64,000 nucleotides of DNA. It comes from Oceanobacillus oncorhynchi (lineage in GTDB: Bacteria > Bacillota > Bacilli > Bacillales > Amphibacillaceae). The notes under the pieces were generated by a model, which was not told where the DNA came from, searched no databases, and saw nothing but the letters and a program-made list of their open reading frames with translations. Location: NCBI RefSeq assembly GCF_000821065.1, contig NZ_CDGG01000001.1, positions 4,216,001 to 4,280,000 on the forward strand. The letters run 5' to 3'. Of this stretch, positions 1 through 64,000 are shown piece by piece (the first letter of the stretch is position 1; each line of letters starts with the position of its first letter). Both the position numbers and the translations under genes were made by a program.

Positions 1-123
1 TTCTGCCAATAAAACAAGCTTTGCACGACCTTTACGAATATCCTTTAAAATAGTGTCTTCTCCTGTTGAGCATTTCCCTGCCCGGACAGCGAGACCAATG
101 ATGTTCAAATAATTAGGATTCAT
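1..123 (-). CDS. ylxQ: YlxQ, L7Ae/L30e-family ribosomal protein (3' part off window)
   Basis: Only the first 41 codons are in the window. They begin MNPNYLNIIGLAVRAGK and continue CSTGEDTILKDIRKG, the N-terminus typical of the small L7Ae-like RNA-binding proteins found between rnpM and infB in Bacillaceae. The ATG lies one base after the TGA of rnpM, so the two genes are translationally close-coupled in the rimP-nusA-rnpM-ylxQ-infB operon. The family binds kink-turn RNA; the role of YlxQ in the cell is poorly defined. Truncated by the window edge, not by mutation. Confidence 0.85.
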   Translation of the reverse strand, partial: MNPNYLNIIGLAVRAGKCSTGEDTILKDIRKGRAKLVLLAE

Positions 124-124
124 G

Positions 125-394
125 TCATTCTCCCTCTACTAAAGCTTCTAACTCATCGTAGATTGTTGGACTTACTTCTGCGTTCAAGATTTTGTTAAGC
201 GCATTGGTTTTCCGAGCCTGTTCTATCACAGACTTATTCTTGGAAAGGTAAGCTCCTCGTCCGTTTTTCTTGCCAGTTTCGTCAACGAACACTTCCCCTT
301 CTTTATTCCGGACAATGCGGATCAATTCTTTTTTAGGCTTCATTTCATTTGTCATAACACATTTTCTCTCTGGTATCTTTTTCTTCTTAGCCAA
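125..394 (-). CDS. rnpM: RnpM (YlxR), RNA-binding protein / RNase P modulator
   Basis: An 89-residue basic protein starting MAKKKKIPERKC and carrying the family core MKPKKELIRIVRNKEG followed by GKKNGRGAYLS. This is the YlxR fold (DUF448), encoded directly after nusA across Firmicutes. YlxR of B. subtilis has been renamed RnpM because it binds RNase P RNA and affects its activity; that role is transferred by homology. It starts 14 bp after the nusA stop and is followed at once by ylxQ, so it is a mid-operon gene. Length is normal for the family. Confidence 0.9.
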   Translation of the reverse strand: MAKKKKIPERKCVMTNEMKPKKELIRIVRNKEGEVFVDETGKKNGRGAYLSKNKSVIEQARKTNALNKILNAEVSPTIYDELEALVEGE

Positions 395-408
395 GTTAAA
401 ATACCTCC

Positions 409-1512
409 TTATTCAAACAAATCTTCATCGTTGTCAGAATAAGCTTCTTCTATTTCTGCATCATCCAGCAAACCTTCTGCTCTTGCATCCGTTTCACTTT
501 TGATATCAATTTTCCAGCCTGTAAGTTTAGCGGCTAAACGTGCATTTTGTCCTCTTTTACCGATTGCCAGAGACAGTTGATAATCTGGGACAACAACCGT
601 CGTTGCTTTTTCTTCCTCATCAACAAATACTTTCAATACTTTAGAAGGACTTAATGCGTTCGATACATAAACGACAGGATCCTCAGACCACTCTACAATA
701 TCGATTTTTTCACCTTTTAATTCTGTTACGATGGCTTGCACACGCTGCCCTTTTTGTCCCACACAAGATCCCACCGGATCAATTTCCGGGTCTGGTGCAT
801 GTACAGAAATTTTAGAGCGGTCGCCAGCTTCACGGGAAACAGATTTAATTTCAACAATTCCATCATAAATTTCAGGAACTTCCATTTCAAATAACCGCTT
901 TAACAAACCAGGGTGTGACCGGGAAATATAGATTTGCGGCCCCTTGCTTGTATTCTCAACCTTTGTCACGTAAACCTTCAGCCGGTCATGAATATGGTAT
1001 TCTTCTGTAGGCATCTGTTCTGCCTCTGCCAGCTTGGCTTCAATTTTGCCAAGGTTCACATAGACGAAACGTGAATCTTTACGCTGAATAATTCCAGTCA
1101 TGACATCTTCTTCTCTATCAATATACTCCGAGAAGATAACGCCTCGTTCTGCTTCACGCACTCGCTGGGTAACTACTTGTTTAGCAGCCTGGGCAGCAAT
1201 ACGTCCAAAATCTTTCGGTGTTACTTCCACTTCAATCACATCATCTACATCATAATTCGGATTAATACTTTTTGCTTCATCAAGAGATATTTCCAGCTGC
1301 GAGTCTTCTACATTTTCGACAATTGTTTTTCTTGCGTAAACAGCCATCTTTCCAGTAGTTTCATTCAACTCTACCCGAACATTCGATGCGGACTTAAAAT
1401 TCTTTTTATAAGCAGAAATAAGCGCTGCTTCCAAAGCCTCCATCAATATATCCTTGTCTATCCCTTTTTCTTTTGCTAAATGATCAATCGCATCAAACAA
1501 CTGCGTGCTCAC
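409..1512 (-). CDS. nusA: Transcription termination/antitermination factor NusA
   Basis: The product is 367 residues. The N-terminal RNA polymerase-binding domain (about 1-125) has [17 protein letters not shown], and an S1 domain follows (about 135-200). Two KH domains carry GQKG at 252-255 and GKRG at 318-321 within [21 protein letters not shown] short acidic tail ends the protein, which lacks the extra C-terminal repeats of the E. coli form, as usual in Bacillus. NusA stimulates pausing and intrinsic termination. It sits 42 bp after rimP in the rimP-nusA-rnpM operon, whose leader contains a terminator-like hairpin that NusA could control (see 2026-2184). Confidence 0.97.
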
Positions 1513-1554
1513 TTTTTCTTTTCCCCCTTTTGGATGTTGTTCTCGTACTCTTCA

Positions 1555-2025
1555 TTAAAACAAGACTGCCAGTCTTGCTTTTGCTACCTTATCATAAGGT
1601 ATTTCTACGATTTTCTTTCTCGTTTTTATTTTGTATTCAATAGAAAGGGTATCGTTCTCTACATTTTGTAAAATGCCTTCATACGTTTTTTCACCATCAA
1701 TTTTTTCATATAACTTCACAAAAACATTGTTTCCAATATTCTTTTTAAAGTCATCCAGTGTTTTTAACGGTTTTTCAACTCCCGGGGAAGATACTTCTAG
1801 AAAATAAGCTTCTTTTATCGGGTCAGCTTTATCCAGTTTTTCACTTAACTGTTCAGAGACCTCACCGCATTCTACAATGTCAATACCACCTTCTTTATCA
1901 ATATAAACACGTAGAAACCAGTTTTTCCCTTCTTTCACATACTCGATATCAACTAATTCTAAATTTTTCTCTTCTAAAATCGGATGAACTAATTCGGTTG
2001 TTATCTCAATTATCTTGGAACTCAA
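1555..2025 (-). CDS. rimP: Ribosome maturation factor RimP
   Basis: A 156-residue RimP (YlxS/YhbC family) required for 30S subunit maturation. It carries the core LELVDIEYVKEG, then FLRVYIDKEGGIDIVECG and FLEVSSPGVEKPL, followed by a C-terminal SH3-like domain. An ATG lies seven codons upstream, but it overlaps the ribosome binding site. AAAGGAGG (2033-2040) sits seven bases before a TTG at 2023-2025, so I take the TTG start, which gives MSSKIIEIT. It is the first gene of the nusA operon and is preceded by a sigma-A promoter and a structured leader. Confidence 0.93.
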   Translation of the reverse strand: MSSKIIEITTELVHPILEEKNLELVDIEYVKEGKNWFLRVYIDKEGGIDIVECGEVSEQLSEKLDKADPIKEAYFLEVSSPGVEKPLKTLDDFKKNIGNNVFVKLYEKIDGEKTYEGILQNVENDTLSIEYKIKTRKKIVEIPYDKVAKARLAVLF

Positions 2026-2184
2026 GTGTAAACCTCCTTTAACCATGTCCTCACGCCTTCAATCAATATAAAACCCCTGCCTAAAATACGGCGGGGGAAG
2101 CAGAGAGTCTTGTTTAGGCGAGGTATGAATAAAGAGTGGGTGTGCACCCACTCTTTACATTCGTACGTATCGAACATTCTAAAC
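2026..2184 (-). promoter_or_regulatory. 5' leader of rimP-nusA with terminator and competing helix
   Basis: Between the promoter and rimP the transcript carries three elements. A hairpin (2131-2156) has 12-bp arms AAAGAGTGGGTG/CACCCACTCTTT. A GC-rich hairpin (2074-2097, arms CCCCCGCC/GGCAGGGG) is followed by TTTTAT, like an intrinsic terminator. An upstream GCCTAAA (2113-2119) is exactly complementary to TTTAGGC (2079-2085), which overlaps the 3' arm of that terminator. The two pairings are mutually exclusive. In B. subtilis, NusA is known to autoregulate this operon by attenuation in the leader; that this leader does the same is inference. Confidence 0.65.
2074..2097 (-). terminator. Leader terminator upstream of rimP
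   Basis: In the minus-strand transcript CCCCCGCC pairs with GGCAGGGG across an eight-base loop, with one C/A mismatch, followed by TTTTAT. It lies about 50 nt before the rimP start codon, hence an attenuator rather than an end-of-operon terminator. Confidence 0.65.
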
Positions 2185-2190
2185 AAAAAT

Positions 2191-2219
2191 AGTATAGCAT
2201 ATTCTATACCCCTTTGCAA
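2191..2219 (-). promoter_or_regulatory. Sigma-A promoter of rimP-nusA operon
   Basis: On the minus strand TTGCAA (2214-2219) is separated by exactly 17 bp from TATACT (2191-2196). It lies between the polC stop and the leader hairpins, so transcription would start near 2184. Confidence 0.7.
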
Positions 2220-2312
2220 ACCTCCAAATCAATACTACAGCGCTTTTTACCCTCAACTAATTTCTTTTAGTTTCTCCAAAAACAAACGGATTTATGCGTA
2301 TGTCTTTCACAT

Positions 2313-5300
2313 TTAGAATAAGGAAAGCTGGTTTTTTTCTTCCATACCTTCTAAGCATCCGTGTGTATCTAAATATTCCAGCACGGTTTTGGAAATTTTA
2401 CTTCTTTCTCTTAAATCTTCTTTAGAAAGAAATTCTCCTTCTTCACGGGCCTTCACAATATTTAATGCCGCATTGGTGCCTAAGCCGTCCACAGCATTGA
2501 AAGGAGGAAGCAGCGAATCACCGTCAACGATAAATTCGGTTGCGCTTGATTTATATAAATCTACCTTTTTTAAAGATAAGCCGCGTTCACACATTTCTAA
2601 TGAAAGCTCAAGCACAGTCAATAAGTTCTTCTCTTTTGGCGATGCATCATTGCCCTTATAATTAATCTCTTCCATACGTTTACGGATAGCATCCGAACCT
2701 TTAATCATCGTATCTAACTCAAAATCATCCGCACGAACGGTGAAATATGCCGCATAGAAAAGAATCGGGTGATGCACTTTGAAATAAGCGATTCGTACAG
2801 CCATTAAAACATAAGCTGCCGCATGGGCTTTCGGGAACATGTATTTGATTTTCTTACAAGATTCAATATACCAGTCAGGTACATTGTTTTTCTTCATTTC
2901 CTCAATCCATTCATCCTTCAACCCTTTACCTTTACGGACAAACTCCATGATATTAAATGCCAAGGAAGGCTCTAAGCCTTTATGCATTAAATAGACCATA
3001 ATATCATCACGGCAGCCGATAACATCCGGAAGCTTACACGTGCCGTTATTAATCAGCTCCTGTGCATTGCCAAGCCACACGTCGGTACCGTGGGACAGAC
3101 CTGATATAATTAACAGTTCTGCAAAGGTATTTGGCTTCGTATCCTCAAGCATCTGCCGCACAAATTTTGTACCAAATTCAGGTACTCCCAACGTGCCAGT
3201 TTTACACTGGATTTGCTCTGGAGTAACTCCTAAAGACTCTGTTCCGCCAAAGATTTTCATCACTTCTTCATCATCGGTCGGAATGGTTTTAGGATCAATT
3301 CCGCTTAAATCCTGCAGCATGCGGATAACAGTCGGATCATCGTGTCCAAGTATATCCAGCTTCAGCAGATTATCATGAATCGAGTGGAAATCAAAATGTG
3401 TTGTCCGCCATTCACTGTTCCGGTCATCCGCCGGGAACTGTATCGGTGTAAAATCATAAATTTCCTTATCATCGGGAACAACAATAATTCCCCCGGGGTG
3501 CTGTCCGGTTGTTCTTTTCACCCCGGTACAGCCTTGTACAAGACGGTCAATCTCTGCATTTTTATAAACAAGCTGATGATCGGAAGCATAGCCTTTTACA
3601 TAACCATAGGCAGTTTTTTCAGCTACAGTTCCAATTGTTCCAGCCCGGTACACACTATCTATACCAAACAGTTCTTTCGTATAGTTATGGGCACGCGGCT
3701 GATAATCTCCGGAGAAGTTCAAGTCAATATCCGGAACCTTATCTCCTTTAAAGCCTAAGAACGTTTCAAAAGGAATATCCTGTCCATCCTTTACAAGTGC
3801 AGCACCGCACTCTGGACAATTTTTATCTTCCAGGTCAAAACCGCTCGCTACAGATCCGTCTGTAAAGAACTCAGAGTGCTTACAGCTTGGACAGACATAA
3901 TGCGGCGGAAGCGGGTTAACCTCTGTAATTTCGGTCATCGTAGCAACAAAGGAGGATCCGACTGAGCCCCGTGAACCTACAAGGTAGCCATCATCCAAGG
4001 ATTTTTTAACCAGTTTATGGGAAATCAAATAAATTACCGCGAATCCGTTTCCGATAATACTTTCTAATTCTGTCTCCAACCGTTTGGTAACAATTTCCGG
4101 TATCGGCTCACCATATACTTTTTTCGCCATATCATAGCATAAATCACGCATTTCCTGTTCCGCGCCTTCGATATTCGGCGTAAACAAGCCATCCTGAATA
4201 GGAGAGATATCCTCTATACTGTCAGCTAACTGCTGCGTATTTTGAACCACAATTTCTTTTGCTTTTTCTTTTCCTAAAAAGGAGAAAGCACCAAGCATTT
4301 CACCTGTCGTCCGGAATGGTGTATCCGGCAGTGTCTGCCTGTTTAATGGATTACCAGCCTGCGATGCAATCAGGATTTGCCGGTACTGCTTATCAATATC
4401 TTGCAAATAATGCACATTCCCGGTCGCAGTTACTAATTTCCCCATGCGTTCCCCAAGATTGACAAGCTTTCGTAATATATCTACTATCTGTGCTTCGTTC
4501 TGCACTAAATCTTTATCTACCAAATGGACATAGTTTTTAGGTGGCTGCACTTCAATATAATCATAAAACTCAGCAACCTGCTCCGCCTCTTCCTCGGATT
4601 TTTGCATCATCGTTTCAAAGACTTCTCCTCTGTCACAAGCTGTCCCGATCAAGAGACCTTTACGGTATTTTTTCAAAATAGACCGTGGCAGTCTCGGTTC
4701 ACGGTAGAAATAATCAATATGCGCATGGGATACAATTTTATATAGATTTTTTAAGCCTTCCTGCGTCTGCGCTATAATCGTACAGTGAAAAGGTCTGGAG
4801 CGCTGATAAGCATTGTTTTCTCCCATATGATTATTTAAGTCCTGATGATTGATGATTTCTCTTTCCATTAATTTCTGGACCAGGTTCCACAATAAATAGC
4901 CTGTAGCTTCCGCATCATAAATGGCACGGTGGTGCTGTGTCAATTCAATCCCTAAATGCTTACATAATGTATTTAAACGATGATTTTTAAGCTCTGTAAT
5001 TAAAAACCTTGCTAATTCTAGTGTATCAATGACTGGGTTGGCTGCTTTTTCATAGCCAATCCGTTTAAATCCTTGATTTAAGAAGCCCATATCAAAGCTT
5101 GCATTATGCGCTACTAAAATGTCTTCTCCCATCCAGGCATGAAAATCTTTTAAGACATCGCCGACTTCAGGAGCATCCTTAACCATATCATCCGTAATCC
5201 CTGTTAAATTCGTCGTTGTCTCAGACAGCGGATGATGCGGATTAGCAAACGATTCAAATCGGTCAATGATTTCACCATCATGTACCTTTACCGCGGCTAA

Positions 5301-6602
5301 TTCGATGATCGTATCGTACACAGCAGAAAGCCCTGTTGTTTCCACGTCAAATACAATATAGTTTGCATCTTTTAATAAACGGTCACTCTCATTGTAGGCA
5401 ATCGGAACACCGTCATCGACTAGATTTGCTTCTACCCCATAAAGCACTTTAATGCCATGTTTCTTACCTGCATAGTAAGCGTCTGGGAATCCTTGTACAC
5501 CAGCATGATCTGTAATTGCTACAGCTGGATGTCCCCATTTGGCAGCCTGTTCAACCAATGCATCCGGAGAAACGACCGCATCCATTTGGCTCATTGTCGT
5601 ATGTGCGTGCAGCTCTGCTCTTTTTTCACCCTCAGGCGCCTCATCTTGTTTTTCTCTTACTTGTACCTCATGAATATCCTTTGCCATCATTGCCAATTCA
5701 TTAGTATACATATCCGTTTGGATGCTGCCGCGAGCTTTTACCCACATCCCTTTTTTAACAGATTGAAACTTATTGACATCCTCATCCCCTTTGGAGAACA
5801 TTTTTATTTGCAGGGAATCGGTATAGTCCGTTGCTTTAATAATCAAAAGGCTTCTTCCAGACCGCAGCTCTCTGATTTCTGAATCAAATACATAGCCTTG
5901 TACAGTAATCCGTCTTTCTTCTTCCAGGATTTGATTCATCTCTGCCGGCTCGTCCTGAATCTTATAACCGATCGCCAGCGGCTGGCTGACAGGCGTATCC
6001 TTTTCTTTATCCCGCTTTTCTTTCTCCTGTACGGTTTTTTGGACAAGCGCCTGATCTTCCTTCGCCTTATTGTCTTGGAATGCTTGCATTTCACTTTGAT
6101 CAGCATTTACTTCTAAATCAATGGAGTAAGGTCTGGAACCAATTTGATAACAGAATTGACTGAATGCTGGTTCAAGTCTTTTCTTCAAAATATTTGATTC
6201 TGCTTCATTTCTTGAAGTTAAGATTATCTTATTTTCCACAATTTGAGGCGTTTGCTGCATTACCATTTCCTGATATGCAGGTGAAATGGAAGTTGTTGCT
6301 AAAAAGTGTTTCCAATATACACCAATATCTTTTTCATTACATTGCTTATTATCTGTATGTAATGTCAGCTCGACCTTCTCGGCAATGGATGAGAAGCTTT
6401 TTTGCAAAGACTGTTGGAAATATAAATATTCATCGAATGGAAGAACATCCTCTAAATGAATATAAAAATGCCATTTTTTCTCTTGCTTATAAACCTCTAC
6501 TTTTTCTAAATAACTTGAAGCAAAATACGTTTGAATTGATGTGTCAGACAGCTGAATTTGCTCAAGCAGTAATCTCATTTTTTCTTGCTTGGAAATACTC
6601 AT
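2313..6602 (-). CDS. polC: DNA polymerase III alpha subunit, PolC type
   Basis: A 1429-residue Gram-positive replicative polymerase. In order: N-terminal domain (1-220), OB fold (about 230-320), first half of the PHP domain from [16 protein letters not shown] (about 330), an inserted DEDDh proofreading exonuclease from [12 protein letters not shown] (about 416-585), the rest of the PHP domain, a zinc finger ([10 protein letters not shown] and NCPECG), and palm, thumb and fingers including [11 protein letters not shown]. The [12 protein letters not shown] and [14 protein letters not shown] stretches are typical of PolC. Length matches the B. subtilis enzyme. In B. subtilis polC follows proS; here a repeat element occupies that place. 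Confidence 0.98.
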
Positions 6603-6668
6603 CTCTACCCCTCCAATTGTAGATAGATATTTGACTACACAGGAAGAAAATTTCTCCTATTTAGTGTG

Positions 6669-6895
6669 TGTTCAAAAAGTCCGGTAAACAGGACTAGCCG
6701 GCTAAGAACGCCACGTCCTGGGACTGCGGTTACTCGTTCCATCGAAAACATTTGTGCGTTGAAAGTTCAAGGCGACGAGCTTTTTACGTACGGACTTTCA
6801 CAGGATGTGGTGACTTCTACGTTGCTCACAGGACGTGGGCGGTTTTAGCAGAAGTTCCTTTAATCGCAGTGTCATTTTTATTGGACTTTTCGAAC
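6669..6895. repeat. Dispersed MITE-like repeat, long copy
   Basis: A 227-bp intergenic element bounded by inverted ends TGTTCAAAAAGTCC and GGACTTTTCGAAC. It shares its left ~60 bp and right ~50 bp with the element at 54596-54718, at clearly diverged but alignable identity (for example GCTAAGAACGCCACGTCCTG against GCTAAGAACGCGACGTCCTG). It contains a direct repeat GCGGTT at 6726-6731 and 6839-6844; removing one GCGGTT and the bases between the two predicts the shorter copy. No transposase is encoded, so mobility would need an enzyme in trans. Confidence 0.75.
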
Positions 6896-6915
6896 CTCCT
6901 CTATTAATTAAAAAC

Positions 6916-6946
6916 ACGAAACCCTTGTCTATAAACCGACAAGGGT
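6916..6946 (-). terminator. Intrinsic terminator after rseP
   Basis: A perfect nine-base-pair stem ACCCTTGTC/GACAAGGGT with an eight-base loop, followed on the minus strand by TTTCGTGTTTTT, starts 26 bp after the rseP stop. Confidence 0.85.
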
Positions 6947-6971
6947 AACCTATTGGATTTACTATTTTATT

Positions 6972-8246
6972 TTACAAGAATAATCGCTGAATGTCATTCC
7001 ATGTGACAACAATCATTAAGAGCATCAAGAGGGCAAACCCGACAAAATGGAAGACTCCTTCTTTTTCTGGAGCTATCGGTTTTCCTCTGACGGCTTCCAG
7101 TCCGACAAACATTAAACGGCCGCCATCTAATGCTGGCAGAGGAACTAAATTAATAATTCCTAAATTAATACTCAACATCGCTGTCCACATTAAAAAGTTT
7201 GTAAAGCCAGATTGAACAACCTGATCTGTCGCATCATAAATTCCTACGGGTCCTGATAGCACATCAATGGAAAGCTGGCCCGTAACTAACATGACCAAAT
7301 TGTTAAGTATAAGCTTCGACGTTTCATAAGTTGTCTCAAACCCAAATGCTAATGTTCCAAGGATATTTTTTTCATAAGCCGGAGTTACACCGATTTGTCC
7401 GATATGAATTGGGTCTCCTCTATCGTCCACGGTCTCCACTTCAGCTGGGACAACCGTCAATTCTTCCTCTGTGTCACCTCTGGAGATAACCAATTCTAAT
7501 TCCTCATCTGGGTTTTCCCGGACAATATCCGTAAATTGATCCCATGTTGAGACAGATTGGTCTCCTATTTGTGTAATAACATCATTTTCCTGCAGCCCCG
7601 CTTCTTCTGCCGGGCTTTCCGGTTGAACCTCACCCATTTGTGCTTCCTCTACCGGAACGCCTTGAATCATTCCCATAAGCAGGAAGATAAAGATAGCAAG
7701 GACAAAGTTCATCATTGGACCGGCAAAAAGCTGCATGGCACGCTGTCCGACCGTTTTAGATGCAAATTGTCTATCGAAAGGAGCAATCTGTGTTTCCTGC
7801 TCATCCACGATAAACATCGCTTTGGGATCGACATCGAAATGTAGCTTTGTCTCTTCGTCATCCAATTCATAGCCTTCGATATACAGCTTATGGTCAAGGT
7901 CGACCTTCTCTACTTCAATCGTGCGGGCATTCGGATGCTTTGATTTGTTATTTACAATAATTTTAGATACTTTTCCATCTCTGTTAAAATCAAGCGCAAT
8001 ATGATGCCCTGGTTTTAACTCTACAATTTCCGGGTCATCTCCAGCAACACGGACATATCCGCCCGCCGGAATTAACCGGATTGTATAAAGTGTCTCATTT
8101 TTTGTGAATGACAATATTTTGGGCCCGAAGCCAATTGCAAATTCACGGACAAGCATGCCTGCTCTTTTTGCAAAAATCAGATGGCCCCACTCATGGATGG
8201 AAACGAGCAAACCAAACATCAATATAAACGCAATAACCGTTGTCAT
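6972..8246 (-). CDS. rseP: Site-2 intramembrane metalloprotease RseP/RasP
   Basis: A 424-residue membrane zinc protease. The first membrane segment holds the catalytic HEWGH motif (residues 18-22). A periplasmic-equivalent region contains one PDZ domain (about 200-270, GLQENDVITQIGDQ), and the third metal ligand is D374 in LVPLPALDGGRL. A final membrane segment closes the protein. The family cleaves anti-sigma factors (RsiW in B. subtilis) and remnant signal peptides within the membrane. In B. subtilis it lies between dxr and proS; neither neighbour is present here. It ends in a strong terminator, so it can be a single-gene unit or the end of the uppS-cdsA unit. Confidence 0.96.
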   Translation of the reverse strand: MTTVIAFILMFGLLVSIHEWGHLIFAKRAGMLVREFAIGFGPKILSFTKNETLYTIRLIPAGGYVRVAGDDPEIVELKPGHHIALDFNRDGKVSKIIVNNKSKHPNARTIEVEKVDLDHKLYIEGYELDDEETKLHFDVDPKAMFIVDEQETQIAPFDRQFASKTVGQRAMQLFAGPMMNFVLAIFIFLLMGMIQGVPVEEAQMGEVQPESPAEEAGLQENDVITQIGDQSVSTWDQFTDIVRENPDEELELVISRGDTEEELTVVPAEVETVDDRGDPIHIGQIGVTPAYEKNILGTLAFGFETTYETSKLILNNLVMLVTGQLSIDVLSGPVGIYDATDQVVQSGFTNFLMWTAMLSINLGIINLVPLPALDGGRLMFVGLEAVRGKPIAPEKEGVFHFVGFALLMLLMIVVTWNDIQRLFL

Positions 8247-8525
8247 GACAGCACCTTCCTTTTTTATAAAGGTAGAAAGAGGTTGTTAGGGAGTATTTAA
8301 CCATTTGATTCTCCGCAACAAGTTCACATAACAATCATTTATTTCTCATCCATATAGTATCCTTCAGCAGGAACTATACATGTATGTGCCGGGACAAGAA
8401 TAACATATATGCTAACTTGTCCGATAATGTAATTTTGTTATGTATTATCCAAAAGAAAGCTCTTCACCTAGTATATTCAATAAGTCAGCTTACTTTACCA
8501 ATTCTACAATATTCGCTTCTATTTG
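8247..8525. other. Spacer between cdsA and rseP where dxr is expected
   Basis: This 279-bp AT-rich spacer contains no reading frame resembling 1-deoxy-D-xylulose-5-phosphate reductoisomerase. It carries an interrupted palindrome, GGACAAG and CTTGTCC, at 8393-8424 around an inner ATAT-rich arm, and the ATACATGTAT half-palindrome beside it. No T-tract follows, so this is not an obvious terminator. No promoter with good spacing was found. Confidence 0.6.
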
Positions 8526-9314
8526 TTAAAAAAAGTGAATAAAATGCAGTAATGGAAAAACAAAAAGCATGCTGTCAAAGCGATCTAAAATGCCGCCGTG
8601 TCCAGGAAGAATATTCCCGGAATCCTTCACATGATACACACGTTTAAAGGCAGATTCAACCAAATCACCGATTTGTCCAAAGGCAGAAGCTATCATCGTA
8701 ACAATAATCAATGTCAGCCAGGATTGCTCAAATGGTGCTATCAGGTGAAAAATCACAGCTACAACTACAGCTACAAAAATACCTCCCAGCGCGCCTTCAA
8801 CGGTCTTCTTCGGGCTGATAGTCGGCCATAATTTATGCTTTCCCAGTTTGCGTCCAAATAAATAGGCTCCTGTATCTGTTGCCCAAATAATGCAAAATGC
8901 AAATAAAATATTTCTCAGCGCATTTTCTCCATCTCTAGTCTGCAGCAAATAAAAGAATCCTAAACCAACATAAAACGCCGCAAGAACAACAAAGCCCACC
9001 TGATCAAAAGTAAACTCATTTTTTACAAGCACGGTATACGCCAATAAAACAAAAATAAAGATAGAAATCAATTCATACTTCGTCAGCCATTCAATATCAG
9101 CCAGTAATTCATTAGGCAGTAAAATAACCCACGTCAGTAAAGCTGATAAAACATACGGAAAAAAATTCTTGTCAGGATGGCGCATCCGCATTAATTCAAC
9201 TATCCCTATCGTCGCTAACAGATAGACAAAAATAGTAAATGGCAAACCGCCAATAATAATAATCGGCACAAATACAAGCAGAGCTATAATTGCTGTTATC
9301 GTTCGTTGCTTCAT
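8526..9314 (-). CDS. cdsA: Phosphatidate cytidylyltransferase CdsA
   Basis: A 262-residue polytopic membrane protein that makes CDP-diacylglycerol from phosphatidate and CTP, the branch point to phosphatidylglycerol and cardiolipin. It starts MKQRTITAIIALLVFVPIIIIGG and has about seven hydrophobic segments. The family signature is in the C-terminal third: IWATDTGAYLFGRKLGKHKL followed by SPKKTVEGALGG, then GDLVESAFKRVYHVKDSG and PGHGGILDRFDS. It starts 15 bp after uppS and is surely cotranscribed with it. Length is typical. Confidence 0.97.
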   Translation of the reverse strand: MKQRTITAIIALLVFVPIIIIGGLPFTIFVYLLATIGIVELMRMRHPDKNFFPYVLSALLTWVILLPNELLADIEWLTKYELISIFIFVLLAYTVLVKNEFTFDQVGFVVLAAFYVGLGFFYLLQTRDGENALRNILFAFCIIWATDTGAYLFGRKLGKHKLWPTISPKKTVEGALGGIFVAVVVAVIFHLIAPFEQSWLTLIIVTMIASAFGQIGDLVESAFKRVYHVKDSGNILPGHGGILDRFDSMLFVFPLLHFIHFF

Positions 9315-9329
9315 TAAATCATCATCACC

Positions 9330-10088
9330 TTATATACCTCCATATCGTCTTTTCCGATGCTGATATGCAAGTAATGCTTCATAGAATGTTTCTTCTGTAA
9401 ACTCCGGCCATAGTTTATCTGTAAACCAAAACTCCGTATACGCCATTTGCCAAAGCATAAAATTACTTAAACGGCATTCGCCGCCAGTACGTATTAACAG
9501 GTCCGGGTCAGAGACACCAGTTGTATATAAATATTTTGAAAAGGTTTCTTCATCTAAGCTGCTCATATCGATATCATCTTCTTTTACTTCCGATACGATT
9601 TGCTTGACTGCTTTTAAAATCTCGTATCGGCCGCCGTAATTAAGGGCAAAGTTTAAAATAAGACCATCATTATGCTTTGTTTTTTCTTTTGCATAGTTTA
9701 CTGCTTCCTGTGTGTGGCTCGGCAATGCCTGAAAATCGCCTATCGTTTGGATACGAACATTATTTTCCATTAAGCTTGGTAAATATACATGCAAGAACTC
9801 TTTTGGAAGTTTTAAAATATATTCCACTTCTTGTTTTGGCCGTTTCCAGTTTTCTGTTGAAAAAGTATAAAGCGTTAAAACCTTCACATTTGCTTTCACA
9901 GCGGTTTTAACGATTTTATTCACCGTAGATACACCCTCTTTATGACCAGCAAACCTGGGTAATCCCCGTTTTTGTGCCCATCTGCCATTCCCATCCATGA
10001 TAATAGCAACATGATTGGGAGCATTCTCTTCAGAAAGTGAATCCGATTCTTTTGGTTGTTTTGATAAAAAAGGAATTTTAATAGACAT
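9330..10088 (-). CDS. uppS: Isoprenyl transferase (undecaprenyl diphosphate synthase)
   Basis: A 252-residue cis-prenyltransferase that extends FPP with IPP to undecaprenyl diphosphate, the wall-polymer lipid carrier. The diphosphate-binding motif HVAIIMDGNGRWA includes D32 and R36; TFSTENWKRP and the C-terminal SDPDLLIRTGGECRLSNF complete the active site. The reading frame is open 38 codons further upstream, but GGGGGACGG stands just before the ATG at 10086-10088 and the upstream residues (YYLLAWSCLSSLV) do not look like this family. I use the internal ATG. Confidence 0.93.
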   Translation of the reverse strand: MSIKIPFLSKQPKESDSLSEENAPNHVAIIMDGNGRWAQKRGLPRFAGHKEGVSTVNKIVKTAVKANVKVLTLYTFSTENWKRPKQEVEYILKLPKEFLHVYLPSLMENNVRIQTIGDFQALPSHTQEAVNYAKEKTKHNDGLILNFALNYGGRYEILKAVKQIVSEVKEDDIDMSSLDEETFSKYLYTTGVSDPDLLIRTGGECRLSNFMLWQMAYTEFWFTDKLWPEFTEETFYEALLAYQHRKRRYGGI

Positions 10089-10472
10089 TTTCCGTCCCCC
10101 GAATGGTTGTTTGTTCATAACCCTCTTCATCTTTTTTCGAAGAACAAGGGATGAAAGGCATGACCATGCCAATAAATAATATGACTGTATTTCGTTTAAC
10201 ATGTATGAAATCGACTGTTTTTTTTAAAATACGATAACATGACACATCTAGAAAAGGATTTTCCGCTAACCGCGACATACAGCGGATGCGGAAGTCTTTT
10301 TTATCCACTCATATATAAGTGCATGATAGCCAGTAACATTAATACAAAAACCCCCTTTAATAAGAGGGCTTAATGGCATCTTACTACGTTAGCAGAAAAC
10401 TGTCACCTTTAAACAAAATATATTTTGCCAGGGTTTGTGCTGTTAAGATGGATAGAAGGCATGTATCCCCTA
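10089..10472. other. Spacer between frr and uppS
   Basis: The 384-bp spacer holds the frr terminator (10346-10369), a perfect short palindrome GGCATGACCATGCC near 10157-10170, and the uppS ribosome binding site. A 76-codon minus-strand frame (10078-10308, GTG start) has no ribosome binding site and overlaps uppS, so I do not call it. No promoter with standard spacing was clear. Confidence 0.5.
10346..10369 (-). terminator. Intrinsic terminator after frr
   Basis: In the transcript CCCTCTT pairs with AAGGGGG (one G-U pair) over a four-base loop and is followed by TTTTTG. It ends the rpsB-tsf-pyrH-frr unit. Confidence 0.75.
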
Positions 10473-11030
10473 TCACACTTCCATAATTTCATTTTCTTTG
10501 GTTTTTGCTAAATCTTCAATTTGCTTAATATACGCGTCTGTTGTTTCTTGAACATCATCTTGAAATGCTCTTAAATCGTCTTCTGTCATATCACCATTTT
10601 TTTCAGCTTTTTTAAGCTGGTCATTTGCCTGGCGGCGAAGATTTCTAATTTGTACACGAGCTTCTTCTGCATATTTCCCTACTACTTTAACCAAGTCTTT
10701 TCTTCTTTCTTGGGTAAGAGCAGGAATATTGATGCGGATGATGTTTCCATCATTTGATGGAGAAAGTCCCAAGTCCGCTTTTTGAATTGCTTTATCAATA
10801 TCACCAATTGCTGACTTATCGTATGGAGTAACGGTCAGCAGTCTTGCTTCTGGAGCACCTACCTGAGCTAGTTGGTTCAGCGGTGTAGAAGCACCATAAT
10901 AATCAACATAAACCGTATCTAATAGACTTGGATTGGCACGTCCAGCACGAACAGAAGCTAGATTTCTTGAGAAAGCTTGAACAGCTTGTTCCATTTTTTC
11001 CTTCGTATCTTTTATCACTGATTCTGACAT
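10473..11030 (-). CDS. frr: Ribosome recycling factor
   Basis: A 185-residue protein of the standard length. It has the start typical of the family and the hallmarks [37 protein letters not shown] and [21 protein letters not shown]. It works with EF-G to split post-termination ribosomes. It starts two bases after the pyrH stop, so it is translationally close-coupled with UMP kinase, and is followed by a terminator. Confidence 0.98.
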
Positions 11031-11032
11031 GT

Positions 11033-11851
<819 letters not shown>

Positions 11852-11869
11852 AAAAACCCCTACAAAGAA

Positions 11870-11889
11870 GGGAACAAATTAATGTCCCC
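11870..11889 (-). terminator. Possible weak terminator after tsf
   Basis: GGGGAC pairs with GTTCCC over an eight-base AT loop, followed by TTCTTTG, 13 bp after the tsf stop. The stem is short, so read-through to pyrH is likely. Confidence 0.45.
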
Positions 11890-11902
11890 TAATTTGCACA
11901 AC

Positions 11903-12787
11903 TTATTTTTTGATTTGGCTCATTACTTCTTCCGCGAAGTTATCTTCACGTTTTTCCATTCCTTCGCCTACTTCATAGCGAATAAATGCTTTTACAGAAG
12001 CACCTTTATCTCCAACATATTTTTTCACTTTTTGGTCTGGATCTTTTACAAAGCTTTGTTCTAAAAGAACGATTTCTTCGAAGAATTTACCTAGACGGCC
12101 TTCTACCATTTTTTCAACGATGTTTTCTGGTTTTCCTTCGTTTAATGCTTGTGTTTTAAGCACTTCACGCTCACTGTTCACTTCTTCTTCAGCAACTTCA
12201 TCACGAGATACATAACGAGGGTTGATAGCTGCTACATGCATTGCAACATCTTTCGCTACTTCTTCGTCTGTTGTACCTTCTAACAATGAAAGTACGCCGA
12301 TACGTCCGCCCATATGAAGGTATGCACCAAAAGCATCATTATCTGTTTTTTCTAATACAGTGAAGCGGCGAAGTGAGATTTTTTCTCCAATTTTAGAAAC
12401 CACTGTAGTGATTGCTGCGTCAACTGTTTCAGAACCATCTAAAAATGGCTGTTGTAAAGCTTCTTCAACAGTTTCAGGATTATTTTTCACAATGTGTTTT
12501 CCAAGGTCAGAAAGCAATTGCTTGAACTGATCGTTCTTTGTAACGAAGTCTGTTTCACAGTTTACTTCAATAATTGCAGCTCTGTTTCCGTCTAATTCAA
12601 TATGCGTTAAACCTTCTGCAGCAACACGATCCGCTTTTTTAGCAGCTTTCGCCATTCCTTTTTCACGTAGAAAATCAATTGCCTGCTCCATATCTCCATT
12701 TGTTTCTGTCAGTGCTTTTTTACAATCCATCATTCCAGCACCTGTTTTTTCACGTAATTCTTTAACCATTTTAGCAGTTACTGCCAT
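11903..12787 (-). CDS. tsf: Elongation factor Ts
   Basis: A 294-residue nucleotide-exchange factor for EF-Tu. The N-terminal UBA-like domain starts [26 protein letters not shown], followed by the core domain with [13 protein letters not shown] and [16 protein letters not shown]. Length is normal. It follows rpsB, from which it is separated by a hairpin plus T-run that looks like a partial terminator or attenuator, so S2 and EF-Ts levels could be set differently. Confidence 0.98.
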
Positions 12788-12838
12788 GTTAATTCCTCCT
12801 AAAAAACGTTAATTTTTGTTATTCCTTCTTCTTTCCTG

Positions 12839-12877
12839 AAAAAAGGGTGATAAAAGGCTTCTATCCTCTTATCACCC
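12839..12877 (-). terminator. Terminator/attenuator between rpsB and tsf
   Basis: In the transcript GGGTGATAA pairs with TTATCACCC around a loop of about 15 bases, followed by TTTTTT. Since tsf has no clear promoter of its own in the remaining 50 bp, partial read-through is the likely behaviour. Confidence 0.8.
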
Positions 12878-12892
12878 TCACCTTTTAAAAGA

Positions 12893-13651
12893 TTACTCTT
12901 GGGAAGCAGCTTCTTCAGCAACTTCTGCTTCTAATTGGTCTTGTTCAGAAACAGGTTCTTCTGTTTCTTCACCTTGTTTTACTTCTAGAATAGCATCTGC
13001 CATTTTTGAAGTAAGAAGTTTTACTGCACGGATTGCATCATCGTTTGCAGGGATTACATAATCGATTTCATCCGGATCACAGTTTGTATCAACGATTCCG
13101 ATAATCGGAATGTTTAGTTTGTGTGCTTCTGCAATTGCGATACGCTCTTTACGAGGATCGATTACAAATAATGCATCTGGAAGTTTTTTCATTTCTTTGA
13201 TTCCGCCTAAGAATTTAACAAGACGATCTTTTTCTTTTAATAAGTTTACTACTTCTTTTTTAGGAAGTACTTCGAAAGTACCGTCTTCTTCCATTTTCTC
13301 AATATCTTTCAAACGGTTAATACGTTTGCGGATTGTTTGGAAGTTTGTTAATGTTCCACCTAACCAGCGTTGGTTAACATAGTACATGCCTGAACGCACT
13401 GCTTCGTCACGTACAGAATCTTGAGCTTGTTTTTTTGTACCTACGAAAAGTACTGTACCGCCGTTTGCTGCGATTTCCTTCACGTAGTTATATGCTTCAT
13501 CCACTTTTTTAACTGTTTTTTGTAAGTCGATGATGTAGATGCCGTTACGCTCCGTAAAAATGTATTTTTTCATTTTCGGGTTCCAACGACGTGTTTGGTG
13601 ACCAAAGTGTACACCAGCTTCTAGCAATTGTTTCATTGAAATTGCTGCCAT
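12893..13651 (-). CDS. rpsB: 30S ribosomal protein S2
   Basis: A 252-residue S2 with the signature blocks [53 protein letters not shown] and [16 protein letters not shown]. The last 30 residues are very acidic ([18 protein letters not shown]), a common tail in Bacillaceae. It is the first gene of the rpsB-tsf-pyrH-frr unit and is preceded by a good sigma-A promoter and a structured untranslated leader. Confidence 0.98.
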
Positions 13652-13683
13652 AATAAATTCCTCCTAATTGGTTTTATTCCTCC

Positions 13684-13742
13684 GCATTTATCTTCTTTAT
13701 AAGAACACTGTATATCAGCACCAACCTTATAAATCCAAATGC
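13684..13742 (-). promoter_or_regulatory. Structured 5' leader of rpsB
   Basis: The rpsB leader folds with GCATTT (13737-13742) against AAATGC (13684-13689) at the base and a perfect inner stem TTTATAAG/CTTATAAA (13726-13733 with 13696-13703). It lies between the promoter and the ribosome binding site. A role in S2 autoregulation is inference from the position and fold. Confidence 0.55.
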
Positions 13743-13792
13743 GTGTGATTTTTAGCTAACTAATCATAGATAGACTATTTACACCAAAGGTT

Positions 13793-13821
13793 ACTATACC
13801 ACAACCTCTCCAAGGAGGCAA
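13793..13821 (-). promoter_or_regulatory. Sigma-A promoter of rpsB
   Basis: TTGCCT (13816-13821), 17 bp, TATAGT (13793-13798) on the minus strand, just beyond the swrB start-side flank and about 140 bp before rpsB. Confidence 0.7.
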
Positions 13822-13828
13822 GTGATTT

Positions 13829-14296
13829 CTACGACTTTTTTTGATGCATTTTGATAATTATTTCAGCTTCTGTTTTTCCACAGTTTAACTTTTTAGCTAT
13901 ATCGTCTATTGTTTCTCCGTTTGTGTGAAGCTGCAGTATTTTGGCTTCCAAGGATGTTTCTACTTCATCTTGATAAGCAGCAGGTTGAAAATCCTCTATA
14001 GGCTGCGTTTCTTTCTCTGTCATCGCAGCTCCCTCTTTCTTCTTCTCTGCAGGGGGGAAAGGAGGATACTTTTTTATGCTGTCATGCTTTACAGGACTTT
14101 TGTCAGGCTGTTTATCCTCTTCCAGAAGTCTTTGCAGCATTCTGTTCTCTTTCCTTATTTCTTCCAAAGTCTCTTTCAGTACATTTTCTGCTTGTTTATT
14201 ACCATTAGCATTCTGCCTGTTCTTTAATAATAAATAAATAGCTAATATTGAAATGCCATGTAGTAAAAAGCTGATCATCCATAGTAATGTTGACAT
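13829..14296 (-). CDS. swrB: SwrB (YlxL), flagellar assembly/motility accessory protein
   Basis: A 155-residue protein with a single N-terminal membrane segment (about 4-24), a charged coiled-coil linker (about 35-65), a proline- and glutamate-rich middle and a conserved C-terminal helix-turn-helix-like module (AKILQLHTNGETIDDIAKKLNCGKTEAEIII). This matches SwrB/YlxL, the last gene of the B. subtilis fla/che operon, which promotes flagellar type III export and sigma-D activity. It lies 27 bp after sigD. The middle is poorly conserved, so identification rests on the C-terminal module and position. Confidence 0.85.
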   Translation of the reverse strand: MSTLLWMISFLLHGISILAIYLLLKNRQNANGNKQAENVLKETLEEIRKENRMLQRLLEEDKQPDKSPVKHDSIKKYPPFPPAEKKKEGAAMTEKETQPIEDFQPAAYQDEVETSLEAKILQLHTNGETIDDIAKKLNCGKTEAEIIIKMHQKKS

Positions 14297-14323
14297 ATTT
14301 TTTCCCTTCCATACATGCTCATA

Positions 14324-15100
14324 TTAAACCTGGGTGATTTTTTGCAGCGTTGAGCGTAATTTTGCAATGCTTCGCTTATGGATTTGTGAAATACGGGAAG
14401 TCGTTAATTCCAATACTTGTCCAATCTCTGTAAAGGTTAATTCCTCTTGATAAAAAAGACTGATAACAAGCTGTTCTTTTTCATTTAATGACTTGATTCC
14501 TTCTATTAATTCGTCCTTCCACTCTTCTTGGATAAGCCTTTCTTCTGGCCTGAGCTCCGGTTTATCTGATACATTGTAGCCAATACCTTCTTTCAGGTCA
14601 TTCTCCTGCCCCTTTGGTTTATCTTCAATAGAAAGCATGTTGCTCAGTACCATATCCCGTAATGTTATTTCGACGTCCTGAATAGGCATTCCTGTCATTT
14701 CGGCAATATCCTCCGGCTGTGCTTCCCGTTGATTTTTTTGCTCAAAAATCTCACTTGCCTGCTCCACCTTTTTTGTTTTCTCACGAATCGAACGTGGCAG
14801 CCAATCTTCTTTTCTTAATCCATCCATGATCGAACCTTTAATTCGAAATGAGGCATATGTATCAAATTTCAAATCACGTTTCAGCTCAAATTTGTGCAAT
14901 GCATCATACAGACCCAGCAAGCCATAGCTGCGGATTTCTTCACGATCCACACGATTAGGCAATTGACTTACAATTCTTTCCGTATGAAAGGAAACAAGAT
15001 ACATGTAGTTCTCAATGAGTAGATTTGCTGCTTCATTATCTTGACTGGTCATCCAATGCTTCCATAAAATTTGTTCTTGTGAAGGCTCTAATGAACTCAC
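14324..15100 (-). CDS. sigD: RNA polymerase sigma factor SigD (FliA family)
   Basis: A 258-residue sigma-28 family factor. Region 2 reads YMYLVSFHTERIV then EEIRSYGLLGLYDALHKFELKRDLKFDTYASFRIKGSIMDGLR, region 3 RSIREKTKKVEQA, and region 4 ends LTFTEIGQVLELTTSRISQIHKRSIAKLR. It drives late flagellar, chemotaxis and autolysin genes. As in B. subtilis it lies near the distal end of the fla/che operon, where its dose depends on full-length transcription. Length is typical. Confidence 0.97.
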   Translation of the reverse strand: MSSLEPSQEQILWKHWMTSQDNEAANLLIENYMYLVSFHTERIVSQLPNRVDREEIRSYGLLGLYDALHKFELKRDLKFDTYASFRIKGSIMDGLRKEDWLPRSIREKTKKVEQASEIFEQKNQREAQPEDIAEMTGMPIQDVEITLRDMVLSNMLSIEDKPKGQENDLKEGIGYNVSDKPELRPEERLIQEEWKDELIEGIKSLNEKEQLVISLFYQEELTFTEIGQVLELTTSRISQIHKRSIAKLRSTLQKITQV

Positions 15101-15124
15101 GATGACACACTCCTTTCAAATCGG

Positions 15125-15616
15125 TTAAATTGTAAAGACATTCTGATTACGTTTTCTGATGGAAAGCTTGGACGTTACTGGATCAAACTCAATCGTTCTC
15201 CCCAAATTACCGCCTACATCTGAGGAAACAACTTTAATATTTAATTTTCGAAGCGCGTCCTGGACTGCTTCTATATTCTTATCACCAATCCGCATAAAGC
15301 TTGTTCCTTTACCAACCTGAAACATTTGCGCTCCCCCGGCCATTTTTGCTTTCATATTTCTGGCTCCCTGTTCCTGAAGCATTTCTAACAGCTGCGGGAT
15401 GGCTGTATCTGCATATTTCATCTCACTTATACTGCCGGCTCTTGCTTGGCTGGAGTCAGGCAATAAAATATGAGACAATCCAGCTATTCCACGCCTTTCA
15501 TCGTATAATACCGTTCCAATACAAGAGCCAAGCCCCAGCGTTCGAATCGTATTAGGGGATCGAACAATTTTCGTATCTGCAATACCGACATTTACAATTG
15601 TTTTCGTTATACTCAT
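15125..15616 (-). CDS. cheD: Chemoreceptor glutamine deamidase CheD
   Basis: A 163-residue deamidase. The catalytic cysteine is in LGLGSCIGTVLYD (C32) and the histidine in GLSHILLPDS (H49); both are intact, as is the later AGGAQMF loop. CheD deamidates receptor glutamines and binds CheC, raising CheC phosphatase activity in the Bacillus adaptation system. It starts one base after the cheC stop. Family length is normal. With cheA absent at this locus (see findings), its receptor and kinase partners must be encoded elsewhere or be missing. Confidence 0.96.
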   Translation of the reverse strand: MSITKTIVNVGIADTKIVRSPNTIRTLGLGSCIGTVLYDERRGIAGLSHILLPDSSQARAGSISEMKYADTAIPQLLEMLQEQGARNMKAKMAGGAQMFQVGKGTSFMRIGDKNIEAVQDALRKLNIKVVSSDVGGNLGRTIEFDPVTSKLSIRKRNQNVFTI

Positions 15617-15617
15617 C

Positions 15618-16256
15618 TTAAGACCATCCTAATTTGGCAAAGAGCTTTTGAAAAGATTCTGGATCAGGAATAAAAAGGAAATTCCCTCTAATCTGTTCAT
15701 GGCCTCGTTCCTCTTGCCTTATTTCCGTATCAATAATAATTGCATAATCTGTTACCTGAGAAATTTCTAATAAGCCCATTGTCATAATAGCACCAGCCAT
15801 ATCGATTCCCAGATGTGGAACAGAAGGCTGCAGATTCATACCAGTAAAGTCAGAAAGCGCGGTAAGATACGACCCGGTCAAAATATTTCCTATTTCACTT
15901 AATGCAGACATAGCAATCTCTAATTCTATTCCATCCGTCTCTTCTGATAATCGAAATTCCGGATTATGCGTCAGCTTTTGTACCAGATACTCTGCTTCTT
16001 CAATATCAACGACAATAGCCATTACACCCGTTATTTCCCCTTCCACCTGAAACATCAATCCGACAATAGGCTGTTCCGGTCCGCCAACCAATTCAATGAC
16101 TTCGTTAAAATCAGCAATCTCCACATTAGGAACCAGCATATCTATTTTATGACCCAACAGCTGTGATAAGGAGGTTGCAGCGTTTCCAGCACCTATATTC
16201 CCTATTTCTTTCAAAATATCCTTCTGAAAGCTCGTTAATTGGAAAACATCCATCAT
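15618..16256 (-). CDS. cheC: CheY-P phosphatase CheC
   Basis: A 212-residue CheC. Both active-site helices are present: the first with E17-x-x-N20 (LKEIGNIGAGNAATSL), the second with E121-x-x-N124 (SALSEIGNILTGSYLTAL). It hydrolyses CheY-phosphate and is paired with CheD. The start overlaps the cheW stop by four bases. It shares its fold with the N-terminal part of FliY in this same operon. Confidence 0.96.
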   Translation of the reverse strand: MMDVFQLTSFQKDILKEIGNIGAGNAATSLSQLLGHKIDMLVPNVEIADFNEVIELVGGPEQPIVGLMFQVEGEITGVMAIVVDIEEAEYLVQKLTHNPEFRLSEETDGIELEIAMSALSEIGNILTGSYLTALSDFTGMNLQPSVPHLGIDMAGAIMTMGLLEISQVTDYAIIIDTEIRQEERGHEQIRGNFLFIPDPESFQKLFAKLGWS

Positions 16257-16732
16257 TGATCATCCAATTCTTTTGTTTTTATTTCTTCTAAATTTAATAA
16301 TTTATAAATATCTAATAATACAATCAGCCGATTATCCAGATGAGCAATAGAATGGATGTATTCTTTTTTTACAGTGCCAATGGTTTCCGGAGGATTTTCC
16401 AAAAGATCAACCGGGATGTCTAGCACATCATTTGCATTGTCTATAATCAACCCAACTTGTGTCTCATCAATCTTGGTGATGATTATCTGATCTTCTTCCT
16501 TGTTATGCTCCGGCTCTTCTTCCAGCCGAATGCGCAAATCAATGACAGGAATAATCTTCCCTCTAAGATTAATCACACCTTTAATATAATTTTTTTCGTG
16601 CGGGACGCGTGTAATAGGCAAGGATGTTTCAATAGACTCTACAAAGTTCACCGGCAACCCATACTCACTGCCATTCAAATCAAAAATGATTGTTTTTTCT
16701 AATCTTTCTGGAGTTAACTGTTCTTGTGTCAT
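16253..16732 (-). CDS. cheW: Chemotaxis coupling protein CheW
   Basis: A 159-residue coupling protein that links chemoreceptors to the kinase CheA. It has the beta-barrel core with FDLNGSEYGLPVNFVESIE, ITRVPHEKNYIKGVINLRGKIIPVIDLR and VGLIIDNANDVLDI. It lies 26 bp downstream of cheB. In B. subtilis and most relatives cheA stands between them, so this gene is directly next to the deletion or relocation point. The ribosome binding site (GGAAGGGA) is modest but correctly placed. Confidence 0.96.
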   Translation of the reverse strand: MTQEQLTPERLEKTIIFDLNGSEYGLPVNFVESIETSLPITRVPHEKNYIKGVINLRGKIIPVIDLRIRLEEEPEHNKEEDQIIITKIDETQVGLIIDNANDVLDIPVDLLENPPETIGTVKKEYIHSIAHLDNRLIVLLDIYKLLNLEEIKTKELDDQ

Positions 16733-16758
16733 GCCAATCTTTCCCTTCCGGTTATTTG

Positions 16759-17826
16759 TTATTTAACAAGATTGCTCAGCTGGCTAGCCATTTGATTTAA
16801 TGGCACTTGATAATCAGCTAGCCCCTCATTGATAATAGACTTCGGCATTCCATATACAATAGCTGTCTCTTCTGTCTCTGCAAGTGAAACGACATGAGAA
16901 TTTGCTTTTTTCAATGCTTTTAAGCCAAGCGTACCGTCATTCCCCATCCCTGTTAAGACGCAGGTTACAATCTGATAATTCTTAAGAGAACACAGAGAGC
17001 GGAATAATGTATTGACGGACGGACGATGACCATTATCCAGCGGTTGTTGATTTAATGAAATCATTAATGCCATGCCGCTGCTTTTCACTTCCATATGGTA
17101 TCCGCCCGGCGCGATGTAGACCGTTCCCTTTTTCATTAATTCTCCATGTTCCGCTTCTTTAACAGTCAACCGGCTAATTTGATTTAACCGTTCTGCCAGA
17201 GACGCAGTAAATCCAGGAGGCATATGCTGTACAACAGCAACAGGAATACCAAGATCTTTCGGTAAAGCGGTAATGACTTTCTGCAGCGCTCTCGGGCCTC
17301 CAGTAGACGTTCCGATGGCAACCATTTTTTTGGAGGAAAGAGAGGGCTTCGCAGGCATTGTCAATGGCTGCTGTATACGTTCTATCGGCACATGCTGCGC
17401 TGCTCCATTTATTTTTTTATGTACTTTTACGGTTGCTGCTGTATAGACCTTGTCGCATATTTCTTTTTCTACCTTTTTTATATCTAATGAAATCGCTCCG
17501 GACGGCTTTGTAATAAAGTCAACCGCACCTGTCGAAATAGCCTGGATGGTATAATCAGCGCCTTTTCTTGTTTCACTGGACAGCATGACCACAGAAACAG
17601 GACATTCCTCCATAATCTGTTTTAAAGCTCCTAAACCATCCAGCTTCGGCATTTGGACATCCATGGTTACGACATCCGGATGCAGCTTTTTTACTTTATT
17701 TACCCCATCTTCGCCATGTACGGCAGTTCCAACTACATGAAATCTGCCATCCTCTGTTAAAATCTCAGAAATCATTTTTCTCATAAATGCAGAATCATCT
17801 ACGACAAGAACATTAATTAGAGTCAT
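16759..17826 (-). CDS. cheB: Protein-glutamate methylesterase/deamidase CheB
   Basis: A 355-residue two-domain enzyme. The receiver domain has D10/D11, the phosphorylated D56 (VVTMDVQMP) and KP at 107-108. After a linker, the methylesterase domain carries the catalytic S174 (GTSTGGPRAL), H201 (VVQHMPPGF) and D297 (GMGNDGTLG). It removes methyl groups from chemoreceptors once phosphorylated by CheA. Every key residue is intact, which argues against general decay of chemotaxis although cheA is not in its usual next position. Confidence 0.97.
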   Translation of the reverse strand: MTLINVLVVDDSAFMRKMISEILTEDGRFHVVGTAVHGEDGVNKVKKLHPDVVTMDVQMPKLDGLGALKQIMEECPVSVVMLSSETRKGADYTIQAISTGAVDFITKPSGAISLDIKKVEKEICDKVYTAATVKVHKKINGAAQHVPIERIQQPLTMPAKPSLSSKKMVAIGTSTGGPRALQKVITALPKDLGIPVAVVQHMPPGFTASLAERLNQISRLTVKEAEHGELMKKGTVYIAPGGYHMEVKSSGMALMISLNQQPLDNGHRPSVNTLFRSLCSLKNYQIVTCVLTGMGNDGTLGLKALKKANSHVVSLAETEETAIVYGMPKSIINEGLADYQVPLNQMASQLSNLVK

Positions 17827-17830
17827 TTCT

Positions 17831-18682
17831 TCACCCCTTCATGAAATGTTTTATCCGTTCTATGAAACTGCCAGATTTACGTACCGTTTTGTTTGTGTCA
17901 TTTACGTACATTTGCAGGATCGACTCCATTGCTTTGGAAGCCTTCGTTTTCGGATATAACTTGGTATACGGTTTTTGATGCATGACAGCTTTCATTATAT
18001 TTCCGTCTTCTGGAATACAACCTAATCTTCGAGCCTCTGCGTCCAGAAAGCGGCGAATAACCGTGTGGAAATTACCGAGAATATTGCTGCCCTCTGTTTT
18101 ATTCCTTGAACGATTTAAAATAGTATAGATTGGCATATCCGGCTGATTAGATAATATATGCTTCACCATTCCATATGCATCCGTAATGGACGTCGGTTCA
18201 GGCGTAGTGACAATAAAACATTCATCTGCTGCCAAAATAAAAAATAATGAAGTCTCTGTCACACCAGCACCCATATCAAATAACACATAATCATATTCTC
18301 GCCATACCTTTTCCAGCCCTTGATAAAAAATAGCTTTCTTATGCTCATTAATTTCTAAGAAATCGTGCAGGCCAGAACCTCCGGGAATATAATCTATGCC
18401 ATAAGGACTTTTTACAATGGCGTCCTGAATGGAAATTTTATTATTTAAAACATCGGCAATAGAATAGTCTGTCTGCATACCAAGGAGTAAATCGATATTT
18501 CCCATTCCTACATCTAAATCAAATACCAGGATTTTATGATTCTCCTGTGCAAGTTTCATCGAAAAATTAAGTGTGAAATTTGATTTTCCTACACCGCCTT
18601 TTCCGCTGCAAACAGCAATCGTTTTTGCTGTCCTTTCAGGGGATAGCCGGTTTCGGAGCTGTTCAGCCTGGTCATAGCTCAT
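17831..18682 (-). CDS. flhG: Flagellar number regulator FlhG (YlxH), MinD-like ATPase
   Basis: A 283-residue MinD/ParA-type ATPase with a deviant Walker A SGKGGVGKS (26-34), switch I DLDVGMGNIDLLLG and Walker B DYVLFDMGAG. It activates the FlhF GTPase and helps limit and place flagella. The gene overlaps flhF by four bases and is followed by cheB after four bases, matching the usual order. The C-terminus is basic and could bind membrane. Confidence 0.95.
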   Translation of the reverse strand: MSYDQAEQLRNRLSPERTAKTIAVCSGKGGVGKSNFTLNFSMKLAQENHKILVFDLDVGMGNIDLLLGMQTDYSIADVLNNKISIQDAIVKSPYGIDYIPGGSGLHDFLEINEHKKAIFYQGLEKVWREYDYVLFDMGAGVTETSLFFILAADECFIVTTPEPTSITDAYGMVKHILSNQPDMPIYTILNRSRNKTEGSNILGNFHTVIRRFLDAEARRLGCIPEDGNIMKAVMHQKPYTKLYPKTKASKAMESILQMYVNDTNKTVRKSGSFIERIKHFMKG

Positions 18683-19767
18683 TGTTCATCACCTATTATA
18701 TAACGGCTAAGCTGATTTAATGTTGGACTCAGCATGTCCTCGGGAACATCCTGCCCATTTGTCATATAGCCAATCCGGATGTCAGGATAATGAAATGCAG
18801 CATTCAAAATATTTCCGTATTGCTCTGTCTCATCTAATTTTGTCAAGATAAGCCCATGAACACCGATTGCTGTAAACTTTCCGTAAATATCCAGAAAATC
18901 TTTCGGTTTTGCCGTCATTGATAATACGAGATAATTTGTTACTTCTCCAGGGCTTATCCAGTCCGCCATATCTTTCAAGTAAGTTTCATCCCGATAATTT
19001 CTTCCGGCTGTATCTACTAAAATCACATCATAATCCTGCAGCTCCGCGATATACTGATGGTATTCCTGCTTGTTATACGCTACATGTACAGGTATATGAA
19101 GAATCTTTGCATATGTTTTCAGCTGCTCAACTGCTGCTATCCGGTACGTATCCAGTGTGATAAACGCAATTCTTTTATTTTCTGTCAGCTGCATGCGGGC
19201 GGCGATTTTTGCAATCGTAGTTGTTTTTCCTACACCAGTCGGGCCGACAAATTGAATCACTTTATGGTGATATGTAAAGCCTAATTGCAGCCCTTCCAAG
19301 CGCTTTTCTATTTCTTCATGGATTCTTTGCTGGAGGACAGCAGTCTGATTTCCCCCTTCCTTGATGAGCTCCAAAGCAATATCAGGAAGAACCTCCTGCG
19401 CTGTCAGGCGGTCATATATCAGCTGTTCATCCGGCGTTAACCTGAGCTGGAGCTGTCTGTTCTGCGCTTCCAGGAGTTTATAAACCTGTTCCAGTTCTTT
19501 AGAATAAGAAACATCTGCTGCCGCTTCCGGAGTCTTCTCCTTTTGCAGTGCAGGAGCTTCTTTTTTGACAGTTGCTTTTTTAACAGGCTGAACCGGTTCC
19601 GGATCATAGCCGGCAACTACCTCTATATAATTCTTTTTAAAAAGCCCCAACATGCCGCCTGATTTAATTTGCCTGGATTGTAAAATAACTGCGTCTGTGC
19701 CAAAATCTTTCCTTACCTGCTTCATTACTTCCGGCATAGACGGCGCTTTATATTTCTTTATCTTCAT
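18679..19767 (-). CDS. flhF: Flagellar SRP-like GTPase FlhF
   Basis: A 362-residue SRP-family GTPase. A basic N-terminal B domain (1-95) contains MPEVMKQVRKDFGTDAVILQSR, followed by the N domain and then the G domain with GPTGVGKT (175-182), DTYRIAAVEQLKTYA, DTAGRNYRD and LTKLDET. It marks the site of flagellar assembly at the membrane. It overlaps flhA by four bases and flhG by four bases. It is paralogous to Ffh and FtsY encoded in this window. Confidence 0.96.
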   Translation of the reverse strand: MKIKKYKAPSMPEVMKQVRKDFGTDAVILQSRQIKSGGMLGLFKKNYIEVVAGYDPEPVQPVKKATVKKEAPALQKEKTPEAAADVSYSKELEQVYKLLEAQNRQLQLRLTPDEQLIYDRLTAQEVLPDIALELIKEGGNQTAVLQQRIHEEIEKRLEGLQLGFTYHHKVIQFVGPTGVGKTTTIAKIAARMQLTENKRIAFITLDTYRIAAVEQLKTYAKILHIPVHVAYNKQEYHQYIAELQDYDVILVDTAGRNYRDETYLKDMADWISPGEVTNYLVLSMTAKPKDFLDIYGKFTAIGVHGLILTKLDETEQYGNILNAAFHYPDIRIGYMTNGQDVPEDMLSPTLNQLSRYIIGDEQ

Positions 19768-21803
19768 GCGATATTCACCACCCCAACACTTTGTACCTCC
19801 ACAGTCGGTTCTAGTTCATTGTATGATAATACAACAACTTGAGGTAAGAACCTGTCTAACAATTGTTTTAAATACATCCGCACCGCCGGCGAGCATATAA
19901 TAATCGTTGTTTCTTCCTGAAGGGATACTTTTTCCGCTTCCTTATGAATCGCCTGCACAATTTCCTGCTGCTGATCCGGGTCTAACGCTAAGTAATTGCC
20001 GTGCTCTGTCTGTTGAACATGGTCAGCAATTGCTTTTTCAATCTTTCCGGATATCGTAATCACCTTCAACGCATTATCATCTTTTACAAAGCTTTTTGTG
20101 ATTTGTGATGCTAACCCTTGTCTGACGTATTCTCCCAGCACATCTGTATCATTAGTCAATCTGGCAAAATCAGCTAATGTTTCAAAGATTACCGGCAGAT
20201 TCCGGATAGATACACCTTCTCTTAAAAGCTTCGACAGTACTTTTTGAACATCGCCGACGGACAATGGTTCCGGGGTTACTTCCTCGACTAAAATCGGATT
20301 TGTTTCTTTTAAGTGATCAATCAGCTGTTTTGTTTCCTCTCTTCCCAAGAGCTCAAATGCATGTTTTTTAATCACTTCTGTCAGGTGAGTCGATACAACA
20401 GAAGGAGGATCAACGACCGTATAACCGGATAATTCCGCTTCGTCTTTTACATTTTCACTTATCCATTTTGCAGGCAGCCCAAATGCAGGCTCTTTTGTAT
20501 CAATTCCTTCTATATCATCCTCTAAAAAGTCGGGAGCCATCGCCAAATAATGATCCAGCATTAATTCACCGCTGGCAACCTTGTCTCCTTTTATCTTTAA
20601 TTGATATTCATTCGGCTGCAGCTGGATATTATCCCTGATTCTTACTACAGGTATTACGAGTCCAAGCTCAATGGCCAGCTGTCTCCGTATCATAATGACC
20701 CTGTCCAGCAAGTCTCCTCCCTGGGATGTATCCGCTAAAGGAATTAATCCATAGCCAAATTCAAATTCAATCGGATCCATATTCAAGAGGCTGACCACAT
20801 TTTCCTGCTGTTTGAGAGCGGTCGATTCGGTTTCTTCTTCCTCTTCCTCAGTAACTTGTTCCGGCTCCACACTTTTCTTCTCCATCCAGTACCCGCTGAA
20901 GGCTAAAAAAGCGGCCAGAAGCGTCGTTAAGAAAAAGTTGATTGGAGTCAGACCAAGCAGAAAGATTGTTCCTGCTGCGATATATAAAAGCTTCGGAAAT
21001 TGCAGCAGCTGACCTGTTACATCCGAACTTAAATTACTTCCCCGGGCAGACCTTGTAACGACAATCCCTGTTGCCGTTGAAATAAGCAAAGCAGGTATTT
21101 GACTGACCAGTCCGTCCCCAACAGTAAGACGTGTAAATAATTCAACGGACTCTGACAAAGACAAGCCCATTTGAGCCACCCCGATAATCATTCCGAAAAG
21201 TACATTGATCAGAACGATGACAATCCCGGCGATAGCATCTCCTTTAACGAATTTACTTGCCCCGTCCATGGATCCATGAAAGTCGGCTTCATTTTCAATT
21301 TTTTCCCGCCGTTCTTTCGCCTGGCTCTCTGTAATTAAACCGGCATTTAAATCCGCATCGACACTCATCTGCTTCCCGGGCATCCCATCGAGGGAGAACC
21401 TGGCAGCAACTTCCGATACACGTTCTGCCCCTTTGGTAATAACAATAAAATTGATAATAACTAAAATAATAAATACAACAAACCCGACTAAAGGGTTATT
21501 TCCAATTACAAAGGAGCCGAATGTTTCTACAACTCCTCCTGCATTACCTTCCGAGAGAATGGCACGGGTTGTGGACACATTTAAAGCTAACCGAAATAAT
21601 GTCAACAACAAAATCAGTGTTGGAAATACGGAAAATTGCAATGGTTCCGTGGTATTCATGGCTACTAAAATAACAACCAATGCAAGTATTATATTAATTA
21701 AAATGAGAAGACTTAAAAATTCTCCAGGCAACGGGATAACCAGCATAACAATAACCAGTATAACGCCTATGAGAACCGCAATATCCCGGAATTTCATTTC
21801 CAT
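19764..21803 (-). CDS. flhA: Flagellar export gate protein FlhA
   Basis: A 679-residue export-gate protein. The N-terminal half has about eight membrane helices, with the cytoplasmic FHIPEP-type loop around DGMPGKQMSVDADLNAG and FHGSMDGASKFVKGDAIAG. A glutamate-rich linker (near 325-335) leads to the cytoplasmic ring domain, which binds chaperone-substrate complexes and ends near ICSPAVRMYLKQLLDRFLP. It follows flhB after 14 bp. Length is normal. Confidence 0.97.
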   Translation of the reverse strand: MEMKFRDIAVLIGVILVIVMLVIPLPGEFLSLLILINIILALVVILVAMNTTEPLQFSVFPTLILLLTLFRLALNVSTTRAILSEGNAGGVVETFGSFVIGNNPLVGFVVFIILVIINFIVITKGAERVSEVAARFSLDGMPGKQMSVDADLNAGLITESQAKERREKIENEADFHGSMDGASKFVKGDAIAGIVIVLINVLFGMIIGVAQMGLSLSESVELFTRLTVGDGLVSQIPALLISTATGIVVTRSARGSNLSSDVTGQLLQFPKLLYIAAGTIFLLGLTPINFFLTTLLAAFLAFSGYWMEKKSVEPEQVTEEEEEETESTALKQQENVVSLLNMDPIEFEFGYGLIPLADTSQGGDLLDRVIMIRRQLAIELGLVIPVVRIRDNIQLQPNEYQLKIKGDKVASGELMLDHYLAMAPDFLEDDIEGIDTKEPAFGLPAKWISENVKDEAELSGYTVVDPPSVVSTHLTEVIKKHAFELLGREETKQLIDHLKETNPILVEEVTPEPLSVGDVQKVLSKLLREGVSIRNLPVIFETLADFARLTNDTDVLGEYVRQGLASQITKSFVKDDNALKVITISGKIEKAIADHVQQTEHGNYLALDPDQQQEIVQAIHKEAEKVSLQEETTIIICSPAVRMYLKQLLDRFLPQVVVLSYNELEPTVEVQSVGVVNIA

Positions 21804-21817
21804 TCTCTCCTAACTTC

Positions 21818-22897
21818 TTACGCTTTTTTCTCCATTTGATATACATATGCAAGAACCTCTGCTACAGGCTGAAAGTATTCTTCCGGAATAACTTCGCCGA
21901 TTTCAGTTGCAGCATACAGCGCTCTTGCCAATGAACGATTCTCTACCATTTGTACATGATGTTCTTTCGCAATTTCCTTGATGCGCTGTGCAATGCTGTC
22001 CGTCCCTTTCGCAATAACAAATGGTGCTTCTGCCTTTGCTTCATCATATTTAATGGCAATGGCATAGTGGGTCGGGTTGGTAATAATGACATCCGCTCCC
22101 GGAACCTCGCTCATCATTCTTCGGGTTGCTATCTGTCTTTGTTTTTCTTTCATTTTTGATTTAATTAACGGATCCCCTTCGACATTTTTATACTCGTCTT
22201 TAATGTCTTGCTTGGACATCCGAATGTTTTTTTCAAAATCGTATTTTTGATATAAATAATCTAGCACTCCTAAAAAAATCAATAAAGCAATAGCCGAGAA
22301 TGCCATGATGGTAGTAACCCGTGCAAAAAAGCCCAACGCTCCTTCAGCATCTAAAAATGCAGTCATCAGCATCTGATCTTTATTCATCCAAATGACGGTA
22401 AATGTGACCGTCCCAACCAAGGCGATCTTCAATAATGATTTCAAAAATTCCACTAATGCCCGAATAGAAAAAATCCGCTTAGCTCCCTTAATCGGGTCAA
22501 TTTTTTTCAAATCAAACTTTAACGGCTCTGTTGAAAACAGAAATTTGACCTGAAGCAGATTTGCTGCTACACCGGAAATAACGGCTATCACCATAATTGG
22601 GGCAACCATTAAAACCGCTTGAAGGAACGAATCATTAAACATCATTTGAACCGAGTGATTCGTCACATCCCAATGAATGTATTCTGTAAATGATTTTCTG
22701 TAAAAGCTCGTCATATATTCCAGAATATAACCGCCAAAAACAAACAATCCGATAAAGCAGCCGAGCAGCAGGATAGCTGTATTGATATCCTGACTTTTGG
22801 CAACACGTCCTTTTTTACGTTCGTCCTGCCTTTTCTTTGGAGTTGCTTTTTCTGTTTTTTCCCCTGCAAAAAATTGTAAGTCTAATGTCAATTTCAC
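21818..22897 (-). CDS. flhB: Flagellar export apparatus/substrate switch protein FlhB
   Basis: A 359-residue protein with four membrane segments and a cytoplasmic C-terminal domain containing the self-cleavage motif NPTH (274-277, in ADVIITNPTHYAIAIKYDE). Cleavage there, with FliK, switches export from hook to filament substrates. GGAGG is followed after eight bases by a GTG at 22895-22897, giving a start like B. subtilis FlhB (KLTLDLQFFAGEKTEKATPKKR). A TTG five codons upstream is part of the ribosome binding site. A related tail-only protein, YlqH, is encoded at 49730. Confidence 0.95.
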   Translation of the reverse strand: MKLTLDLQFFAGEKTEKATPKKRQDERKKGRVAKSQDINTAILLLGCFIGLFVFGGYILEYMTSFYRKSFTEYIHWDVTNHSVQMMFNDSFLQAVLMVAPIMVIAVISGVAANLLQVKFLFSTEPLKFDLKKIDPIKGAKRIFSIRALVEFLKSLLKIALVGTVTFTVIWMNKDQMLMTAFLDAEGALGFFARVTTIMAFSAIALLIFLGVLDYLYQKYDFEKNIRMSKQDIKDEYKNVEGDPLIKSKMKEKQRQIATRRMMSEVPGADVIITNPTHYAIAIKYDEAKAEAPFVIAKGTDSIAQRIKEIAKEHHVQMVENRSLARALYAATEIGEVIPEEYFQPVAEVLAYVYQMEKKA

Positions 22898-22898
22898 A

Positions 22899-23678
22899 TT
22901 AAACACCTCCAAATAAAGCCATTAACTGCTCCATTACACGGAACATTGCTTCAAAAACAGATTGCAGCAAGCCGATGTAAAGTGCTAGAAATACAAGAAT
23001 TGCTACAAAGCTGACAAGGATTTTTAATGGCAGCCCAACGACAAACACATTCATCTGCGGTACTGTCCGAGCCACAATCCCTAAGGCAACATCCACTAAA
23101 AACAAACAGCCTACAATGGGAACTGCGATTTGGAAAGCAATCAGAAACATTGTGTTAAACGTTGTCAGCACAAGTTCAACAATGCTTTCCTCTCCAAATG
23201 GAATAAATTGATTTAAAGGGATATATGTGAAACTGTTCATCATCCCATTCAAAATCATATGATGGCCATCTACGGATAATAGAAATAACAGAGCAATAAT
23301 ATAGAAATACTGGCCTGTCAACGGACTTTGCGCCCCAGTTTGCGGATCTATCACATTGGCAATCGCAAATCCCATTTGAAAATCAACAAATCCCCCGGCA
23401 ACCTGAATAGCTGAAACAAGAATAAAAGCAATCAATCCGATACAAATTCCAATGAGAGCTTCCTTAAACAGCAGGAATAAATATAAATCATTCAGCGCAA
23501 CATTACTGATATCTACCGTAGAAATTAAAATGGGTGTCAGAAAAAAACTGATTCCTATTTTAAATTGAACAGGAACAGACCGATAAGAGAATAGAGGCAT
23601 AATGACAAAGAAAGCCATAATCCGGACAAATATTAACATGAACGCAGGAACAAGGTTCCAATTTATCATTTCAATCAT
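22899..23678 (-). CDS. fliR: Flagellar export apparatus protein FliR
   Basis: A 259-residue integral membrane protein with at least six hydrophobic stretches (PAFMLIFVRIMAFFVIMPLFS near the N-terminus). It has the family motifs GFVDFQMGFAIANVIDPQTG and NVFVVGLPLKILVSF. FliP, FliQ and FliR form the export channel together with FlhB. The stop is one base before the flhB start. Order fliP-fliQ-fliR-flhB-flhA is the canonical one. Confidence 0.96.
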   Translation of the reverse strand: MIEMINWNLVPAFMLIFVRIMAFFVIMPLFSYRSVPVQFKIGISFFLTPILISTVDISNVALNDLYLFLLFKEALIGICIGLIAFILVSAIQVAGGFVDFQMGFAIANVIDPQTGAQSPLTGQYFYIIALLFLLSVDGHHMILNGMMNSFTYIPLNQFIPFGEESIVELVLTTFNTMFLIAFQIAVPIVGCLFLVDVALGIVARTVPQMNVFVVGLPLKILVSFVAILVFLALYIGLLQSVFEAMFRVMEQLMALFGGV

Positions 23679-23683
23679 CAGAT

Positions 23684-23953
23684 CTACCCTATGTATTGGT
23701 TAATATTCATATATAGACTGGAAGTAAATTCAACAATGGTTGTTAACATCCAAGGTCCAAAAAATACGAGACCAAGTAGTACCGCCAAAATTTTTGGAAT
23801 AAATGCAAGTGTCTGTTCTTGAATTTGTGTTGTTGCCTGAAAAATACTTACAAGTAAACCTACGGCCAAAGCCAGCAGCAATACAGGAACCGTTATTAAT
23901 AAAATTGTAAAGATTCCCCGTTCAGCCAGGGTTAATACTAATTCACTACTCAT
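23684..23953 (-). CDS. fliQ: Flagellar export apparatus protein FliQ
   Basis: An 89-residue protein with two membrane helices and the family core LLLALAVGLLVSIFQATTQIQEQTLAFIPKI. Four copies join five FliP and one FliR in the export gate. Typical length; five bases separate it from fliR. Confidence 0.96.
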   Translation of the reverse strand: MSSELVLTLAERGIFTILLITVPVLLLALAVGLLVSIFQATTQIQEQTLAFIPKILAVLLGLVFFGPWMLTTIVEFTSSLYMNINQYIG

Positions 23954-23999
23954 TAATTATACTCCTTCCACTTCCAATACCACTTTCAATACGGCTCTA

Positions 24000-24665
24000 C
24001 TAGAAACCACCGAGCAGTGACTGCGTAATCAAATACCACCCATCAACCAACACAAATAATAATATTTTAAATGGCAATGAAATCATTACCGGCGGCAGCA
24101 TCATCATCCCCATGGACATTAAGATACTTGCGACAGCCATATCAATAATTAAAAATGGAATAAAAATCATAAAGCCCATCTGAAATGCCGTCTTTAATTC
24201 ACTGATTGCAAATGCAGGGACTAAAGTGGTTAACGGAATATCCTGTACCGTTTCCGGCGGTTCTGCCTCTGTATAACTCAAGAATAATTGCAAATCCTTC
24301 TGCCTTGTATGCTGCGCCATAAATTCTTTTAACGGAACACTTGCATTTTCATATGCTTCATCCAACGTTATCTCCTCTTCAAAAAGCGGAGATAATCCTT
24401 GTTCATAGACTTCCGAAAAGGTAGGAGCCATGATAAAGAACGTCATAAACAAAGCAATACCGATGAGTACCTGATTTGGGGGCATCTGCTGCGTAGCTAA
24501 TGATGTACGTACAAAGGATAAAACAATAATAATCCGTGTAAAGCTCGTCATTAAAATTAAAATTCCCGGAGCTAAGGAAAAAATCGTTAATAATAACAGG
24601 AGCCTCACAGAGGTGGCTATATTCGTCGGGTCAGAGCTAGAAAAGATATCTATAAAATCATTCAT
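24000..24665 (-). CDS. fliP: Flagellar export apparatus protein FliP
   Basis: A 221-residue channel protein. The signature LILMTSFTRIIIVLSFVRTSLATQQMPPNQVLIGIALFMTF and the C-terminal FIPFLIIDMAVASILMSMGMMMLPPVMISLPFKILLFVLVDGW are intact. There is no long cleavable signal peptide, unlike many proteobacterial FliP proteins. The start overlaps the fliO stop by eight bases. Confidence 0.97.
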   Translation of the reverse strand: MNDFIDIFSSSDPTNIATSVRLLLLLTIFSLAPGILILMTSFTRIIIVLSFVRTSLATQQMPPNQVLIGIALFMTFFIMAPTFSEVYEQGLSPLFEEEITLDEAYENASVPLKEFMAQHTRQKDLQLFLSYTEAEPPETVQDIPLTTLVPAFAISELKTAFQMGFMIFIPFLIIDMAVASILMSMGMMMLPPVMISLPFKILLFVLVDGWYLITQSLLGGF

Positions 24666-25338
24666 TTGAATCGTCCTTATGCTTATTAATTAGATTCTGG
24701 CGATTTTTACGAATCGATTTCAGCTCTCTGGTAAGTAATTGATCAAAAGACTTGCCAGACGCTTTCTTCCCATTGTCATTTTTTTCTCTTGAAAAGAATG
24801 ATAATGGATCTGAACCCTTCTCTGCTGACTGATCAAGTAACTGTTCTATTGTTTCTGGATCATCGATTTCCTCTAAAAGCTCCACATTATCTCCAACGCC
24901 AATAAGATAATATTTGTTTCCTGCACGGATAATTTGAACAGATTTATTTGCTCCGACAGATACTCCGCCTACATTTCTTAAGAGACCCGGCTGCTGATTA
25001 AACCCGTTTCTCTTTCCTAAAAACTTTAATACGACATAAACTAAACCTAATACGAGTGCCAGACCAATAACCAGACGCACAATCTGCCAGCCCATGGATG
25101 AATTAGAAGCTTCGTCCTCCACTAAAAATTCATTGTTATTGTCTATGATTGTATCTTCATCGTTTACATCCGGCTGTTCATTATTTAAATTTACTTCTTC
25201 TTCATTACACTCCTCTTCATTTTCGAGGCAGTCTAACACATTTGCTTCTGCGCCTACGCTGATTGGGAGCAGCAGAAATAATAGAATCCCTGCCCCCAAC
25301 GCATATATACGCCATAATTGCTTCTTCAATCTCGTCAA
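24658..25338 (-). CDS. fliO: Flagellar biosynthesis protein FliO (FliZ of Bacillus)
   Basis: A 226-residue protein with an N-terminal signal sequence (about 8-30), an asparagine- and glutamate-rich extracytoplasmic stretch (40-80), one membrane helix (about 86-108, IVRLVIGLALVLGLVYVVLKFLG) and a cytoplasmic domain with VGGVSVGANKSVQIIRAGNKYYLIGVGDNVELL. This is the FliO family, annotated fliZ in B. subtilis, which aids FliP assembly. It sits between cheY and fliP as expected. Confidence 0.93.
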   Translation of the reverse strand: MTRLKKQLWRIYALGAGILLFLLLPISVGAEANVLDCLENEEECNEEEVNLNNEQPDVNDEDTIIDNNNEFLVEDEASNSSMGWQIVRLVIGLALVLGLVYVVLKFLGKRNGFNQQPGLLRNVGGVSVGANKSVQIIRAGNKYYLIGVGDNVELLEEIDDPETIEQLLDQSAEKGSDPLSFFSREKNDNGKKASGKSFDQLLTRELKSIRKNRQNLINKHKDDSNE

Positions 25339-25362
25339 CTCACTTTTTAAATTGAAGTCTAT

Positions 25363-25725
25363 TTAGCCGAGTGCTTTTTGAATTGCTTCAATGACACGAT
25401 CTGCTTGGAATGGTTTAACAATAAAGTCTTTTGCTCCGGCCTGGATAGCATCAATAACCATTGCCTGCTGTCCCATAGCTGAACACATAATGACTTTTGC
25501 ATTTGAATTAACCTGAAGAATTTCTTTTAATGCTGCTAATCCATCTTTTTCCGGCATCGTAATATCCATTGTTACTAAATCAGGCTGAAGTTCCTTATAT
25601 TTTTCAACAGCTTCGTTGCCGTCCTGTGCTTCTCCAACCACTTCAAAATCATTCTTTGTTAAAATATCCTTGATCATCATTCTCATAAAAGCTGCATCAT
25701 CTACTATTAAAATCTTTTGGCCCAT
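25363..25725 (-). CDS. cheY: Chemotaxis response regulator CheY
   Basis: A 120-residue single receiver domain with acidic pocket D9/D10, phospho-acceptor D54 (LVTMDITMPEKDG), and K104 in FIVKPF. AAGGAGAGAG stands seven bases before the ATG at 25723-25725, so I use this start rather than a TTG six codons upstream. CheY-P acts on FliM/FliY in the C-ring; in Bacillus it promotes counterclockwise rotation. All residues needed for phosphorylation are present although no cheA is in the operon. Confidence 0.96.
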   Translation of the reverse strand: MGQKILIVDDAAFMRMMIKDILTKNDFEVVGEAQDGNEAVEKYKELQPDLVTMDITMPEKDGLAALKEILQVNSNAKVIMCSAMGQQAMVIDAIQAGAKDFIVKPFQADRVIEAIQKALG

Positions 25726-25762
25726 TTTTTCTCTCTCCTTCAATATACCTAATTATGCATAT

Positions 25763-26980
25763 CTATTTTCTTAAATGCTGGATTCTATCATGCTGACTGA
25801 CGATATCTGTTACACGAACCCCAAAGTTTTCGTCAATAACTACGACTTCTCCTTCAGCAACTAATTTTTCATTTACCAGAATATCTACAGGTTCTCCCGC
25901 CAGTTTATCTAATTCAATAATAGAGCCGGCTCCCAGTTCTAATATTTCCTTGATAGACTGCTTTGTCCTGCCCAATTCCACAGTGACTCTTAATGGAATA
26001 TCCATTAACATATCTAAATTCCGCTGCCCTTGATAATTGAGCGGAGCCTGCTCGAATTCAGAAAATGCTGCTTCCTGGACATCCGCTTCCTGGGAGCTTG
26101 GTCTTCCTAAAATCTCATCATTTTTTTGATTCGTAGTTCCTGTATTTCCAGCAGGCCTGACAGGTTGTTCTTGTTCAGCCTGTTTCTCTTCAGTTACCGG
26201 CGCAGCAGCAACTGCTGAATGCGTATTTACACTTGCTGCAGTCTGACTTACTGCTGTTTCTGGTTCCTCTTTGACAGAAGGCTCTTCTTTAGCTTCAGGA
26301 GCCGGATTCATTAATTGGTGTACTAATTCTTTAGCAAAATCCAACGGAACCAGCTGTACCATATTGGAATCTATTAAATCTCCAACCATTAACTTGAAAA
26401 ATACTTTAACGTACACTTCGTCTTTAAATAAACCTTCTTTTTTTTGATTTTCCAGTCCATGAATAATCTCAGGCGGTGAAATATCTATTTTCTTATTAAA
26501 TACAGTAGACATGCTGGTAGCAGCTGCTCCCATCATCTGATTCATGGCTTCTTGAACGGCACTTAGGTGCATTTCGTTCAGTTCTTTATCCGGGTTTGTC
26601 CCGTCTCCGCCAAGCATGATATCTGCGATTACTGCCGCATCCTCTGATTTAATGAAAAACACATTATTGCCAGTAAAGCCTTCTATGTAATTAACTTGAA
26701 CACTCACAGGTTTAAATGTAACTTCTTCTTCTAATTGATCCTTGCCAATCACCGTGACAGCCGGTGTAGTAATTTCTACCTTCTGGTTTAACAGTGTAGA
26801 CAGTGTAGTAGCAGAGCTTCCAAAGGAAATATTACCGATTTCCCCCAAAGCATCCTTTTCGATACTTGTTAAAAATGCTTCGTCTGCCGTCTGCTCCTGC
26901 TGGTCATCCTCCTGTTCATCTGCAGGCACCTTAAGCAGGGCATCTATTTCTTCTTGTGACAGCTTGCCGTCATTCATCAT
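25763..26980 (-). CDS. fliY: Flagellar C-ring switch protein / CheY-P phosphatase FliY
   Basis: A 405-residue switch protein. The N-terminus has the CheY-binding EIDALLKV motif, the middle a CheC-like domain with two active-site helices (LGEIGNISFGSSATTL and EAMNQMMGAAATSM), then a long alanine/glutamate/glutamine-rich linker (about 225-315), and a C-terminal SpoA/FliN domain (DIPLRVTVELGRTKQSIKEILELGAGS). It takes the place of FliN in Bacillus. It overlaps fliM by 11 bases. In the second helix the ExxN motif reads EAMN, so the phosphatase sites look present. Confidence 0.95.
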   Translation of the reverse strand: MMNDGKLSQEEIDALLKVPADEQEDDQQEQTADEAFLTSIEKDALGEIGNISFGSSATTLSTLLNQKVEITTPAVTVIGKDQLEEEVTFKPVSVQVNYIEGFTGNNVFFIKSEDAAVIADIMLGGDGTNPDKELNEMHLSAVQEAMNQMMGAAATSMSTVFNKKIDISPPEIIHGLENQKKEGLFKDEVYVKVFFKLMVGDLIDSNMVQLVPLDFAKELVHQLMNPAPEAKEEPSVKEEPETAVSQTAASVNTHSAVAAAPVTEEKQAEQEQPVRPAGNTGTTNQKNDEILGRPSSQEADVQEAAFSEFEQAPLNYQGQRNLDMLMDIPLRVTVELGRTKQSIKEILELGAGSIIELDKLAGEPVDILVNEKLVAEGEVVVIDENFGVRVTDIVSQHDRIQHLRK

Positions 26981-27962
26981 TTTCCATCACCCCATTCAGT
27001 TCCTCTAATACTTGGACAGACATTTTATGCCGATACTTTCCCGGCTGTACAAGAAACTTAAATTCATCATTTACAGCCATTTTTAATGGTGCATCAATTG
27101 CTTGATCCAACGCAATCACATCGCCGACAGAGAACTTCAAAAATTCATCAATATTGATGGATGCTTCCCCCAGAACAGTTTTTACTTCTACATCGGTATT
27201 TTGAAGATACTTCGACATTCTTTGCAGACTTTTTTCATCTTTGTTTTTATTCGTCTGCATCCAATAGCTTGCAGAAAGCTTTGGTATAATCGGCTCCAAG
27301 ATAATATGCGGAATACATATATTAATCATCCCGGATACCTCTCCAATCATAGCGGTTAACGAAACAACTACCACCGTTTCTGTGGGTGCAACGATTTGCA
27401 TAAATTGGGGATTCTCCTCGAATTCTTCTAAAATGGGTTCGATATCTGCAACAGATGACCAAGCTTCCTTTAAGCTGACTTCTGCTTTCTCAAATAATTG
27501 TGTGAGCAAAATCTTTTCAATTTCTGTCAAACTGCTTGTTTTCGAACCAGTAGAACCTTTTCCTCCAAGTAATCGTTCCAATAATGCAAATGCTACATTG
27601 GGATTGATTTCCATGATTAAATTGCCATCTAATGGCTCCAAACTATAAATATTAAGTACGGTCGGCTTCGGTACAGAGCGTATAAATTCCTCATAAGGCA
27701 CTTGATCGACAGAGGTAACATTAATATTCACGTATGTCCTGAGCTGTGTAGCAAAAAAAGTTGTCAGCAACCTTGCATAATTCTCATGCAGTCTTGAAAT
27801 GCTGCGTATCTGGTCTTTTGAAAAACGTAACGCTCTCTTAAAATCATAAACACGAATGCGTTTTTCATCTTCTTCTTTTTTCAATTCTTCCGCATCCATT
27901 TCTCCTGATGTTATCGCTGAAAGCAAGGCATCAATTTCATTTTGCGATAATACCTCATCCAT
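26970..27962 (-). CDS. fliM: Flagellar motor switch protein FliM
   Basis: A 330-residue C-ring protein. The N-terminal peptide LSQNEIDALLSAI binds CheY-P, the middle domain includes RSVPKPTVLNIYSLEPLDGN and MEINPNVAFALLERLLGG, and the C-terminal SpoA domain contains VKTVLGEASINIDEFLKFSVGDVIALD. It receives the chemotaxis signal and sets rotation direction. It is 31 bp after fliL, as in B. subtilis. Confidence 0.97.
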   Translation of the reverse strand: MDEVLSQNEIDALLSAITSGEMDAEELKKEEDEKRIRVYDFKRALRFSKDQIRSISRLHENYARLLTTFFATQLRTYVNINVTSVDQVPYEEFIRSVPKPTVLNIYSLEPLDGNLIMEINPNVAFALLERLLGGKGSTGSKTSSLTEIEKILLTQLFEKAEVSLKEAWSSVADIEPILEEFEENPQFMQIVAPTETVVVVSLTAMIGEVSGMINICIPHIILEPIIPKLSASYWMQTNKNKDEKSLQRMSKYLQNTDVEVKTVLGEASINIDEFLKFSVGDVIALDQAIDAPLKMAVNDEFKFLVQPGKYRHKMSVQVLEELNGVMENDE

Positions 27963-27993
27963 AAACTTTGGTCACCTCCTGACATGATAGAAT

Positions 27994-28422
27994 CTATTGA
28001 AGTATTTTCTTAATGGTATATACTTCGGTAACCGTTCCTTCTGTCATCATTTCATTTAAATCTGTTTTCAATGTATCCTCGAGCTCGTCCAGACCTGTTT
28101 GAAAATCATCCACTTCCATAACGGCCAATTCTTTAATTAATAAATTCGTAATTTGAAAGCCCCGTTTTTCTAATTCTTCCACTGCTTTATTATCATCTGT
28201 AATAACTTGAAATTGAACCTGGACATATCGGTCGTCCTTAATATCTGTAGTCACCTCTGGCGTTTCATAAGAATGGCTTACCATATCATCAATCGATTGC
28301 TCTCCAGAAGTTTCTTCCGGCTCATTAACATAGATAACGATAATAAGCGTTGCTACAACGCCAACAAGTAATGTAATAATAGATGTCATAGCTATTTTTA
28401 CTATTTTACTCATTCTTTTCAC
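27994..28422 (-). CDS. fliL: Flagellar basal body-associated protein FliL
   Basis: A 142-residue protein with one N-terminal membrane helix (about 8-30, IVKIAMTSIITLLVGVVATLIIVIYV), and an outer domain with DDRYVQVQFQVITDDNKAVEEL and LNEMMTEGTVTEVY. FliL surrounds stator units and supports torque. The start overlaps the swrD stop by 17 bases. Sequence is divergent as usual for this family; position supports the call. Confidence 0.92.
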   Translation of the reverse strand: MKRMSKIVKIAMTSIITLLVGVVATLIIVIYVNEPEETSGEQSIDDMVSHSYETPEVTTDIKDDRYVQVQFQVITDDNKAVEELEKRGFQITNLLIKELAVMEVDDFQTGLDELEDTLKTDLNEMMTEGTVTEVYTIKKILQ

Positions 28423-28624
28423 CTGCCTTTAACGGGAGTGCGGGAAACCCAATCTGGTGATAAAAGGCTGTTACCTTTTCAATAATTTCTTCTTCGCTTT
28501 CTTTGACAAACACCTTTTTTCCGTTTAATAGAGAAATGCTTGTATCGGCATATGCCTGTACCTGCTCAATCATGATAGCATTCAGAACAAAAGGTTCATT
28601 ATTTAATCGGGTTAATCGAATCAT
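28406..28624 (-). CDS. swrD: Flagellar protein SwrD (FlbD family, YlzI)
   Basis: A 72-residue protein starting MIRLTRLNNEPFVLNAIMIEQV, the FlbD-family signature, with the following DTSISLLNGKKVFVKES. In B. subtilis SwrD increases flagellar torque and is needed for swarming. It lies between flgE and fliL as expected. A 13-bp intercistronic hairpin precedes it. Confidence 0.93.
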   Translation of the reverse strand: MIRLTRLNNEPFVLNAIMIEQVQAYADTSISLLNGKKVFVKESEEEIIEKVTAFYHQIGFPALPLKAGEKNE

Positions 28625-28632
28625 ACGTTATC

Positions 28633-28665
28633 GGGACTAACCTGATGTCCATTCAGGTCAGTCCC
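28633..28665 (-). repeat. Intercistronic hairpin between flgE and swrD
   Basis: GGGACTGACCTGA pairs with TCAGGTTAGTCCC over seven bases: 13 pairs with one G-U in the minus-strand RNA. It is not followed by a T-run, so mRNA stabilisation or processing at the flgE 3' end is more likely than termination. Confidence 0.6.
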
Positions 28666-28678
28666 CTTCCCCCTTTGC

Positions 28679-29476
28679 TTATCGTTTTAGATTAACAAGC
28701 TCTTGTAAAATTTCATCAGACGTTGTAATTATTCTCGTGTTTGCCTGGAATGAACGCTGTGCTGTAATCATTTCTGTGAACTCTTCGGATAAGTCAACGT
28801 TGGACATTTCCAATGCACCGCTGATTATTTCACCAGTTCCATTTGCTCCCGGACCTTCTAGACCTGTACCAACTAGTCCAGCATTATTTGTAGCGGCGTA
28901 CAAGCTGCCACCAACTTTTTCCAATCCAGCTGGGTTGGAAAACTTCGCTAATGCGATTCGTCCTACTTCTTCTGTATTCTCATTAGCATCCGTATAGGTG
29001 ACCGTTCCATCCGGCTGCACACTGAAACTCTCGGCATTTTCCGGAATGGTAAGATTTCCTCCTCCTTCAGCCTGTAAATAATATCCGTTTGCATTAACGA
29101 TATTCCCGCCAGCGTCTAAGTAAAAGTTGCCTGCGCGGGTATAGTAATTTGTATCACCCTCCTGTACGACAAACATCCCATCTCCTTGGATCGCAAAATC
29201 TAATGGATTATTCGTTGTTTGTCTGGAACCTGGAGTATGTGTATTTGAAATGGCACCTTCCTGTGAACCAAGACCAACTTGAGATGCATTAATCCCGCCA
29301 CGTCCATTTCCCGGTCCTTGTGCTGCTGAGGTTGTCTGACTCAGCATATCCTGAAAATTAATATTCGATTTCTTATAGCCTGATGTATTCACGTTTGCAA
29401 TATTATTACCGATAACATCTAATTTTGTTTGTGAATTTTTCATTCCTGAAATACCTGCGTACATTGAACGTAACAT
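28679..29476 (-). CDS. flgE: Flagellar hook protein FlgE (short Bacillus form)
   Basis: A 265-residue axial protein. The N-terminal rod/hook motif MLRSMYAGISGMKNSQTKLDVIGNNIANVNTSGYK, a glycine- and asparagine-rich middle (FVVQEGDTNYYTRAGNFYLDAGGNIVNANGY) and the C-terminal heptad region SNVDLSEEFTEMITAQRSFQANTRIITTSDEILQELVNLKR are present. In Bacillus this short FlgG-like protein is the hook subunit (FlgE). Length equals the B. subtilis protein. The context, after flgD, supports hook rather than distal rod. Confidence 0.93.
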   Translation of the reverse strand: MLRSMYAGISGMKNSQTKLDVIGNNIANVNTSGYKKSNINFQDMLSQTTSAAQGPGNGRGGINASQVGLGSQEGAISNTHTPGSRQTTNNPLDFAIQGDGMFVVQEGDTNYYTRAGNFYLDAGGNIVNANGYYLQAEGGGNLTIPENAESFSVQPDGTVTYTDANENTEEVGRIALAKFSNPAGLEKVGGSLYAATNNAGLVGTGLEGPGANGTGEIISGALEMSNVDLSEEFTEMITAQRSFQANTRIITTSDEILQELVNLKR

Positions 29477-29557
29477 GATTATTTCCCCTTTTTATTTTCA
29501 TTTGACCGCTTCTGTCATTCCGCGGCAATAGGCTTCCCATAAAGGGTCCGGCCTTTT

Positions 29558-29923
29558 TTACAATAAAATTGTTCCATCAATATTGGTAAATACTTTTTTA
29601 TCTGCTTCTGATTGGTTTAGCGCTGTAATCACTGTATTATTTTTGACACTGACTACCATTGCATTGCCATCAATTACGACCAATGCATCTTTTACACCTT
29701 TTTGTTTTGCTTCTTTTACTTTCTCTTGAATAGACTGCCATTCTTGATTGCTAAGCTGGATATTCCGCTCTTGCATCCGTTCTGCGGCATGCTTACTGAT
29801 TGTCAGCTCTTGCTGGTTTTGAAGAATATCTCTAAAGGAAATTGCTCCTTTTTTCGGTGCCGCTTTTTGTATATGCTGTTCCTGTGATATAGGTGGTACG
29901 ATTGGTTGGATTGGGCGAACCAT
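29558..29923 (-). CDS. Flagellar operon protein, TIGR02530-like
   Basis: A 121-residue cytoplasmic protein between flgD and flgE. It has a proline-rich start (VRPIQPIVPPISQ) and the conserved block LTISKHAAERMQERNIQLSNQEWQSIQEKVKEA followed by DALVVIDGNAMVVSVKNNTVITAL. The block matches my memory of the TIGR02530 flagellar operon protein family found at this position in several Firmicutes; it is not in the B. subtilis operon. The ATG overlaps the flgD stop by one base. Function unknown; a role in hook assembly is inferred only from position. Confidence 0.8.
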   Translation of the reverse strand: MVRPIQPIVPPISQEQHIQKAAPKKGAISFRDILQNQQELTISKHAAERMQERNIQLSNQEWQSIQEKVKEAKQKGVKDALVVIDGNAMVVSVKNNTVITALNQSEADKKVFTNIDGTILL

Positions 29924-30435
29924 TATTCTTCTCCCTCCTCATTTTCCGAAGGGTCTGTCACCTCATTTTCTGATTCATTATCAGTTTCTTCTCCGGATGC
30001 TCCTACTTCAATAACGGTATCAGCATAGATTTTTTCGCCATTTTCTAAATGAAAAACAGCCCATCCATCCTGTTGAGATACAGAAATAATTTTGCCTGAT
30101 TCCACACCTGTTTCTCTTCCGGTCTCTTTATCAAAGGTTCTATAATTTACCGTTTCTCCAATCATATGGCTATATTGAATAGCCGGAGATACGAGCTGAT
30201 TATTTACTAAGAGTTCCATCGAATTAGACATATTCGTCATTTGCTCCAGGGAAGAAAATGATGCCATTTGCGCTATAAATTCTGATTCATCCATCGTATT
30301 CATCGGATTCTGGTTTTGCATTTGGGCAATCAATAATTTTAAGAATTCGTCTTTTCCCAGTTCAGAAGACGGCTCTCTTGTTTTTGGCTGATTACTTAAG
30401 TATAAAGATGGATCTATAGAAGTGATCGTTGTCAC
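29923..30435 (-). CDS. flgD: Flagellar hook capping protein FlgD
   Basis: A 170-residue hook cap. The family core is GKDEFLKLLIAQMQNQNPMNTMDESEFIAQMASFSSLEQMTNM (about 27-70), followed by a short outer domain (QYSHMIGETVNYRT, GKIISVSQQDGWAVFHLENGE) and an acidic tail of about 25 residues (ETDNESENE). FlgD sits at the tip of the growing hook and is needed for FlgE polymerisation. It follows fliK by 45 bp. Confidence 0.94.
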   Translation of the reverse strand: MTTITSIDPSLYLSNQPKTREPSSELGKDEFLKLLIAQMQNQNPMNTMDESEFIAQMASFSSLEQMTNMSNSMELLVNNQLVSPAIQYSHMIGETVNYRTFDKETGRETGVESGKIISVSQQDGWAVFHLENGEKIYADTVIEVGASGEETDNESENEVTDPSENEEGEE

Positions 30436-30480
30436 CGCCTTTCAAATTCCGGCTACGTTTTTGTGCAGCTGTGGTTATTA

Positions 30481-32304
30481 TTAAACTTGCTCCTCTATAT
30501 TTTGCGATAGCAGTTTCTCCATAAATGATTCAAAGGATTCTGTTTCAGAAGACGAATCCTGTTCATTGGAGTCAGAAGCTGTTTCCTGGTGCTCTGAATG
30601 CTGCTCACTTTGATTTTCTTTCGCATTTTTCGATGCATCTGTCTGCGAAGCATTCACATTATCCTGCCTCTCAACCGATACCTGATGCGGTGAAAACACA
30701 TTTCTCAGCTGGTGCAGATTCGATTCCAATACTTCCTTCACCGCTTTAGAAGAAACAAGCATCTGTACTGTCAACTCTCCATTTGTCTGTATAAAACGTA
30801 TCGTCATATCACCTAGGTTCTCCGGTCTCAATTGGATGGAGATGGGATTTTGTCCCCGCGCAAAATTTTGCAGGCGCTGACTTTGTACAATTGTTTCAAT
30901 TTTCTCGATCAGCTCTTTACCTGATAAGCCTTTTGATGAATCTGTCTGCCCCATCTGAACAATAAATTGTTCTATCTTGGAGATAGGAAGACTATCCTGC
31001 TTAAAAACAGCCGGCGATGCATCTTGGAATGACGTTTGCAGCCAGGCTGCCATTTTCGGCTCGATCCGAGGAACAACTTCAGCTTCCGCTTTTACTGGCT
31101 GGTGGTAACCTGTTTCATTAGCTGTCTGCCTGACTAATTGGACATCGTTATTCTGCTTGATAACTCCAGGAGATACTTCTTTAAAAATGGATTGCAGCCA
31201 CCCTGCAATTCTAGCCTCCACACGCTGTAATCCTTCTGCATCTAGTCCGGTTTTATCGGTCTGTTCGACCACCGCAGAATTTGCTTTACGGTTGTTTAGC
31301 ATTTGTTCTTCTGGCAAGTTGGCGGCCAGCAATTGATGTGCAATTTGATTTACTATCTGACTAGAAACGGAGGAATCTGCTATTTGGAGCTGCTGGCTTA
31401 TACCTTGGATGAATTGTTGTATTCTGGCTTGCTGCTCTGCTTGTTCAGCCTCAACCCAACTGCCTTTCATCTGCTCTTCAGTCATTAAACCGGCTTCAAT
31501 CAATAAATCATCTATCTTTTTTTCTATTTGCTCCGCTGTTGCCCCATCGGCTCTCAGCATAAATTCATTAAAATCTTGCAAAGCCTTGATTACTTCCACA
31601 TTTTCAAAGTCGTCAGCATCATTTATTTCTTCTTCCCGCAAGCCAGCTTCAAGCATTTGATACGCCATTTGATGTACAGTCTGTTCAAAAATGGAGGAAT
31701 CAGCATGTTGCATTTGCTGGTAAATACCGTCCAGCACTTCCTGTTTATCTATCTCAGGATTTTCTTTAAAAAACTGCTCCCAATCCTGCAGCAATTGCGC
31801 TAATAAGCTGGATGTATCATGTATATCTGCAGTTTGTTCTATTCCTTGCAGCTGCTTGGTTATTTCGTTATAAATGTCTATCGCAGGCTGTAAATCTGCC
31901 ATTGAGGATATTTCTGGGTGCTCCGCAAGCGCTGAAGATAGATATTGGCTAAGCAGATTCTCTATCTGTAATCTTTGCTGATCACCATTTTTTTCTAAAG
32001 AACTCTCTTGCTGAGTTACTGCATTTTCCATTAACAAAGCAACGATTTCTTCCTGCAAAACATCATTATCTTTCAAAATAGCAAGTACTTCATCAGGAAG
32101 TGATTCTCCTACCTGTTCAAACACATCTGCTAACTGCTGCTTCTGATTTTGCTGAAGCGGGGTTTTTATATCCCCCCTGGCAGGTAGTGACCCTGATTGC
32201 TGTAATAATAAATCACCAAAACGGGAGCCTTGCTGTGTTCTTGACTTGATACTCGCCTGATTGGAAAACATAAGATCAGCTATATTCAGCCTCATCGCAT
32301 TCAC
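30481..32304 (-). CDS. fliK: Flagellar hook-length control protein FliK
   Basis: A 607-residue protein. AAAGGAGG is followed after seven bases by GTG at 32302-32304; an ATG six codons earlier overlaps this ribosome binding site. The C-terminal FliK domain (about 470-550) includes FARGQNPISIQLRPENLGDMTIRFIQTNGELTVQMLVSS. A charged serine-rich tail follows. The long glutamine-rich N-terminal ruler contains internal repeats: GIYQQMQHADSS/GISQQLQIADSS (about 193 and 301) and RVEARIAGWLQSIF/RIEPKMAAWLQTSF (about 361 and 412). FliK terminates hook growth by acting on FlhB. Confidence 0.94.
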   Translation of the reverse strand: MNAMRLNIADLMFSNQASIKSRTQQGSRFGDLLLQQSGSLPARGDIKTPLQQNQKQQLADVFEQVGESLPDEVLAILKDNDVLQEEIVALLMENAVTQQESSLEKNGDQQRLQIENLLSQYLSSALAEHPEISSMADLQPAIDIYNEITKQLQGIEQTADIHDTSSLLAQLLQDWEQFFKENPEIDKQEVLDGIYQQMQHADSSIFEQTVHQMAYQMLEAGLREEEINDADDFENVEVIKALQDFNEFMLRADGATAEQIEKKIDDLLIEAGLMTEEQMKGSWVEAEQAEQQARIQQFIQGISQQLQIADSSVSSQIVNQIAHQLLAANLPEEQMLNNRKANSAVVEQTDKTGLDAEGLQRVEARIAGWLQSIFKEVSPGVIKQNNDVQLVRQTANETGYHQPVKAEAEVVPRIEPKMAAWLQTSFQDASPAVFKQDSLPISKIEQFIVQMGQTDSSKGLSGKELIEKIETIVQSQRLQNFARGQNPISIQLRPENLGDMTIRFIQTNGELTVQMLVSSKAVKEVLESNLHQLRNVFSPHQVSVERQDNVNASQTDASKNAKENQSEQHSEHQETASDSNEQDSSSETESFESFMEKLLSQNIEEQV

Positions 32305-32335
32305 TTTTTCACCTCCTTTCAAGTTTCTTATATTG

Positions 32336-32983
32336 TTACTCCATTAACATTTGCGTATAGGTCGTCGCCGCTTCCACATTCATTTGCTGTAATATATCAC
32401 CGCGGTCCCCAGTAGACATTTCTTCTAAAATAGTTACGGCTAAATCAGCTTCCAGGTTTTCTAGAATAGCAGCTGCTTCCTTACTCTTCATACCTTCCAA
32501 TGTTCTTGTCATCGAACTTTTTTCTGAAACGGCACCAGCCTCAGCTTGCGCCTGCTCCCCGCCTTGCTGCTCATCGCTTTGTTCTGTATCCTCGTTATTT
32601 TCGTTTTCTTCCTGTTCTTCTTCCAAACTGCTAATCTCGCTTTCTAAATCAGCAATTGTTTCTTCAAGCTCTTGGATTTGTTCATCTTTATTATTGATGA
32701 TTTCATTTCTGCTTTCCAATTGATTTTGCAATGCCTGTAAATCATTCAATTCACTTATTTCTTCATTTGATTCGTCTGTGAACATTTCTCCGACAACCGG
32801 AATGGATTGACCTCGTTCCTTCAGCCAATCTAATGTATTAAATCCGGCAATATGTAAAACAAAGACGACAATAACAGCCAGGATAAAAAGTGGCATAGCT
32901 ATTAAAAACAGCTTCATAAAGATACCTGGAGACTTCTTAACTTCCGGTTCCGTTTCACTTTGTTTTTTATTTTTATTTTTCAT
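32336..32983 (-). CDS. ylxF: MotE family flagellar protein (YlxF)
   Basis: A 215-residue protein with one membrane helix (about 22-45, FMKLFLIAMPLFILAVIVVFVLHIAG), a long coiled coil with EEEQEENEN-type runs (about 80-130), and a C-terminal MgtE-N-like repeat domain (MTRTLEGMKSKEAAAILENLEADLAVTILEEM). This is the YlxF/MotE family encoded between fliJ and fliK; relatives act as a chaperone or partner of MotC in other bacteria. A GTG three codons upstream is part of the ribosome binding site AAAGGTG, so ATG at 32981-32983 is used. Confidence 0.88.
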   Translation of the reverse strand: MKNKNKKQSETEPEVKKSPGIFMKLFLIAMPLFILAVIVVFVLHIAGFNTLDWLKERGQSIPVVGEMFTDESNEEISELNDLQALQNQLESRNEIINNKDEQIQELEETIADLESEISSLEEEQEENENNEDTEQSDEQQGGEQAQAEAGAVSEKSSMTRTLEGMKSKEAAAILENLEADLAVTILEEMSTGDRGDILQQMNVEAATTYTQMLME

Positions 32984-32988
32984 TATTT

Positions 32989-33435
32989 TCACCTTTGATT
33001 TTGTCTCAGATATTGTTGCATGGACATTTCATCCATAAACGCAGCTTCCTGCTTTTTTAATACGGCTTTAGCTTCCTCTTTTTTTAAATCAATCATCTTA
33101 TCGTATTTTTTATACTCAATATAAGCTTCCGATAATTTCGTTTGCTTGGAATTCATGTCATTTCTTGCTCTCTGTACTAGCAGCTGCACCGTTTGAATTT
33201 GATTGGTCAATTTTTCTATATAAGCAGACTGTTCTTTTATTTTTTCAATAGATGTAGATGCTTGAATCGCATTTTCAAAGGTACTTTCTGCCATTTCTTT
33301 TTTCTTCAATAAGCTGTATAATTCTCTGGCAATTTTCTCAAATGTTTCTTGGGATTCCGCATAAGCCCGCTGAGCTACTTGCTTCTCATTATCATGCAAA
33401 TCCCGTATTTTAGCTAAACTGGATATCTTAGCCAT
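32989..33435 (-). CDS. fliJ: Flagellar export protein FliJ
   Basis: A 148-residue, almost wholly alpha-helical protein with heptad patterns (ARELYSLLKKKEMAESTFENA, IEKLTNQIQTVQLLVQRARNDMNSKQTKLSEAY), typical of FliJ, the stalk subunit that couples the FliI hexamer to FlhA. It follows fliI by 14 bp and ends just before ylxF. Low sequence conservation is normal; context is decisive. Confidence 0.92.
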   Translation of the reverse strand: MAKISSLAKIRDLHDNEKQVAQRAYAESQETFEKIARELYSLLKKKEMAESTFENAIQASTSIEKIKEQSAYIEKLTNQIQTVQLLVQRARNDMNSKQTKLSEAYIEYKKYDKMIDLKKEEAKAVLKKQEAAFMDEMSMQQYLRQNQR

Positions 33436-33449
33436 TTAAAACAACTCCT

Positions 33450-34760
33450 TTATTGAACCAGGTTTTTCATCATCTGTACGGTTTCTTCAAAACTAACTTG
33501 TTCATAGACCCCTTGTTTTAAAAAAGAAACAATATTTGGATATGATGCCACAGCTAAGTCCACTTCAGGGTTTGTTCCTTTTTTATATGCGCCGATAGAG
33601 ATTAATTCGTTATTTTCTTCGTAGACAGCGAGAAGCGTCCTTAATTTTGTAGCAATTTGCTGATGCTCATCTGTTGTAATCACATTCATGACCCTACTGA
33701 TTGACTTCAACACATTGATTGCAGGATACTGGCCTCTTTCTGCGATTTTCCGATCCAGAACAATATGGCCATCCAATATTCCTCTTACTGCATCAGCAAT
33801 TGGCTCGTTCATATCATCGCCGTCAACGAGCACGGTATAAAAACCCGTAATCGAACCATTTTCAACTGTCCCAGCCCGCTCTAAAAGCTTGGGTAAGATT
33901 GAGAACACACTCGGAGTATACCCCTTTGTCGTTGGCGGCTCTCCAACAGCCAAACCAATTTCCCTTTGTGCCATTGCAACACGGGTGACAGAATCCATCA
34001 TTAAATTCACATTAAATCCCTGTTCTCTGAAGTATTCACTGATTGCCGTTGCTGTATATGCCCCGCGAATCCGCATAAGTGCAGGCTGATCAGAGGTTGC
34101 TGCAACAATAATGGATTTTTTCAGTCCTTCTTCTCCTAAATCATGCTCAATAAATTCCCGGACCTCTCTTCCTCGTTCACCGATAAGAGCAATAATGTTC
34201 ACATCCGCATTGCTATTCCTTGCAATCATTCCCAGCAATGTACTTTTTCCTACTCCGCTCCCGGCAAACAAACCGACACGCTGTCCTATTCCCATTGATA
34301 AAAAACCATCAATTGCCCGGACGCCAACCTGTAGCGGCTGCCTGATTGTCGGCCTGGAAAGAGGATTCGGCGGCTTTCTCTCCGTCTGATATCCTGTTAA
34401 GCCTTTAGGCAGTGCTTCGCCGTCTAAAAGTGGTTTTCCCAACGGATCCAGCACATGTCCTATCAAGCTCCGGCCAACTTTTACGTTTAATGGATTTCCA
34501 GTGGCTTCTACTAAACAGCCTGAACCCACTTCGTTTACTTCCCGATAAGGCATTAAAATGATTTTTTCATTTTGAAACCCTACCACTTCTGCTAAAATAG
34601 GCTCTCCCTTATCAGAGCTCGTATGAATGTAACAAACCTCGCCGATGTTTGCTGCAGGTCCTTCCGATTCAATCATCAAACCTACAACACGAATCACTTT
34701 CCCATACCGTTTATATGGAATGGTCTTCTCTATGACTGAAATCAAGGCCTCTTTATTCAT
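33450..34760 (-). CDS. fliI: Flagellar export ATPase FliI
   Basis: A 436-residue F1-beta-like ATPase. Walker A GSGVGKST (167-174), followed by IALIGERGREVREFIE, the family motif PTTKGYTPSVFSILPKLLERAG, and the DGHIVLDRKIAERGQYPAIN block. It energises flagellar type III export with FliH and FliJ. It overlaps fliH by four bases. All catalytic motifs are intact. Confidence 0.98.
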   Translation of the reverse strand: MNKEALISVIEKTIPYKRYGKVIRVVGLMIESEGPAANIGEVCYIHTSSDKGEPILAEVVGFQNEKIILMPYREVNEVGSGCLVEATGNPLNVKVGRSLIGHVLDPLGKPLLDGEALPKGLTGYQTERKPPNPLSRPTIRQPLQVGVRAIDGFLSMGIGQRVGLFAGSGVGKSTLLGMIARNSNADVNIIALIGERGREVREFIEHDLGEEGLKKSIIVAATSDQPALMRIRGAYTATAISEYFREQGFNVNLMMDSVTRVAMAQREIGLAVGEPPTTKGYTPSVFSILPKLLERAGTVENGSITGFYTVLVDGDDMNEPIADAVRGILDGHIVLDRKIAERGQYPAINVLKSISRVMNVITTDEHQQIATKLRTLLAVYEENNELISIGAYKKGTNPEVDLAVASYPNIVSFLKQGVYEQVSFEETVQMMKNLVQ

Positions 34761-35494
34761 TCGGCATCCTCCATGACATAATCCATTAATGCTTCCCGGA
34801 TTTTTTCAAGCTGTGTATTCACACTTGTTTCTATCTGACCGTGCGGGTATTGGATAATACAGTCTGTCGGCTGAATGTTCATATCAGCGTGGATAGAAAG
34901 TTTCGTTTCATCCCCGATTATGCGCTGCAGTTCTTCCTGATAGGAATGAACCTCCTCATAATAATCCGGGTGGATAACAATGCTAATAATTGGCTGAGAT
35001 TTCACTTCATCAAGTGCATCCTTTATTAATGTTCTAATATAATCCGGCTGCTCCTTCAGCTCATTATGTAAAACTTTATTCGCTGTCGCCATGGCTATTT
35101 CTACAATACTTTCTGATTGCTTTTCCAATGTTTGATGATAGTCCTCTTTCGCTATATCAACGATATGATTTGCCTCCTGCAGTTTGTATTCAAACTGTGT
35201 ATAAGCTTCTTGTTTTCCATCCTCATAACCCTTGTGGAATCCTTGTTTCCGGGCAAGCTCTATTAGCTCTTGCTTTTCTGTTTCCCATTTTTTCCGTGCT
35301 TCCTCTATCTGGTTATCCGCTTCTTCTACCCGCTTTTTCTGCTTTTCTTCAATGGAAGCTAATTCCTGTTTTTGGCAGGAAATCGCCTCCGTTAATTGCT
35401 GGTGTACTTCTTTTGCGTCATCTTGAGGAGCATTGGCTCGTGTAACAATAGACTCAATTGGTTTAATCGATATTTGTTTTTTTACATCAGACAA
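34757..35494 (-). CDS. fliH: Flagellar assembly protein FliH
   Basis: A 245-residue FliI regulator. The glutamate/lysine-rich coiled coil (about 40-100) is followed by GFHKGYEDGKQEAY and a C-terminal domain (VIHPDYYEEVHSYQEELQRIIG, DCIIQYPHGQIETSVNTQLEKIREAL). The frame is open upstream, but GGAGGAG precedes a TTG at 35492-35494 by nine bases, giving an eight-base overlap with fliG; I use that TTG. The longer frame would begin inside fliG without a ribosome binding site. Confidence 0.88.
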   Translation of the reverse strand: MSDVKKQISIKPIESIVTRANAPQDDAKEVHQQLTEAISCQKQELASIEEKQKKRVEEADNQIEEARKKWETEKQELIELARKQGFHKGYEDGKQEAYTQFEYKLQEANHIVDIAKEDYHQTLEKQSESIVEIAMATANKVLHNELKEQPDYIRTLIKDALDEVKSQPIISIVIHPDYYEEVHSYQEELQRIIGDETKLSIHADMNIQPTDCIIQYPHGQIETSVNTQLEKIREALMDYVMEDAE

Positions 35495-36497
35495 TAATAT
35501 CGTCTCCTCCGCCTCGTGCCACAACAATTTCTCCTTTTTCTTCCAGCCCGCGTATCACATTGACAATTCTTGTTTGTGCCTCTTCCACATCTTTTAGACG
35601 CACCGGCCCCATAAATTCCATTTCCTCTTTAAAGGTGGTCACCATCCGTTCAGACATATTTTGGAACACAATGTCCTTCACTTCATTGCTTGCTACTTTG
35701 AGAGATAATCGCAGGTCATCATTGTCAACTTCTCTGATAACACGCTGAATCGCCCGGTTATCCAATGTAACAATATCTTCAAATACAAACATTCTTTTCT
35801 TGATCTCTTCCGCCAAATCCGGGTCCTGTGACTCCAGAGCTTCTAATATCGTTCTTTCTGTAGAACGATCGACTCCATTCAGTACTTCTACCACCGTTTG
35901 GATACCGCCCGTCTGTGTATAATCTTCTGTCATGGATGAAGATATATTTTTCTCCAGCACCTGCTCTATTTGACTGATAATCTCTGGAGAGGTGGAGTCC
36001 ATCGTAGCAATTCTGCTGGCCACCTCCGCCTGTACATTTTTGGGCAGTGCAGAAAGGATTTGACCGCTCTGTTCCGCATCCAGATAAGAGAGGATCAGTG
36101 CAATAGTTTGCGGATGCTCTCCCTGAATATAATTCAAAACCTGCTGCGGGTCTGCTTTTCTCGCAAAATCAAACGGTCTCACCTGCAAGGAAGAAGTCAG
36201 GCGATTAATAATACTGGATGCCTCCTGCTTCCCGAATGCTTTTTCCAACACCGTTTTAGCATATCCAATCCCTCCCTGAGAGATATAGTCTTGTGCCACA
36301 GCAATTTGATGGAACTGATTTAATATATCTTCTTTTAAATTAGAATCTACCTTTTTAACAGAGGAAATATCTAAGCTCAGCTTTTCAATTTCTTCCTCTG
36401 ATAGATACTTATACACTTGTGCTGATACATCCGGACCTAATGAGATTAAAAGAATGGCTGCTTTTTGTCTGCCTGTCAGTGTATTTTTTCTTGCCAT
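35487..36497 (-). CDS. fliG: Flagellar motor switch protein FliG
   Basis: A 336-residue rotor protein. N-terminal LTGRQKAAILLISLGPDVSAQVYKYL, the middle domain with LNYIQGEHPQTIALILSYL (EHPQ motif), and the C-terminal torque domain containing FVFEDIVTLDNRAIQRVIREVDNDDLRLSLKVAS with the charged residues that meet MotA. It links the FliF ring to FliM/FliY. Length matches the family. Confidence 0.98.
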   Translation of the reverse strand: MARKNTLTGRQKAAILLISLGPDVSAQVYKYLSEEEIEKLSLDISSVKKVDSNLKEDILNQFHQIAVAQDYISQGGIGYAKTVLEKAFGKQEASSIINRLTSSLQVRPFDFARKADPQQVLNYIQGEHPQTIALILSYLDAEQSGQILSALPKNVQAEVASRIATMDSTSPEIISQIEQVLEKNISSSMTEDYTQTGGIQTVVEVLNGVDRSTERTILEALESQDPDLAEEIKKRMFVFEDIVTLDNRAIQRVIREVDNDDLRLSLKVASNEVKDIVFQNMSERMVTTFKEEMEFMGPVRLKDVEEAQTRIVNVIRGLEEKGEIVVARGGGDDIIV

Positions 36498-36509
36498 AAA
36501 TAAAACCTC

Positions 36510-38129
36510 CTAATCCTCATTCATCCAGCTGCGTAATAATTTCGCAAATTCTTCTGGTTTTTCGTTTGCAATTTTCTCCAATTGTTTTCTCCTGATAACT
36601 TCTTCTGTATCTTCTCTAGGAAGTTCAGGAATAATTGGTTCTTCATTATCTGCTACAGAAGCTAACGGCTGCTCTTCCTCAATTTCCTCTTCCAGCCATT
36701 CTTCCTCTGTACGGTTCCTTCTGAGCATAAAGAGTAAAATAATGATGACAATTAGTAAAATTCCGCCAACAATATAAAGCCATATAGGGATTCCTGCTCC
36801 TGACGGTTCTTCCTGCTCCCCGACTGAAGGGCTGAATTCCTGAAACACAATCGAGGTATTCGGTTCAGCTTCTTCCTCCATATCCTGTAAATCTCCGTCA
36901 ACCGATGTTTCTATGATGGAATTCAAAATGGATTCCACACCTTCTTCCACATCTGTCTGTTCCTGCTGGTTTAAAAATTCTATTTCTCCATCTTCTCCTT
37001 GTCTTGTGCTGTTAACTGCCACCTGTATGCCAAGGTCTCTGATTTGATAAGGGCTTTCCACTATCTCACGGCGGATACGGTTAAATTCATAATTGATTGT
37101 TTCTCTATCTAATTCATAGTCCCCGTCATTGTCCCCTTCTTCAGCAGGAAAGTTCGCAACATCTTCTTCCCCGGCTCCTGCAACGCCATCCGGGGCTCCT
37201 TGACCAGTGTAAGATTCTTGAATCGTCTCCAGACTGACCGGTATTCCTTCCATTGCTTCAAGATCAACAGGCTCCACTAATTCTTCTGTACGGTTTTCTT
37301 GTGAAAAATCAATATCTGCCGTAACGGAAACAACAATATTTTCATTTCCTACCATTGTTCCGAGCATTTGCTGCAGCCTGCGCTGAATATCACGTTCTAC
37401 ATCTTTTTTAATGGTTTGCTGATTTGAGTATGTATCCTGACCGCCGGCTAATTGCGTTTCCTGGTCATAATATTCAAAGTACTGATTCATAATAATAATA
37501 TCTTCTGCATCTAAATTAGGGATTGCCTTTGACACCAGATGATATAGACCGTCTACTTGATTTCCCTCAAATTGATATCCCGGCTGTGTATGTAACATAA
37601 TAGCAACACTGGCTTCTCCTGTTGCTTCATCGGCAAACACAGGCTGTTCAGGCATGTTTATCATGACATTTGCATCTTGTATACCTTCAATTCCTGAAAT
37701 TAAATTCCCGAGCTCTGTTTGCATCGCATCTAGTTTCATGACACTGAATTCATTCTCCGTAATACCCCATGAGGCATTTTCACTAAAAAAAGAATAATCT
37801 ATACTCCCGCTGTTTGGAAGCCCCATAGAAGCAAATTCTAATAATAACGAATCAACCTGCTCCTCAGGCACCAGAATGGTAGTTCCGCCATTTTCAAGCT
37901 CATATGGCACTGTTCTGGTATCTAACTCCGTTGTAATTTGGCCGGCTTCCTGCATGGACAAATTATTATACAAAGGAACATAGTTTGAATTGGAACTAAA
38001 AAAAGTTACCGCAGCAATTAACAAAACGATTAATACTGCTCCGCCGATCATCGTCCCTTTTTGCCCCTTCGATCTGGATTTCCAAAAAGTAAAAGTGGAT
38101 TCTCTCCATTTTTGTAATTTCTCTTTCAT
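36510..38129 (-). CDS. fliF: Flagellar MS-ring protein FliF
   Basis: A 539-residue MS-ring subunit with two membrane helices (about 24-44 and 447-469), the ring-building motifs NNLSMQEAGQITTELDTRTVPYEL and SGIEGIQDANVMINMPEQPVF, and the C-terminal FliG-binding tail ending EEFAKLLRSWMNED. GAGGG stands nine bases before ATG at 38127-38129, giving MKEKLQKWRES. An upstream in-frame ATG has no ribosome binding site. In most relatives fliE and fliF are almost adjacent; here 227 bp with a repeat element separate them. Confidence 0.95.
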   Translation of the reverse strand: MKEKLQKWRESTFTFWKSRSKGQKGTMIGGAVLIVLLIAAVTFFSSNSNYVPLYNNLSMQEAGQITTELDTRTVPYELENGGTTILVPEEQVDSLLLEFASMGLPNSGSIDYSFFSENASWGITENEFSVMKLDAMQTELGNLISGIEGIQDANVMINMPEQPVFADEATGEASVAIMLHTQPGYQFEGNQVDGLYHLVSKAIPNLDAEDIIIMNQYFEYYDQETQLAGGQDTYSNQQTIKKDVERDIQRRLQQMLGTMVGNENIVVSVTADIDFSQENRTEELVEPVDLEAMEGIPVSLETIQESYTGQGAPDGVAGAGEEDVANFPAEEGDNDGDYELDRETINYEFNRIRREIVESPYQIRDLGIQVAVNSTRQGEDGEIEFLNQQEQTDVEEGVESILNSIIETSVDGDLQDMEEEAEPNTSIVFQEFSPSVGEQEEPSGAGIPIWLYIVGGILLIVIIILLFMLRRNRTEEEWLEEEIEEEQPLASVADNEEPIIPELPREDTEEVIRRKQLEKIANEKPEEFAKLLRSWMNED

Positions 38130-38177
38130 ATACACTACCCTCACTAAATTCAAAACTATTCTCTGTACACTTAAGAT

Positions 38178-38331
38178 TGTTCAAAAAGTCCAATTAAAAT
38201 AACTTATCATAAAAACTTTCTATGTTAAGAGCAGCTGCATCATGTAATTCCTGCATTGGAATATTTTTCGGATATAATGCATCACCCTATCCAAGCCGTA
38301 AGCTGATTCTTTGTTTGTACTTTTTTGAACA
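38178..38331. repeat. MITE-like repeat inside the flagellar operon (fliE-fliF)
   Basis: A 154-bp insertion with inverted ends TGTTCAAAAAGTCC (38178) and ACTTTTTTGAACA (ending 38331). The end at 38178, TGTTCAAAAAGTCCAATTAAAAT, matches the reverse complement of the right end of the copy at 6669-6895 (GTTCGAAAAGTCCAATAAAAAT), so the orientation is opposite. The interior differs from the other copies. No clear target duplication is visible. It does not interrupt a gene. Confidence 0.6.
38194..38286 (-). pseudogene. Possible decayed coding fragment in fliE-fliF spacer
   Basis: A 30-codon stretch closed by TAA and preceded in frame by TAG reads GDALYPKNIPMQELHD and on to AAALNIESFYDKLF. Its composition looks protein-like, but there is no start codon with a ribosome binding site and I do not recognise a family. 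It lies wholly within the repeat at 38178-38331, so it may be cargo of that element or chance. Confidence 0.25.
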
Positions 38332-38356
38332 AACATTTTCAGCTTAATTATTATCA

Positions 38357-38659
38357 TTATACCTGCATCCGCATAATCTCATTGTAGGCATCGATTACTT
38401 TACTCTGTACTTGGACACCTGTTTCCAGTGTGACGCTTGCTTTTTGAGCAGTTATCATCACATCATGCAGATTCTCCACACTGCCATTTGCTAATCCATT
38501 CGTTTTATTATCAGATTCTAATTGAATATGATTTAAATCCTCTATAGCATTTTTTAACATGGAAGAGAAATTACTTTGTGCTTGACTTGGAGTTAACCGC
38601 GAAGATTGCCCTTCTTCAACCGGGTTTACTGGAGGGAGATAAGTTCCAATCGTATTCAT
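38357..38659 (-). CDS. fliE: Flagellar hook-basal body protein FliE
   Basis: A 100-residue MS-ring/rod adaptor with the conserved C-terminal half NGLANGSVENLHDVMITAQKASVTLETGVQVQSKVIDAYNEIMRMQV and a disordered N-terminus. It links FliF to the rod and is the first exported substrate. It follows flgC by 23 bp. Confidence 0.95.
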   Translation of the reverse strand: MNTIGTYLPPVNPVEEGQSSRLTPSQAQSNFSSMLKNAIEDLNHIQLESDNKTNGLANGSVENLHDVMITAQKASVTLETGVQVQSKVIDAYNEIMRMQV

Positions 38660-38682
38660 TTTGTTCTACCACCTTTACCTTT

Positions 38683-39135
38683 TTATTGTCCAATTTCTAA
38701 TGTTTTCATAAGCATTCCCTTACTCGCATTAAAAGCAGTTACATTTGCTTCATAGGAGCGGGAAGCACTCATTAAATCAACCATTTCTTTTAACGGGTCT
38801 ACATTGGGCATTTCTACATAGCCGTCTTCATTTGCATCGGGGTGCTCCGGATTATATACAAGTTCAAACGGTGTCTGATCCTCTACTATTCCAGTTGCAC
38901 GCACACCGCCGCCAGAGGCATTATTTCCTTCTGCATGCTTTAACATCTGCTTAAAGGAAGGCTGCCCTGTGCCAAATGTTGCCATTTTCCGGCGATACGG
39001 TTCAAACTCTCCATCAGCATTTTGGGTTGCTCTGGTTGTCTGTGCATTTGCCAAGTTAGAGGACACCAGATCCATACGTAATCTCTGTGAGGTCAAACCG
39101 CTTGCGCTGGCATCCATTGATTGAAAGATAGACAA
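38683..39135 (-). CDS. flgC: Flagellar proximal rod protein FlgC
   Basis: A 150-residue rod protein: SIFQSMDASASGLTSQRLRMDLVSSNLANAQTTR at the N-terminus, VDPLKEMVDLMSASRSYEANVTAFNASKGMLMKTLEIGQ at the C-terminus. It is two bases after flgB, forming the usual flgB-flgC-fliE start of the operon. Length is normal. Confidence 0.97.
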   Translation of the reverse strand: MSIFQSMDASASGLTSQRLRMDLVSSNLANAQTTRATQNADGEFEPYRRKMATFGTGQPSFKQMLKHAEGNNASGGGVRATGIVEDQTPFELVYNPEHPDANEDGYVEMPNVDPLKEMVDLMSASRSYEANVTAFNASKGMLMKTLEIGQ

Positions 39136-39137
39136 TT

Positions 39138-39530
39138 TTAATTACCTCCTCGAATGACAGATTGTAAGCTGCTGAATTTTCCATTCATACGATCGATAAG
39201 GCTATTGTAATAAATTTGATTTTTAGCCAGTTCTGACATTTCTCTATCAATATCGACATTATTCCCATTGTGATTATATGTAGTTGACGCGTCCTTCACA
39301 ATACGGTACGGACGGTTCTCTTCTTCACCAAAGTTCAAATGACGTTCATTGGTTGTTCTAGCTTGAAGTCCAGACATCTCATTTTCTAAAGCGGATTTAA
39401 AACTTACTTTATCAGCTTTATAATTTGGTGTATCAGCATTTGAAATATTATTAGAAATAACATTATTTTTTGCAGAAGCGTACTGTATCGAATTTTCTAA
39501 GTTACCAATCGTGCCGCTAAATAAATCCAT
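39138..39530 (-). CDS. flgB: Flagellar proximal rod protein FlgB
   Basis: A 130-residue rod protein with the motif NNVISNNISNADTPNYKADKVSFKSAL and C-terminal DIDREMSELAKNQIYYNSLIDRMNGKFSSLQSVIRGG. First gene of the fla/che operon. GAGGTG precedes the ATG at an ordinary distance. The 558 bp upstream contain a terminator for codY and therefore must also supply a promoter for the flagellar operon; only weak candidates are visible. Confidence 0.97.
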   Translation of the reverse strand: MDLFSGTIGNLENSIQYASAKNNVISNNISNADTPNYKADKVSFKSALENEMSGLQARTTNERHLNFGEEENRPYRIVKDASTTYNHNGNNVDIDREMSELAKNQIYYNSLIDRMNGKFSSLQSVIRGGN

Positions 39531-39651
39531 TTTATTCTTTACACCTCTTTTTTTTCATAAACACCCATAAATTACATTGTTTATACGAATTAATTTTAAA
39601 TTAAGTGATAGACAAAGTCTATGCAATTTCTACATTATTATTGACAAATTA

Positions 39652-39699
39652 AAAAATCATTCATTTTTACTAGACCAAAAGGCCCTATAAATGATTTTT
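39652..39699 (-). repeat. Long hairpin upstream of flgB
   Basis: AAAAATCATT (39652-39661) pairs with AATGATTTTT (39690-39699); the interior contains a second GC-rich arm around AGACCAAAAGGCCCT. On the minus strand the structure ends in GATTTTTTAATTTG, so it could act as an attenuator before flgB or as a second terminator. Confidence 0.5.
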
Positions 39700-39886
39700 A
39701 TTTGTTGTTTTCCACAAATGCCCTCGCAAGCTTTGTATCAGCTGCAAATTCTATAATACATTCTCCATAACCAAATATACATAGAAAAACAGGTCATTAG
39801 ACCTTATTTCCATTCTACCTTTTAAAATAAAGGAATTCAATATACTCATTAAAAATATTTATTAAATATAATTTACTAATCGTTCT

Positions 39887-39935
39887 TGTTCAAAAAGTCG
39901 CCAAAATAAAATTAGCCTGCTAGAACCGCAGACTT
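39887..39935. repeat. Partial copy of the dispersed repeat
   Basis: TGTTCAAAAAGTC at 39887 followed by TTAGCCTGCTAGAACCGC resembles the left end of the copy at 6669 (TAGCCGGCTAAGAACGCC). The right inverted end is not clear; GGGACTTTAG near 39978 may be its decayed form. Confidence 0.5.
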
Positions 39936-40033
39936 TCCGTTGCTATTATTACTGAACATAAAAAATCGGGACTTTAGTTAGTCATCGACAGAAAATATGT
40001 TATAAAACGCAATATCCTTCCTTATTTGCACAT

Positions 40034-40066
40034 AAAAAAAACTGTGAAGAAATATTTCCCTCACAG
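40034..40066 (-). terminator. Intrinsic terminator after codY
   Basis: CTGTGA/TCACAG with an AT-rich inner extension (GGGAAATATTTCT loop region), followed in the transcript by TTTTTTT. It lies 23 bp after the codY stop and separates xerC-hslVU-codY from the flagellar operon. Confidence 0.85.
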
Positions 40067-40088
40067 CATTTTTAAGTTTATTTACTTT

Positions 40089-40868
40089 TTAGCGTGTACG
40101 GATTTTTTCTAATTCTACTAAGAATTTATCATTTAATACTTTAATATACGTTCCTTTCATACCTAGAGAACGAGATTCGATAACTCCTGCACTTTCCAGC
40201 TTGCGAAGTGCGTTAACAATAACAGAACGGGTAATTCCTACACGGTCAGCAATTTTACTTGCTACTAATAAGCCTTCTTTTCCATTTAACTCTTCAAAAA
40301 TATGATCGATTGCTTCCAGTTCACTGTAAGACAGAGAGCTGATTGCCATTTGTACAACAGCTTTGCTTCGAGCTTCCATTTCAATTTCTTCCGTTTTTTC
40401 ATGAAGAATCTCCATGCCTACTACCGTTGCACCGTATTCAGCCAACAATAAATCATCATCATTAAATGTTTCGTTCACACGGCCGATGATTAACGTTCCT
40501 AAGCGTTCTCCTCCGCCGATAATTGGAACAATAGTCGTATAGCCGTCTTTGAATAACTCTTTATTTTCTACAGGGAATACTGTGTGTTTGTTTTCAATAT
40601 CCAAGTTTGCAGTTGTTTCACGGATTTCTTGTAATCCTTCTGTATATTCTACAGGAAATTGTTTTTCTTCAAGCATAGATTTCATACGGTCATTTTCAAC
40701 CTCTTGGTTCACTGCGACACCTAATAATTTTCCGCGTCTGCTGACAATATATACATTCCCGCGAATCACATCACGCAATGATGCTGACATTTCATTGAAA
40801 TTCACTGACTTTCCTGTTGCTGTTTGTAACATTGCATTAATTTTTCTTGCTCTCGTTAATAAATCCAT
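40089..40868 (-). CDS. codY: GTP-sensing global repressor CodY
   Basis: A 259-residue regulator, identical in length to B. subtilis CodY. N-terminal GAF domain ([29 protein letters not shown]) senses branched-chain amino acids; the C-terminal winged helix reads [49 protein letters not shown] precedes ATG at 40866-40868; an upstream ATG five codons earlier overlaps it. Last gene of the xerC-hslV-hslU-codY unit. Confidence 0.98.
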
Positions 40869-40897
40869 TTGATATTCCTCCATTTTGGTATTTTAAA

Positions 40898-42295
40898 TTA
40901 TAATATAAATTGACTGAGATCCTTGTTTTGAGCAATTGTCGAAAGCTTATCATTAACATACCCTTTTGTAATTTCAACTTCTGTCATTGAAATATCAGGA
41001 GCTTCATAGGATAGGTCCTCTAATAATTTTTCCAAGATTGTGTGTAATCTGCGAGCCCCAATGTTGTCGGTCTCCTGGTTCACATCATAAGCAATTTGCG
41101 CAAGTCTCTCTATAGCTTCGTCCGTAAATTTAAGTTTTATACCTTCTGTTTCTAGCATTTGCTTATATTGTTTTAATAAGGCATTGGAAGGCTCTGTTAA
41201 AATTTGCTTAAATTCATTGATTGTAAGCTTCTCCAACTCTACGCGAATTGGAAACCTGCCTTGCAGCTCAGGAATCAAATCAGAAGGTTTCGACATATGA
41301 AAAGCTCCTGCAGCGATAAATAGGATATGATCCGTCTTCAAGGTTCCATGCTTGGTGACAATCGTTGATCCTTCCACAATCGGCAGAATATCCCTTTGTA
41401 CACCTTCTCTGGAAACATTTGCAGAGCCTTCTTGTTTGCCTGCTACTTTATCAATTTCGTCAATGAAAATGATACCTGTTCGTTCAGAGCGGTTAATCGC
41501 TTCTTGAGTGACCTCATCCATATCGACAAGCTTTTGCGCCTCTTGCTGGGTCAACACTTTTCTTGCCTCAGAAACGGTTAGTTTCCTTTTCTTCTTCTTT
41601 TTGGGCATGAACTGACCAAAAGCATCCTGCATGTTCATCCCCATTTGTTCCATTCCCGAACCTTGCAGCATGTCAAACATTGAAGGCGGAATTTCTTCTA
41701 CTTCAATAGAAACATAATGGTCTTCTAACTCACCTAATGCCAGCTGATGAGCTGTTCGTTTTCTTTTGGTCCTTATCTCTGATTCTTCATTCGAAGCATC
41801 ATCTTCTTGATCTTCATCTGAATCAGAGCCTTGAAACAACATTTCAAAAGGGTTTTTCACGGAGTTTTTAGTTTTTGTCTGTGGTACAAGCAGTTTAACA
41901 AGTTTTTGATTTGCTTCCTGCTCCGCCCGCTCCATGACATCTTCCATCTTTTCTTCTTTCACCATTCGTACAGCTTTTTCCACTAAATCACGAACCATTG
42001 ATTCCACGTCTCTGCCGACATAACCAACTTCTGTGAATTTTGTAGCTTCTACTTTAACAAACGGTGCACCGACCAGCTTTGCAAGCCGTCTGGCAATTTC
42101 TGTTTTACCTACACCAGTAGGACCAATCATTAAAATATTTTTGGGCACGACCTCATCTTGAAATTCTTCATCAAGCTTCATTCGCCTATAGCGATTTCTC
42201 AGAGCTACTGCCACCGATTTTTTCGCTTGCTTTTGCCCTATAATATATCTGTCTAATTGATTCACTATTTGCTTTGGCGTTAAATCCACCGTCAT
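40898..42295 (-). CDS. hslU: HslU (ClpY) AAA+ unfoldase
   Basis: A 465-residue ATPase of the HslUV protease. Walker [17 protein letters not shown], Walker B FIDEIDKV, an inserted I domain (about 110-240) with acidic and lysine-rich stretches, and the C-terminal sensor region ending DLSQFIL, the tail that docks on HslV. GGAGG lies nine bases before the ATG at 42293-42295; a further ATG three codons upstream directly abuts the ribosome binding site and is rejected. It follows hslV by 61 bp. Confidence 0.97.
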
Positions 42296-42356
42296 CAAAA
42301 GCATCCTCCTTTGTCAAGACTTCATTAAAAGCGTTCATTCAAAAAGAAAGAAACGA

Positions 42357-42902
42357 TTATTCCAGTACTTCTAACGTAATCTGATCATTCGTAAACACAC
42401 AAATATCTCCTGCAATTTCTAACGCAGTTTGCGCAATCTCAGCAGCAGATAACTGCGGTGCTTTTTGAAGCAATGCTCTGCCGGCGCTTAACGCATAGTT
42501 GCCTCCAGAACCAATAGCAAGTATCCCGTCGTCCGGCTCAATAACTTCTCCTGTGCCGGATACAAGGTACATATTTTCTTTATTCATGACTATCAGCATA
42601 GCTTCGAGCTTTCTGAGAACTTTATCAGAACGCCATTCTTTTGCTAATTCGACAGCAGCTCTTGTCAAATTGCCATTAAATGCTTGTAGCTTACCTTCAA
42701 ATTTCTCAAATAATGTGAAGGCATCTGCCACAGATCCGGCAAACCCAGCCAGAACTTCTCCATTATACAAAGTTCTCACTTTTTTTGCGGTTTGCTTCAT
42801 AATGACGGCATTGCCAAGTGTCACCTGGCCGTCACCGCTCATGGCACATTTTCCATTATGCTGCACCGCAAATATGGTTGTAGCATGCATTTGGGAGTCC
42901 AT
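42357..42902 (-). CDS. hslV: HslV (ClpQ) peptidase
   Basis: A 181-residue proteasome-like peptidase: [67 protein letters not shown] and [30 protein letters not shown]. The active nucleophile is expected at T8 after removal of the leader MDSQMHA. B. subtilis ClpQ instead begins MSS and uses serine; this protein does not have serine at position 2. It is paired with hslU. Confidence 0.96.
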
Positions 42903-42915
42903 ATATCCACCTCAC

Positions 42916-43827
42916 TTATTTTTTATCATTTGCGCGCGGATGGCTTTTCATATAAGCCTTCTTCAAATGCTCTTTTGAAACGTGCGTATATATTTGGGTA
43001 GAGGATAAACTTTCATGTCCTAATAGTTCCTGCACAGACCTTAAATCAGCTCCCTCATTCAACATATGCGTTGCAAAAGTATGCCTGAGCTTATGAGGAT
43101 GCACTTGAATATTTATAGAAGCTTTTTCTACTATTTTATTTAACACAGTACGAATGCCTCTTGTGGTTATCGGATTTCCTCTTGCATTTAGAAATACATT
43201 CTCTGTTTTGTTATTTGATTTATTCAGTAATTTTTTCCTTCCGTGGAACAGATACTTTTCTAAAGCCGCTTCCGCGAAACTGCCAAAGGGGACATAACGT
43301 TCTTTCCGCCCTTTCCCTTTTACAAAAATAGTTCCAATCGAAAAATCAATATCCTGCAAGCGCAATTGCTGACACTCGCTGACGCGGATTCCGGTTCCAT
43401 ACAGAACCTCCAGCAGCGCTTGATTGCGCTGCCCTAAATTTGTCGTCAAATCACTCACACAAAAAAGCTTCTCCAACTCCTCTTCATACAAAAAGCCTGG
43501 GACAGGTTTTTCTGACTTAGGGAGTGAAAGCTGCGTAAACGGATTCCCCACAATCAGCTTCTCCCGTTCCAAAAAACGGTAAAAGCTTCTCAGTGAAGAT
43601 ATTTTTCTGGAGACAGACCTTTTGCTTAACGCATTGTTATATAACTCTGTAAGAAATATCCGGACTTCCCGGTAGGTTACATGTTTTAAATCATATACTT
43701 CTTCTCTTTGCATAAAAGCTTCGAATGTTTCTAAATCAGTCCGATAAAATTGAATGGTATACGGTGAGGCATTTTTTTCAATTTGTAAATACTCTATAAA
43801 CTGGTCCATGTATGTTTTTAAATTCAC
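42916..43827 (-). CDS. xerC: Tyrosine recombinase XerC (CodV)
   Basis: A 303-residue site-specific recombinase that resolves chromosome dimers at dif with XerD. The catalytic residues are R148 (TGIRVSE), H245 and R248 (HPHKLRHTF), H271 (LLGH) and Y280 (STQIYTHV), with an N-terminal SAM-like core-binding domain. All are intact. In B. subtilis trmFO precedes it; here a 431-bp non-coding spacer with a promoter precedes it. Confidence 0.97.
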   Translation of the reverse strand: MNLKTYMDQFIEYLQIEKNASPYTIQFYRTDLETFEAFMQREEVYDLKHVTYREVRIFLTELYNNALSKRSVSRKISSLRSFYRFLEREKLIVGNPFTQLSLPKSEKPVPGFLYEEELEKLFCVSDLTTNLGQRNQALLEVLYGTGIRVSECQQLRLQDIDFSIGTIFVKGKGRKERYVPFGSFAEAALEKYLFHGRKKLLNKSNNKTENVFLNARGNPITTRGIRTVLNKIVEKASINIQVHPHKLRHTFATHMLNEGADLRSVQELLGHESLSSTQIYTHVSKEHLKKAYMKSHPRANDKK

Positions 43828-43997
43828 AAAGAAGTCACCTCATCATCGTATAACGGATAAAGCATAGCACACTCCTTCTGAGATTGCAATGAATTTAACT
43901 AAATTGTAATAAAATTCAGAAAGGTGCTTAGAGTTATGAATATTCGATGAAGTGAAAAAACAACGAAAGGGTGGTTAGGAGTATCTGAAGATCCTGT

Positions 43998-44150
43998 TTA
44001 TTTCCATTCTATAAGTGTATCCACAAAACGATAAATAACTGCTCCAATAGCTTGGGGTCTTCCTGCTAAATAGTTGAACAGCTTCTGTAAAGGGAAATGC
44101 CTTACCAAATAGATTTTAATAACAATTATAATTTTAGTCAACTTTAACGA
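43998..44150 (-). pseudogene. Possible decayed coding fragment upstream of xerC
   Basis: A 50-codon frame closed by TAA, most protein-like in its second half (YLVRHFPLQKLFNYLAG, then RPQAIGAVIYRFVDTLIEWK). There is no ATG with a ribosome binding site, and the first third coincides with the promoter. I do not recognise the family; it does not match TrmFO. It could be a remnant of a lost gene or mobile element, or chance. Confidence 0.3.
44113..44141 (-). promoter_or_regulatory. Sigma-A promoter for xerC-hslVU-codY
   Basis: TTGACT (44136-44141), 17 bp, TAAAAT (44113-44118) on the minus strand. Transcription from here gives a leader of about 280 nt before xerC. Confidence 0.7.
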
Positions 44151-44235
44151 TTATTATACGTCTAATTCAACGTTTCTAACTAACACGATGCATCTCTTTT
44201 TATTATTTATTTTACATTTCTTCACACACAGCAGA

Positions 44236-44268
44236 ACAGAAGCAGCTGATGATATCAGCTACTTCTGT
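44236..44268 (-). repeat. Hairpin overlapping the topA stop codon
   Basis: ACAGAAGTAGCTGAT pairs with ATCAGCTGCTTCTGT over three bases: 15 pairs with one T-G. Its 5' arm includes the last two codons and TAG of topA. The following bases (TCTGCTGTGTG) are only mildly T-rich, so termination is possible but not certain. Confidence 0.6.
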
Positions 44269-46337
44269 GCAACTTCCTTATATTCACAATTAGAGCATTG
44301 AACTTGCGTTTCTTTTTTACTTTTCTTTTCAACCAGCATGGAGTCACATTTTGGACACGTTCTGGCAATCGGTTTATCCCATGATACAAAATCACATTCC
44401 GGAAATTGGTCACAGCCATAGAAAGTTCTTTTTTTCTTTGATTTCCTTTCTACAACATCCCCCTCTTGACATTTCGGACAAGTGACACCAATTTTCTTTA
44501 AAATCGGTTTTGTATTTCTGCATTCAGGGAAATTGGAGCAAGCTAGAAACTTCCCATAGCGGCCCATTTTATATACCATTTCGTGTCCGCATTCTTCACA
44601 GGTAATTCCGGCAGGCTCATCACGTATTTCTACCTTTTCCATCTCAGCATCTGCTTTTTCAAGCCGTTTGCTGAAGTCCTGGTAGAAATCGTCAATAATT
44701 TGTATCCAGGCTGTTTTCCCTTCCTCAACAGAGTCTAAGTCTGTTTCCATTTTGGCAGTGAATTCTGCATCAATGACTTCAGGGAAAAACTCTTCTACAA
44801 GCTCGCAGACGATGGTTCCAAGCTCCGTTGGCACAAACCGCTTATTATCCATGGATACGTAGCCTCTGCGCTGAATCGTATCCAGCGTTGGTGCATAAGT
44901 AGACGGCCGGCCAATGCCCATTTCTTCCATTGTTTTAACCAGTCTTGCATCAGTATACCGTGGAGGCGGCTGGGTGAAATGTTGATTCGGCTTCACTTCT
45001 TTCGATTCAACTTTCATTCCCTCTTCCAGCTCCGGCAATATTTTATCTTCCTGTTTTTTATTGTCATCGTTGCCTTCCACATAAACTTTCATAAACCCTT
45101 TGAATTTTATCTTTGAACCGGTTGCACGAAACTCCACCCCATTGTTTAACAGGTGGACAGTCATCGTATCCATTACAGCAGGCGCCATTTGACTGGCAAC
45201 AAAGCGTTCCCAGATCAGTTTGTACAAACGCAGCTGATCTCTTGATAAAATATTTTTTAATGCCTTAGGGTCCCGTAAAGTGGAAGTCGGGCGAATGGCT
45301 TCATGGGCATCTTGCGCGCCGCTTTTATTTTTAACAGGGCTTTGCTTGCCAAGATACGTTTCGCCATAGTTCTCTTTGATGTAGCCTTTTACTTCTTCCT
45401 TCGCCCCATCTGAGATTCGTGTGGAATCTGTACGCATATACGTAATTAATCCAGTAATCCCGCCTGAAGAACGCCCTAAATCAATACCTTCATATAATTG
45501 CTGGGCAATCATCATCGTTTTCTTTGCACGGAAGTTAAGTTTTCTTGCTGCTTCCTGTTGAAGGGATGAAGTAGTAAATGGATGTGCTGGATTTCGTTTT
45601 CTTTCTCTTTTTTTCACACTTTGAATGGTGAACTCTTTTCCGTCCAGCTTCTTTTTAACCTCTTCCACATCATCTTTTGTTTTAAGCTTTGTTTTTTTAC
45701 CATTGACACCATAAAAGGCGCCTTCAAATGTTTCGTTTCCTTTTGCAAATAATCCGTCGATAGACCAGTATTCTTCCGGCTGGAAATTCTCAATTTCTTT
45801 TTCTCTATCAATAATCATTTTTAAAGCAACAGACTGTACTCGTCCGGCACTCAATCCTTTTTTCACTTTCTTCCATAGTATAGGACTGATATTATAGCCT
45901 ACTAAACGATCGAGAACGCGGCGGGCCTGTTGCGCATCAACCAAGTCTAAATCTATCGCCCGGGGATTCTTAAAGGATTCTTTAATGGCATCCTTAGTAA
46001 TTTCGTTAAAAACAACCCGGCATTTTGAATTTTCATCCACATTTAAAACATGAGCTAAATGCCATGCAATTGCTTCTCCCTCGCGATCCGGATCGGCTGC
46101 GAGATAGATTTTTTTGGCTTTTTTTGCTGATTTTCTTAAATCTTTAAGTATATCCCCTTTTCCGCGGATAGTAATATACTTTAATTTATAATTTTCCTCA
46201 ACGTCTACTCCCATTTGACTTTTTGGCAAATCGCGAAGATGCCCCATGGAAGCTTTTACTGTATATTTTTTTCCTAAATACCGTTCAATCGTCTTTGCTT
46301 TCGCTGGCGACTCAACGATAACGAGATAATCTGACAT
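44259..46337 (-). CDS. topA: DNA topoisomerase I
   Basis: A 692-residue type IA enzyme that relaxes negative supercoils. Toprim domain ([32 protein letters not shown]), catalytic Y300 in [14 protein letters not shown], the [16 protein letters not shown] and [14 protein letters not shown] motifs, and three C-terminal four-cysteine zinc ribbons ([24 protein letters not shown]). GGGAGG stands before the ATG at 46335-46337. It has its own promoter just after dprA. Confidence 0.98.
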
Positions 46338-46389
46338 GTACGTTCCTCCCATAATGAGGTTGACAATTTACGAATAGAAATCTTTCCTA

Positions 46390-46418
46390 ATACTATAGAT
46401 AGAATACGTTTTTGTCAA
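46390..46418 (-). promoter_or_regulatory. Sigma-A promoter of topA
   Basis: TTGACA (46413-46418, consensus), 17 bp, TAGTAT (46390-46395) on the minus strand, four bases after the dprA stop. Confidence 0.8.
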
Positions 46419-46421
46419 ACA

Positions 46422-47321
46422 CTATTTATTGAATAATCGAAAACTATAATTCCATTCTGTGTAAATATCTTCAGCAGATTGAATTAATTTTGCACCATCC
46501 TGAATAATTCGATTACACCCGGCACATTGTTCCAAAAGCGGATTGCCCGGTACAGCGAACACATCTCTTCCTTGGTCAAGGGCTTGATTCACCGTAATCA
46601 TCGTACCGCTCTTCTTCATTGCTTCTATCACTAAGGTTCCCATTGTCAAGCCACTTATAATTCGATTTCTTTCCGGGAAATGATATTTTTGAGGCGGTGC
46701 GTCTGGCGGGTATTCAGATAAAGCCAGTCCTTGCTTTACAATCTTTTGATAAAGCGGCAAATGCTCTCTTGGGTAAATGGATCGAAAGCCGCCGCCTAAA
46801 ACAGCAATCGTATTTCCCTGCCGTTTCAGTGTCAGCCGATGTGCCATACTGTCAACACCTCTTGCCATTCCACTGACAATCACCCATTTCGCATCAATAA
46901 GAGGCGCAATCGCCATAAATAGCTTTCCAAAGGCCTCATTTGACGGATTTCTTGTACCGATAACGCTGAGCATCGGCTGCTTTGCTAAAAGATCCAGATT
47001 TCCTGAACCATATAAAACGAGGGGTGCGTCTTTAATTGTATTTAACATAGAGGGATAATATTCGTCAACTATTGTGATGATATGAAAATCTCTAGATTCT
47101 TCCAATATCTTCTTTTTTAATTGCGGATTATGAAGGTCTTTCAAGAGGGTTTGTGCTTTTTGATGAGGAATTCGAATAATTTGTGACAATTCGTACGGGG
47201 ACAGCTGATAAATCTTTTTTAGTTCAGGATCTGTTCGTACCCACTTGCGTATAAAAGTACGTGTAGCATAACGGCACCGGCTGAGATGAATAAAATCCAG
47301 CCGATCAAAAAGATAATTCAA
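46422..47321 (-). CDS. dprA: DNA processing protein DprA
   Basis: A 299-residue protein that loads RecA on incoming single-stranded DNA during transformation. N-terminal helical domain, then a Rossmann-like core: GSGNLDLLAKQPMLSVIGTRNPS, WVIVSGMARGVDSMAHRLTLKRQGNTIAVLGGGFRSIYP, FPERNRIISGL, EAMKKSGTMITVNQALDQGRDVFAVPGNPL. The optional C-terminal winged helix is absent, as in B. subtilis. It lies between the sucCD terminator and topA. Confidence 0.97.
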   Translation of the reverse strand: MNYLFDRLDFIHLSRCRYATRTFIRKWVRTDPELKKIYQLSPYELSQIIRIPHQKAQTLLKDLHNPQLKKKILEESRDFHIITIVDEYYPSMLNTIKDAPLVLYGSGNLDLLAKQPMLSVIGTRNPSNEAFGKLFMAIAPLIDAKWVIVSGMARGVDSMAHRLTLKRQGNTIAVLGGGFRSIYPREHLPLYQKIVKQGLALSEYPPDAPPQKYHFPERNRIISGLTMGTLVIEAMKKSGTMITVNQALDQGRDVFAVPGNPLLEQCAGCNRIIQDGAKLIQSAEDIYTEWNYSFRLFNK

Positions 47322-47370
47322 TCCATATCCTTCCCTTCCTACTTAATTGAGGCTGAAAAACCCGGACAAA

Positions 47371-47407
47371 ATTCTACTTCCTTCTATATTATAGAAGGAA
47401 GTAGAAT
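47371..47407 (-). terminator. Intrinsic terminator after sucD
   Basis: A perfect 17-bp stem ATTCTACTTCCTTCTAT/ATAGAAGGAAGTAGAAT with a three-base loop, followed by TTTTGTCC in the minus-strand transcript. Confidence 0.85.
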
Positions 47408-47442
47408 CCTCTGCCCAGGTACCTTAAAGTACTTCAACATGC

Positions 47443-48345
47443 TTAATGCGTTTTACATTTTTCCTCTAAACCATTTTCTTTCAATGCTTCAATCATTGTT
47501 TCTCCCATAACAGAAGGAGTTGCAGCTACTTTAATTCCGCAGGATTCCATTACACGGATTTTTTCATCAGCTGTTCCTTTTCCTCCGGAGATAATAGCAC
47601 CGGCATGTCCCATACGTTTTCCTGGAGGTGCTGTTGCTCCGCCGATAAATCCGACTACGGGCTTCGTCATATTCGCTTTCACCCACTCAGCAGCTTCTTC
47701 TTCCGCGGTACCGCCGATTTCACCGATCATAATAACAGCCTCCGTTTCAGAGTCTTTGTTAAATTCTTCTAGTACATCAATAAAGTTTGTCCCGTTAACC
47801 GGGTCGCCGCCAATACCGACAGCAGTTGTCTGTCCATAACCAGCTTCGGACAATTGATGAACAGCTTCATACGTCAATGTACCAGAGCGGGATACCACGC
47901 CGATATGCCCTTTTTTATGGATATATCCTGGCATAATCCCAATTTTTGTTTCATCTGCTGTAATCACACCAGGGCAGTTTGGCCCAACAAGGCGTGTTTT
48001 CTTGCCTTCCATATAGCGTTTCACTTTCACCATATCCATTACCGGAATATGTTCTGTAATACAGATAACTAAATCAAGCTCTGCATCTGTTGCTTCGATG
48101 ATAGCATCTGCAGCAAAAGGTGCCGGTACATAGATAACAGATGCGGTTGCTCCAGTAGCTTTTACAGCATCATCAACTGTGTTAAAAACAGGAACTCCTT
48201 CTACTTCTGTACCTGCTTTTTTCGGTGTTACCCCGCCAACAATTTTTGTACCATATTCCAGCATTTGTTTTGTATGGAAACGTGCAGTTCCACCTGTAAT
48301 TCCTTGGACTATTACTTTTGTATCTTTATTAATATAAACACTCAT
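47443..48345 (-). CDS. sucD: Succinate-CoA ligase alpha subunit
   Basis: A 300-residue subunit of the TCA-cycle enzyme that makes succinate plus ATP or GTP from succinyl-CoA. CoA-binding [35 protein letters not shown], and the phosphohistidine H248 in [18 protein letters not shown]. Follows sucC by 62 bp and ends in a strong terminator. Confidence 0.98.
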
Positions 48346-48407
48346 TATAAGTCCGCCCTTTCCTATTTTTACGTCCTCTATTTGTAAGTCAATACACGGT
48401 AACTGCT

Positions 48408-49568
48408 TTACTTCACTGCAGCAACAATTTTCTCTGCGCCGTCTGCCATAGAGGTTGCAGAAGTAATATTTAGACCTGATTCATCTAAAATTTCTTTGCC
48501 CCGCTCTACGTTTGTACCTTCTAAGCGGACAACTAATGGTATAGTCAAGCCAATTTGCTTCGTTGCTTCTACAACACCTTCAGCAATAACATCACATTTC
48601 ATAATTCCGCCAAAAATGTTTACAAAAATTCCTTTTACATTTTTATCTGAAAGAATGATTTTAAATGCTTCGGTTACTTTTTCGGCTGTAGCACCGCCCC
48701 CTACATCAAGGAAGTTAGCCGGATCGCCGCCATAATGCTTAATAATATCCATTGTAGACATTGCTAAGCCGGCGCCGTTTACCATACACCCGATGTTTCC
48801 GTCTAATGAAACATAGCTTAAGTCATATTTAGAAGCTTGGATTTCTTTCTCGTCTTCCTCGCCTAAGTCACGCAGTTCTGCAATTTCTGGTTGACGATAG
48901 AGTGCGTTATCATCAAAGTTTAATTTTGCATCCAACGCAAGAACTTCGTTATCACCTGTAGTTACAAGCGGGTTAATTTCTGCGATAGAGCAATCTTTTG
49001 CAACAAAAGCATCATATAGTGCAGTCATAAATTTAACTGCTTTACCCAGTAATTCATCCGGAATATTAATATTGAATGCTAGTCTTCTAGCTTGATAAGG
49101 TGATAAACCAACAACAGGGTCAATCACTTCTTTAAAGATTTTTTCAGGTGTTGCTTCTGCCACCTCTTCAATTTCTGTACCGCCTTCTTCAGACGCCATC
49201 ATAACAACTCTTGATGTGGCACGGTCAAGAACTACCCCTACGTAATATTCTTTCTGAATATCACAGCCTTCTTCAATAAGTAAACGTTTTACTTCTGTGC
49301 CGTCAGGTCCGTTCTGATGTGTTACAAGCGTTTTCCCTAAAATTTCATCCGCATATGTACGAACTTCCTCCAGACTCTTTGCTACCTTTACCCCGCCGGC
49401 TTTACCGCGTCCACCTGCATGGATTTGCGCCTTGACAACGGTTACAGACGAGCCAAGCTTTTCCGCAGCTTCTACAGCTTCGTCTACAGAATAAGCAACA
49501 TGACCGTTCGGAACGTTTACACCAAATTCTCGTAAAACTTGTTTACCTTGGTACTCATGAATGTTCAT
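48408..49568 (-). CDS. sucC: Succinate-CoA ligase beta subunit
   Basis: A 386-residue ATP-grasp subunit: [79 protein letters not shown] and [17 protein letters not shown]. The frame is open eight codons upstream, but AGGAGG lies between that ATG and the ATG at 49566-49568, which I use. It has its own sigma-A promoter. Confidence 0.98.
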
Positions 49569-49601
49569 CTTCCATCCTCCTATCAAAATCAATGCACTAC
49601 T

Positions 49602-49630
49602 ATTGTATTAAAAATATAGGAAATAAACAA
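49602..49630 (-). promoter_or_regulatory. Sigma-A promoter of sucCD
   Basis: TTGTTT (49625-49630), 17 bp, TACAAT (49602-49607) on the minus strand, 33 bp before the sucC start codon. Confidence 0.75.
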
Positions 49631-49729
49631 GAAATAGGGAACATAAAAATCAATATTATTTCTTAACCCGCCAAAAGTATGGACACCGTTGTAAAATAGA
49701 AAATGAATGGTTCCTGACTAAACTCTTAT

Positions 49730-50008
49730 TCACCTATTCTCTATTCCAGTTTGTTTATCTGCCCGATAGATAAAAGCAAACACTTCTGACACTACCTGAA
49801 ATAACTCCTCTGGAATCTGTTCATTGATATTTAATTCAGCCAGTACCTCGACTAAGGAAGGGTCTTCTAAAATTGGTATATCATGCGCCTCTGCCCGCTC
49901 AATAATTTCTTCTGCAACAAAGCCTTTTCCTGAAGCCATTACTCTTGGTGCATCGTCCATACTCTGCTCATAGCTTAAGGCAACTGCTTTTTTTCGTTTT
50001 TCATTCAT
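49730..50008 (-). CDS. ylqH: YlqH, FlhB C-terminal-domain-like protein
   Basis: A 92-residue protein that aligns with the end of FlhB: KKAVALSYEQSMDDAPRVMASGKGFVAEEIIERAEAHDIPILEDPSLVEVLAELNINEQIPEELFQVVSEVFAFIYR against FlhB AIAIKYDEAKAEAPFVIAKGTDSIAQRIKE and so on. It begins just where FlhB would be after cleavage at NPTH, and has neither the motif nor membrane segments. It overlaps the ylqG stop by four bases. Role unknown; a partner for the FliK-like YlqG is a reasonable inference. Confidence 0.88.
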   Translation of the reverse strand: MNEKRKKAVALSYEQSMDDAPRVMASGKGFVAEEIIERAEAHDIPILEDPSLVEVLAELNINEQIPEELFQVVSEVFAFIYRADKQTGIENR

Positions 50009-52182
50009 ACTCGAAAATCCACCTTTCCAGAACCAGGCCTTTCCTCAGCAGTTTTTATTGCCTGACGCTGTTGTTTTTCTGCTTCCGTATAGGGCTTGCA
50101 GGTAACTGATGCCACGTGATAATCCATGCTTTCTAATGCTTCCTGCAGATTAGGACGAAGCTTTTCCACCAGCACCGGGGTTGTAGCCTGATCGTTATAG
50201 ATGGTGATAGACAGTGATTTTTTTTGAACATGCAGATCAACAATGGTTTCTTTCATTCCGTGCAGATTCAGGTCAAAAATAATACGGCAATGCTCCGGAT
50301 CAATCCTCCCGTCAGCAGTCTTCTTGCCCTCAAAATGCAAATCGATATCCTTGGATACCCCCAATTTTTGTCCAGGTATCTGTATATTAGCCTGAATAAA
50401 ATAACTGCTGTCATTCATGTTATTTAATTGTATGCCATTTAAAAAATGAACCACCTGCTGTGCGTTATCCCTGCTGATTCCACCACTGCTGCTCTGAAGC
50501 ATTTCTAGTAATAAGTGTTTGAACTGCATCGTGTTTGCATCATCTGTTTTCAACGAATTTTCAGCATTCAGTCCGGCATCGCGGAGAACCCACTGCATTT
50601 GCTGCAGGAACTGTTCTTTAGGATCATGGATGGTATTTTCATTTGAAGCTATCCATATATTTATGAACCGCTGCAGTGCCTGATAGGTTTTCGGTTCGGC
50701 CAAAGCTTCCAGTAATGAACGCACGGTGCCGCTCTCCTGGGTAACCGGTGATTGATTGGCGAAATACTGCGGAAACTCAGCAGCCAGAGTTGACTTGGGC
50801 TGTACTGCAGCATTGTTTCCTTGCATCAGTGCTCCTTGTAACGCTTTAGCTTCAGTCATTAATTGCTTTTGATTGCCTAAAATAGACTGAATCTGCTCCT
50901 TTACTCCTTCGAAACTGCTTGTAAATGGCGCGGTTACTGGCCCTTGATTTTGTGATACAGGCGGGTTCCATTGCTTTAATGCATTTATCCAGCTTTGTTT
51001 ATCCAGGGCTTTGGAAACCATTCCTAAGTTTTGCAAAAGAGGAAACAGTACTGGTTTCTCAGCTTGTGCATCGGCTGTCAGTACAATTCTCATCGCTCTT
51101 TCATTCGAAGTTCCCAAAATATTCGAGAACCGTTCTAACATTGGAAAATTTTTAGAATCAGATAAAGCCTCGATAATTTGACGGACATTTCCTTCATTTC
51201 CTAATCCTTTATCTGAAAAAGATTGCGGAAACTGCGCTTCTATACTCTGCTTCATCAGTGCTGCCGTGTTATTGCCTTGTTGTAGTACAGGCTTCGCTTC
51301 TGCTGTCAGCTGCTGCTGAGTAGCTAAAATAGATTGAATCTTCCCCTTTATTTCTTCCAAACCAGCTGTAAATGGAGCTGAAGCCGCCGCTTGATTGGGC
51401 GGCGTTTGTGTAACAGGTGAATTCCATTGCTGCAAAATATTTGTCCATGCCTGTCTGTCCAGTCCTTTAGAAACGAAGCCGAGGCTTTGAAGCAGCGGAA
51501 ATAAAACAGGCTTTGCAGCTTGAGCATCGGCACTCAAAATGGCACGCACAGCGCTTTGTTCAGAAGGAAAACCTTTAAGTATGTGTTCCAGGCTAGCCCG
51601 CAACATCGGCTGCTGGCCGGGAAGAAGGGAACTTTCCAGCGACGCTAAGCTCTCACTAAAATTGCCGTTTTGAAACGCCTGCACTGCTTGGAATGAAGCT
51701 GGCGTTACCGGGATACGCATTTTCATTAACTCCATAAGAATAGGCTGTGCTTGCTTCTGTGAGATTTTGTTATCCTGAATATACTGCATTGCCTGCATCA
51801 AATCACTTCTCTGCATGGGCACTTGTTCTCCGACAAGCGCACTGGCCAGCTGGAACGATAATTTATTTTCTTTGATGCCAAGCTGCTGGAGAAGATGACG
51901 AGTCATCTGCTGCCCATTATGCTGCTCACCAGTCATTACTTTTAATTCAGGCATCTTCCCTTCATGGGATGTTACTTGAAAAAAATATTTTCCGCCCACA
52001 GAAAGAGAAGCCTTCAGCTGGGCAATTAGCTGGCTGCCCTGAATTTGAATGGCTGCTCGTTGATTTGGAAAAAGCTGCTTTACTGTTCCTTGTAAAATAT
52101 CCCCTGTCTTCAGATTATGAAGCAGATTCGCCTTGGAAGGATGCAGTAATTTAGCCGCCTTTACATTGTCTTGAATCCGCAT
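50005..52182 (-). CDS. ylqG: YlqG, FliK-like protein with internal tandem duplication
   Basis: A 725-residue glutamine-rich, mostly helical protein without membrane segments. Residues 211-361 and 363-515 are a tandem repeat (DAQAAKPVLFPLLQSLG / DAQAEKPVLFPLLQNLG, then NSPVTQ / NPPVSQ and so on). The C-terminal part (about 590-700) has the pattern of a FliK C-terminal domain: FDLNLHGMKETIVDLHVQKKSLSITIYN and RPNLQEALESMDYHVASV. It is markedly longer than B. subtilis YlqG as I remember it, which the duplication would explain. It is coupled to ylqH and separate from fla/che. Confidence 0.78.
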   Translation of the reverse strand: MRIQDNVKAAKLLHPSKANLLHNLKTGDILQGTVKQLFPNQRAAIQIQGSQLIAQLKASLSVGGKYFFQVTSHEGKMPELKVMTGEQHNGQQMTRHLLQQLGIKENKLSFQLASALVGEQVPMQRSDLMQAMQYIQDNKISQKQAQPILMELMKMRIPVTPASFQAVQAFQNGNFSESLASLESSLLPGQQPMLRASLEHILKGFPSEQSAVRAILSADAQAAKPVLFPLLQSLGFVSKGLDRQAWTNILQQWNSPVTQTPPNQAAASAPFTAGLEEIKGKIQSILATQQQLTAEAKPVLQQGNNTAALMKQSIEAQFPQSFSDKGLGNEGNVRQIIEALSDSKNFPMLERFSNILGTSNERAMRIVLTADAQAEKPVLFPLLQNLGMVSKALDKQSWINALKQWNPPVSQNQGPVTAPFTSSFEGVKEQIQSILGNQKQLMTEAKALQGALMQGNNAAVQPKSTLAAEFPQYFANQSPVTQESGTVRSLLEALAEPKTYQALQRFINIWIASNENTIHDPKEQFLQQMQWVLRDAGLNAENSLKTDDANTMQFKHLLLEMLQSSSGGISRDNAQQVVHFLNGIQLNNMNDSSYFIQANIQIPGQKLGVSKDIDLHFEGKKTADGRIDPEHCRIIFDLNLHGMKETIVDLHVQKKSLSITIYNDQATTPVLVEKLRPNLQEALESMDYHVASVTCKPYTEAEKQQRQAIKTAEERPGSGKVDFRV

Positions 52183-52203
52183 AGGCTCTCCTCTTTTTCT
52201 TTA

Positions 52204-52974
52204 TCATTTTCCCATTGTTTTTATTGGTGCAAATGATGTTCTATGGTAAGGCGTCACCCCAAATTGATTCAGCCCTTCTAAATGTGCTTTGGTCCCGTAT
52301 CCCATATTTTTATCAAAATCATAGCCGGGATATTTCTTATGTAATTCCTTCATATACTGATCACGGGCTACCTTTGCCAAAACACTGGCAGCCGCAATAC
52401 TGACGCTTGACGCATCTCCCTTGATAATCGCTTCCTGAGAACAGGTTAAGCCGGGCAAATGAACTGCATCAACCAGTACATGCTCAGGAGATGGAGTCAG
52501 CCCTGATAACGCATCATACATTGCTTTTTTGGTTGCTTCATAAATATTAATCGTATCTATAGTCTGATTATCTATAAATGAAATATGATAGCTGACAGCA
52601 TGCTCTTTGATATAGGTGCTGTATTCTTCCCTTACGTTTTCTTTTAGTTTCTTGGAGTCATTTAACCCGATTAATTGAAAATCTTTTGGAAGAATCACAG
52701 CAGCTGCTACAACAGGACCTGCAAGCGGACCTCTGCCGACTTCATCCACACCTGCTATATTTTCTATTCCATTCATATATGCATTGTTCTCATAGCGCTG
52801 CATATCAGCAAACTGTTTAATTAAACGTTTTTCACGCTCTTGTTTACGCTGATAGGATTGTACCAGTGTCTGAACGCCTTTCCTTTCGTCTTGAAGAATT
52901 ACTTCCCATTCTTCTGCTGTCAGGGTACCTTCTTTAAGTAACCCTTTAATTTCTGCGATTGATTGCTTTTTCAT
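52204..52974 (-). CDS. rnhB: Ribonuclease HII
   Basis: A 256-residue type 2 RNase H that nicks at ribonucleotides in DNA. Active site D77/E78 in AGVDEVGRGPLAGPVVAAAVILP, later LVDAVHLPG and KGDASSVSIAAASVLAKVARDQ, and DFDKNMGYGTKAHLEGL. The ATG at 52972-52974 gives the usual length; an upstream in-frame ATG adds ten residues and lacks a ribosome binding site. Confidence 0.95.
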   Translation of the reverse strand: MKKQSIAEIKGLLKEGTLTAEEWEVILQDERKGVQTLVQSYQRKQEREKRLIKQFADMQRYENNAYMNGIENIAGVDEVGRGPLAGPVVAAAVILPKDFQLIGLNDSKKLKENVREEYSTYIKEHAVSYHISFIDNQTIDTINIYEATKKAMYDALSGLTPSPEHVLVDAVHLPGLTCSQEAIIKGDASSVSIAAASVLAKVARDQYMKELHKKYPGYDFDKNMGYGTKAHLEGLNQFGVTPYHRTSFAPIKTMGK

Positions 52975-53050
52975 ACCTATCCTGCTTTCTTTTATTATCG
53001 TCATTTTATCAAACTTGTTAAGCTATCTTTTTAAACATCTTCTATAAATA

Positions 53051-53085
53051 TGAAAATAGCCTACAAAGAAAATCCCTTGCAGGCT
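53051..53085 (-). terminator. Intrinsic terminator after rbgA
   Basis: AGCCTGCAA pairs with TTGTAGGCT (one G-T) with an AT-rich loop, followed by ATTTTCA on the minus strand, 13 bp after the rbgA stop. Confidence 0.7.
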
Positions 53086-53097
53086 GTTAAATATATT

Positions 53098-53937
53098 TTA
53101 TGGCTGTTCCAAAGTGAACTTGCCTAATTTTCCTGTTCTTAAATCTTGAAGAACGATATCGGATACTTTATCAAAATTCACATGACCGCCGCTTTCTAAT
53201 GCGCCTCTTTTTCTGCCGATACCCTCAAATAGTTCTACCATGTCCGTACTATCTTCTACAGCATAGCGTTCCTTCAGGTAATTCGGATATTCTTCAAATA
53301 AGAAGCGAATAACAAAGGCTGTAATATCCTGAAGAGGAAGCAGCTGGTCTTTTATTGTTCCGATTGCCGCCAGCCGGTATCCTACAGCCTCTTCTTCAAA
53401 TTTCGGCCATAAAATACCTGGTGTATCCAGTAATTCGAAGTCTTTCTTTATTTTAATCCATAATTGCTGTTTAGTAATTCCGGGACGATCTCCCGTCTTC
53501 GCAATTTTTTTATTGGCAAGCCGGTTAATCAAAGTAGATTTCCCCACATTCGGGATACCAACGATCATTGCTCTGGCTGGTCTCGGCTTAATTCCTTTCG
53601 CCTTCAGCTTGTCCATCTTTTCTTGTCCCATTGCTTTGGCCAGCTGAACAACCTGCTGTATATCTCCTTTTTGATTCACATCGACCGCTGCAGCCTGTAT
53701 CCCCTGCTCCTGATAACCTGCTATCCATTCAGCTGTTTTCGCAGGGTCAGCTAAATCTTTTTTCATCAGTAAGACAAGCTTAGGTTTTTGCCCTAAAACC
53801 TCTTGCAGCATCGGGTTTTGCGAGGAGTACGGTGCTCTTGCATCAACCAGTTCAATGACAAAGTCAACAAGCTTTAATTGCTCCTGTACTTCTCTGCGCG
53901 CCTTCGCCATATGACCGGGAAACCACTGTATAGGCAT
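53098..53937 (-). CDS. rbgA: Ribosome biogenesis GTPase RbgA (YlqF)
   Basis: A 279-residue circularly permuted GTPase needed for late 50S assembly. Motif order is G4 (LLMKKDLADP), G1 (GIPNVGKSTLINRL), G2/G3 (TGDRPGITKQQLWIKI, LLDTPGILWPKFEEE), followed by an ANTAR-like C-terminal domain. N-terminal FPGHMAKARREVQEQLKLVDFVIELVDARAP is diagnostic. It lies 15 bp after lepB. Confidence 0.97.
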   Translation of the reverse strand: MPIQWFPGHMAKARREVQEQLKLVDFVIELVDARAPYSSQNPMLQEVLGQKPKLVLLMKKDLADPAKTAEWIAGYQEQGIQAAAVDVNQKGDIQQVVQLAKAMGQEKMDKLKAKGIKPRPARAMIVGIPNVGKSTLINRLANKKIAKTGDRPGITKQQLWIKIKKDFELLDTPGILWPKFEEEAVGYRLAAIGTIKDQLLPLQDITAFVIRFLFEEYPNYLKERYAVEDSTDMVELFEGIGRKRGALESGGHVNFDKVSDIVLQDLRTGKLGKFTLEQP

Positions 53938-53952
53938 ATTTTTTCACCTTCC

Positions 53953-54501
53953 TTATTCACTAAAGTGTATACGATTCAATGGCCAGTAGACCAGACTTGC
54001 CTCTCCGACTACCTCATCCATCGGTACTACTCCGATAATTCGGCTGTCTGTTGAGTTGCTCCGATTATCGCCTAGTACGAATACGGAATCCTCAGGAACC
54101 ACTTCATAGCCTTCTTCCAATTCTTCCAGTTCGAAATCATTTGTAAAGACCTGATCATTTAAGAACGGCTCATCTACCGGTTCCCCATCGATATACAGTA
54201 CATTATCTCTCACTGCTACATGCTCTCCAGGCAGTCCAATAACACGCTTAATAAAATCATTTTGCTCAGGAGCATGGAACACAACAATGTCAAAACGATC
54301 TGGTTCTCCAAGCGTATAATTAATTTTATTAACAATCATTTGATCACGGTCATGCAAGGTTGGCAGCATCGATGGTCCTTCTACAACGATAGGCGCAAAT
54401 AAGAACATCCGCACTAAGAACACAAAACCTACAGCAAGAAGGATAGCTTTTATCCACTCCAACCACTCATTCTTTTTCTTTTTTTGCTCTTTCTCTGTCA
54501 T
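53953..54501 (-). CDS. lepB: Type I signal peptidase
   Basis: A 182-residue membrane-anchored serine protease that removes secretory signal peptides. One membrane helix (about 17-37), catalytic S44 (VEGPSMLPTL) and K85 (FIKRVIGLPGEHV), and the box GDNRSNSTDSR. The signal-peptidase gene between rplS and rbgA is not at this place in B. subtilis, but is common in related genera. Several signal peptidase paralogues are usual in the family, so I use the general symbol. Confidence 0.95.
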   Translation of the reverse strand: MTEKEQKKKKNEWLEWIKAILLAVGFVFLVRMFLFAPIVVEGPSMLPTLHDRDQMIVNKINYTLGEPDRFDIVVFHAPEQNDFIKRVIGLPGEHVAVRDNVLYIDGEPVDEPFLNDQVFTNDFELEELEEGYEVVPEDSVFVLGDNRSNSTDSRIIGVVPMDEVVGEASLVYWPLNRIHFSE

Positions 54502-54595
54502 CTGATTTCCTCCGATAACTTCAGTCTACCTTATATTGTAGCTAGTAAGTGTTAGATAAACAAATTCTAAGTAGTATTATTTTTATTAAAGTGCC

Positions 54596-54718
54596 TGTTC
54601 AAAAGTTCGATAAATAGGACCAGTCAGCTAAGAACGCGACGTCCTGAGACTGCGATTTTAGTAAAAGTTCGTCTAATCACCGTGTTATTTTTATTCCTTT
54701 TTATTGGACTTTTTGAAC
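54596..54718. repeat. Dispersed MITE-like repeat, short copy
   Basis: A 123-bp relative of the 227-bp element at 6669-6895, with ends TGTTCAAAAGTTCG and GGACTTTTTGAAC. The inner ~110 bp of the long copy are absent exactly between its two GCGGTT direct repeats; about ten extra bases lie near the right end (TATTCCTTTT). Located between lepB and rplS. Confidence 0.75.
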
Positions 54719-54734
54719 GTTCTCTTTAAGAATG

Positions 54735-54770
54735 AAAAAGAGCTACTGCCATGATTGACGTAGCCCTTTT
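54735..54770 (-). terminator. Intrinsic terminator after rplS
   Basis: AAAAGGGCTAC pairs with GTAGCTCTTTT (G-T allowed), followed by TTCATTC on the minus strand; 30 bp after the rplS stop. Confidence 0.8.
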
Positions 54771-54799
54771 GTATTCGTTTCATATCCTCTGCCGGCTGA

Positions 54800-55144
54800 T
54801 TAGCGACGTTCTTTAATACGAGCAGCTTTTCCGCGCAGGTTACGCAGGTAGTAAAGCTTCGCACGACGTACAATACCGCGACGAGAAACTTCAATTTTAT
54901 CAACTCTTGGTGAATGTAATGGGAAAGTACGCTCCACACCAACACCGTAAGAAATTTTTCTTACTGTGAATGTTTCGCTGATTCCGCCGTTTTGACGTTT
55001 AATTACAACACCTTCAAATACCTGAATACGCTCACGACTTCCCTCTACAACCTTCACGTGCACCTTTAAAGTGTCACCAGGTCGAAAATCAGGATGGTCT
55101 GTACGTAATTGATCTTTGGTTACGTCTGCAATAATTTGTTGCAT
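54800..55144 (-). CDS. rplS: 50S ribosomal protein L19
   Basis: A 114-residue L19: [71 protein letters not shown], with basic C-terminus. GGAAGGAG precedes ATG at 55142-55144; an in-frame ATG ten codons upstream lies in the leader and is rejected. It has its own promoter and leader after trmD and its own terminator. Confidence 0.97.
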
Positions 55145-55236
55145 GATTTTCACTCCTTCCAAACTAATGCTCATGCCCTTTTATCTGAACAGCGGAACAT
55201 CGTTTTACATGCTTACACGCACATAAGCACAATTAA
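55145..55236 (-). promoter_or_regulatory. L19 leader upstream of rplS
   Basis: The transcript between the promoter and rplS has a hairpin GTGCTTA/TAAGCAT followed by GTTCCGCTGTTCAGATAAAAGGGCAT, which resembles the L19 leader of Bacillales (Rfam L19_leader) as I remember it. Such leaders are thought to bind L19 and regulate rplS. Confirmation needs a covariance-model match. Confidence 0.55.
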
Positions 55237-55237
55237 T

Positions 55238-55266
55238 AATATAGCATATTATGGCGTAAAGCACAA
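55238..55266 (-). promoter_or_regulatory. Sigma-A promoter of rplS
   Basis: TTGTGC (55261-55266), 17 bp, TATATT (55238-55243) on the minus strand; the -35 box starts at the base after the trmD stop codon. Confidence 0.7.
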
Positions 55267-56004
55267 CTATTTTTCGTCATTTTTTAATTCTTGAAGTATT
55301 TCTTTATCTGTTGTATCTAACGGTTGATTTTCTAATAAATCAGGGCGTCTTTCAGCAGTTCGCCTCAAGGATTCTTTCCTTCTCCAGGCTTCAATATTCG
55401 CATGGTTTCCGGATAAAAGGACTTCTGGAGCCTTCATCCCGCGAAAATCCGCAGGGCGAGTGTAATGGGGGTGTTCCAATAATCCAGTCGAAAAAGAATC
55501 CTGCTTTGCGGAGGCTTCGTTTCCAAGAGCCTCTGGCAATAAACGAACAACACTGTCAACAACAACCATTGCCCCTAATTCTCCACCAGTTAAGACATAG
55601 TCTCCTATAGAAATTTCATCCGTTACAAGATGCTCACGAATTCGCTCATCATATCCTTCGTAATGACCGCAAATAAAAATCAGATGCTCCTCCTGAGCCA
55701 GCTCCTCTGCTTTTTTCTGTGTGTAAGGCTCTCCCTGAGGGCACATCAAAACAACACGCGGACGGGAAGTTCTCTCTTTTTTCACCGCTTCAACAGCATC
55801 AAATACAGGCTGTGGCGTCAGTACCATACCTGCTCCGCCCCCATAAGGATAATCATCTACTTTTTTATGTTTTTGCGTGGAATAATGACGAAAATCAACA
55901 AGCTGATAAGAAAACTGATCTTTATCAGCCGCTTTTTTCAGGATAGAACTTTCCATCACACCATAAAACATTTCCGGGAAAAGTGTCAGAATATCAATAT
56001 GCAT
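55267..56004 (-). CDS. trmD: tRNA (guanine-N1-)-methyltransferase TrmD
   Basis: A 245-residue SPOUT methyltransferase that makes m1G37. Trefoil-knot motifs [40 protein letters not shown] and [28 protein letters not shown] are present, as is [16 protein letters not shown]. It overlaps rimM by the stop/start junction. Length normal. Confidence 0.98.
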
Positions 56005-56517
56005 CTAATCTAACATCCCTTCCATTAACTCCACTGAAATAACTCCAGTCTGAATGTCTACCTTTTTGACTACATCTTCAATATAGGGTATTAACAAATC
56101 CTTCTTGCCAGGCCTTTGTACTACCCAGACATCATTAGCGCCGGGAGAGAGGATTTCTTTCACTTTCCCTAATGTATCTCCCTCCGCTGTCTGAACTTGA
56201 CAGCCGATAATTTCATGATAGTAAAACGCGTTCTCTTCCAATTCTGCTGTTTGATTTTTATCGATATACAAATTCATGCCTTTCCATTGTTCTACATCAT
56301 TCAGATTGGCATATCCTTTAAATGTAATCAAATCAAACCCTTTATGAATGCGATGTGATCCAATTTCCAATGTGATATCACGCTGGTCTGATGAAATAAT
56401 CACTTCATTTCCAGGCGTAAAACGTTCTTCGAAATCGGTAATGCGCAAAACCTTTACCTCGCCTTTAATTCCATGTGTATTCACGATTTTACCAATTTTT
56501 AATTTCTCTGTATGCAT
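56005..56517 (-). CDS. rimM: 16S rRNA processing protein RimM
   Basis: A 170-residue 30S maturation factor with an N-terminal RimM domain (IGKIVNTHGIKGEVKVL) and a C-terminal PRC-barrel (YYHEIIGCQVQTAEGDTLGKVKEILSPGANDVWVVQRPGKKDLLIPYIEDVVKKVDIQTGVISVELMEGMLD). Binds S19. Lies 15 bp after ylqD. Confidence 0.97.
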   Translation of the reverse strand: MHTEKLKIGKIVNTHGIKGEVKVLRITDFEERFTPGNEVIISSDQRDITLEIGSHRIHKGFDLITFKGYANLNDVEQWKGMNLYIDKNQTAELEENAFYYHEIIGCQVQTAEGDTLGKVKEILSPGANDVWVVQRPGKKDLLIPYIEDVVKKVDIQTGVISVELMEGMLD

Positions 56518-56532
56518 CTTTTTTCACCTATT

Positions 56533-56922
56533 TCATTCGTCGATTCGGATAACCTTATCATCTTTAATTACGATAGCCTGCTCCTTCATAAGATGGTGCC
56601 AATCGGAGCCTACTTCGACCTCAACAAGAGCTTCAACCTCTTTTTCAACGATTTCGCTACCCATTTTTAATTCATCTAACTGTTCTATCTTAAAATCTAA
56701 CAGCTTCATTTTTTCCTGGCGATTTTTAATTTCCTGGTTAAACCGAGTTTCCATATCTGAACGAACATTTGCATTTTTGTTCTTTAATTTTCTCATTTCA
56801 AATTGGAGTTGTTGACACTCTTGTTCAAGACGTAATTTATGATTTGTGAAATTTTGGCGGATTTTTTCTTTGCTGTCCTCTGTCACGACTACCTTAATGG
56901 GAACTTTTTTAATTAATTTCAT
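56533..56922 (-). CDS. ylqD: YlqD family protein
   Basis: A 129-residue protein of unknown role: a short beta start (IKKVPIKVVVTEDSKEKI), a long coiled coil (about 25-90, QECQQLQFEMRKLKNKNANVRSD), and a C-terminal beta region (VEALVEVEVGSDWHHLMKEQAIVIKDDKVIRIDE) that resembles a PRC-like fold. Gene position between khpA and rimM is conserved in Bacillaceae. It stands just after a strong terminator. Confidence 0.88.
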   Translation of the reverse strand: MKLIKKVPIKVVVTEDSKEKIRQNFTNHKLRLEQECQQLQFEMRKLKNKNANVRSDMETRFNQEIKNRQEKMKLLDFKIEQLDELKMGSEIVEKEVEALVEVEVGSDWHHLMKEQAIVIKDDKVIRIDE

Positions 56923-56960
56923 TTCAATTCAGCTCCTGCCTGATAGATTCGGGTTTAAAT

Positions 56961-57009
56961 GTGTAAAAAGGGAAAGTTGAGCCCTAAAAGCAGGGTCAGC
57001 TTTCCCTTT
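56961..57009 (-). terminator. Intrinsic terminator after khpA
   Basis: AAAGGGAAAGCTGACCCT pairs with AGGGCTCAACTTTCCCTTT over a short loop, followed by TTTACAC. It closes the rpsP-khpA part of the operon and may act as an attenuator before ylqD-rimM-trmD. Confidence 0.85.
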
Positions 57010-57052
57010 ACCAAGTTATTCAGAAAGAATGTATTCTTTCTGAATACGAACC

Positions 57053-57280
57053 TTACATAATATCCAAAAAAATACGTTTATTACCACCAGTGTTTGCTGC
57101 GTATACAACAGTTCGTATTGCTTTTGCAATCCGGCCGTTTTTGCCAATGACTTTTCCGACATCGTCCGGATGAACAGTTAAATGATACGTAACTTTAGAA
57201 TCTTCTTCCGTTTCTTTTATCACAATATCATCCGGATAATCTACTAATGAGGTAACAATCGATTTAATCAGGGCTTTCAT
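57053..57280 (-). CDS. khpA: KH-domain RNA-binding protein KhpA (YlqC)
   Basis: A 75-residue single type II KH domain with the GKNG loop in HPDDVGKVIGKNGRIAKAIRTVVYA. KhpA pairs with KhpB (Jag) and affects cell division and RNA metabolism in relatives. Follows rpsP by 13 bp. Confidence 0.94.
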   Translation of the reverse strand: MKALIKSIVTSLVDYPDDIVIKETEEDSKVTYHLTVHPDDVGKVIGKNGRIAKAIRTVVYAANTGGNKRIFLDIM

Positions 57281-57293
57281 GATATCACACTAC

Positions 57294-57566
57294 TTATTTA
57301 GAATTTTTTTGTTCGTGAAAATTCTTCATGATGCCTTCGTTAGAGAATAGATTACGTACTGTATCGCTTGGTTTTGCACCTTTTGTCATCCAATCAAGTG
57401 CTTTTTCTTCATCTATTTTAACCTCAACTGGATTTACTACAGGATTGTACGTACCAATTTGTTCGATAAAGCGACCATCACGTGGAGAACGAGAGTCTGC
57501 TACAACAATACGATAGAATGGATTTCTTTTAGAACCCATACGTTTTAAACGAATTTTTACTGCCAT
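57294..57566 (-). CDS. rpsP: 30S ribosomal protein S16
   Basis: A 90-residue S16: [46 protein letters not shown] sits seven bases before ATG at 57564-57566, which gives the usual MAVKIRLKR start; an upstream start five codons earlier overlaps the ribosome binding site. It has its own promoter after ffh. Confidence 0.97.
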
Positions 57567-57604
57567 GCTTTGCACCTCCAATAATTATCTTATCACAAGA
57601 ATTG

Positions 57605-57633
57605 ATTTTAACAGATAGTTTTTAGTCTGTAAA
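57605..57633 (-). promoter_or_regulatory. Sigma-A promoter of rpsP
   Basis: TTTACA (57628-57633), 17 bp, TAAAAT (57605-57610) on the minus strand, within the ffh-rpsP spacer. Confidence 0.65.
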
Positions 57634-57685
57634 GTATTTTTCCATTACAAGCTTATTTTATTACAAAAAAGCATGAAAATCAACT

Positions 57686-59035
57686 CTACATGAAAGGAAA
57701 TTTAAATCCGCCGCCTTTTCCTTTTTTCCCTTTTTGCATATTGGTCATTTGCTTCATCATTTTTTTCATTTCCGAAAATTGCTTTATTAAGCGGTTGACC
57801 GCTGCAACAGAAGTTCCCGAACCTTTTGCAATCCGTTTTCTCCTGCTTCCATTGATAATACTCGGCTCCTGACGCTCTTTTTTCGTCATGGATTGGATAA
57901 TTGCCTCAACTTCGGTCAATTGGCTTTCATCTAATTGGGCATTCTTCAAGCCTTTCATCTTGTTTGAGCCTGGAATCATAGCCATTAAGTCATCTAACGG
58001 CCCCATTTCACGGACCTGACCCATTTGTTCCAGGAAATCGTCAAATGTAAAGGACATCGTACGCATTTTTTCTTCTAATTCTTTTGCCTGTTTTTCATCC
58101 ACGTTGGTCTGAGCTTTTTCAATTAAAGAAAGCACATCCCCCATACCGAGAATCCTGGATGCCATACGTTCTGGGTGGAAGGCTTCCAGCTGATCCAGTT
58201 TTTCTCCCATCCCGGCAAATTTAATCGGCTTGTCCGTTACCGCTTTGATAGAAAGCGCCGCACCGCCGCGGGTATCCCCGTCTAACTTTGTCAGAACAAC
58301 TCCTGTAATATCAAGCTGTTCATTAAAGCTTTCTGCTACATTAACAGCATCCTGCCCAGTCATGGAATCAACCACTAAAAAGATTTCATCTGGTTTTACA
58401 TCTGTTTTGATTTTCTGTAATTCTTCCATCAGGTTTTCATCTACATGCAAACGGCCGGCCGTATCAATAATGACATAATCATTGTGATTCTCTTTTGCCT
58501 GAGCAATCGCCTGATTGGCAATATCAACCGGATTTGCTTCTGTTCCTAATGAAAAAACAGGCATATCCAGCTGTGTACCGAGCGTTTCCAATTGTTGAAT
58601 GGCTGCCGGACGATAGACGTCACATGCAACTAATAACGGATTACGGTTATGCTTTTTACGTAAATGGTTCGCAAGCTTTCCCGTGGTGGTCGTTTTACCT
58701 GCACCTTGTAAACCAACCATCATAATAACGGTCGGCGAACGGTCGGCGACAGCAATTTTACTTTGCTCTCCACCCATTAAATTCGTTAATTCATCTTTTA
58801 CAACTTTAATAACCTGTTGCCCTGGTGTTAAGCTTTCCATTACTTCCTGCCCGACCGCTCTTTCTTTTATCCGGGCAATTAATTGTTTTACAACTTTGAA
58901 GTTTACATCGGCTTCTAAAAGCGCCAGGCGAACTTCTCTTGTCATCTCTTTTACATCTTGCTCAGAGACCTTACCCTTACCGGTAATTTTCTTTATCGTA
59001 CCTTGGAGACGGTCCGCTAATCCTTCAAATGCCAT
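57686..59035 (-). CDS. ffh: Signal recognition particle protein Ffh
   Basis: A 449-residue SRP54 GTPase. N domain, G domain with GLQGAGKT (108-115), DVYRPAAIQQLETL, DTAGRLHVDE and LTKLDGDTRGGAALS, and the methionine-rich M domain ending MKKMMKQMTNMQKGKKGKGGG. It binds 4.5S/6S-like RNA and signal peptides and docks with FtsY. Follows ylxM by 13 bp. Confidence 0.98.
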   Translation of the reverse strand: MAFEGLADRLQGTIKKITGKGKVSEQDVKEMTREVRLALLEADVNFKVVKQLIARIKERAVGQEVMESLTPGQQVIKVVKDELTNLMGGEQSKIAVADRSPTVIMMVGLQGAGKTTTTGKLANHLRKKHNRNPLLVACDVYRPAAIQQLETLGTQLDMPVFSLGTEANPVDIANQAIAQAKENHNDYVIIDTAGRLHVDENLMEELQKIKTDVKPDEIFLVVDSMTGQDAVNVAESFNEQLDITGVVLTKLDGDTRGGAALSIKAVTDKPIKFAGMGEKLDQLEAFHPERMASRILGMGDVLSLIEKAQTNVDEKQAKELEEKMRTMSFTFDDFLEQMGQVREMGPLDDLMAMIPGSNKMKGLKNAQLDESQLTEVEAIIQSMTKKERQEPSIINGSRRKRIAKGSGTSVAAVNRLIKQFSEMKKMMKQMTNMQKGKKGKGGGFKFPFM

Positions 59036-59048
59036 AGAAGGTATCCCC

Positions 59049-59366
59049 CTAATCTAAATCTAGTAATTGTTGAACATACTTTTTTGCCTCCGGATCTTTT
59101 ACCGTTTCCGAAAGCTTCACAATGATTTGCTTACGTTTTTCAAATCTAGAAAAAAGATGAAGCTTATCCTCATAAGACTCTAACATTTTTTCTGTTCTTT
59201 TTATATTATCATATACAGCTTGTCTGGAAACTTCAAAGAGCTCCGATATCTCACCTAATGAGTAGTCTTCCAGATAATACATTTCCATATAACTGCGCTG
59301 TTTTGGAGTCAGCAGTGCTTGATAAAAATCATATAAATAATTTATCCGATTTGTCTTTTCCAGCAA
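59049..59366 (-). CDS. ylxM: YlxM, SRP-associated helix-turn-helix protein
   Basis: A 105-residue protein with sigma-70 region 4-like helix-turn-helix: [45 protein letters not shown]. YlxM is linked with the SRP system (in Streptococcus it stimulates it). AGAGGTG precedes a TTG at 59364-59366 by six bases, giving [14 protein letters not shown] as in B. subtilis; a GTG three codons earlier overlaps the ribosome binding site. Confidence 0.9.
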
Positions 59367-59453
59367 CGGGCACACCTCTTGTTAAGTGATTTTCCTTTAC
59401 ATTTATCATATCCAACTCAATCGGAAATTGTCAAGTAGTCAAGCGGGTTTCGC

Positions 59454-60464
59454 CTATTCCGTTTTCTCGCTCTCCTCACTCATTCCTAAATCAGAAAATA
59501 ATCCAAATACAAAGGCATCTGCGTCAAATTGCTGCAGGTCATTGATCCCTTCACCTAATCCGACATACTTCACCGGAATTTGCAATTCGTTACGAATAGC
59601 CAGCACAATCCCGCCTTTTGCTGTACCATCCAGTTTAGTCAAGACAATTCCGGACACATCTGTTGCCTCTGAAAAGGTACGTGCCTGTGTCAATGCATTT
59701 TGACCGGTAGTAGCGTCCAAAACCAGCAAAACTTCATGGGGAGCACCTGGAATTTCACGTTCAATGACGCGTTTCACTTTAGCAAGCTCGTTCATCAGAT
59801 TCACCTTATTCTGAAGTCTTCCTGCAGTATCACAAATGAGAACATCTGCTTCACGAGACTTTGCAGCTCTGATTCCATCATAAATAACCGCAGCAGGGTC
59901 ACTGCCTTCGCTGTGCTTTATTACAGGAACGTCGGCACGCTCTCCCCAGATTTCTAGTTGGTCGATTGCTCCAGCACGGAAAGTATCCCCTGCTGCTAAG
60001 ATGACATTTTTTCCATCTGCTTTTAATTGATGTGCAAGCTTGCCAATACTTGTTGTTTTCCCCACGCCATTTACACCAACAACAAGAATAACCTGTAATC
60101 CGTCTTCATCCAGCTGCAAATGCTGGATGGACGAATCTTCATCGCCATAATAAATATCTACAAGCTTTTCTGAAATAACATCCTTTATTTCAGAGGAATC
60201 CTTGATTTTTTGACGCTTTACTTCCATTTTAAGTTCTTCGACAAGATCCATCACAGTGGAAACACCGACATCTGCTGTAATTAATACCTCTTCTAATTCT
60301 TCAAAGAAATCCTCATCTACTTTACGATAACGTGCAATCAAATCATTTAATTTCCCTGAAAAGGTATCTCTTGTCTTTTTCATACCTTCCTGATATTTTT
60401 CGGAAACCTCCTTGGTTTCCTCGTTTTGCTTAAAACGCGCTTTCAATTTATCCATAAATCCCAT
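59454..60464 (-). CDS. ftsY: SRP receptor FtsY
   Basis: A 336-residue SRP receptor GTPase: N-terminal amphipathic and charged region, four-helix N domain, and G domain with GVNGVGKT (130-137), DTFRAGAIDQLEIW, DTAGRLQNKVNLM, LTKLDGTAKGG and VGLGEGINDLQQFDADAFVFGLF. It lacks the long acidic A domain, as in B. subtilis. It follows smc by 12 bp. Third paralogue of the SRP-GTPase family in the window. Confidence 0.98.
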   Translation of the reverse strand: MGFMDKLKARFKQNEETKEVSEKYQEGMKKTRDTFSGKLNDLIARYRKVDEDFFEELEEVLITADVGVSTVMDLVEELKMEVKRQKIKDSSEIKDVISEKLVDIYYGDEDSSIQHLQLDEDGLQVILVVGVNGVGKTTSIGKLAHQLKADGKNVILAAGDTFRAGAIDQLEIWGERADVPVIKHSEGSDPAAVIYDGIRAAKSREADVLICDTAGRLQNKVNLMNELAKVKRVIEREIPGAPHEVLLVLDATTGQNALTQARTFSEATDVSGIVLTKLDGTAKGGIVLAIRNELQIPVKYVGLGEGINDLQQFDADAFVFGLFSDLGMSEESEKTE

Positions 60465-60476
60465 ATTGATATCCCC

Positions 60477-63400
60477 CTACGATTGAATCAATTCTTTTGT
60501 ATCCTCTAATCGGACAGAAACCAGTCTCGACACCCCTGATTCCTGCATCGTCACACCATAAAGAACATCTGCTTCCTCCATGGTTCCTTTTCGATGTGTA
60601 ATGACGATAAACTGTGTATCCTTGCTGAATTGCTTCACATACCTGGCAAAGCGGACTACATTCGCTTCATCTAAAGCCGCTTCGACCTCATCCAGTATAC
60701 AAAACGGAACTGGACGGACACGCAAAATGGAAAAGAGAAGGGCGATTGCTGTTAATGCTCGTTCTCCTCCTGATAAAAGGCTTAAATGCTGCAATTTTTT
60801 CCCCGGCGGCTGCGCAATAATATCTACGCCTGTTTCTAATAAATTATCCGGGTTTGTTAATTTTAATTCAGCATGTCCGCCGCCAAACAAGTGCATAAAC
60901 ACCTGAGAGAATTCTTCTTTTATTTTTGAAAAAGTGGCTGAAAACCGCTCCTTCATTTCTGTGTCCATCTCTTCAATAACAGTATATAGCGTTCGCTTTC
61001 CTTCCACAAGGTCATCTCTTTGTTCTTTTAAGAACTGGTACCTTTCAGAAATACGCTCATATTCATCAATAGCACCTAAATTAATCGTACCCAGCTGGTT
61101 GATTTTATCCTTTAAACGGCTGACGACTGCTTTTGCCTCATCCATATTTTCAACCTTTGCATAATCACGTTTTGCCAATTCATATGTCATCAAGTATTCT
61201 TTTTCAAGCTGCTGCAGGTGGTTATCAAGCTCCACATCCAGGCGGTTTGATTTGACCTCCTGTTTTTGATAGTGCTCATTCGTCACGCTGTATTGTTCCT
61301 GCGCTTCTTTCAATTTCGCTTCCAGGGACTGCTGTTTGTCTAAGCTTTCTTTTCTTTTAGTGCGCAGCTTCTCTATGCTTTCCGTTAATCTCTGTTTGGA
61401 AGTTCTGGCATTGACAATTTTCTCTTCCATTTCTTCTTCTGTTTCTTCCTGATTTTTTATTGCCGTTATTGTCTCCAGCTCTTCGTCCACCTGTTTTTTT
61501 TCCTCAATTGCCCGTTCAAGCTGCGTCTCCAAAGCTTTTGTATTCGCTTTTTGATTTTTAAAGCGTTCTTCCTGCTCAGCCAGTGTTACTTTGATCTCGT
61601 AAAACGCATCCTGTAATTTTCCTTGCGTCTCTTTTAATTTCGCTTCTTCCTCTGTTAAATCATCCACTTCTTTTTGCACTGTTTGAAGCTTAATATTGAT
61701 TTCTTCTAATTCTTTTGTCAGGACTTTATTTCGATCCGCTAATTCTGTGCGGCTCTGTTCATTCTGTTTTTTATCCATATCATAGATGGACAAATTGTCA
61801 TTGATGGATGTCAGCTTCGCCTGAAAGGTTTGAAAATCAGCTTGACTTTCCTGCACCTCTTTTTGCATTTTCTGCACTTCTTGCTCGGTATCGCTGATTT
61901 TTTCATCCAGCTCTCGCAAATAATCTTTTTTCTTCTGTACACCTTGCTCAAATTGCTCTGTTTTCTGTTTGTATTCTGCCAAGCGCGCATGCAGCTCCTG
62001 CAGATCTTTTTCGCGGGTAAACAGCGATTGATTTTGTTTTTTCTGCGCTCCTCCTGACATAGAGCCTCCAGGGTGGACCATGTCTCCGTCCAGCGTGACA
62101 ATCCGGTATCTGCGATGCAGTTTTATTGCAATGTCATTTGCATCCCGCAAGGTTTTAGCAATAACCACATTACCCATTAAATGCTGCACTGCTTTCTCAT
62201 ATTTTTTAGCTTTCGGCTGCACTAAATCAGAAGCAACACCTACAAATCCCGGGTGCTCCCTTACTTCCTGTTTTCCTTCACTGGATAAAAAACGGGGCTG
62301 AATCGATTTAAGCGGGAGAAAAGTTGCCCGCCCGCTATTGGTCTTTTTCAACCAATTAATCGCTTCTCTTGCCGCCTGGTCTGTTTCCACAACAATATTC
62401 TGTGCTTGTCCGCCTAATACGGTCTCCACTGCCGTAATATAGTCTTTAGGGACATCCATTAACTCGATAACCGCCCCTTCTATATCCTTCAGCTTGCCTT
62501 CTTCTCTTGCCCGTAACACCTGACGGACGCCCTGAAAGAAGCCCTGAAAGTCTTCCTTCATTTCTTCGAGCATTTCTTTTTTTGACTTTACTTTTTCAAT
62601 GTATTGATAGCCTTGATAAAGCTTGGATTGCGCTTCCTCATATTGTGTGCGTTCTGATTGCAATTCAGCCTTTAACGTTTTTAATTGCTGCGCCTTCTTT
62701 TCCAGCTGGTTCTGGTAAGTCTGCAAGACCTCTTCCGCAGCTGTCTGTTTATCTTGCAGCTCATTTCTCTCCGTGAGCATATCTTTAAATTTCATGGATT
62801 GAGAATTATTTTTTGCTTCAATTTGCTCTTGCTGCCGATCAACAGATTGTTTTTCATTTCGATAAGCAGCCTGCTGGTTCAACAACTCGATATACTCCGC
62901 TTTTAAATCCTCAATTCGGTTAGCTACATCTTCCGGCCGCATTGCTAATTTCTTTTCTAATTCTTTTTTCCTGGCCAAAGTATCAGTCTTCTCAGCCTCT
63001 AACTGCGCCAGCTTCTCCTGTTCATTTATTTTTTGTTTTTCCAGCACACGAACATTTGAAGTAACCCGATCTAACTGCTGTACAAGCTTTTCTTTATTCT
63101 CATCTGCGTGCTTGGAGCGTTCATCAAACAGTTGCTTCTTTCCTTCAAATTTCTCCAGTCGTTCTGTTATATCTAATAAATCCGTCTGCAGCTGCTCTAT
63201 TTCTGTTTCATATTGCTGTATATGTTTTTTTTCTTTTGCTACGTCCGTTTCGATCAGACGAATGGCTTCGGATTGTTCTTTCTGTTTTTTTTCGTTTACA
63301 GCTAAGTTTTCTAATACCTGCTGCCATTCCTGATGAATTTGTTCCATTTCCGTAATCAGCACAGAAATCTCTGTTTCTTGAAGTTCAGCCTGCAAGGTCT

Positions 63401-64000
63401 GATATTCTTTTGCTTTTTTTGATTGCTCCTCTAACGGATCCAGCTGCTGTTCAATTTCATAAACAATATCCTCGACACGATTCAGGTTCTCCTGCGTTTC
63501 AGCAAGCTTATATTCCGCTTTTTTCTTACGCTGCTTATATTTTAAAACGCCTGCCGCTTCCTCAAAAATCACACGGCGTTCCTCTGCTTTCGAGCTGAGA
63601 ATCTCCTCCACTCTTCCCTGACTGATAATAGAAAAAGCTTCTCTGCCCAGACCGGAATCAATAAACAGATCAACAATATCCTTCAGTCGGCAAACCTGTT
63701 TATTGATATAAAATTCGCTTTCCCCAGATCGATAAACCCTTCTTGTCACACTGACTTCTTCGTAATCCAGCGGTACGCGCTGATCTTTATTGTCTAATAC
63801 AAGGGTAACTTCAGCGATATTTAAAGGAGATCTCGAGTCACTCCCCTGGAATATAATATCTTCCATTTTGGATCCGCGCAGTGATTTCATAGATTGTTCA
63901 CCCAGCACCCAGCGGATTGCGTCAGTAATATTACTTTTCCCGCTTCCATTCGGACCTACTACCGCTGTTACTCCAGGTACAAAATCTACGTTAATTCGCT
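60477..64000 (-). CDS. smc: Chromosome segregation ATPase SMC (5' end off window)
   Basis: The frame is open to the window edge; 1174 codons are seen. Upstream of the first in-window start-like GTG it reads GVTAVVGPNGSGKSNITDAIRWV, the Walker A region, so the gene is truncated only by the window. Two long coiled coils flank the hinge (about EHPGFVGVASDLV to SMSGGAQKK), and the C-terminal head carries LSLLSGGERALTAIALLF and Walker B FCILDEVEAALDEAN. It works with ScpA/ScpB. Only about 25 N-terminal residues are missing. Confidence 0.97.
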   Translation of the reverse strand, partial: RINVDFVPGVTAVVGPNGSGKSNITDAIRWVLGEQSMKSLRGSKMEDIIFQGSDSRSPLNIAEVTLVLDNKDQRVPLDYEEVSVTRRVYRSGESEFYINKQVCRLKDIVDLFIDSGLGREAFSIISQGRVEEILSSKAEERRVIFEEAAGVLKYKQRKKKAEYKLAETQENLNRVEDIVYEIEQQLDPLEEQSKKAKEYQTLQAELQETEISVLITEMEQIHQEWQQVLENLAVNEKKQKEQSEAIRLIETDVAKEKKHIQQYETEIEQLQTDLLDITERLEKFEGKKQLFDERSKHADENKEKLVQQLDRVTSNVRVLEKQKINEQEKLAQLEAEKTDTLARKKELEKKLAMRPEDVANRIEDLKAEYIELLNQQAAYRNEKQSVDRQQEQIEAKNNSQSMKFKDMLTERNELQDKQTAAEEVLQTYQNQLEKKAQQLKTLKAELQSERTQYEEAQSKLYQGYQYIEKVKSKKEMLEEMKEDFQGFFQGVRQVLRAREEGKLKDIEGAVIELMDVPKDYITAVETVLGGQAQNIVVETDQAAREAINWLKKTNSGRATFLPLKSIQPRFLSSEGKQEVREHPGFVGVASDLVQPKAKKYEKAVQHLMGNVVIAKTLRDANDIAIKLHRRYRIVTLDGDMVHPGGSMSGGAQKKQNQSLFTREKDLQELHARLAEYKQKTEQFEQGVQKKKDYLRELDEKISDTEQEVQKMQKEVQESQADFQTFQAKLTSINDNLSIYDMDKKQNEQSRTELADRNKVLTKELEEINIKLQTVQKEVDDLTEEEAKLKETQGKLQDAFYEIKVTLAEQEERFKNQKANTKALETQLERAIEEKKQVDEELETITAIKNQEETEEEMEEKIVNARTSKQRLTESIEKLRTKRKESLDKQQSLEAKLKEAQEQYSVTNEHYQKQEVKSNRLDVELDNHLQQLEKEYLMTYELAKRDYAKVENMDEAKAVVSRLKDKINQLGTINLGAIDEYERISERYQFLKEQRDDLVEGKRTLYTVIEEMDTEMKERFSATFSKIKEEFSQVFMHLFGGGHAELKLTNPDNLLETGVDIIAQPPGKKLQHLSLLSGGERALTAIALLFSILRVRPVPFCILDEVEAALDEANVVRFARYVKQFSKDTQFIVITHRKGTMEEADVLYGVTMQESGVSRLVSVRLEDTKELIQS

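Follow-up and report, generated by a model that had tools for sequence, protein, structure and literature searches.

In the B. subtilis type of fla/che operon, the gene for the chemotaxis kinase CheA has a fixed place in the order flhF-flhG-cheB-cheA-cheW-cheC-cheD-sigD, and we saw the same order in relatives of the organism studied here. In E. coli, cheA belongs to the motA-motB-cheA-cheW ('mocha') operon. More than one CheA can occupy a cell, several being reported for Rhodobacter sphaeroides; two kinds of CheA likewise coexist in part of the bacterial family considered here, where, unlike in R. sphaeroides, one of the two appears to have been lost repeatedly while the other remains. The gene table of Virgibacillus halodenitrificans ASH15 lists cheD-cheC-cheW-cheB-flhG without cheA, together with a separate motA-motB-cheX-cheA-cheW-cheY block, and the missing cheA draws no remark in the available portion of that paper (PMC10556750). 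We found the same block in V. halodenitrificans JCM 12304 (L217).

The window, the whole stretch of 64,000 nucleotides analysed here, carries a fla/che operon on the minus strand. Its che and fliY-like genes were identified by domain-level Pfam matches, and the genes around the cheB-cheW junction follow the B. subtilis-type order, except that cheA is absent and the kinase gene lies at a distal second locus. The receptor methylesterase gene cheB, with a receiver domain (16759..17826; Response_reg and CheB_methylest), is followed by cheW (16253..16732; CheW), cheC (15618..16256; CheC), cheD (15125..15616; CheD) and an ORF for a flagellar sigma factor with syntenic homologues in relatives, which from likeness and position we take to be sigD (14324..15100). 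On the other side of cheB lies an ORF, also with syntenic homologues in relatives, that is presumably flhG (17831..18682). The cheY of the operon (25363..25743; Response_reg, translation and genome search) and a fliY-like motor switch gene with CheC, CheX and FliMN_C domains (25763..26980) are found further out on that side, on the same strand. Only 26 bp (16733..16758, minus strand) separate cheB from cheW, and they contain no cheA, at a slot that a gene of about 2 kb fills in most relatives. This absence had been noticed in a sequence-only reading of the DNA, and the Pfam assignment of both flanking ORFs as CheB and CheW bears it out. The same reading held that cheA fills the slot in B. subtilis and most motile Bacillaceae. 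Among relatives, CheA adjoins CheB, with no second CheA listed, in 75/120 family genomes and in a further 8/120 that also have a distal one.

The genome is Oceanobacillus-like and complete in one contig of 4,608,004 bases (4.61 Mb). Searching it with the CheA dimerisation domain (PF02895) returned one gene, C1:1081677-1083767, and a whole-protein CheA search likewise gave one match. The product of 696 residues contains Hpt, P2, H-kinase_dim, HATPase_c and CheW domains, all above Pfam cut-offs, and thus has the makeup of a CheA histidine kinase, with a P1 domain bearing a phosphorylatable histidine, P2, dimerisation and HATPase_c domains and a CheW-like P5. His46 is invariant in 14 distal CheAs, as are residues that we take to belong to the ATP-binding boxes. 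The gene sits beside its own cheW and downstream of motA-motB in a motA-motB-cheA-cheW cluster (C1:1,080,033-1,084,284; L002 7233-11484), a second, motAB-linked module that in this genome holds no cheX and no cheY. Its distance from cheB is 3.15 Mb on the contig as written; on a circular molecule the shorter route would measure about 1.46 Mb. Downstream of the distal cheW, a broken frame read by eye (L002:11770-12230) bears what we take to be a resemblance to TnpB/OrfB proteins of IS200/IS605 elements.

The sequence-only reading had pointed to the rest of the genome as the place to look for CheA domains, receptors, CheV and CheR, and whole-genome searches gave, beside the single CheA, eight receptors and one CheR. 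CheW domains number three (the fla/che CheW, the distal CheW and the P5 of CheA), and no CheV-like extra CheW domain was found anywhere in the genome. Four receptor genes, half of the genome's eight, stand in a close row at C1:885333-892623 (L004-L007). The CheX model matched FliY only, plus CheC below the cut-off. The genome search found no second CheY of the module kind: the best match to the CheY of the distal module was the fla/che CheY (69% identity), followed by the receiver of CheB (42%). On paper, then, the chemotaxis machinery is complete.

The nearest CheAs among named genomes, a collection that may omit the closest kin of the window genome, belong to two Oceanobacillus sojae strains (88% identity), and the next nearest to O. 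damuensis, O. arenosus, O. caeni and O. alkalisoli, all in the distal context. Every one of the 28 genus genomes examined has a CheA match. A full distal CheA accompanies cheB in 27 of them, the two lying on separate contigs or about 446 kb or more apart, and in these 27, window genome included, cheB runs directly into cheW over a gap of 17-741 bp. In three genus genomes unassigned sequence occupies the gap (G281, 741 bp, L354; G288, 264 bp, L343; G293, 234 bp, L346) and holds no CheA relic above chance. In the remaining genus genome, G290 (L377), the distal cheA is reduced to a 330-bp C-terminal remnant, and CheB methylesterase gave no match.

Across the family, counts were made by comparing the listed places of CheA and CheB, in which weak matches are absent. 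An adjacent, fla/che-type CheA with no second one listed occurs in 75/120 genomes, full-length adjacent and distal CheAs together in 8/120, and cheB with only a non-adjacent CheA in 21/120; another 8/120 have a non-adjacent CheA and no listed cheB, decayed fla operons among them, and 8/120 list neither gene. In total, cheB is listed for 104 family genomes, 21 of which lack the adjacent cheA. Twenty of the 21 possess a full CheA that falls in the distal clade; in the other, G093, which was set aside, CheA is present solely as fragments located at contig ends. In three genomes (G050, G033 and G028; L103, L104 and L105), flhG is followed by a shortened cheA and sigD, with cheB, cheW, cheC and cheD not found between them, and these operons apparently represent a decay of chemotaxis in which flagellar genes are kept.

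Outside the family, the gene order cheB-cheA-cheW occurs at 24/28 and 17/20 loci from other families of the same taxonomic order and at 18/29 phylum-level loci. The 48 order-level CheA loci comprise 41 of the fla/che kind, six in a third arrangement and one that was not classed (G153). This third arrangement, a distal cheA-cheW-cheY, was seen in other families at L140, L142, L151, L154, L278 and L288 and also at L220, L221, L244, L245, L251 and L252, its hosts including Alkalihalophilus pseudofirmus OF4 and Halalkalibacter. In four of the first six loci cheX follows cheA-cheW-cheY, and the CheAs of these six form a clade of their own (100/100, 58-row tree); there too cheA lies outside the cheB-cheW slot. 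In Cytobacillus massiliigabonensis (L258), cheA-cheW occurs twice in tandem inside the fla/che operon, a possible starting point for swaps of this kind.

We consider it very probable that the pathway lost its fla/che cheA by deletion at the original site and now runs on a second, paralogous or anciently acquired, distal CheA. An artefact of assembly, with cheA collapsed at the cheB-cheW junction, has nothing that we could see in its favour and a negligible probability, because the genome is a single contig and, when the junction was compared in related species as the sequence-only reading had proposed, cheB led directly into cheW in 27/27 genus genomes with cheB. That reading had also suggested an unrelated kinase serving the response regulators, or a recent loss of the kinase. 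The former is at odds with a distal gene that encodes a full five-domain CheA, the latter with a genome that has CheA, eight receptors and one CheR and shares its direct junction with the whole set of cheB-bearing genus genomes. More generally, a pathway without a working kinase, in which CheB, CheY, CheC and CheD either depend on a different kinase or are in decay, draws its only support from the gene missing at the junction; it has to contend with an intact CheA carrying all its domains, with the receptors and CheR, and with the invariance of His46 and the putative ATP-box residues across the 14 distal CheAs. The whole-genome searches rule it out for practical purposes, and we regard it as very improbable.

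A further suggestion of the sequence-only reading, that cheA had moved elsewhere, proved right in that a CheA is encoded elsewhere and wrong as to the move, since the distal gene is of a second lineage that coexists with the fla/che cheA in 8/120 family genomes. In a 101-row CheA tree, all 29 distal CheAs of the family fall in one group (SH-aLRT 99), and 31 family fla/che CheAs in another (87), together with fla/che CheAs of other families. A careful 58-row tree likewise unites all 18 distal rows in one clade (100/99); in it the order-level row G154 falls among the family fla/che CheAs, the latter not being strictly one group. A simple translocation, in which the fla/che cheA itself moved beside motAB in the ancestor of the genus, would match one gene missing between cheB and cheW and one present at the distal locus. 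However, the distal CheAs of the genus group with those of genomes that retain the fla/che copy and not with CheAs encoded between cheB and cheW, and the distal cluster carries its own cheW, in relatives also cheX and cheY. In AU tests, which were run on the 58-row rather than the 101-row set, joining five distal genus CheAs, a group named after the tree was seen, with 15 family fla/che CheAs cost 205.7 log units and was rejected (p 7.25e-5). Trees and AU test together lead us to reject a simple move of cheA, to which we assign a small probability. Twelve alignment columns, defined without the genus rows, separate the distal from the fla/che kind; in each of the nine genus rows, 7-9 of these columns are of the distal and 3-5 of the fla/che state (7 and 5 in this genome), a signature consistent, though imperfectly, with the distal clade.

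A takeover by a younger second CheA overlaps with our preferred reading and is possible, if rather unlikely: a copy of the fla/che cheA would have been made inside the family and the original then lost in several genera. The AU test did not reject (p 0.207) a single group that unites the distal with the family's fla/che CheAs and three nearby rows of the order, the 28 rows representing the order's other families all fall outside the distal clade of the 101-row tree, and the order-level loci, with their 41 fla/che, six third-arrangement and one unclassed members, are in line with such a local origin. Against this, the best trees do not nest the distal clade within the fla/che CheAs of the Bacillales but place it outside them (95/91, 58-row tree). 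The module may have arisen by an old duplication, a younger duplication or a transfer. As to the E. coli 'mocha' operon, its four genes stand in the same order as those of the distal cluster, but the CheA here belongs with Bacillales CheAs in trees built without an E. coli CheA, and the cluster of relatives is larger, with cheX and cheY; on both grounds the likeness in order is probably convergent.

We searched for relics of cheA in 13 of 36 junctions, those longer than 40 bp, nine of them from the genus. One junction, that of G032, gave a relic (E < 0.01), and none of the nine within the genus did. In G032 the cheB-cheW gap is 196 bp, and a stretch of 24-31 residues right behind cheB matches the N-terminus of CheA. 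It was hit by 14/14 fla/che CheA queries at E 1.2e-4 or better when these were run against the 13 junctions, as compared with E 0.01 for the best of 50 shuffles. Rescaled to a 4-Mb genome, the E-values range from 1.7e-4 to 0.21, so that the call rests on the place of the match behind cheB together with its score. Judged by this sequence, the G032 junction holds a decayed N-terminal piece of the deleted cheA. Weak matches in G281 (E 0.76) and G293 (E 0.056) are at chance level. No CheW was found between cheB and cheC of G030 and G034, which are 14 and 40 bp apart, respectively; in these genomes cheW is therefore gone as well as cheA.

We further mapped the presence of the fla/che cheA onto a housekeeping tree built from four proteins, RpsB, Tsf, PyrH and Frr, and counted the changes required. 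The 40 rows of the tree comprise 39 family genomes (20 distal-only, eight with both CheAs and 11 of the 75 adjacent-only genomes) and one outgroup; several Frr frames are short, and G112 was dropped, having none of the four genes in its stretch. This tree was used in place of one from FlhG and CheB (50 genomes), which had long branches and split the genus. At least six changes are needed. Repeated loss of the fla/che cheA would be the simplest account, because cheB-cheA-cheW is the common order outside the family, though the six changes may include regains. The housekeeping tree leaves the genus in two groups at an unsupported fork and does not show a single loss for the genus as a whole.

Distal clusters outside the genus typically read motA-motB-cheX-cheA-cheW-cheY-receptor. 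Within the sequence retrieved around each locus, which in some cases stops at a contig edge, cheX is present in 18/20 clusters outside the genus versus 11/27 within it, and cheY in 17/20 versus 0/27, the whole-genome search for the module CheY having covered the window genome. On the same footing, motA is present in 19/27 genus clusters. V. halodenitrificans ASH15 resembles the window genome in its cheB-cheW junction without cheA and its separate motAB-cheA block but, according to its gene table, keeps cheX and a second cheY, both of which are absent here (PMC10556750).

We also looked for signals that could tie the distal locus to the fla/che operon. A -10-like motif, NCCGATAN, which was picked after being seen in the window genome, lies upstream of motA in 24/34 loci versus 231/4700 random 200-mers. 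It precedes motA in all 19 genus loci that hold this gene, most of them having a CTTCA- or CTACA-like sequence roughly 15 bases further upstream, and it is found upstream of 26/142 long ORFs of the 19 loci, motA included. SigD boxes follow the pattern TAAA-N15-GCCGATAT. No SigD promoter of this consensus was found in L002, and a looser full SigD pattern occurs in 1/34 loci versus 77/4700 random 200-mers. SigD control, and with it co-expression of the two loci through a SigD-like promoter upstream of motA, is thus a lead only, because the -35 letters do not fit the consensus.

Taken together, these observations suggest the following course of events. Part of the family has a second chemotaxis module, motA-motB-[receptor]-cheX-cheA-cheW-cheY-[receptor]. 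The fla/che cheA would then have been deleted in the genus (27/27 genomes with cheB) and in several other genera, the CheA of the module taking over the fla/che pathway after the deletion, and the motA-motB-cheA-cheW cluster of the window genome would be a trimmed form of the module. The distal CheA presumably forms arrays with the receptors of the genome and either CheW. It should drive the fla/che CheY and CheB, phosphorylating them through its P2 domain, since no module-type CheY was found in the genome. On this reading, a related kinase belonging to a stator-linked module has apparently supplanted the core kinase of an otherwise intact operon, in every genus genome examined that keeps cheB and on several occasions in the family. 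A bolder version, which we find doubtful, sees a complete stator-linked second module whose kinase repeatedly displaced the core kinase, and in which, where a lineage has both kinases, the two may share one motor and one receptor set, the signalling of the module being coupled to stator supply.

The bare gene order is already in print for V. halodenitrificans ASH15 (PMC10556750). Among the matches listed, as represented by titles and abstract openings, we found no paper that describes a replacement of CheA, nor did this literature yield the explanation by two lineages; PMC3513319, in the portion available, names Oceanobacillus once, in a passage on the conservation of CheD. If the displacement is real, a pathway that looks broken would be a natural experiment in which the central chemotaxis kinase was swapped while its partners stayed in place. 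The recognition of CheY, CheB, CheW and receptors by CheA could then be tested directly in relatives with the old kinase only, with both, and with the other only. The case would also caution against calling a chemotaxis pathway broken from a single operon.
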